Shown: piece by piece, positions 1 through 22,912 of the stretch
Numbering within the stretch: position 1 is the first letter of the stretch
Layout of the letters: every line of letters starts with the position of its first letter
Source: a virus
Virus record (IMG/VR): IMGVR_UViG_3300009149_000306
Span: 1-22,912 of that record
DNA: 22,912 nucleotides
Reading direction: 5' to 3' (one strand)
Position numbers and translations under genes: made by a program
The notes under the pieces: model-generated
The model's database searches: none
Told to the model about the DNA's origin: nothing
The model's input: only the letters and a program-made list of their open reading frames with translations

Positions 1-1
1 A

Positions 2-325
2 GTGATAAAACCAGATGAATATGACGTCAGTGATAGATATGAACCATTGGCTATTTGTGATGCTGATGACATTAACAATGTGTTTTACAACAGTTCAATA
101 GACATAAAAGAATTGGACAGAGCTATCAAAAAGCTGGAACCAGAATGGATGCGAGAATACCGAGCAAATCGCAAAGAAGTAAACATGAACGAAACTGAAA
201 AAGCACAACTTGAAATGAAGCAAGAGGTACGAGAGATAGTCCAAAGCAACGACTTTAAAGTTATCGGATTATCCACATATGGCAAGTCAAAAACCTACAC
301 CATAGTTACAAACGAGGAGGACTAA
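2..325 (+). CDS. Hypothetical phage protein, possibly 5'-truncated by the window edge
   Basis: An open frame of 107 codons begins with GTG at base 2 and ends with TAA at 323-325. The window starts here, so the true start may lie upstream. The product is hydrophilic and charged (repeated Glu/Lys/Asp), with no membrane segment and no motif I recognise. The middle (about residues 62-85) is rich in Glu, Gln and Lys and probably helical. The C-terminus (KVIGLSTYGKSKTYTIV) looks like a short beta hairpin. Its last codons contain the GAGGAGG ribosome site of the next small ORF, so the two are co-transcribed and probably coupled. It is likely an early or middle phage gene of unknown role. Confidence 0.6.
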   Translation: MIKPDEYDVSDRYEPLAICDADDINNVFYNSSIDIKELDRAIKKLEPEWMREYRANRKEVNMNETEKAQLEMKQEVREIVQSNDFKVIGLSTYGKSKTYTIVTNEED

Positions 326-388
326 ATGATATACGACCTAGCAAAAGCAGTGGGCATTGACCCTTACACCCGAGTACCAAAAAAATGA
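326..388 (+). CDS. 20-residue small ORF, translationally coupled
   Basis: An ATG directly after the previous stop (TAAATG) opens a 20-codon frame, MIYDLAKAVGIDPYTRVPKK, ending TGA at 386-388. A strong ribosome site, GAGGAGG (314-320), sits 5 bases before the ATG. No other start uses that site. The stop overlaps the ATG of the next gene (ATGA, 385-388). It is either a real microprotein or a coupling leader that delivers ribosomes to the next gene. No function can be assigned. Confidence 0.45.
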   Translation: MIYDLAKAVGIDPYTRVPKK

Positions 389-687
389 GTAGAAAATGGA
401 TGGCAAAATGGCTAGGAACATTGCAGCGGGATATTCTTTACCGAGACCGAATTAAGACGATTAAAAAATTGAAGAGATTGCTAGAGCGGGAGAAAATCTT
501 TCTTGGATATGATCAAGAAAGAAATGAATTTGCTTTAGTTTATAGAGGGCAGGCGACTGAAAAGGGCCCAGAACGATTTGCGGTAAGTATGACCCCAGAG
601 AAATTGGGGTTGGTAATTACATGGATGTTAGAAAACCAAAAACAAGAAAGGCGAGTAAGAAAATGCAAGACAAAAAAAGTAAAGTAG
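385..687 (+). CDS. Hypothetical basic phage protein
   Basis: A 100-residue frame whose ATG overlaps the stop of the 20-codon ORF as ATGA, indicating translational coupling. The N-terminal half is strongly basic and helical (residues 14-36 contain many Arg and Lys). Residues 37-65 look like beta strands (FLGYDQERNEFALVYRGQAT), and the C-terminus is again Lys/Arg-rich. Nucleic-acid binding is possible from charge alone, but no family motif is visible. It overlaps the next gene in another frame by 25-67 bases depending on that gene's start. It sits in a run of small unknown genes upstream of the packaging genes. Confidence 0.6.
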   Translation: MSRKWMAKWLGTLQRDILYRDRIKTIKKLKRLLEREKIFLGYDQERNEFALVYRGQATEKGPERFAVSMTPEKLGLVITWMLENQKQERRVRKCKTKKVK

Positions 688-866
688 AAAGACCGAGTTT
701 GGCACAACAGTTCAGGGATGCGTACAAAGAGGCAGCCGACAAAAACGTGGTTAGCGATGAGAAATTTAAGAAAATAGGTAAGAAAGTGTCGGAAGTGGGT
801 TGGATGATTTTCTGGTGTTTAACAATTCCGATCATCCTTGCAGCGATAATTTTGAGCATATTATGA
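621..866 (+). CDS. Small membrane-anchored protein
   Basis: The product is 81 residues from ATG 621, or 67 residues from the in-frame ATG at 663, which has AAAGG 11 bases upstream and reduces the overlap with the previous gene from 67 to 25 bases. The first about 30 residues are very basic. A hydrophobic stretch (about residues 60-81, WMIFWCLTIPIILAAIILSI) fills the C-terminus and ends at the stop. This predicts a C-tail-anchored protein with its charged part in the cytoplasm. The stop TGA overlaps the next ATG (ATGA, 863-866). Function is unknown. The overlap with the preceding frame makes the exact start uncertain. Confidence 0.55.
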   Translation: MDVRKPKTRKASKKMQDKKSKVERPSLAQQFRDAYKEAADKNVVSDEKFKKIGKKVSEVGWMIFWCLTIPIILAAIILSIL

Positions 867-1450
867 GGGAGGTAACGCCGTCGGTTGTGATGTTTGACTT
901 TGAGACAAATGGATTCAGTGCATCGAAGGACGTGCCCGTCCAACTAGCGTATGCCGTGTATGGAGGAGGAGGGTATTATAACCCCGTTGCAAAGAACTTT
1001 TTTTTCGAGGTATCCGACAAAGTGTTGTATGATCTGCGACACCCAAGAGGCATGAAATTATTGGAAGCCTGGTTGACCAGTAAACGATATGAAATTGAAG
1101 AGGTGCGACAGGAAATCATGGCAGACTTCAATACGGCTGGGGTTCTTATGGCTCATAACATCAAGTTTGACGAAAGTTTCTATAAGTACCACATTGGACC
1201 ATTAAACAACGCATTTAGACACTGTACGATGAACCGCAACACAAAAACTGGATGGTGCAAAGACAAAAGAGGGCACAATAAACCGCCAAAACTTTGCGAA
1301 TTAATGGAACATTTTAAAATAACGACAAAACAAATTGAGAAGAAGGCTATTACAGCTTTTAATACAGACCCCAACAGCACACAATATCACGATGCGAGAT
1401 TCGATGTGGCAGCATTAATGCTATATTATGAAAGACATATGTGTGTTTAG
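863..1450 (+). CDS. DnaQ-like DEDDh 3'-5' exonuclease
   Basis: The 195-residue product carries the three exonuclease motifs of the DEDDh superfamily. Exo I is FDFETNGF with D12 and E14, Exo II is MAHNIKFDESF with D103, and Exo III is YHDARFD with H176 and D181 in the HxxxxD spacing. Two metal ions held by the acidic residues would cut single nucleotides from DNA or RNA 3' ends, so it probably acts in phage DNA replication, repair or nucleotide recycling. I chose ATG 863 because it overlaps the previous stop (ATGA). An in-frame ATG at 890 follows GGGAGGT (867-873) and also keeps the catalytic core. No polymerase domain is fused. Substrate cannot be read from the sequence. Confidence 0.85.
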   Translation: MREVTPSVVMFDFETNGFSASKDVPVQLAYAVYGGGGYYNPVAKNFFFEVSDKVLYDLRHPRGMKLLEAWLTSKRYEIEEVRQEIMADFNTAGVLMAHNIKFDESFYKYHIGPLNNAFRHCTMNRNTKTGWCKDKRGHNKPPKLCELMEHFKITTKQIEKKAITAFNTDPNSTQYHDARFDVAALMLYYERHMCV

Positions 1451-1468
1451 TGTAACGAATTGAAACAT

Positions 1469-1496
1469 TTGACAATTTGAACGATACAAATACACT
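1469..1496 (+). promoter_or_regulatory. Predicted sigma-A promoter upstream of the ParB-terminase genes
   Basis: TTGACA (1469-1474), a 16-base spacer and TACACT (1491-1496) lie in the 78-base gap after the exonuclease gene, about 30 bases before the ParB-like start. A direct repeat, AATTTGAACG, at 1474-1483 and 1498-1507 (24 bases apart) brackets the -10 box and could be an operator. This would start a transcript for the packaging genes. The -10 matches consensus at only four of six positions. Confidence 0.45.
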
Positions 1497-1528
1497 AAAT
1501 TTGAACGTAAAAAAAGAAAGAGGCAAAC

Positions 1529-1873
1529 ATGGCACAAAATGACAAAAACACAATGAAATATGTGAAAAGTGAATTGAGAGACATTCTCAGCATTAAACCA
1601 TATCATCAAAACCCCCGAAAGAACGACGGTGCAATTGCACCTGTAATGAGATCAATAGAATTGTACGGGTTTAACCAACCAATCATCGTAGACGAGAAGG
1701 GTGTAATCATTGTAGGGCACACCAGATATGAAGCTGCGAAAAAGTTGGGGCTACAAATGGTGCCGGTCGGTGTAGTAAATTGGTTAAGTGAGGCGAAGAA
1801 AAAAGGGTATAGAATTATAGATAACAAAACACATGAATTTGCAGCGTGGGACTATGAAATGCTGTCTGTATGA
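1529..1873 (+). CDS. Stand-alone ParB/Srx-like domain protein
   Basis: A 114-residue protein preceded by GAAAGAGG (1516-1523) 5 bases from the ATG. Residues 13-80 match the ParB N-terminal fold: the LSIKPYHQNPRKN entry, the IELYGFNQPIIVD helix-strand, and the signature IIVGHTRYEAAKKLGL with G63-H64-T65-R66. The tail (YRIIDNKTHEFAAWDYEML) resembles the linker that in many phage proteins joins the ParB domain to a DNA methyltransferase, but the protein stops there and no methyltransferase follows. ParB-like phage proteins act as DNA-binding or nuclease partners, and here the packaging genes follow directly. No HTH typical of plasmid ParB is present, so a partition role is unlikely. Confidence 0.8.
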   Translation: MAQNDKNTMKYVKSELRDILSIKPYHQNPRKNDGAIAPVMRSIELYGFNQPIIVDEKGVIIVGHTRYEAAKKLGLQMVPVGVVNWLSEAKKKGYRIIDNKTHEFAAWDYEMLSV

Positions 1874-2546
1874 AATAAAAGTAAAGAAAGAGTACAAAAA
1901 ACTAACATCAAACGAAATAAAAAGAATAAGAGAATCCATATTGGATGGATGGACTATACAAAAAATAGCGGATGAAATAGGAACGTCAAAAGGGCACGTG
2001 CAGTACTATGCATCAAAATTTAAAAAAGAAGTACAAAAATCTATGCAAAAAGCAGTTAAAGCTGGGTTGAAAGAGAACAAAAACAAAACAAAAAAACCTC
2101 CAAAGAAATTAGGACGTCCAGAGAAACAATTAGACCTCAATATAATGGAAACGTTTGTCTATTTAGGTGCGACAAAAGAAGAGATTTGCGAACATTTTGA
2201 AGTTTCAGTAACCCATTTAGAGAATGTAATAAGGAAAAGCTATGACAAAACATTTACACAATTAAAAGCACAGAAAACATCAAAAAGAAAAATACAACTA
2301 CGACAAAAACAATGGGAAGTTGCCATGGGGGAGGGGAAAATAAAGCCCAACTCAACAATGTTGATCTTCCTGGGGAAAGTAGAACTTGGGCAAAACGACA
2401 ACAGTAGATATGATGAAATCGTGGGATTTCCAGACACCATAAAAATCATTCACACCGGTTCTGATGCTTGCAACGCCAACGAAGATATAGAAGACGAAAC
2501 AATAAAACAACCAGAACGATCTGAGCAAATAGAAGAAAACTGTTGA
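1854..2546 (+). CDS. Terminase small subunit (predicted)
   Basis: About 230 residues from ATG 1854; an in-frame ATG at 1833 would add seven. Either start overlaps the ParB-like gene. Near the N-terminus, LDGWTIQKIADEIGTSKGHV is a helix-turn-helix. A second predicted HTH follows around LGATKEEICEHFEVSVTHL. The later segment SKRKIQLRQKQWEVAMGEGK with TMLIFLGKVELGQND closely resembles the conserved end of small terminase subunits in Gram-positive phages (RRKQ...NxTMLIxLGKxxLGQ). The small subunit recognises the packaging site and recruits the large subunit, whose gene begins 10 bases after this stop. The acidic C-terminus (Glu/Asp-rich last 35 residues) may contact the large subunit. Confidence 0.75.
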   Translation: MKCCLYEIKVKKEYKKLTSNEIKRIRESILDGWTIQKIADEIGTSKGHVQYYASKFKKEVQKSMQKAVKAGLKENKNKTKKPPKKLGRPEKQLDLNIMETFVYLGATKEEICEHFEVSVTHLENVIRKSYDKTFTQLKAQKTSKRKIQLRQKQWEVAMGEGKIKPNSTMLIFLGKVELGQNDNSRYDEIVGFPDTIKIIHTGSDACNANEDIEDETIKQPERSEQIEENC

Positions 2547-2556
2547 AAAACATCAA

Positions 2557-3729
2557 ATGGAGATGAAATATACAGTAACACCAGTCTATGACAAAATCAT
2601 TAAATACAAACACAGCGAACTGCTTCTCTTGCTTGGTGGTGCTGGTTCTGGTAAAAGTTATCCGATCTCTCAATACTGGGTGTATCACAAACTTCTACAT
2701 GAGACAGGTAAAACTCTAGTTGTATCACGTAGAACAATGCCCTCTCTTAAGTTGTCTGCCAAGCTAGAAATTTTATCTAGACTAGAAGAGGCGAACCTCC
2801 CGTATAAACCACAAAAAAGTGAAAACTATCTAACTTATCACGGGAACAAAATTATCTTCATGCAACTTGATGATCCAGCAAAACTAAAATCTATAAACGC
2901 AAACTATTGGTGGTTAGAAGAGGGAACCGAGCTTAACATCAACACCTTTACCCAAGTTAAGTTGAGAAACAGAAAACCAAACGAGGATGATAAAAACCAA
3001 ATCATAGTAAGCTTTAACCCTGTTAATAAGTATAACTGGGTCAAAGTAAATCTTATCGACACAAATGTACCATATGTTTTACTACATTCCACGTGGAGGA
3101 ACAATCCTTATTTATCCAAAGAATACCTACGATCCATATCGGAGCTGAAAGAGTATGCACCACATTTATGGGAAGTATATTCAGAAGGGAAATGGGGAGC
3201 AACAGAAGGTGTTATTTACAAACGCTGGAAGGTCGGTCAATACCCCGAAGATACGGAAGGTTATAAAGTTTACATAGGGCTAGACTTTGGAGCCACAAAC
3301 CCGACAGCGATCATTATGATGGCGGAAAAAAATGAACATCTTTACGTAAAAGAAATTTGCTACGAAACAAACATGTCGAACCAAGATATAATAAGGAGAT
3401 TGAAAGAAGCGAACGTACCACGACATCTCACAATATGGGCTGATCCAGCTGAACCCGACAGGATAAAAGAAATACGGAGAGCCGGTTTTAATATTCGTGT
3501 AGCAAAAAAACGAGTAACCGATGGGATTATGGCAGTACAGACATACAAAATAATGATTGAGCCGGAAGCCGAAAACGTGGTGAAAGAAATATCTGGGTAT
3601 CGTTGGAAAGAAGTGAACAATATCACGTTAGATGAACCGTTAAAACTAAATGACCACGCAATGGATGCCATACGATATGGGGTTTATAGCGAATACAATA
3701 AGACGTCTCCTATCATCCAATTCGTGTAG
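2557..3729 (+). CDS. terL: Terminase large subunit (ATPase-nuclease)
   Basis: A 390-residue packaging motor protein, somewhat short for the family (usually 400-550) but with both domains complete. The ATPase domain has Walker A GGAGSGKS (27-34), Walker B-type YWWLEEGTEL (117-126, acidic E121/E122) and the coupling motif SFNPVN (152-157). The RNase H-like nuclease domain has GLDFG (D243), WADPAEPDRI (D296) and LNDHAMDAIRYG (D370). This is the PBSX/Terminase_3 type. It docks on the portal, translocates DNA with ATP and cuts the concatemer. The start is ATG 2557; ATG 2563 is an alternative, and neither has a strong ribosome site, suggesting coupling to the small subunit gene. The stop codon overlaps the first dyad of the downstream regulatory array. 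Confidence 0.95.
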   Translation: MEMKYTVTPVYDKIIKYKHSELLLLLGGAGSGKSYPISQYWVYHKLLHETGKTLVVSRRTMPSLKLSAKLEILSRLEEANLPYKPQKSENYLTYHGNKIIFMQLDDPAKLKSINANYWWLEEGTELNINTFTQVKLRNRKPNEDDKNQIIVSFNPVNKYNWVKVNLIDTNVPYVLLHSTWRNNPYLSKEYLRSISELKEYAPHLWEVYSEGKWGATEGVIYKRWKVGQYPEDTEGYKVYIGLDFGATNPTAIIMMAEKNEHLYVKEICYETNMSNQDIIRRLKEANVPRHLTIWADPAEPDRIKEIRRAGFNIRVAKKRVTDGIMAVQTYKIMIEPEAENVVKEISGYRWKEVNNITLDEPLKLNDHAMDAIRYGVYSEYNKTSPIIQFV

Positions 3730-3831
3730 TTATTACGGTATTAACTAGAGTTATTACGGTATTAACTAGAGTGACATTGATGGTTATACCGTAGTAATTA
3801 CAGTCGCACTGATATAAACACTGTTTTTAGT
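3728..3831 (+). promoter_or_regulatory. Regulatory dyad array A: four 19-bp imperfect palindromes
   Basis: Two identical tandem sites, AGTTATTACGGTATTAACT (3728-3746 and 3749-3767), are near-perfect dyads with one T:T mismatch per arm. A third, one base shorter, is GGTTATACCGTAGTAATT (3782-3799), and a fourth, weaker, is TATAAACACTGTTTTTAGT (3813-3831). Dyad centres are 3737, 3758, 3790 and 3822, giving steps of 21, 32 and 32 bases (two, three and three helical turns). All would face the same side of the DNA. No T-run follows, so these are not terminators. They look like cooperative sites for a dimeric DNA-binding protein; the binder is unknown. Confidence 0.6.
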
Positions 3832-3839
3832 ACACAAAT

Positions 3840-3884
3840 TAAAGTAAAGTAAAGTAAATTAAACTAAAGTAAATTAAACTAAAG
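3840..3884 (+). repeat. TAAAN pentamer array A (nine units)
   Basis: Nine uninterrupted pentamers: TAAAG x3, TAAAT, TAAAC, TAAAG, TAAAT, TAAAC, TAAAG. The array starts 18 bases after the centre of the fourth dyad and ends inside the ribosome site AAAGAGGTGATCC (3881-3893). The same element follows the second dyad array at 21784. Its strong A/T strand bias fits a flexible or easily melted segment, or a multi-site binding tract. The function is unknown. Confidence 0.75.
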
Positions 3885-3895
3885 AGGTGATCCTT

Positions 3896-3946
3896 GTGAT
3901 TTATTTTATAGGTATAAACTTGACATTAAAAAAAGTAAGGTTATAA
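3896..3946 (+). CDS. Putative 16-codon leader peptide before the portal gene
   Basis: The best ribosome site in this intergenic region, AAAGAGGTGATCC (3881-3893), is not placed for the portal ATG but for GTG 3896. That GTG opens MIYFIGINLTLKKVRL and stops with TAA at 3944-3946, seven bases before the portal ATG at 3954. The portal start itself has only a weak, distant AAGG. The layout suggests translation and re-initiation on read-through mRNA. The peptide is too short for any homology argument and may serve only for coupling. Confidence 0.4.
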   Translation: MIYFIGINLTLKKVRL

Positions 3947-3947
3947 C
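3920..3947 (+). promoter_or_regulatory. Predicted sigma-A promoter abutting the portal start codon
   Basis: TTGACA (3920-3925), a 16-base spacer and TATAAC (3942-3947). The portal ATG is at 3954, seven bases after the -10 box, where transcription would be expected to begin. If used, it gives a leaderless or nearly leaderless portal mRNA. It lies downstream of dyad array A and the pentamers, so it could be the promoter they control. Confidence 0.45.
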
Positions 3948-3953
3948 ACAAGT

Positions 3954-6008
3954 ATGACAACACTGCAAACGATTCAAAAGAAAATTGTTGGAAGTGTACG
4001 TAAAATGTTGGGTGTAGGGAATCCCTACGATCTCCTAAAAACCTATACAGTGGACAATATCACAGACCCGAAAACCGCATATGCGAATTCTATGTATTTA
4101 CAGGCTTGCTTGAAGAAGAACGCAACGTACATATCGGGAGTCCCAGTAGCTATGCAGCAAACTTTAGAAAAGTTTAACTACCATTATACATGGAAGAAAA
4201 CAATATATAGTTTATACCACCTTATGGAGCTACATGGCTACGGCATATTTTGGTATGAACGATCAGAAAAAATATTGTGGCTTGTTGATCCGAGTGACAT
4301 TACAAGAGGTGAAAAAGGTTTCTTTGATTGGAGAAACAGGACGTTGCAAACAACACAGCATGTGCACTATACAGATTGTGTAATCATACGAAATATGGCT
4401 CCTACTTTGACCGCTACGGGGGCATCTCTTTTGACGGAAGGGTATTACAACCAATTAAATATCGATTACCAACAGGCAGTTATGGAACTAAAGTTTTTTA
4501 GACGAGGGCTCTTTTCAGGAGCATATTTAATATCAGAAGGGATACTGAATGACCAAGAAAAAGACAATATAAAGGCGCAGCTGGCTCACGAGTATAGTGG
4601 ATCCAAAAATGCAGGATCCATACCTATATTTCCAAAAGACTTAGAGTTGAAAACGATCACAATGAACCCTAGTGACTTCAAGAAGAATGAAGGTTCAGGA
4701 GATACGATAGCAATTAAAAAGGCTTGCATGATGACTGGTGTACCACCTCCGTTACTTGGTATAAGAGATGCGGGCTGGGGTAAAGAAGAAGACGTAATAA
4801 CATCGTATTTTACAGGAACCATACGTGTGTATTGCGAATCGATAGCAGACGAGATCAATTTACGATTATTACCCCTGCTTGGTATAGCAGGAAGATACGA
4901 GTATGAGTACCATAAGGACCTTACTTTCTCAAAGATAAATCGAGAAACGAATAAGGCATTGTTAGAGTACGTTAAATATGGTGTATATACAGTAAATGAC
5001 GTAAGGGACCAGTTATTTATGCCCCACGTGCCTTGGGGTGATAAACCGATGAATATGCAGCCAGTAAAAGAAGAAACCGGAGAAAAACAAGTGTTCGGGT
5101 TACCCAAACTACAAGTTGTACAAGTCAAGAATACAAAAGGGTATCCTGTGGATGTTGCGATGGCACTCGATGACGCAGAAAAAAGACGATCGAATTCGGA
5201 AAAAATTATAGCAAGGCAGATGGAGAAATATTACAAGGCGCAAAAAAAAGATGTGCTAGCGAAAATAGAAAATGCGGAAACGACTAGAGATCTTGAAAAC
5301 GTAAGTGTCGATAAAAAGTTTGGGAAATATATAATAAGCATTGGGAAAAGTATGTTACCTCACATTTATTATGACATAGGGCAGGGGACCTTCATTTTAT
5401 ATAAGAGTGCCTACGGAGATCTAGACGAGAAACGTAATAAGCTAAGCCCGGATGAACTAGACCGCCTTATGGAAGAATTATTACATGACGAGAGTATTAT
5501 GCCAGAGTATGCGACGCCAGGTTTTGAGTTAAACAATCCAAACGTACTCAGGGCGATCGAAGACCAAGCCAACAAGCTTTCTATCAATATTTATGGTACG
5601 GACGTGACAATGATACACAATGAAATCAAAAAAGTTCTTGCAGAGATATACGAAGAAGGCTTAGGGATCAATGAAACGGCAAAACGAGTGCACAATGCAG
5701 TGTCTCACAAATACGATAGTTGGTTACACCACAGGGTCCAGGCAATAGCAAGAACAGAGTCCACAACGGCATATACACATGCAGCAACGGAGGGAGCGAA
5801 ACAAGCGAGTATGGATATGAAGAGCTGGCTCCATTCAGGGAATATGACAAATCCTAGAGAGGAGCACGTTGCAGCAGAGGGTGATTGGATACCCATTGAT
5901 GCTGATTTTGAGATAGGTGGTACACCCATGTATGGGCCAGGAGATGGACCAGCAGAGCAGGTTGTAAATTGTGGATGTTCACTGATATTCGGTAGAGACG
6001 TACGATAG
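3954..6008 (+). CDS. Portal protein fused to a MuF/SPP1 gp7-type head morphogenesis domain
   Basis: A 684-residue protein, well above the usual 400-500 of portals. Residues 1 to about 370 match PBSX-type portals, including AYANSMYLQACLKKNATYIS, the ELKFFRRGLFSGAYLISEG segment and MTGVPPPLLGI. The portal is the dodecameric ring through which DNA enters. About residues 400-525 form a charged helical linker. Residues 526-684 match the phage Mu gpF / SPP1 gp7 family, with RVQAIARTESTTAYTHAATEGA and the closing block GDWIPIDADF...MYGPGDGPAEQVVNCGCSL. That domain is normally a separate minor head protein needed for correct assembly or DNA ejection. No stop or second start separates the two parts. 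Confidence 0.92.
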   Translation: MTTLQTIQKKIVGSVRKMLGVGNPYDLLKTYTVDNITDPKTAYANSMYLQACLKKNATYISGVPVAMQQTLEKFNYHYTWKKTIYSLYHLMELHGYGIFWYERSEKILWLVDPSDITRGEKGFFDWRNRTLQTTQHVHYTDCVIIRNMAPTLTATGASLLTEGYYNQLNIDYQQAVMELKFFRRGLFSGAYLISEGILNDQEKDNIKAQLAHEYSGSKNAGSIPIFPKDLELKTITMNPSDFKKNEGSGDTIAIKKACMMTGVPPPLLGIRDAGWGKEEDVITSYFTGTIRVYCESIADEINLRLLPLLGIAGRYEYEYHKDLTFSKINRETNKALLEYVKYGVYTVNDVRDQLFMPHVPWGDKPMNMQPVKEETGEKQVFGLPKLQVVQVKNTKGYPVDVAMALDDAEKRRSNSEKIIARQMEKYYKAQKKDVLAKIENAETTRDLENVSVDKKFGKYIISIGKSMLPHIYYDIGQGTFILYKSAYGDLDEKRNKLSPDELDRLMEELLHDESIMPEYATPGFELNNPNVLRAIEDQANKLSINIYGTDVTMIHNEIKKVLAEIYEEGLGINETAKRVHNAVSHKYDSWLHHRVQAIARTESTTAYTHAATEGAKQASMDMKSWLHSGNMTNPREEHVAAEGDWIPIDADFEIGGTPMYGPGDGPAEQVVNCGCSLIFGRDVR

Positions 6009-6017
6009 GAGAAAACA

Positions 6018-6782
6018 ATGAAAATTAGTAAGAAAGACATCGATCCAAACGATAAAATTACGAAAGAGATAGACGTTACGGTTATAGAGAGAAAAGCGAC
6101 AAAACCGTTGAACGAGGTGAGGATTGTAGGAAGTGGTGAGCGAGTTGATAGAGATGGAGAAGCCATCTTATTAGGGGCGTATGACTTCAGGAATTTTGAA
6201 AAACACCCAGTGTTCCTGGCTAATCATGAGAATAACGTATCAAACGTGATTGGGAAAGTAACAGGCTGGGGCAACACGGAAAACTTTCAGAAATATTTTG
6301 ATATTAAGGTCCTAACAAATGAGGGCAACTGGTTAGCAGACTGGGTTGGTGTGTTGGTAGAACATGGATTGTTAGCAGTGTCGATCAGTTACTACAGAAA
6401 AGAAACAGAATGGGACCAAAATACAGACGTATTTAGGGACTATATGGTTCGACATCAAGGGAGTCCGACACCAGACTTTCTTACGACGAAATTAGAGTTC
6501 CTAGAGCTCTCTGCGGTTGGATTGCCAGCATATCCAGATGCAGTGCAAATGATGCAGGATATGATAGATCCAACCGCAGTTTTAACAGATACCGAAAAAC
6601 GTGTGAAATGTTTGGCAGACGAAATTGTACGGAAAATGCGGGAAAACCCTGACAATAACGTACTGGCTCCAAACGTTAATGATAAGGTGTTAGGCATTGA
6701 CGACGTTATAAAACAGATGTTTACGATGAAAGAGAGCGGAACGAGTGATCCGTTCCAGAATTTATTGAAAGGTGGTATATAA
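6018..6782 (+). CDS. Prohead (HK97-type) serine protease
   Basis: A 254-residue protein with AGGAG (6008-6012) 5 bases before the ATG. It has the U35 prohead protease pattern: LANHENNVSNVIGKV with catalytic His70, the strand-turn GLLAVSISYY with the candidate nucleophile S122 or S124, and LELSAVGLPAYPDA (161-174), which closes the fold. It cleaves the scaffold part of the capsid protein during maturation and is itself degraded or lost. The stop TAA overlaps the capsid ATG (TAATG, 6780-6784), as usual for protease-capsid pairs. The C-terminal about 80 residues are charged and probably packing-related. Confidence 0.92.
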   Translation: MKISKKDIDPNDKITKEIDVTVIERKATKPLNEVRIVGSGERVDRDGEAILLGAYDFRNFEKHPVFLANHENNVSNVIGKVTGWGNTENFQKYFDIKVLTNEGNWLADWVGVLVEHGLLAVSISYYRKETEWDQNTDVFRDYMVRHQGSPTPDFLTTKLEFLELSAVGLPAYPDAVQMMQDMIDPTAVLTDTEKRVKCLADEIVRKMRENPDNNVLAPNVNDKVLGIDDVIKQMFTMKESGTSDPFQNLLKGGI

Positions 6783-7987
6783 TGCCATTTGAAAACTTAA
6801 CAAAAGAGTCTCAGAATCTGATCGACCAGATCCAGGAGGCTGCGAAAACGAAAACGATTGAAGAAGTGAACCCCCTGATCGACAAATTAAACGTACGTTT
6901 GGAAACGATCGAGAAAGCAAATCAGGGGTTGTTAGACGACAATGAGTTGTTAAAAAAACAGTACGCTAATCGGGTAGAGGCAGAAGCGAATGCAAAATCA
7001 GTTGCTCAAGGTGAAGAGCTCGGTGCTTCATGGGATGAATACGCAGGTAAAATCTATGAAATGCAACAGGCCAAGGCAGGCGCGCCCTCTCAAAAAGCCG
7101 ACATTATAAGTGGTACAGGGATTACGGGTGCATACTTTTTGTCCCGTTCAGACTCTGATGAGTTTTTTAAGAGTATCCGACCCCACTCTCTGAGGCAGTA
7201 TTGTATAGAGTTACCGACGGATTCACAATACCCAGACGAGAAATTTGATTTGCCTATTATAGGACAAACAGATGACGGGATGCTGGATGACATTGAGTTT
7301 GCCCCTGTTGGTGAAGGGCATGATGTAGAACAAAGCGGTTTAGGAATCAATAGCAAAACGCTCGAGACGAAAGAAGCGGGTGCCTACGTTTTATTGACGA
7401 ACAAAATGCTTAGAAACAAAAAGGCATTGTCAATTTGGATGCAAGAACGACTTCGGGAAGCTTCATGGCGGTACGAAAACAAGAATATTATAAGTGGTAA
7501 CGGTGTTGGTAGACCATTGGGTTTCCAAGATGAAGACGTGTTCTATGCGGTTGCTCGTGCTGGTGCAGGAACGATTGCAAACACTGACATTTACTCAATG
7601 AGATCTCACATGATCACCGAACGAGAAGACCAATATGTATGGATTGCGAGCCAGTGGACGATGGGCATATTAGAGTCCCTTGTATATTCTGCAAGTGGGC
7701 CTCCAATGTTAAACCAGGACACACGGAAGCTTGCAGGGCTCCCTTTGATTTGGTCTGAACATGCGAGTGCATTGGGTACCGCTTCCGACTTAATGTTAGT
7801 AAATTTGAAGTACTATGGGCTCTACTACTCCCAACAGTTAAGAATGACAGTATCAAAAGAGTACGCGATTACAAAGTTAAAAACTTTGATCATGGCTGAC
7901 TATTCGTTAGATGGGGCTCCTTTGCTTCTGAAACCAATTAAACAACAAAATGGCATGTATGTGTCCCCATTTATTGGGTTAAACTAA
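6782..7987 (+). CDS. Major capsid protein (HK97 fold)
   Basis: The 401-residue product has a charged helical N-terminus (about 1-105: Glu/Lys/Asn-rich with heptad-like Leu/Ile, e.g. LNVRLETIEKANQGLLDDN) typical of the delta domain acting as a built-in scaffold. The HK97-fold body follows, with VLLTNKMLRNKKALSIWMQE, then RLREASWRYENKNIISGNGV and GRPLGFQDED, all family hallmarks. The protease upstream would remove the N-terminal part after assembly. The cleavage point cannot be read with certainty, but the change in composition around residues 100-115 is the likely zone. It forms the icosahedral shell. Its position between protease and decoration-type gene supports the call. Confidence 0.93.
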   Translation: MPFENLTKESQNLIDQIQEAAKTKTIEEVNPLIDKLNVRLETIEKANQGLLDDNELLKKQYANRVEAEANAKSVAQGEELGASWDEYAGKIYEMQQAKAGAPSQKADIISGTGITGAYFLSRSDSDEFFKSIRPHSLRQYCIELPTDSQYPDEKFDLPIIGQTDDGMLDDIEFAPVGEGHDVEQSGLGINSKTLETKEAGAYVLLTNKMLRNKKALSIWMQERLREASWRYENKNIISGNGVGRPLGFQDEDVFYAVARAGAGTIANTDIYSMRSHMITEREDQYVWIASQWTMGILESLVYSASGPPMLNQDTRKLAGLPLIWSEHASALGTASDLMLVNLKYYGLYYSQQLRMTVSKEYAITKLKTLIMADYSLDGAPLLLKPIKQQNGMYVSPFIGLN

Positions 7988-7998
7988 GGAGGTAAGAG

Positions 7999-8724
7999 AT
8001 GTTAGACTTTCTCCCTGATAAAATGAGAACGATTGTAATGTTGCCTTCGCAGTCCATTGCGTCTACGAACGTGACGTCACGCTATGTGAAAGCTGCAAAG
8101 CACAATACGTTTGTGATGGAGACGGCTGCAATAGCAGATTCAGAGACTGCGAAATTGGATGTACTGGGTGCTAGTGATACAGCTGGTACTGGAGCAGGTT
8201 TGATTACGGGTTTAGGGACCGTTCAGTCCACAAAAACGATTACGGGACGTTTAGCTGCGGGTGCATTGACCATCTTCGTAGGTACTGCTGCATTACTCCC
8301 AACGGTAGGCAAAACAGTTATTATTAACGGTGTGACCTATACCATGGCTGGTGCGCTTAGTGCAGCCGATGGTGAGTTTGTAACGGCTGCCCATTTGGTA
8401 ACTTGTATTAACACATTGCAAGGTGATACCCTAATAGCAGTTGCTGCAGGTACGACCGTTTCTGTGTATCTGCTCGACCCTCGCAAGGGTGGAACTTTGA
8501 CCGAAACAGGAACGTTAGAAGCAACAAAATTAGTACAAGGTACATTGTTTGCGACAACGATTATTACAGTCGCTTGTGACTCATTGAATATGGTAGATGA
8601 CGACGATATTTATTTGGCTGCAAAGGCTACGACAGTAGGAACAATCTTATTAAGCGTAATGTTATACCAAGAAAACCAGTCGAATCCTAACTATGGGCAT
8701 GCGACAGTAGTGAGAGTTTACTAA
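7999..8724 (+). CDS. Probable capsid decoration/cement protein with an inserted beta domain
   Basis: A 241-residue protein with AAGGAGGT (7986-7993) ideally placed before ATG 7999. It is rich in Thr, Ala, Gly and Val and almost free of Cys and Trp. The outer parts (about 1-72 and 188-241) read as one small capsid-surface protein. Between them lies a domain of about 110 residues beginning TKTITGRLAAGALTIFVGTA and containing KTVIINGVTYTMAG, a pattern seen as an insert in several phage head and tail proteins. It directly follows the capsid gene, where decoration or cement proteins usually sit. A head-fibre or minor capsid role is an alternative. Assignment rests on position and composition, not on a diagnostic motif. 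Confidence 0.55.
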   Translation: MLDFLPDKMRTIVMLPSQSIASTNVTSRYVKAAKHNTFVMETAAIADSETAKLDVLGASDTAGTGAGLITGLGTVQSTKTITGRLAAGALTIFVGTAALLPTVGKTVIINGVTYTMAGALSAADGEFVTAAHLVTCINTLQGDTLIAVAAGTTVSVYLLDPRKGGTLTETGTLEATKLVQGTLFATTIITVACDSLNMVDDDDIYLAAKATTVGTILLSVMLYQENQSNPNYGHATVVRVY

Positions 8725-9038
8725 TGAGTAAAAACAATAACGAAAAAGACTTTGTAGAAGAAAAACAGGCAGTAAAAGAAGAGCCTATGCACAGAAAGGA
8801 TATAAATCCAAGTGCAAAAGACCAAAAGGGTAATCCGGCTCTCAAAGGCAAAGTTCTTTACAAGGTTCATGTGTTACAGAGTATAGGTGTAAAATCATAT
8901 GGATCTGACAGATTCAAGGTGAGAAGACCAGGCTGGGTTGGCGTAATTGGGGCAACCGAATACGCACGTCTGGTCCCTTACGTGGCTACGTTAGAGAAAA
9001 TAGTATATGACGATAACGGCGTATTAGTCGAGAAATAG
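8724..9038 (+). CDS. Hypothetical head-region protein
   Basis: A 104-residue frame whose ATG overlaps the previous stop (TAATG). The first 35 residues are highly charged (Lys/Glu-rich) and probably disordered. The rest (KGKVLYKVHVLQSIGVKSYG, then RPGWVGVIGATEYARLVPYV) looks like a small beta barrel. It sits between the decoration-type protein and the head-tail connector. I do not recognise the family. Its place suggests a head accessory or connector-associated role. Confidence 0.6.
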   Translation: MSKNNNEKDFVEEKQAVKEEPMHRKDINPSAKDQKGNPALKGKVLYKVHVLQSIGVKSYGSDRFKVRRPGWVGVIGATEYARLVPYVATLEKIVYDDNGVLVEK

Positions 9039-9046
9039 AGTAAAAA

Positions 9047-9601
9047 TTGTTAGTAACTGTAGACGAGTTTAAAAACTTCATTTATGCACGAGGTGATAGA
9101 CCAGAGGATATAGAGAGATGGACTGCTGCATTGGTATGGGCAGAACAAATGGTGAAATCCTACACAAAGTTTGCTGAATATGCAGAGATAGAGGATGAAA
9201 TACACGATCCAAGAATTGTTGTGTTTCCAAACATTTTACCTCTGCGAGAAGTAACAACAGTGAAATTAGCTGGTGCCGAATTAGACTCGACTGACTGGTA
9301 TGCGTACGAATTAAATGTGCATATACCCTCCATAGTATATGACGAGTGTGACCCTCAAAGCATAACTATCACTTATGCTGGGGGGGTTACACGTGATGAC
9401 TTGGAGGCAGACCCGATAACGGGTGTTGTAGATACTACAACTGTAGGGTACCGATATTTGATTCATGTAATGAATGCAATCAAGAACCTTGCTCAGGCTT
9501 CAATACAGAGAAACATGACAATGCCGGGTGGTAGGGATGCTGAGAGTTTCGATATACAAGCTATCATCTTTGAGCATTTACCACGTTATAGGTCGTTATA
9601 G
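9047..9601 (+). CDS. Head-tail connector (gp6/adaptor-like) protein
   Basis: A 184-residue protein with a TTG start at 9047, 8 bases after the previous stop. No in-frame ATG lies near the N-terminus and the ribosome site is weak. It has the layout of gp6-like connectors: a helical N-terminus (MLVTVDEFKNFIYARG and RWTAALVWAEQMVKSYTKF), a beta region with PLREVTTVKLAG and QSITITYAGGVT, then a helix with HVMNAIKNLAQASIQ and the tail SFDIQAIIFEHLPRYRSL. Such proteins form a ring under the portal that holds packaged DNA. The next genes (gp10-like and tail terminator) fit the usual order. Confidence 0.7.
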   Translation: MLVTVDEFKNFIYARGDRPEDIERWTAALVWAEQMVKSYTKFAEYAEIEDEIHDPRIVVFPNILPLREVTTVKLAGAELDSTDWYAYELNVHIPSIVYDECDPQSITITYAGGVTRDDLEADPITGVVDTTTVGYRYLIHVMNAIKNLAQASIQRNMTMPGGRDAESFDIQAIIFEHLPRYRSL

Positions 9602-9602
9602 A

Positions 9603-10055
9603 ATGGTGCAGGTATCATATGACGTAAACAAATTCAAAGAAATCATTCAAAACTTTATTGCTGGTACAAAAAGCGAGACCTTATTAATGATGGATGATTT
9701 AGGACAAATGTGTGTGACTGCAGTGAAGCCAAAGACCCCGAAGGGTGTAGGATCAGGAGGTGGGCTCATGGGTAGTATATATGCCAAACGTGTTGGTGCA
9801 GAAGTATGGGTTTCAGCTCCTAAAGACTATGCTCAGGGTGTGGAAGAGGGAACAAAACCGCACAGTGTTGATCCGGAAGATTTGATCCCGTGGGTCCGTA
9901 TAAAGATCGACGGTAACAAAGATATGGATGATGCAGAACGTACGGCAAAATCGATAGCAAATTACATAGGTAAATGGGGTACACAGGCTCAACCGTACAT
10001 GATGCCGGGTTGTGAAGAGGCATTTAGTTTGTGGAAATTCAAGTATGGAGCGTAA
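9603..10055 (+). CDS. HK97 gp10-like neck/tail-completion protein
   Basis: 150 residues from ATG 9603, one base after the connector stop. A longer in-frame reading from 9528 would lie inside the connector gene and is not preferred. The segment APKDYAQGVEEGTKPHSVDP followed by AQPYMMPGCEEAFSLW is the signature of the HK97-gp10 family (Y-x-x-x-V-E-x-G-T-x-P-H ... QPFxxPAxE). These proteins sit at the head-tail interface. The C-terminal codons hold the GGAG (10047-10050) used by the next gene. The N-terminal about 40 residues are helical. Confidence 0.8.
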   Translation: MVQVSYDVNKFKEIIQNFIAGTKSETLLMMDDLGQMCVTAVKPKTPKGVGSGGGLMGSIYAKRVGAEVWVSAPKDYAQGVEEGTKPHSVDPEDLIPWVRIKIDGNKDMDDAERTAKSIANYIGKWGTQAQPYMMPGCEEAFSLWKFKYGA

Positions 10056-10057
10056 AA

Positions 10058-10441
10058 GTGATTAGCATATTTACGAAACCTATGGATGTGATGAGAAAGC
10101 TTAGAGCAGTGTTAGAAGACAGTCGCTTGAAATGGGTTGTATATGATGGGACGACTCCGTCAACCCCACAATATCCCTTTCTTACGATGCGATTGCAAGA
10201 CTGCCCCTCGGCGATACCAAACAGAGCAGGATTCGGGGATGGTTATAAACCGATCGTAGAGATCGGAATCGTTGCTTTTAAAGACGGTGAGATCTACGAC
10301 CTCGTTGATAGTCTATGTGAAACACTTATGAACCTCGATGTGGATGGTAGTTTACCAAAGCCCAAAACTCTTACAGTAAAGACAGGAATTGACACTGTAG
10401 ACTATATACAGTTTGTTGTAACAATTAGCTTTTGTGTATGA
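10058..10441 (+). CDS. Tail terminator/completion-like protein
   Basis: 127 residues from GTG 10058, chosen because GGAG (10047-10050) lies 7 bases upstream; a GTG at 10031 in the same frame would overlap the previous gene more. The fold pattern is helix (VMRKLRAVLEDSRLKWVVYD), a Pro-rich turn with YPFLTMRLQD, a strand VEIGIVAFKDGEIYDLVDSL, and a final strand VDYIQFVVTISFCV. This matches small tail-terminator proteins that cap the growing tail tube. Position after the gp10-like gene and before the tail tube gene agrees. No diagnostic residue confirms it. Confidence 0.6.
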   Translation: MISIFTKPMDVMRKLRAVLEDSRLKWVVYDGTTPSTPQYPFLTMRLQDCPSAIPNRAGFGDGYKPIVEIGIVAFKDGEIYDLVDSLCETLMNLDVDGSLPKPKTLTVKTGIDTVDYIQFVVTISFCV

Positions 10442-10449
10442 GGTGAATT

Positions 10450-10824
10450 ATGTTAGATAATGAGAAGCACACGAAAGGTCCAACAAATAAAGTAGTAACA
10501 AGCTCGTCCTATAGTGAGCAAGAAGACGAATTTTATAAGGACCGACAGATACCAGTGACGAAGCCCGTCGTAGACAAAATAGAGAAACCAGCGGTGGGCA
10601 GAGTTAAAAAGGTAGTGAAACAAAAAGACGATGAAAAACGTTTAAAATTGCAAGTAACACTTGGAAGTTATGAGTATCAGATTGATGGAGATAAAAAGAG
10701 AGCGAATCGTGCCCCCTTCCAAGGTAACAGAGATATTTTTATCCCAGTCGAAATGGTAGAAAGTAAATTAGAGATTAAAAAAACGTCAGAAGGTGTATAC
10801 CTTGTGACAAAGAAAGGTTGGTAA
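10450..10824 (+). CDS. Hypothetical tail-region protein
   Basis: A 124-residue protein with a good GAGGTGA (10440-10446) before ATG 10450. The N-terminal 70 residues are charged and likely disordered (Lys/Glu/Val-rich). The C-terminal half (LKLQVTLGSYEYQIDGDKK, then NRDIFIPVEMVESKLEIKK) looks like a compact beta domain. Its plan, charged leader plus small beta domain, resembles that of the head-region gene at 8724, but I see no clear identity between them. Family and role are unknown. Confidence 0.6.
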   Translation: MLDNEKHTKGPTNKVVTSSSYSEQEDEFYKDRQIPVTKPVVDKIEKPAVGRVKKVVKQKDDEKRLKLQVTLGSYEYQIDGDKKRANRAPFQGNRDIFIPVEMVESKLEIKKTSEGVYLVTKKGW

Positions 10825-10827
10825 ATC

Positions 10828-11175
10828 ATGGCAGATATAGTCCCACAAATTATTGATCATGGTGTAGCAAGCCCAGAGCTTGCACTTTTTGAACCTGCAG
10901 CAACGCAGAAGGTTTTAAACATGTCACCCGACACGTACATCGGTATAAGAAACGGGTCGATTGTATCGATTGACGTGACTGTAAAAGCAGTCCATGTGGA
11001 TGTGTATGGCGATGCAGTAACGGTTCATGACGAAGTTATGGCGGTGGATGCTGCTGCCGAAAAAATGATTGGCGGTAGTCGACTTTATTCGTTATTTACG
11101 GATGATAGAGAATTGACACTGACATTCTCGGATTCGGCTGATGTGGAAATTTTTGCAGTGACAAGGTCGAGCTAA
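10828..11175 (+). CDS. Hypothetical virion-associated protein
   Basis: A 115-residue protein, starting three bases after the previous stop, with AAAGG (10811-10815) upstream. It is acidic and beta-rich, with repeated Val/Asp strands (SIDVTVKAVHVDVYGDAVTV and ELTLTFSDSADVEIFAVTRS), and has no Cys. Such composition suits a small structural protein in the neck or tail, possibly forming rings or decorating the tail. The stop overlaps the next ATG (TAATG). No family recognised. Confidence 0.6.
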   Translation: MADIVPQIIDHGVASPELALFEPAATQKVLNMSPDTYIGIRNGSIVSIDVTVKAVHVDVYGDAVTVHDEVMAVDAAAEKMIGGSRLYSLFTDDRELTLTFSDSADVEIFAVTRSS

Positions 11176-11339
11176 TGGCTAAAGAAATAGTAGCGACGAG
11201 TCACACAATTGGTAATGGTGCGTATTATAAAAACTTGCCCGGGTTCGTACGAGACGCTGAAAAATTGTATCTCAGCTTGGCTGTTGTGAAAGAGTTTTTC
11301 GACGTCGAGATTCACGGGTTTACGAATGAGGTGAAATAA
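11175..11339 (+). CDS. Small 54-residue protein in the tail operon
   Basis: ATG 11175 overlaps the previous stop (TAATG) and its own TAA (11337-11339) overlaps the next ATG, so it fills an otherwise unexplained 163-base gap exactly. The product begins MAKEIVATSHTIGNGAYYKN and continues with LPGFVRDAEKLYLSLAVVKE and FFDVEIHGFTNEVK. It has no membrane segment or cysteine. The one-base overlaps on both sides are strong evidence that it is translated. Function is unknown, presumably tail assembly. Confidence 0.65.
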   Translation: MAKEIVATSHTIGNGAYYKNLPGFVRDAEKLYLSLAVVKEFFDVEIHGFTNEVK

Positions 11340-11881
11340 TGGCGATCAATGCAACGTTTAAACTAAGTGGAATAACCGATTGTATATCGACAGTGAATTC
11401 AACGGTTTATTACCAACAAGCGATTGGAGACGTAAACTTCAATCCAGAGCATATTACGGCTGATCTTGCAGGTAACCAAGCAAAGATCATCGACGTGTTG
11501 AACAAGTACACGGGAAAGGTGACGTTTGAGATCCCGCACTTTCTCTTTGATTTTGAGTTCTGGGGAGCGATAGGAGGACACCCGCCTGTTGTTACTGGGG
11601 CTGCTCCTAATGAGGTGTTGACGTTGAAACGCTATGCGGGTGAATGCTTAGATCCGTTTAGTTTAGTTTTACGGTCCACTTGTGTAGGGTCCATAACAGG
11701 AATAGGTATAGGAAATGTCCCAGCACAGTATGAAGTGAAATTCTATAATGTGCATATTATTGAAAATCCTACAGTGATTACACAAAATGAGTTTGCGAGC
11801 TGTACGGCGCAATGTGTTGCATGGACAAACGCAACCGATAATACGTTTATGGAAGAAGTATTACGGCAAGCGGCGATTTAA
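11339..11881 (+). CDS. Major tail (tube) protein, predicted
   Basis: A 180-residue beta-rich protein immediately upstream of the tail assembly chaperone pair and the tape measure gene, which is where the tube protein of siphoviruses sits. It begins MAINATFKLSGITDCISTVN and includes a KVTFEIPHFLFDFEFWGAIG strand pair. GAGGTG (11328-11333) precedes the ATG by 5 bases. No sheath gene is found next to it, so a non-contractile tail is favoured. It contains four Cys, more than usual for tube proteins. The call rests on position, size and beta composition. Confidence 0.65.
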   Translation: MAINATFKLSGITDCISTVNSTVYYQQAIGDVNFNPEHITADLAGNQAKIIDVLNKYTGKVTFEIPHFLFDFEFWGAIGGHPPVVTGAAPNEVLTLKRYAGECLDPFSLVLRSTCVGSITGIGIGNVPAQYEVKFYNVHIIENPTVITQNEFASCTAQCVAWTNATDNTFMEEVLRQAAI

Positions 11882-11919
11882 ATTAGTAACTTGATACAAA
11901 TACTATGGAGGTATATGTT

Positions 11920-12324
11920 ATGAGCAAATTTACGGGTAAAATTAGCAAGATACGAGCAAAGAATCAAGAATGTTTAGAGTTTGATATACCCATTGATGAT
12001 GAAGAACCCATGCATATTAAATTAGTAGTGCCGTCACCGTATGAAATGCAGCCGTTTTTAGTCAGAGCACGTTATGGCTTGGACGAAAAAAACCTTTCAG
12101 ACAGTAAAAGTGACGACTCCCAAGAGTATGGCAACCGTTTGATCAGGGCAGTCTTGGATCATATGGAGGGACAGTTCCCAAAGGATGAGGATGGGATACA
12201 GTTGAAATGGTCCGACTTAGACTTTGAGACCTACTATGGAGTGATTGCCAAAATGGGTGATCTTTTTCGCGTACAAAACAAAGTTAACAGGAAACCTAAA
12301 AAAGCTATTAAGGGAAAGATATAG
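11920..12324 (+). CDS. Tail assembly chaperone, G-like (zero frame)
   Basis: 134 residues from ATG 11920, chosen over ATG 11905 because GGAGGT (11907-11912) lies 7 bases before it. The acidic product (EFDIPIDDEEPMHIKLVVPS, then KSDDSQEYGNRLIRAVLDHM) ends in a Lys-rich tail, NRKPKKAIKGKI. A second frame overlapping its 3' end continues to just before the tape measure gene, the hallmark of G/G-T chaperone pairs. These proteins coat the tape measure and recruit tail tube subunits but are absent from the finished virion. The frameshift here must be +1 or -2, because the -1 frame is closed by TAA at 12309-12311. Confidence 0.75.
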   Translation: MSKFTGKISKIRAKNQECLEFDIPIDDEEPMHIKLVVPSPYEMQPFLVRARYGLDEKNLSDSKSDDSQEYGNRLIRAVLDHMEGQFPKDEDGIQLKWSDLDFETYYGVIAKMGDLFRVQNKVNRKPKKAIKGKI

Positions 12325-12508
12325 CCATTTTGGGTTATTTCCATTTAGTCAAAACATTAGAGAATGGTCGTGGGAAGAGTACTTTGAGACAATGCACGTG
12401 TTAAGTGTGACAACAGCGGGTGACGTAGATCCAGAGCTAGTAGCCCAAGGTGTGAACCGTTTGCGGAAACGACTTAGAGACAAAGAAGAAGCCAAAATGA
12501 AAGGTTGA
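12245..12508 (+). CDS. Tail assembly chaperone T-like extension, reached by frameshift
   Basis: This frame is open from 12245 (just after TGA 12242-12244) to TGA 12506-12508. It has no ATG until well inside and no ribosome site, so it is probably made as a fusion to the 11920 gene. It lies in the +1 frame relative to that gene. The best slip point by eye is CCT AAA AAA GCT (12295-12306): moving one base forward keeps Lys pairing (AAA, AAG). CTT TTT C (12262-12268) and ATA TAG C (12319-12325) are alternatives. The unique part reads LLRERYSHFGLFPFSQNIRE, then SWEEYFETMHVL and a Lys/Arg-rich end. The fusion would be about 195-200 residues. Confidence 0.6.
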   Translation: MPKWVIFFAYKTKLTGNLKKLLRERYSHFGLFPFSQNIREWSWEEYFETMHVLSVTTAGDVDPELVAQGVNRLRKRLRDKEEAKMKG

Positions 12509-12509
12509 T

Positions 12510-15500
12510 ATGAGCAGCAATCTAGCCGAGCTGATTGTAAAGATTAAGGCAAATACAACAGAGTTTGTCGCAGCGACCCAGAAAATGACCCAAGAGTTCG
12601 ACAAGGTTGGGAAAAAGTGGTCGCAAGTTAGCGACGGTATGGTAAAAACAGGCAAGTCAATGAGTAAATCAGTGACCTTGCCTATTGTTGCATTAGGGGC
12701 TGCTGTGGTTGCTGTAGGATCAGGCTTTGAGGCTGAAATGAGCAAGGTTCAGGGTATTGTCGGTGCGACTGGCGAAGAGATGGTAATACTCAAAGATAAA
12801 GCTAAAGAGATGGGGGCAACGACACAATTTAGTGCAGCTCAGTCTGCTGAGGCTTTTAAGTACATGGGTATGGCAGGATGGGATGCCAGCCAAAGTGTGG
12901 CAGCTATCGGTGGTGTAATGGACCTGGCAGCAGCTTCAGGTGAAAACCTTGGTACGGTTGCCGATATTGTAACAGATTCGATGACTGCGTTTAAATTAGA
13001 GTCCGATCAAGCTGGGAAATTCGCAGATTTATTAGCGTCTGCAAGTTCCAATGCGAATACTAACGTCGGTATGTTAGGAGAGAGTTTCAAGTACGTTGCG
13101 CCCCTTGCTGGAGCGATGGGGTACAATGTGGAAGAAGTTACGAAATACCTGGCAGTGATGGCAAACAACGGGATTAAGGCGTCGCAAGCAGGTACAACCA
13201 TGAGGACTGCATTAACAAATTTGGCGAAACCAACAGACGAAGCAGCTATGTTAATGGAACGGCTTGGTGTATCAGTCGCGAATAGTGACGGAACAATGAA
13301 ATCAATGGATGAGCTAATGGGAGATTTGAGAGGATCATTTAGTTCATTGAATGAAGAGCAACAGGCTCAGGCTGCAACGACATTATTCGGGAAACAGAGC
13401 ATGGCAGGTATGTTGGCTATTATGAATACCTCAGAGAAAGATTTAGCCAAGCTAACGAATGCTACGACGAACTATGCGGGTGCTGCTAAGAAAATGGCAG
13501 ACACAAACATGGATAATGTGCAAGGTTCAATGATTGAGTTGAAATCAGCACTTGAAGGCGTAGCGATATCTTTCTATGAGCAAATTGCTCCAGCATTGCA
13601 GGGGTTTATAGACCAATTAAAAGTGGTCGTAACGTGGTTTGGGAATTTGTCACCAGAAACGAAAAACATGATTGTAAAGGTGTTGGGATTCATAGCTGTT
13701 ATAGGACCATTGTTAGTGATCGGTGGTAAAATGATTGCAATGATCCAAACAGCGGTCAAAGTATTTCAGGTGTTTAAAACAGTGATGATCATGGTCAACG
13801 TTGTGTTAGCTGCGAACCCAATTATATTGATTGTTGCTGCCGTCGCTTTGTTAATTGTAGGGATCGTTCTTTTGATCAAAAATTGGGATGCTGTGAAAGA
13901 TAAATTCAGAGAAGTCTGGAACAATATCATGGTGAAAGTGGACGATATAAAGTTTAAGATCTGGCTTTTCCTGGAAAACCTGAAACTAAAATGGATTGAA
14001 ATATGGGATAAAATTAAGGCGTTTGCTAAGGCTTGGTGGGATACTTTCCTGGATGTTATGAAAACCATGTTTCGTCTCCTGTTGGCAGTTTTCACAGGTG
14101 GGTTATCGGAAATAGCACTTTTCATATACAAAAACTGGGATGAGATCAAGGAAAAAACGATTGCGGTATGGACGTCTGTAAAAGAATGGTTTGCAACTAT
14201 GTGGACAGCGATAAAAGACAAGGCTACAGAGATATGGGATTCTCTGAAAGTGTGGTTTGCGACGTTTTGGGAAACGTTGAAAGAATCATTCGCTGTGGCA
14301 CTACGTGGCATTTTGGCAGTGATTACATTCGGTATGTCAGAGGTTGGGATATTCGTAGCAAAAAACTGGGATGAGATCAAGGAAAAAACGATTGCGGTAT
14401 GGGAAAGTGTGAAAGAGTATATTGCAGAGCTTTGGGCAAGTATAGTAGAAACTGCTACGAATATATTTAGTACGATAAAAACGAAAGTGTTAGAGATATG
14501 GGAAAGCATAAAAACGTCCGTTAGTGCTGCGATTACTAATGTGATAACGTTTGTAACGGAATTAATAGACAAATTGAATACTTTATTCTGGGATCTAGTA
14601 GAAAAAGTAAAAACTATTTTCACGAATATGGTAAAAGCGATCCAGGAGAAATTTGATGACGTTAAAACGGCTGTACTGAAGGTAATAACGGATATTAAAA
14701 CGAAAATTATTGAGAAAATAGGCGATTTTATACAAATAGGTAAAGATTTATTGGCGGGTTTAATAAAAGGGCTAGTTGATGGTGCCGTAGGTATATGGGA
14801 AAAAGTGAAAATGATTGGTACGAATATCATCCAGGGATTCAAAGATATTTTTGGGATTCACTCTCCGTCGTCTGTGTTGAGAGATATATTTATGCAGTTA
14901 GGCAAGGGTGGTACGTTAGGTTTGGTTGAATCTTTCAAGGAAACGATCAAAGCAGTTAAGAACATTACAGGGACAATTACAGAGGAGTTCAAAACCTCGA
15001 CAGTAGCAATTGGAAAAATGATTAAGGAAGTTAGAGCAGCTCCGGCTGAGTACAATAGGTCGGTTGCAAAACTAGAAAAAACGAAAGCAATTACTGACTT
15101 TTCTATAGGGCAAGGTATAAAAAATGTCGGTACAGAATATGCAGGGAAAATCTCGCTAGATGCTGGTATCAGTAATGAGAAAACGATTAAAAACCTTACA
15201 GAAGCGATGACTTCTATGGGTGACACTTTCTCCAAGATAAAACTGGGTGACGAGATGAAAGAGGCAGTCAATGAGATAGGATCGAAAATTGAGGCGTCGA
15301 CGGATGGATTTATAACGAAGAAAGAACGTTCAGATGCAGGTTTCATAGAAGATTACTCAGAAGCACAACAGGATGCCGTAGGAGAACTTAGTAAATTGAC
15401 GAAATCATTACAATCATTTGTATCTCTCATGATGTCAAAGATGGGATTGATCGCTAAGAAATTTGAAGATTTGGTCGAGAACATAGAAGATATTTTTAAT

Positions 15501-16040
15501 AGTACGATAAAGAAACTCGAGGAAACATTAAGTGCGTTTCTTACAAGTTTGGAAGCACTATTGTTCACCTTTTTGAATTCGTTTGCGGATGTATTAGAGG
15601 AATTTTTATATTATTTTGTACAGAGCATGAAGAACATATTTAGGGACATGAACGAATGGCTTGAGAAAATTTACTATATGTTGTTAGAGATTAAGGGAGA
15701 ACTGAACACACAAACTGGGATCCTTTTACAAATACTCGCAGCAGTATCATCAGGCGGTGGTGGTGGGGGTTCTAAGGATGATGATAACGGAGGCGGTGGG
15801 GGTTCCACGGATATGAGCAAATTCACATCACTAGGTCGCGGATTCCAGCCTGGAGACACCTATGCTGGGTGGGCGAAAAACACTTTGCCTGTGATAACGC
15901 CTGGTGATCCCCGATATGATTCAGGTAACGTGGGTGTGAAGAGTGTGAAATACGTGCAGAATGAATATAATACGTACAAGACGCAGGACGACCCGTTTAT
16001 AAGGAACGGGGATCTTGCGATATTAGGATATAAGGGGTAG
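12510..16040 (+). CDS. Tail tape measure protein
   Basis: A 1176-residue protein with AAAGG (12500-12504) before ATG 12510. The N-terminal about 380 residues match the TP901/phage-core tape measure family (GFEAEMSKVQGIVGATGEEM, TQFSAAQSAEAFKYMGMAGW, NNGIKASQAGTTMRTALTNL). Two hydrophobic segments lie near residues 388-417 and 425-457. A long helical region follows with repeated Trp-containing units (NWDEIKEKTIAVW occurs twice), then GFKDIFGIHSPSSVLRDIF, common in these proteins. The C-terminus has a Gly-rich linker (about 1080-1100) before a last small domain. At about 0.15 nm per residue the tail would be near 175 nm long. It is assembled with the upstream chaperones. Confidence 0.95.
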   Translation: MSSNLAELIVKIKANTTEFVAATQKMTQEFDKVGKKWSQVSDGMVKTGKSMSKSVTLPIVALGAAVVAVGSGFEAEMSKVQGIVGATGEEMVILKDKAKEMGATTQFSAAQSAEAFKYMGMAGWDASQSVAAIGGVMDLAAASGENLGTVADIVTDSMTAFKLESDQAGKFADLLASASSNANTNVGMLGESFKYVAPLAGAMGYNVEEVTKYLAVMANNGIKASQAGTTMRTALTNLAKPTDEAAMLMERLGVSVANSDGTMKSMDELMGDLRGSFSSLNEEQQAQAATTLFGKQSMAGMLAIMNTSEKDLAKLTNATTNYAGAAKKMADTNMDNVQGSMIELKSALEGVAISFYEQIAPALQGFIDQLKVVVTWFGNLSPETKNMIVKVLGFIAVIGPLLVIGGKMIAMIQTAVKVFQVFKTVMIMVNVVLAANPIILIVAAVALLIVGIVLLIKNWDAVKDKFREVWNNIMVKVDDIKFKIWLFLENLKLKWIEIWDKIKAFAKAWWDTFLDVMKTMFRLLLAVFTGGLSEIALFIYKNWDEIKEKTIAVWTSVKEWFATMWTAIKDKATEIWDSLKVWFATFWETLKESFAVALRGILAVITFGMSEVGIFVAKNWDEIKEKTIAVWESVKEYIAELWASIVETATNIFSTIKTKVLEIWESIKTSVSAAITNVITFVTELIDKLNTLFWDLVEKVKTIFTNMVKAIQEKFDDVKTAVLKVITDIKTKIIEKIGDFIQIGKDLLAGLIKGLVDGAVGIWEKVKMIGTNIIQGFKDIFGIHSPSSVLRDIFMQLGKGGTLGLVESFKETIKAVKNITGTITEEFKTSTVAIGKMIKEVRAAPAEYNRSVAKLEKTKAITDFSIGQGIKNVGTEYAGKISLDAGISNEKTIKNLTEAMTSMGDTFSKIKLGDEMKEAVNEIGSKIEASTDGFITKKERSDAGFIEDYSEAQQDAVGELSKLTKSLQSFVSLMMSKMGLIAKKFEDLVENIEDIFNSTIKKLEETLSAFLTSLEALLFTFLNSFADVLEEFLYYFVQSMKNIFRDMNEWLEKIYYMLLEIKGELNTQTGILLQILAAVSSGGGGGGSKDDDNGGGGGSTDMSKFTSLGRGFQPGDTYAGWAKNTLPVITPGDPRYDSGNVGVKSVKYVQNEYNTYKTQDDPFIRNGDLAILGYKG
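14130..14402 (+). repeat. 42-bp exact repeat inside the tape measure gene
   Basis: The 42 bases at 14130-14171 recur without change at 14361-14402, exactly 231 bases (77 codons) apart and in frame. They encode NWDEIKEKTIAVW. The flanks are more diverged but share the same Trp-containing helix pattern. This points to a duplication of a 77-residue unit, a simple way to lengthen the tail. Confidence 0.85.
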
Positions 16041-16042
16041 CT

Positions 16043-18718
16043 ATGCAACTGATTAAACCAGCAATAACCTTGCCAGATGCATCGTTAGAGTACCGGATGA
16101 TTTGTGCAACCAACAACGATGAATATATTTTTTATTGTGTGAATCTTGGAGGTGGTGCCGGGTACGAGATTAAATACGTGATGCAAACGGAGGATTTCCT
16201 GATCGAACATTCGGCGATAGCGGGTGCTTTACCGATACAAATTTTGAACGTGGATAGTTACAATGAGGATGCGTATTTATGGTATTATAGCCAGACGCTT
16301 GTGCAAATATTTTGTATATCGATAGGTCCTGGAGGTGCTGGACCACCAACCCCTTGCCCGAATGTATGGAGTACTGCATGGGGTATGGTATATTTTACGT
16401 CGCTGGCAATAGGGGATGGTAGGTTTATTTTGTATCGGTATTTTGATGACGGAGCTGGGGTTCTTATTAGTGACCCTGCGGTTGTGATTTATGACTACCA
16501 TTTGAATGCAATAATTGATATTGATATGCCCGATACTCCTACACCGTATTACACAGATAAAGGTAGCTCATGGCAGACACCAGTGCGTATCAATGACAAA
16601 ATTTACTTCATGGTGAATGCGTTTACTGCAGGTGCAACAGGTTACCAGATGGGTAACTATTATATGCTTGTGGGACGATTATATCCCAATTTAGAACTAA
16701 AACTGTCGTGGGAGAAATTTGTAATCAACGGGGAGCTCACATCGGCTCAAAAGGAATTTAAAAAGATTTTCCGATTTCATGTGATGAACAAAAACAGTGT
16801 AACGTACCTGTGGTTGGGTGTTGCCGTCGAGGATTATGGCGGTAGCACAATGGATTTTATAGACTATATACTCTTTCAAGACCAACGAACAGGGATTTGG
16901 TGCGTGTTGTCCGAGCAGCCAGCAGTGAGTTATCCCATGCGGATTGCCCTTTCTCACAGGTGCAGTGCATATCAGCATGGGGTATTTGGGTACTTTACAT
17001 ACCAAGCTTTTGGCGTGTTAGGACAAAAAAGCGTAAATTTAGTGACGAATAAAAATGGCGTATTTTCTGGGCAGAAGTTCCAGGACAATGCTTCTCACCT
17101 TACAACTGCAAATCAGTACGATAAAGATGGGTACACTCCAACGGCCTTTCTCGTTTATAATACAGGGACAACGGCATATGATCTATATTACCAGGACTTG
17201 GAACTACTAGATGAACCTCCGTGCCCGAATGGGCTTAGAGAAGGTAAAGTATGGGGTGCTTACGATTTCATACTGTGGTCGCATTTTAACTGGAACCTCT
17301 CGGCGGTGTATTGGGACATCCAGATATTGGACCCCGTGGCTTCGAGACAAGTGTTAACTGTGAACGATGTGGGAGGGGTGACAACTACATTTGACGTTGT
17401 AGATAGCTCGCCATTTACAGTGGGTGATAGGATAACAATTGATGGTGCACTTTGTTTGGATGCTGGTGCGATTGTGCCAATGACCGAATTAAATGATTTT
17501 CAAGGGACGATAACAGCGGTTGATGTGTTTGGTGTGGACGTTGAGGTGGCTTTAGACAGTTCAGGTTTTAGGGCGTATGCTGGTGGTGGTTATATTGACA
17601 AATTGTACGTGAGTAAGAGATTGGGTGATGGAGTGAATCCCGTGCAGACGTATTACAGGGTCGAATCGGAAGATGGATTGAGTACTGGAACATATTATTC
17701 TTGGAGGTGCCGTGTTGTCGGGGCTGATGGAACTGTATCTGCATGGAGTGGTGCGGGTTCTTATTTGAATGCGATGATAGAATGTGTGGATGCTCCGGAT
17801 GTTGCTACGCCAATAACGGATACGTATGATACCCAAAGACCGTACGTAAATTTGAGTATTAGCGAGTACCGATCTCCGATTATTGAAATAACTACGGTTG
17901 TTGAGTTAAGTGGAGGTGCGGAGGTTTTCCGACAGACACAAACAGGGTCGAGTGCTAGAGTCCAAGAGGGACAATATCGTATTAGGCTTGCGAAAAATAA
18001 TGGTTTGTTAACTGCAACCGCTTACACTGTATATGTTATAGTGACGAATTTAGACGGGTTTTCGGCTACTTCGTTAGACTCTGCTCCTTTCACATTGACA
18101 TTTGCATCTCCGGCTGCTCCGACGGCTCTTAGTGTCCTTGATGCTGGAGGGTATATCAAAATAGAGTTTACGAAAACGGCTCTTGTGGATGATTACCTGA
18201 TCGTAAGAGATGGTGAAATAATAGGAGATGTGACGTTGGACGGAGCTGGGATTTTTTACGACGTTGACTGTTTGATAGATACATTGTACACGTACGACAT
18301 CTATGCGTGTAATAGTGTTGCCAGCTCGGCTGCTTTGAGCGGGACGGGTGTTGTTTTGACGAACCAGCAGTTTGCATTAGTTGAAAAAACAGATGGGGTT
18401 AGGAAGCCCGTAGCAGAGTTATTTTTGAGTGATACTGCAGGATACAATCCAAGCCAGTCAAACAACCCAGAGTCCGTCGGACCGATAAAGGTTCCGACGT
18501 ACAAGACCGTTGAATGTAGTGTGAAGTTTCCTACGCATGATTTGAAAGCCTTGCAGCAAAGGCAAAATAGTACGTATATTTTTAAAAATTACGACGGCAA
18601 CCAGGAGTATATTCTGACGAACGTGAGTCCTCAATATTCGGAACAGTTTGACGACGGGACGAAAATAGTGTTTGTTAATGTGACAATGAGTGGTGAGGGT
18701 GAGGATGATACTATATAA
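16043..18718 (+). CDS. Large tail protein with FN3-like domain (distal tail or tip)
   Basis: An 891-residue protein starting two bases after the tape measure stop, with GGGG (16033-16036) upstream. The N-terminal about 420 residues are beta-rich with many Tyr/Trp/Phe (NNDEYIFYCVNLGGGAGYEI, EDAYLWYYSQTLVQIFCISI), possibly a propeller or other carbohydrate-type fold. The middle has several Ig-like stretches. Residues about 688-775 fit fibronectin type III (PAAPTALSVLDAGGYIKIEF, then DDYLIVRDGEIIGDV and DTLYTYDIYACNSV). The last 120 residues (TYKTVECSVKFPTHDLKALQ) resemble tail-protein domains that bind the tube end. It likely forms part of the tail tip and may contact the cell surface. Exact family is unclear. 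Confidence 0.65.
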   Translation: MQLIKPAITLPDASLEYRMICATNNDEYIFYCVNLGGGAGYEIKYVMQTEDFLIEHSAIAGALPIQILNVDSYNEDAYLWYYSQTLVQIFCISIGPGGAGPPTPCPNVWSTAWGMVYFTSLAIGDGRFILYRYFDDGAGVLISDPAVVIYDYHLNAIIDIDMPDTPTPYYTDKGSSWQTPVRINDKIYFMVNAFTAGATGYQMGNYYMLVGRLYPNLELKLSWEKFVINGELTSAQKEFKKIFRFHVMNKNSVTYLWLGVAVEDYGGSTMDFIDYILFQDQRTGIWCVLSEQPAVSYPMRIALSHRCSAYQHGVFGYFTYQAFGVLGQKSVNLVTNKNGVFSGQKFQDNASHLTTANQYDKDGYTPTAFLVYNTGTTAYDLYYQDLELLDEPPCPNGLREGKVWGAYDFILWSHFNWNLSAVYWDIQILDPVASRQVLTVNDVGGVTTTFDVVDSSPFTVGDRITIDGALCLDAGAIVPMTELNDFQGTITAVDVFGVDVEVALDSSGFRAYAGGGYIDKLYVSKRLGDGVNPVQTYYRVESEDGLSTGTYYSWRCRVVGADGTVSAWSGAGSYLNAMIECVDAPDVATPITDTYDTQRPYVNLSISEYRSPIIEITTVVELSGGAEVFRQTQTGSSARVQEGQYRIRLAKNNGLLTATAYTVYVIVTNLDGFSATSLDSAPFTLTFASPAAPTALSVLDAGGYIKIEFTKTALVDDYLIVRDGEIIGDVTLDGAGIFYDVDCLIDTLYTYDIYACNSVASSAALSGTGVVLTNQQFALVEKTDGVRKPVAELFLSDTAGYNPSQSNNPESVGPIKVPTYKTVECSVKFPTHDLKALQQRQNSTYIFKNYDGNQEYILTNVSPQYSEQFDDGTKIVFVNVTMSGEGEDDTI

Positions 18719-19625
18719 GAATTATGATACGCCCTTGCATTCTTTAGATCTTTCTATAAAGGGATTAGATGCATACCCACGTTTTACTGGTGGGTTGTTG
18801 ACGGATAGCGAGATACAAAGAAATGACATAGTAACATTGGGTGCAACGGTCCCACTGGAAATGCTGGTGACGAAAATAGTTGACTGGAATGGGTTCAGTA
18901 TGTGCACATTAGAGCAATATACTGGTATTAGTTTGAGTTTCTCGCAAACGAAAACACTTTCAGCAGGAAGTGATTACCAAGCCGTTATTAGAGAAGTTTT
19001 TGGTGATATTGTGTTTTTCGAGTACCCGATGGTAGGGAAAATTGATAAAGAAATGACAATAAATTCAGGAAGTTCAAGATGGGAAATCATTCAGGCGTTG
19101 TCGGAAGAGTTTTCGTTCAATGTTAAATGGTATGAAAGCGATCGGCTTTACATGGTGAAGCCGAAGACGTCGCACCCTATACGGACGTTAAACAGTTCTG
19201 TGTATGAAAAATATGCGAATCAGGAACTTTTCAATCACGTGACAATTACAAATGAAAAAAACGAGTCCATAGAGGTTTTTACGGAAGACTATTTTATTGT
19301 TGGTGCAAATAAAATGACCCCACTTTCTACGACAGTAGTGTCCGACCGGTACAATATGATTAAATACGGGGAGCGTGTCCTCAAGAAGGAAAGGCAAACA
19401 AAATGTTTGATGACTGGGGCGTTACCGATAGCGGAATATCCTGAAATCGTGAACGAGATTGGCGAATTATGGGTGTGGAACGGAAGGCAGTGCAGGATAC
19501 GCTCGATTGAGGTAACGGGTAACAGTTTCGTATGTGTGGCAGGACAAGAGAATGAAGAAATGTTAAGTTTTGACCTGGATAGCGAGAGAGAGCTCCGGGG
19601 GCTCCCTTTGATTTGGTTGTGGTAA
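18705..19625 (+). CDS. Tail hub-like/baseplate protein
   Basis: About 306 residues from ATG 18705, preceded by GAGGG (18695-18699); in-frame GTG 18690 would add five residues. It overlaps the previous gene by 14 bases. The region IDKEMTINSGSSRWEIIQAL followed by EEFSFNVKWYESDRLYMVKP resembles hub proteins (XkdQ/gp27 type), where a small domain with 'WeviqalaeeF.f.v.w' precedes strands. The C-terminus GELWVWNGRQCRIRSIEVTG is a beta barrel-like end. It would form the central ring below the tube. Confidence is limited because the similarity is to general pattern, not to a fixed motif. Confidence 0.55.
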   Translation: MILYKNYDTPLHSLDLSIKGLDAYPRFTGGLLTDSEIQRNDIVTLGATVPLEMLVTKIVDWNGFSMCTLEQYTGISLSFSQTKTLSAGSDYQAVIREVFGDIVFFEYPMVGKIDKEMTINSGSSRWEIIQALSEEFSFNVKWYESDRLYMVKPKTSHPIRTLNSSVYEKYANQELFNHVTITNEKNESIEVFTEDYFIVGANKMTPLSTTVVSDRYNMIKYGERVLKKERQTKCLMTGALPIAEYPEIVNEIGELWVWNGRQCRIRSIEVTGNSFVCVAGQENEEMLSFDLDSERELRGLPLIWLW

Positions 19626-19626
19626 A

Positions 19627-20268
19627 ATGTTATACGATAAATGGATCCAGTTAACAATACATGCGGATGATAAAACATCTGACCAGTATACAAGGGGTGT
19701 CATTTGTGGTTACAAATTAGTTAAATTGGCGAATGGTGACACATATTCTACAGACAAGCTAGGGAAATATGGTACATTCGTACGTGGGATTTTGAAACGT
19801 AAAACATATGGTACAATATTTTACATTAAAGAAGGATCTGTCGCTAATGCAGGAGATCAAACAGGAGAATACACATTAATAGGTATAAACAAAATATTGC
19901 ACACTTATACGACGGCGAACTATAGAAATTTTGAACGTGGGCAGGATTTAGCGGATGGTATGCTGACACAAACAACACAAGTTAGAGACCAAACACATCA
20001 GGCTTTCAACAACTGTTCTGTGGTCGGCATAAACAATCAAGTTACAGATACAATTGGGGTACCTGTGTTCACTTATATAGCAACCAGTACCCAAGTTTAC
20101 GATGGTGGCGCGAGAAAACAACTATTTTTAGACTATGCGGAACTACCAGCTGTAGGGCAAATAGTCCCAGTAACTTTCATGCCTGGGTTTAGTACGATCG
20201 TCGATTGTGATGTCAAAGTTGTGGCTCCCAGCCCCACTATCCCAACGTATGAGAAAGTAGGTTACTAG
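19627..20268 (+). CDS. Putative baseplate/tail-tip protein
   Basis: A 213-residue protein whose ATG follows the previous stop by one base. It is beta-rich with a Thr/Tyr/Asp composition (QYTRGVICGYKLVKLANGDT, KRKTYGTIFYIKEGSVANAG), has a polar central segment (about residues 100-140), and ends in a Pro-rich tail (APSPTIPTYEKVGY). The region around 133-200 (NNQVTDTIGVPVFTYIATST) could be a barrel or lectin-like module. It sits between the hub-like gene and the lysis genes, where baseplate wedge, receptor-binding or small tail-fibre genes occur. No family recognised. Confidence 0.55.
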   Translation: MLYDKWIQLTIHADDKTSDQYTRGVICGYKLVKLANGDTYSTDKLGKYGTFVRGILKRKTYGTIFYIKEGSVANAGDQTGEYTLIGINKILHTYTTANYRNFERGQDLADGMLTQTTQVRDQTHQAFNNCSVVGINNQVTDTIGVPVFTYIATSTQVYDGGARKQLFLDYAELPAVGQIVPVTFMPGFSTIVDCDVKVVAPSPTIPTYEKVGY

Positions 20269-20528
20269 TGGACGAAGAGAAATTAATCATCCAGTTGATC
20301 ACTTGCGTGTCGCGATTAGATTCGACCATTGAATCATTGAAAGATCTCATGGTTGAAGCGAGAAAGGATCACAAAAAGCTTGACGAAAGAGAAGCTGAAA
20401 ATTGCAAACGGATGAAATCAGCGATCGCTAATGTGGAGCTTAGAAATAGTAAACAGATTATTGCGTTAATGGTTGGGTTGGTTATTTCGATTGGATTGGT
20501 AGTTTTATATGGAGTGTACGCATTATGA
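20268..20528 (+). CDS. XhlA-like lysis accessory membrane protein
   Basis: An 86-residue protein with a GTG start overlapping the previous TAG stop. A long charged helix (about residues 1-60, likely coiled coil, with IIQLITCVSRLDSTIESLKD and EAENCKRMKSAIANVELRN) is followed by one C-terminal membrane segment (IIALMVGLVISIGLVVLYGV). This is the layout of haemolysin XhlA-type proteins, which help holin and endolysin lyse the host. It is next to the amidase and holin genes, and its stop overlaps the amidase ATG (ATGA). Confidence 0.75.
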   Translation: MDEEKLIIQLITCVSRLDSTIESLKDLMVEARKDHKKLDEREAENCKRMKSAIANVELRNSKQIIALMVGLVISIGLVVLYGVYAL

Positions 20529-21178
20529 ACGATAGATATATGTTAGACATGCCGAAATACATCGTAGTGCATCATACGGTGATACCAGTAAGTTATACAG
20601 ATAAGCAGCATCTTGATATACTACAAGGGCAGAATACACGGTTGCACGGATCTGCTTTTGGAGGTTTGTATCATAAGGTAGTGTTGCCATCTGGGTTAGT
20701 TAAAACGCTTGTGCCAGTGGGCAGGTATGCCCCGCATATCGATTTTAACAAGGGTGAATACTACGTAAATAATGACAATGCAATAGGTATAGCTGTGAGC
20801 TACAATGGGAATGTAGATCAAATGACTGGAGCACAGTGGAAAAACCTAGTGAACGAAGTGGCGTGGATGCAGCGAGAGTATCACATTGAGTCGATAAAAC
20901 CGCATAGAGATATTAACCCGACGGCGTGTCCTGGAAATTTGTTTCCGTTTGATACCTTGCTGAGTGAAGTAAAACGTACATTGGAGGTGGGCGGGGAATC
21001 TACTGTGCGTGTATTCATGGATGTTGAAAACGAACGATGGAGTAAAATAGCGATCGAATATGTGAAAAATTGTGGGCTTATGCGCGGGTATGAGGATGGT
21101 ACATTTAGACCGGAAGATTCTTTGACTCGTGAAGAGATGGCTGCAATTTTGTATAACTTGAGTAACTTGAAAGCCTAA
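20525..21178 (+). CDS. Endolysin: N-acetylmuramoyl-L-alanine amidase with one C-terminal SLH domain
   Basis: A 217-residue endolysin with no signal peptide, so export depends on the holin. Residues 10-152 are an Amidase_2 domain with zinc ligands H16 (YIVVHHTV), H127 (KPHRDINP) and C135 (TACPGN). It would cleave the bond between muramic acid and L-alanine in peptidoglycan. After a short GGEST linker, residues 163-212 form one SLH domain (RVFMDVENERWSKIAIEYVK, then GLMRGYEDGTFRPEDSLTRE). SLH domains bind the secondary wall polymer that anchors S-layers. Wall binding in endolysins is more often by LysM or SH3 domains, and surface proteins usually carry three SLH copies, so a single one is notable. 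GGAG (20511-20514) lies 10 bases upstream of ATG 20525. Confidence 0.9.
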   Translation: MNDRYMLDMPKYIVVHHTVIPVSYTDKQHLDILQGQNTRLHGSAFGGLYHKVVLPSGLVKTLVPVGRYAPHIDFNKGEYYVNNDNAIGIAVSYNGNVDQMTGAQWKNLVNEVAWMQREYHIESIKPHRDINPTACPGNLFPFDTLLSEVKRTLEVGGESTVRVFMDVENERWSKIAIEYVKNCGLMRGYEDGTFRPEDSLTREEMAAILYNLSNLKA

Positions 21179-21188
21179 GGAGGCAATT

Positions 21189-21467
21189 ATGGATTGGTAC
21201 ACAGTGTCGGCTATTTGGGGAACATTTGTTCCGTTGTTTATTGAGATTTTTGCAAAAAAGGTGCACGGTCAATGGAAAATTGTGATCGTTTTTGCGTTTT
21301 GTTTAGGTGGTGCAGTTGTAAGTATGGGGTTAGACGGAGGATTCGATAATTGGTCGAACGGTAATTTTGCGTTGGCATTTTTAGGGATCCTCACATTGGC
21401 GACAAATACGTGGGCAGTAATGTGGAAAAAGTTTTTCTCCAGTGAACCGGACCCATTGAAAAAGTAA
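21189..21467 (+). CDS. Holin (predicted)
   Basis: A 92-residue membrane protein with a strong AAGGAGG (21177-21183) 5 bases before ATG. It has three hydrophobic stretches: about residues 8-22 (AIWGTFVPLFIEIF), 31-49 (IVIVFAFCLGGAVVSMG) and 60-80 (FALAFLGILTLATNTWAVMW). It ends in a charged tail (KKFFSSEPDPLKK). Size, membrane layout and place after the endolysin fit a holin, which opens the membrane to let the amidase out. The exact holin class is not clear. A terminator follows 67 bases later. Confidence 0.7.
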   Translation: MDWYTVSAIWGTFVPLFIEIFAKKVHGQWKIVIVFAFCLGGAVVSMGLDGGFDNWSNGNFALAFLGILTLATNTWAVMWKKFFSSEPDPLKK

Positions 21468-21534
21468 CAGTATTATGTAAAATATATGGTGTGCTTTCCT
21501 TTAAGATAGCATACGCATTCTGACCTTCTAGACG

Positions 21535-21568
21535 CAGGGGCGGTTTATCCCGTCCCTGTTTTGTTTTT
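21535..21568 (+). terminator. Intrinsic terminator closing the late operon
   Basis: A 9-bp stem, CAGGGGCGG (21535-21543) with CCGTCCCTG (21550-21558), one G-T pair, and a 6-base loop, followed by TTTTGTTTTT. It lies 67 bases after the holin stop. No gene is seen in 21468-21534. Confidence 0.8.
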
Positions 21569-21578
21569 GGGTGAGAGG

Positions 21579-21606
21579 TTGACAAGCTGAGTTGTGTCGT
21601 TATAAT
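21579..21606 (+). promoter_or_regulatory. Full-consensus sigma-A promoter for a short RNA
   Basis: TTGACA (21579-21584), a 16-base spacer and TATAAT (21601-21606) match both consensus boxes perfectly. It sits just after the late terminator. Transcription would begin near 21611-21614 and meet a terminator about 65 bases later, with no credible ORF between. Confidence 0.75.
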
Positions 21607-21612
21607 AAGTAT

Positions 21613-21679
21613 TAATTCTTTTCGATGATCTCCTGAAGTAATGTGCCTCCGGTTGCAAAAGCAGTCGGAGTTTTTTTTT
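21613..21679 (+). ncRNA. Candidate ~67-nt phage small RNA
   Basis: Bounded by a perfect promoter and a strong terminator. The only ATG inside (21641) would run a 25-codon frame through the terminator and lacks a good ribosome site. The 5' part contains an unpaired-looking GATGATCTCCTGAAG that is complementary to purine-rich AGGAGAT-type sequences, as in ribosome-binding sites, so antisense action is possible. It could also be an attenuated leader for the region downstream. No known RNA family recognised. Confidence 0.5.
21647..21679 (+). terminator. Intrinsic terminator of the short RNA
   Basis: A 10-bp stem, CTCCGGTTGC (21647-21656) with GCAGTCGGAG (21661-21670), two wobble pairs and an AAAA loop, followed directly by nine T residues. 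Confidence 0.85.
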
Positions 21680-21692
21680 ATTGGAGATAAAA

Positions 21693-21775
21693 GGTTAACA
21701 CTGTTTTTAGTACAGTGATGGTGTAGTTAATACTGTAGAAATTATGGACGTATTGACATTAATGCAGTTTTTAGT
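21693..21775 (+). promoter_or_regulatory. Regulatory dyad array B: three 19-bp sites at 32-bp steps
   Basis: Sites GGTTAACACTGTTTTTAGT (21693-21711), AGTTAATACTGTAGAAATT (21725-21743) and CATTAATGCAGTTTTTAGT (21757-21775) fit, with variation, the consensus of array A. Centres are 21702, 21734 and 21766, exactly 32 bases apart, with 13-base linkers. The first and last share the TTTTTAGT right half with the fourth site of array A. The first also overlaps a CACTGT...ACAGTG inverted repeat (21699-21717). The array lies upstream of the accessory cassette and just after the short RNA. Confidence 0.6.
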
Positions 21776-21783
21776 ACACAAAT

Positions 21784-21833
21784 TAAACTAAAGTAAACTA
21801 AAGTAAACTAAAGTAAAGCAAATTAAACTAAAA
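21784..21833 (+). repeat. TAAAN pentamer array B (ten units)
   Basis: Units run TAAAC TAAAG three times alternating (a 10-bp period), then TAAAG, CAAAT, TAAAC and TAAAA. The first unit begins 18 bases after the last dyad centre, the same distance as in array A, and 21 bases across the junction (21767-21787) are identical to 3823-3843. The stretch continues as A/T-rich DNA to about 21860 with no gene. Confidence 0.75.
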
Positions 21834-21863
21834 AAAATAAATTAAAATTTATTTACTCATCAA

Positions 21864-21877
21864 CCCTACATATAGGG
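21864..21877 (+). promoter_or_regulatory. Small palindrome, possible operator
   Basis: CCCTACATATAGGG is an inverted repeat with 5-bp arms and a 4-base centre in otherwise A/T-rich DNA, about 40 bases before the -35 box of the accessory promoter. It could bind a regulator; no T-run follows, so it is not a terminator. Confidence 0.3.
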
Positions 21878-21906
21878 ATACTCTTTAAAAAAACTTGAAA
21901 AAAAAA

Positions 21907-21950
21907 GAAAAAAACGGTTGTAATCCCTTTTTTTAGGTATATAATAATAA
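21907..21950 (+). promoter_or_regulatory. Accessory-cassette promoter, copy 1 of a 44-bp exact repeat
   Basis: Contains TTGTAA (21918-21923), a 16-base spacer with a T-tract, and TATAAT (21940-21945). It is preceded by A-tracts at 21887-21893, 21898-21906 and 21908-21914, spaced 10-11 bases, resembling an UP element or bent DNA. The same 44 bases recur at 22869-22912. It would drive the gene at 21985. Confidence 0.65.
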
Positions 21951-21984
21951 TAAGTTAATCAACAAAACAACAGGAGGCCCGCAA

Positions 21985-22383
21985 ATGTTAGAAAGTTTAG
22001 AAACCTTAACCAACCAAAACACCAAAGCTTTAGGAGGCTTACAAATGGGAAGAAATAGTCTTACTACTATACTAAGTTCCGGAAGTACATTTTTCCTTTC
22101 AGACTCAGAAATTACACAAAGATGGGTAGCATTACAAATGGGAGAAGTTAGCGAAAGACTTTTCACAGTTAAAAATGAGGTATATGGAGACATCGATTCC
22201 ACTATCTCAGAGTATACAGCTATTTGCATCTTATATAAATGGAGAGAATGCAGACTAGAAAAAGGCGAAACGTATCAAGGAAACATCCCAGAGCTTTATC
22301 GTTTTTTAGAGCAGGACATCAGAGAAGGCCTCATAAAAGAAATAAGGGGCAATTCAGAGCCTTTAGAAGTGGAGGTGATATAA
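21985..22383 (+). CDS. Hypothetical accessory protein with two ribosome sites
   Basis: A 132-residue protein from ATG 21985 with AGGAGG (21972-21977) 7 bases upstream. An in-frame ATG at 22045 has its own AGGAGG (22032-22037) at the same 7-base spacing, so a 112-residue form is likely too. The two site-start blocks are nearly alike (AGGAGGCCCGCAAATG and AGGAGGCTTACAAATG), exactly 60 bases apart. The product is acidic and helical (SEITQRWVALQMGEVSERLF, IPELYRFLEQDIREGLIKEI), with a central SEYTAICILYKWRECRLE. No membrane segment or known family is seen. It has its own promoter outside the late operon, as expected of a 'moron' or lysogeny/early gene. Confidence 0.65.
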   Translation: MLESLETLTNQNTKALGGLQMGRNSLTTILSSGSTFFLSDSEITQRWVALQMGEVSERLFTVKNEVYGDIDSTISEYTAICILYKWRECRLEKGETYQGNIPELYRFLEQDIREGLIKEIRGNSEPLEVEVI

Positions 22384-22389
22384 ACTATT

Positions 22390-22707
22390 ATGGGAAATAA
22401 GAAAACTCTCCAAAAGACACCCAAAAAGATTCTAAGGAAAGGGGGTAGTTTATCGTGCGTAAGTATAATCCTATTTTTCACATTAGTGTTTGGATCTTGT
22501 GCTTGGAACCCAGCAGTTGAGACAAAGAGCGTTGTAGAGTGTGGAAACCCAGAGTATAAGATATTGAAAGAAAGGACCCTAGAGAATTTAGATATTACAG
22601 TAAATGAATGGTTGGCTAGTGGCTATGAGCTCAGAGGGTACGTGACCACGACGGGCATGGTGCCTATTGAGTATATGCAGGCAGTAGTCAGGAAAGGAGG
22701 TGAGTAG
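22390..22707 (+). CDS. Predicted lipoprotein or membrane-anchored DUF1737-like protein
   Basis: A 105-residue protein downstream of GGAGGTGA (22371-22378), 11 bases before ATG 22390. A basic N-region (1-19) and hydrophobic core (about 21-36, SCVSIILFFTLVFGS) lead to C37, a possible lipobox FGSC, though Phe at -3 is atypical, so an uncleaved anchor is the alternative. The rest (PEYKILKERTLENLDITVNE, then WLASGYELRGYVTTTG and YMQAVVRKG) fits the pattern of DUF1737-type domains: YK-v, a Leu-rich helix, 'V-e-L-x-x-G-y-x-x-x-G', and a final 'YxQAxVR'. These are small domains of unknown function. A surface lipoprotein from a prophage could affect later infection, but this is inference. Confidence 0.6.
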   Translation: MGNKKTLQKTPKKILRKGGSLSCVSIILFFTLVFGSCAWNPAVETKSVVECGNPEYKILKERTLENLDITVNEWLASGYELRGYVTTTGMVPIEYMQAVVRKGGE

Positions 22708-22797
22708 TTACAAATATATATACATAGTTAGAAGCGAGGTGCAGTATGAAATAAGAAAACCAGCAAAAAAAAATAAAATATTTAAAAAAAAATCAAG

Positions 22798-22836
22798 CCT
22801 CGAGAGGTGCAATCGCAACACCTTTCGGGGTTTTCT
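22798..22836 (+). terminator. Intrinsic terminator of the accessory cassette
   Basis: A 12-bp stem, CCTCGAGAGGTG (22798-22809) with CACCTTTCGGGG (22819-22830), two wobble pairs and a 9-base loop, followed by TTTTCT. Between the 22707 stop and this hairpin I see no convincing gene. Confidence 0.8.
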
Positions 22837-22876
22837 AAAAAAACTTGAAAAAAACTTGAAAAAAACTTGAAAAAAA
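22837..22876 (+). repeat. Phased A-tracts (11-bp tandem repeat) upstream of the second promoter copy
   Basis: Four A7 tracts start at 22837, 22848, 22859 and 22870, separated by CTTG, giving an 11-bp tandem repeat. A-tracts repeated near the helical period bend DNA and can act as promoter UP elements. The tracts end at the -35 region of the promoter at 22880. Copy 1 has a less regular version. Confidence 0.8.
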
Positions 22877-22912
22877 CGGTTGTAATCCCTTTTTTTAGGT
22901 ATATAATAATAA
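22869..22912 (+). promoter_or_regulatory. Accessory promoter, copy 2 (reaches the window end)
   Basis: The 44 bases at 21907-21950 are repeated exactly here, with TTGTAA (22880-22885), a 16-base spacer and TATAAT (22902-22907). It follows a terminator, so it should start a new unit beyond the window. The repeat may extend past the edge. Confidence 0.65.

Follow-up and report, generated by a model that had tools for sequence, protein, structure and literature searches.

Two elements in the window, the 22,912-nucleotide stretch of viral DNA analysed here, are probably, judging from their sequence, two copies of a gene-independent phage replication-origin module situated among late genes. The late region of the 22.9-kb fragment resembles that of siphoviruses (terS-like gene, terL, portal-MuF, protease, capsid, tail, amidase); in it, element A (3728-3884) occupies the junction of terL and portal and element B (21693-21832) lies behind the lysis genes. 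In both, helically phased dyads are followed by an array of pentamers (Table 1). The same layout is present in the initiator genes of known phages, therefore A and B are most likely two replication origins.

Table 1. Components of elements A and B and neighbouring genes in the window
Feature	Position	Strand	Remarks
Terminase large subunit	2557..3729	+	left neighbour of element A; phrog_2
Dyad A1 (AGTTATTACGGTATTAACT)	3728..3746	+	first box of initiator type; overlaps stop codon of terL
Dyad A2	3749..3767	+	copy of A1, exact 21-bp tandem; centre -78 from array start
Dyad A3 (TGGTTATACCGTAGTAATT)	3781..3799	+	centre -46 from array start
Dyad A4 (TATAAACACTGTTTTTAGT)	3813..3831	+	centre -14 from array start
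ACAC junction (AGTACAC, then AAATTAAAG)	3832..3835	+	identical AGTACAC in Listeria B054 (AGTACAC, then AAACTAAAG)
Pentamer array A, (AAAGT/AAATT/AAACT)n	3836..3884	+	predicted to unwind; 5'-TnnT-3' ladder on bottom strand
17-codon leader ORF (GTG; RBS AGAGGTGAT)	3896..3946	+	between array A and portal ATG 3954; outside origin; sequence read directly
Portal protein fused to MuF domain	3954..6008	+	right neighbour of element A; phrog_2662/2468
Amidase with SLH domain	20525..21178	+	lysis module left of element B
Dyad B1 (GGTTAACACTGTTTTTAGT)	21693..21711	+	centre 21702; -78
Dyad B2 (AGTTAATACTGTAGAAATT)	21725..21743	+	centre 21734; -46
Dyad B3 (CATTAATGCAGTTTTTAGT)	21757..21775	+	centre 21766; -14
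Pentamer array B, (AAACT/AAAGT/AAATT)n	about 21779..21832	+	tandem-repeat analysis

On recheck, the four dyads of element A were centred exactly where the initial annotation had placed them, at 3737, 3758, 3790 and 3822 (steps of 21, 32 and 32 bp). It had also described the first two sites as identical and the first as overlapping the terminase stop; A1 and A2 are indeed identical 19-mers in exact tandem, and A1 overlaps the terL TAG at 3727-3729. Its interval took in the dyads, but by ending at 3831 left the key array outside. A1 and A2 have no mismatches to the consensus AGTTAnTACnGTAnTAACT, for which three matches were found at up to three mismatches against 0.12 expected; A3 and A4 are degenerate and weak on their own. 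From the position of the leader ORF, array A is non-coding, or at most a 5' leader. This ORF has a good ribosome-binding site and overlaps a promoter-like TTGACA-17-TATAAC sequence.

Element B lies beyond the interval first noted, in the same orientation as element A, with 17.9 kb between the copies, and the pentamer arrays of both surfaced in tandem-repeat analysis of the window. Dyads B1-B3 align with A2-A4 without gaps, with 60 of 87 bases identical in the dyad part (69%), whereas the next best place in the window reaches 44 (mean 23, sd 4; z=9). The steps in B are 32 and 32 bp, and in both copies the centre of the last dyad is 14 bp from the start of the array. Because the alignment is gapless and the 32/32-bp steps are kept in the second copy, A3 and A4 are validated; likewise, the presence of the array in both copies makes it part of the element. 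The seven dyads score 14.4-22.6 in a matrix scan, against 10.3 for the next-ranking site of the window; this matrix was trained on the dyads themselves and the scan is circular, but the gap in scores is informative. An RNA element was considered and rejected, there being no Rfam match, and the RNA folds of A and B being unlike each other and thus giving no shared structure.

Some other features of the window were observed. Between the lysis genes and B, a perfect promoter (TTGACA-16-TATAAT, 21579-21606) is followed by a strong terminator (21647-21679), giving an apparent transcript of ~65 nt, which has no Rfam match and no unusual fold stability. A near-identical block, TTGAAAAAAACGGTTGTAATCCCTTTTTTTAGGTATATAATAATAA, containing a promoter is present in two copies, at 21881-21950 and 22837-22912; the contig end falls inside the second of these, probably through an assembly break at the repeat. 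There is a perfect DnaA box, TTATCCACA, at 269-277 in the first ORF, distant from A and B.

The two arrays rank highest in the window for period-5 strength (37/45 and 35/45), the next place reaching 24 and the shuffled maximum being 27, and they are also its two least stable 49-bp stretches. TnnT motifs are confined to the bottom strands, with 9 in one array and 10 in the other. A period of five cannot arise from codons in the initiator genes, and the array is non-coding in the window, which together point to a role at the level of the DNA. GC skew does not turn at A or B, although all genes share one direction. Several of the phage initiators contain a DnaB_2 domain, which is common to DnaD-type proteins. 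DnaD, an initiation protein of the host, has pairs of TnnT as its motif in single-stranded DNA (PMC10201434).

A near-identical contig (L004) carries the same element A. Beyond this contig, blastn against phages and plasmids and pattern scans of viral contigs and genomes returned, for the exact element, only chance single sites within genes. No close relative of the phage was found in the collections by TerL or portal (best TerL 39%), and in distant relatives terL is joined to the next gene without a comparable gap. Simple conservation was therefore unusable at this junction, and the array was followed instead. The initial annotation had looked to conservation of motif and spacing among related phages; for these reasons the motif found no support there, whereas the spacing and layout are kept in the origins of unrelated phages.

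Searching viral contigs for (AAAST)n arrays yielded 76 loci, which fall into two classes. Arrays of the AAACT class are mostly leaders immediately 5' of start codons, therefore the presence of an array alone was not counted as proof. For example, AAACTAAACTAAACT arrays stand directly before start codons in many unrelated phages (L117-L192, AAACT class), several of them before genes for single-strand-binding proteins. Arrays of the AAAGT class often follow tandem iterons of very different sequence, with junctions such as CCACAAAGTAAAG, and have as neighbours Lin1244_N initiators (L131, L126, L157, L186), a replisome organiser (L160), DnaC-like loaders and DnaB helicase. Replication-initiation families lead the gene-family tally of this class and are absent among the top families listed for the AAACT class. 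In one metagenomic phage (L139, 8400-8490), two ATTTATG-N4-CATAAAT dyads ~31 bp apart precede an AAAGT array, the whole placed after the portal-MuF gene and before that of the prohead protease; by its sequence this would be another origin-like module in a head-gene cluster, in a position like that of element A. At a further locus (L169, 6150-6290), a CI-like repressor gene is followed by three ACTGTAAAAATTACAGT dyads, ~45 and 55 bp apart, and an AAACT array; the divergent repressor/cro-type gap there has different motifs, so these dyads are probably not CI operators.

An independent test came from the initiator genes of isolated phages (n=16), which were fetched by protein similarity, not by DNA, so that the array did not select the loci. 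Within the gene, dyads or iterons followed by a CACAAAGTAAAG-type array are present at nine of the 16 loci: bIL286, TP712, Latilactobacillus TMW 1.2272, Listeria B054, Paenibacillus PG1 and Pd_22F, Enterococcus EG-TP1 and phiFL3A, and Lactobacillus iLp84. In the Lin1244_N isolates (B054, bIL286, iLp84, phiFL3A, PG1 and others) the layout is TTAATG-N4-CATTAA dyads 21 or ~32 bp apart, then CACA, then an AAAGT array; B054 has two dyads 32 bp apart, the last of them 14.5 bp before the array, and the step in bIL286 is 21 bp. Elements A and B have both the helical steps (21 or ~32 bp) and the same-strand array of 5-bp period at a fixed distance after the last dyad. Relative to the array, the dyads are at -14/-46/-78 in A and B, at -14.5/-46.5 in B054, and at -46.5 in PG1, Pd_22F, and phiFL3A.

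A 75 bp origin model trained on eight isolate loci only placed B first in the window (28.6) and A second (19.3), in exact register, the next unrelated place scoring -7.5. Its background maximum was 6.2 over 60 shuffled genomes and 4.2 over 104 unrelated loci (748 kb). The signal stems from the array and junction, since training on the upstream bases only ranks B 4th and A 177th. A generic dyad test of the -14/-46 windows showed enrichment in the isolates, with hits in 5 of 16 tests against ~0.1 expected, and did not find the window's own imperfect dyads.

Operators of a transcription regulator are an unlikely explanation. Dimers bound to the dyads would repress or activate the portal operon at A and the post-lysis operon at B, and the A-rich array would be a mere unstructured leader or a UP-like promoter element. 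Such a role would suit the position of both elements between operons, their orientation with transcription, and the promoter-like sites downstream (TTGACA-17-TATAAC at 3919-3947, seen by eye, and TTGTAA-16-TATAAT at 21918-21945). However, a consensus scan found no promoter-like site in 3500-4100 and none overlapping the dyads, the nearest hexamers seen by eye start ~90 bp downstream, and B has a terminator on one side and, 85 bp past the array, a promoter on the other. The fixed register of the array and the match to initiator genes are also left unexplained. The regulator of the structural operon that the initial annotation preferred is therefore not upheld, given the lack of a consensus promoter over the sites, a second copy far off behind the lysis genes, and a 5-bp array in a fixed register that matches origins. 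Its alternative had been a replication or partition site, of which replication is favoured here and partition is not. Partition (centromere) sites of a plasmid-like prophage, such as TubR-bound tubC or scattered parS-like sites, are very unlikely, even though A1-A2 weakly match the region upstream of tubRZ in the Lysinibacillus sphaericus plasmid NZ_CP014644 (28/31, E=0.2) and its tubC-like regions hold TTATTACCGTAA boxes. Those boxes are similar, but they recur every 12 bp instead of every 21 or 32 bp and have no pentamer array, and with no tubRZ in the window and no TubZ relative in the phage collection, a TubRZ tubC centromere was rejected. Four loci upstream of tubR-like genes (L109, L111, L112, L113) belong to TubRZ plasmids of Lysinibacillus and Planococcus and carry tubC-like arrays of TTATTACCGTAA boxes at 12 bp in separate blocks.

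It is also quite unlikely that A and B serve packaging or recombination, or that they are inactive, as decoys or defective duplicates of an origin located in the missing initiator gene. The most similar modules do sit inside initiator genes and A and B are both outside one, and their dyad parts are only 69% identical. Nevertheless, both copies have retained the spacing, the junction, and the low stability, which points to selection; pac sites mostly lie within terS, and the locus L139 too has its module in a head-gene region. The replication-origin reading itself has to accommodate several observations: the ORFs scanned in the 22.9-kb fragment include no initiator gene, the dyad GTTAATACnGTATTAAC has a half-site related to but different from that of the isolates' TTAATG-N4-CATTAA, the origin model draws its signal from array and junction, GC skew has no turn at either element, the TP901-1 and lambda origins have no pentamer array, and AAACT-type pentamer arrays are also plain 5' leaders in other phages.

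If A and B are replication origins, a dimeric phage initiator of the replisome-organiser type, encoded outside the fragment, would bind the dyads. At spacings of 2 or 3 turns the dyads would share one face of the helix, allowing the bound dimers to form one cooperative complex; cooperative protein binding to the phased sites, as the initial annotation had supposed, is a well-supported interpretation of the sequence. With the last dyad 14 bp before the array, the initiator complex would be set at a fixed distance from it and the 5-bp-period array would melt. The exposed strand, with its 5'-TnnT-3' ladder, would then guide the loading of helicase loader and helicase. Either copy would be expected to fire, or one of them may instead be a late origin or fork barrier, by analogy with the proposal for oriR of SPP1.

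To our knowledge, the origins of most phages are unknown. The signature of dyads, CACA, and pentamer array was not found described in the searchable literature; the module would be a known kind of object in unusual form, with a sequence signature that may be general. A broader proposal, which is tentative and has slightly less than an even chance of being right, is that the 5-bp array is a widespread, unrecognised element of phage origins, in which the unit varies (AAAGT; ATAGG in Tuc2009) and the period and one-strand TnnT ladder stay. It would be a phage counterpart of the DnaA-trios or the DnaD recognition element, and in the present phage would belong to free-standing, duplicated origins among late genes. 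Dyads at 2-3 helical turns followed by CACA and a pentamer array would allow origins to be found from sequence alone, even where the initiator is unknown or encoded elsewhere, and would connect the origins of phages with the host's DnaD/TnnT mechanism. How theta replication and the switch to concatemers are organised could also be studied in a simple system, namely a phage that has two gene-independent origins next to head and lysis genes.

Among known systems, the Lin1244_N (DUF4373) origins (B054 gp52, bIL286 orf16, iLp84, phiFL3A gp20) are like A and B in having dyads 2 or 3 turns apart, the last ~14 bp before CACAAA, and an A-rich array of 5-bp period on the same strand. Unlike these, the module of the window is non-coding, outside any initiator gene (A at the terL-portal junction, B past the lysis genes), duplicated, and has the half-site GTTAATAC rather than TTAATG. 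Duplication is known in Bacillus phage SPP1, in which oriL and oriR have a similar organisation of repeats and an AT-rich unwinding element; oriR interrupts the late gene order and may trigger concatemer synthesis by stalling forks (PMC6316719). A and B agree with this published description in being two copies with the same repeats and an AT-rich element; by the same description SPP1 differs in that oriL is inside gene 38 and oriL and oriR are ~13 kb apart.

The replisome organisers of TP901-1 and Tuc2009 bind repeats in their own genes, which serve as origins (PMC8965321), and the record of the Lactococcus phage Tuc2009 Rep is annotated 'contains origin of replication'. In the Tuc2009 Rep gene, as in A and B, direct repeats are directly followed by an array of 5-bp period, ATAGGATAGGAGAGGTTAGG..., scoring 34/45 for period 5 where the null maximum is 26; the unit, however, is ATAGG instead of AAAGT, the repeat sequence is unrelated, and the array is inside the rep gene. 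The array is not universal, since period-5 analysis found none in the experimentally studied origins of TP901-1 and lambda. The lambda ori resembles A in having four dyads of 18 bp next to a stretch that is A-rich and strand-asymmetric, but has steps of 20-24 bp, is inside gene O and has no period-5 array, therefore A and B are not of the lambda type. In B. subtilis oriC the trios are of 3 nt and bound by DnaA, whereas the window has 5-nt steps and a presumed phage initiator; nevertheless, the DnaA-trios and DnaD recognition element of oriC are like A and B in their short tandem steps by initiator boxes and their TnnT ladder on one strand (PMC10201434).

Follow-up and report, generated by a model that had tools for sequence, protein, structure and literature searches.

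We propose that array B, a row of three related sites in the genome of a tailed phage, belongs to a duplicated module of the replication-origin type, in which an iteron-like array is joined to an unwinding tract. Taking our analysis as a whole we put the probability of this reading at about 0.4, and slightly prefer it to a model in which both arrays are operators for a shared regulator. The element would be of a known kind for which no sequence relative has been found so far, apart from that in a 99.9% identical contig. The window, meaning the whole stretch of DNA analysed, is a viral record of 22,912 bases to which no host genome is attached, and represents a partial phage genome.

Sites and spacing of the two arrays

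The window holds seven related 19-bp sites, all on the + strand:

3728..3746, +: array A site 1, centre 3737; repeats site 2 exactly, as a 21-bp tandem duplication
3749..3767, +: array A site 2, centre 3758; a near-perfect dyad
3781..3799, +: array A site 3, centre 3790
3813..3831, +: array A site 4, centre 3822
21693..21711, +: array B site 1, centre 21702; CACTGT-N7-ACAGTG, centred on 21708, is the better local dyad
21725..21743, +: array B site 2, centre 21734; among the B sites the best match to GTTAnTACnGTAnTAAC
21757..21775, +: array B site 3, centre 21766; a weak dyad whose 3′ part is near-identical to array A site 4

The original prediction had described array B as three variant sites exactly 32 bp apart, and related 19-bp segments are indeed present at these centres with that step. 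When the whole window was scanned for three equally spaced similar 19-mers, the array B triplet (d=32 at 21694) ranked second with 39/57 matches, behind a simple A-rich tract at 21779, and with that tract set aside it is the best equally spaced triplet of the window. The prediction had also proposed a comparison with shuffled sequence, in which spaced matches proved not to be common: none of 2000 dinucleotide shuffles of region B reached a score of 39, and 32-bp site pairs, sought with a symmetrised site matrix built from array A only, appeared in none of 300 whole-window shuffles. Chance A/T-rich similarity is ruled out by these shuffles. The same matrix finds 8 matches in 22.9 kb that score at least as high as the weakest B site, and seven of them are the array sites themselves. 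Self-similarity at a lag of 32 bp is raised in both regions (z=3.8 in B, z=5.3 in A), and several motif positions are invariant across all seven sites. The arrays thus consist of direct repeats in tandem with a regular, helically phased spacing, to which array A adds a 21-bp step (3737 to 3758) that is a perfect 21-bp tandem duplication.

Symmetry is less pronounced in array B, where the sites pair at 5, 5 and 4 of 8 positions, than in array A sites 1-2, which pair at 7 of 8. The dyads of array B are thus of moderate to low quality; 2.8% of all window positions reach 5 pairs and 11.5% reach 4. An E. coli-type LexA box (CTGT-N8-ACAG) was considered for CTGTTTTTAGTACAG and rejected, its spacer being 7 instead of 8.

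The arrays as parts of a 134-bp repeat

Alignment of the two regions places each array within a longer repeat:

3750..3883, +: 134-bp noncoding repeat, copy 1; array A sites 2-4 and the A-rich tract
21694..21827, +: 134-bp noncoding repeat, copy 2; array B and the A-rich tract

The copies lie 17.9 kb apart in the same orientation and align over 134 bp without a gap at 76% identity, with 32 substitutions and no indel; by self-BLAST this is the only dispersed repeat (copies >1 kb apart) in the window. Sites 1-3 of array B are the counterparts of sites 2-4 of array A, so that, judged by the alignment, array B is a paralogous copy of the array A module and not an independent array. The step of 32 bp is equal in A and B because both are copies of one element.

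This bears on the earlier argument that spacing kept while sequence drifts points to selection on geometry. The linkers do differ between the arrays, as had been noted, but they are still related (8/13 identical each), and identity between A and B is 37/51 (73%) in the sites and 16/26 (62%) in the linkers, a difference that is not significant (Fisher P=0.44). With paralogous arrays, and a conservation of the sites that does not significantly exceed that of the linkers, the argument is a weak one, although the lack of any indel among 32 substitutions lends it mild support; given this and the invariant motif positions, selection on geometry is possible. Best conserved are the last site and the A-rich tract (46/53 in the tract, 87%).

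The repeat could also be a relic, an intergenic segment copied by recombination or module exchange whose spacing is merely inherited and which has no present function. A single ungapped homology accounts for all of the shared geometry, and the similar conservation of sites and linkers fits this explanation as well. We nevertheless regard it as unlikely, since the motif positions are invariant across seven sites, substitutions have accumulated with no indel, the 32-bp periodicity is internal to each copy, and a genome that is ~95% coding has retained the unit as noncoding DNA at both locations.

The adjoining A-rich tracts

Directly 3′ of each array lies an A-rich tract with 5/10/15-bp periodicity:

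21780..21859, +: A-rich tract 3′ of array B; 5/10-bp period to 21832, 60% A on the + strand; no other 80-bp segment of the window is less stable
3836..3884, +: A-rich tract of pentamers 3′ of array A; together with the DNA immediately 3′ of it, ranks second in the window for low stability

Nearest-neighbour energies rank the two tracts first and second for low duplex stability in the 22.9-kb window, at each of the 50-, 80- and 120-bp scales. Both copies of the repeats are thus adjoined by an AT-rich tract of low stability, for which melting is predicted from the energies. The tract, overlooked in the original prediction, is better conserved than the array half of the module, which suggests an origin-type element. 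That array and tract were copied together as a single 134-bp unit also favours an origin. Against this, low duplex stability is common in intergenic regulatory DNA too.

Promoters around the two modules

The best promoter matches of the window all lie near the arrays and outside the repeat:

21579-21606, upstream of B: promoter-like TTGACA-N16-TATAAT; 12/12, a perfect sigma-A-type match
3920..3947, +: promoter-like TTGACA-N16-TATAAC between module A and the portal gene; 11/12, a consensus match only
21918..21945, +: promoter-like TTGTAA-N16-TATAAT between module B and the small-gene cassette; 10/12, a consensus match only

This proximity of the strongest promoters to both arrays speaks against an origin and for operator or enhancer arrays, on which a phage repressor or late activator, possibly by looping, would co-regulate the portal-to-lysis operon and the small-gene cassette, in the manner of MrpR and its SPBRE sites in SPbeta. 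The dyadic, helically phased sites, the promoter matches 98 bp (A side) and 152 bp (B side) downstream and the 12/12 match upstream of B all accord with this, and our analysis leaves it a possible, though less than probable, explanation. Neither array, however, contains a sigma-70-type promoter match, the type to which the scan was limited, and the sites neither overlap nor abut such a promoter. The site-to-promoter layout also differs between the two units, as the homology stops before both downstream promoters, which are unlike each other and at unequal distances. At 22880-22907 the B-side promoter recurs in near-identical form without an array, and the strong conservation of the A-rich tract would be left unexplained. 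A unit that is noncoding at both places, with no promoter-like site inside the arrays and the promoters outside it, instead favours an origin. The earlier proposal that one protein sets both units fares accordingly: from the shared motif and the helically phased step, recognition of both arrays by one protein is plausible, whereas control of both units is possible but not favoured, given where the homology stops, the differences in promoter sequence and distance, and the promoter copy without an array.

Several further transcription signals were observed. The 64-bp region around the B-side promoter occurs twice, at 21887-21950 and 22849-22912 (89% identical, copies 962 bp apart), and the second copy is preceded by an 11-bp tandem AAAAAAACTTG repeat. 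As the contig ends inside this second copy, the assembly may have broken there and further copies may exist. At 21579-21680 a strong terminator (21647-21670) comes ~40 bp after the perfect sigma-A-type promoter, an arrangement that would suit a small RNA of ~65 nt with little predicted fold beyond the terminator hairpin. At 3920-3954 only 7 bp separate the end of the 11/12 match from the portal ATG, so that the message would be leaderless or translation would begin at a later codon (e.g. 4005). The terL-portal gap also carries, at 3886-3950, a Shine-Dalgarno-like AGAGGTGATCC and then a 16-codon ORF, a possible leader peptide.

Gene content

The window is a tailed-phage late gene block, in the order HTH/small-terminase-like protein, terL, portal-MuF fusion, capsid, tape measure, tail genes, SLH-bearing amidase, a small ORF of holin size (no match in a family search) and small ORFs. 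The gap between terL and portal is ~224 bp, and among 75 scored loci (the 99.9% identical contig and distant TerL relatives) it is usual for the following large ORF to begin within 50 bp of terL. No ORF of at least 60 aa covers either array, ruling out a coding or translated repeat, and a search for a known RNA or tRNA found none.

1833-2543: ORF for the HTH-bearing small-terminase-like protein; Pfam HTH_AraC, weak Terminase_5, and a weak PHROG small-terminase match

No HTH protein other than the product of this ORF was recognised in the window, and its gene lies 1.2 kb upstream of array A. It, or another phage DNA-binding protein, might use the arrays as a packaging or partition site, which in our assessment is quite improbable: copies 17.9 kb apart would mean two packaging starts, and the ParB_N protein encoded at 1529-1873 has no recognised DNA-binding half. 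This 114-aa protein adjoins the small-terminase-like gene.

Other evidence weighs against an origin. No initiator or replication-initiation gene was recognised among the ORFs searched in this partial genome, the neighbours of both copies of the module are late genes, with no replication gene containing or adjoining either copy, and GC skew keeps its sign at both. No perfect DnaA box lies nearby, nor are DnaA boxes enriched; a DnaA box is not known to be required in SPP1 or lambda. How the readings balance will turn on the rest of the genome, where the replication genes, and possibly further arrays, are expected.

Relatives and known systems

A search of IMG/VR with four exact motifs and one tandem-pair pattern returned a single true relative of the arrays, L004, the 99.9% identical contig from the same phage, in which array A is unchanged. 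Three other loci (L092-L094) look like chance motif matches and one (L091) like a simple repeat. Array A had no match in the phage collection, where the B region gave only unrelated 28-base matches; the array had none in the plasmid collection and only 17-19-base matches in 20 relative records. Portal and capsid protein scans of genome contigs found no relative, and across 646 kb of loci, taken from both related and other phages, the seven-site matrix found no pair of sites. Apart from L004, no relative has a recognisable copy of the array.

Several of the 11 distant relatives examined do carry non-terminal dispersed repeats, often noncoding, as a copied relic would lead one to expect. These repeats look like promoter modules, a resemblance that would suit operators. 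One TerL relative (IMGVR_UViG_3300033998_000411, L014; 39% identity) has a region of comparable design at 2349-2796, ~3.5 tandem copies of a ~127 bp module, which are likewise noncoding and combine ATCATGATTA dyads with an A/T-rich tract of 10-bp period, but are unrelated in sequence and lie upstream of an HTH gene preceding methyltransferase and terL genes.

Among described systems, SPP1 has two origins, oriL and oriR, ~13 kb apart, each with direct repeats and an AT-rich unwinding element, and oriR lies in a late-region segment that is bracketed by transcription signals and carries moron genes (PMC6316719). By this published description the likeness extends to two elements >10 kb apart, direct repeats adjoining an AT-rich tract, and a position of one of them near late genes and morons, between transcription signals (PMC6316719). 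The difference is that oriL lies inside initiator gene 38, whereas here no initiator gene is seen and both copies flank late genes. Lambda-type origins consist of iterons and an AT-rich tract, and share with our module the row of iterons with such a tract on one side (PMC7466680); the lambda origin, however, is within gene O, and the module here is intergenic, has a 32-bp step and exists in two copies. In SPbeta, MrpR binds SPBRE, a 15-bp motif in the promoter regions of many genes, and so provides a short element repeated at several intergenic sites of one phage and read by one protein (PMC10516654). The sites here differ from that account in forming tandem arrays 98-152 bp from promoters, with a melting-prone tract (PMC10516654).

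Model for the paired modules

The model that we slightly favour starts from an ancestral array of three sites, whose 32-bp step, ~three helical turns, would place all of them on one face of the helix. A phage initiator may bind the sites cooperatively on this face, provided that one protein recognises them, and would then wrap or bend the DNA and open the adjoining A-rich tract, as at SPP1 oriL/oriR. The outcome would be initiation of replication, or stalling of the fork at the second copy. One may go further and suppose that a single phage protein bridges the two modules, which bracket the structural and lysis block, and couples replication initiation or fork stalling to late transcription, but we consider this quite improbable.

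Paired origins of shared design are already well documented in SPP1. Should the modules prove to be such a pair, they would extend the design to a phage that has no detectable DNA relatives and in which, again, one copy lies among late genes, and the reason for keeping two origins could be tested in a compact system. Should they prove to be operators, a single regulator would act on two late units at an unusual distance.
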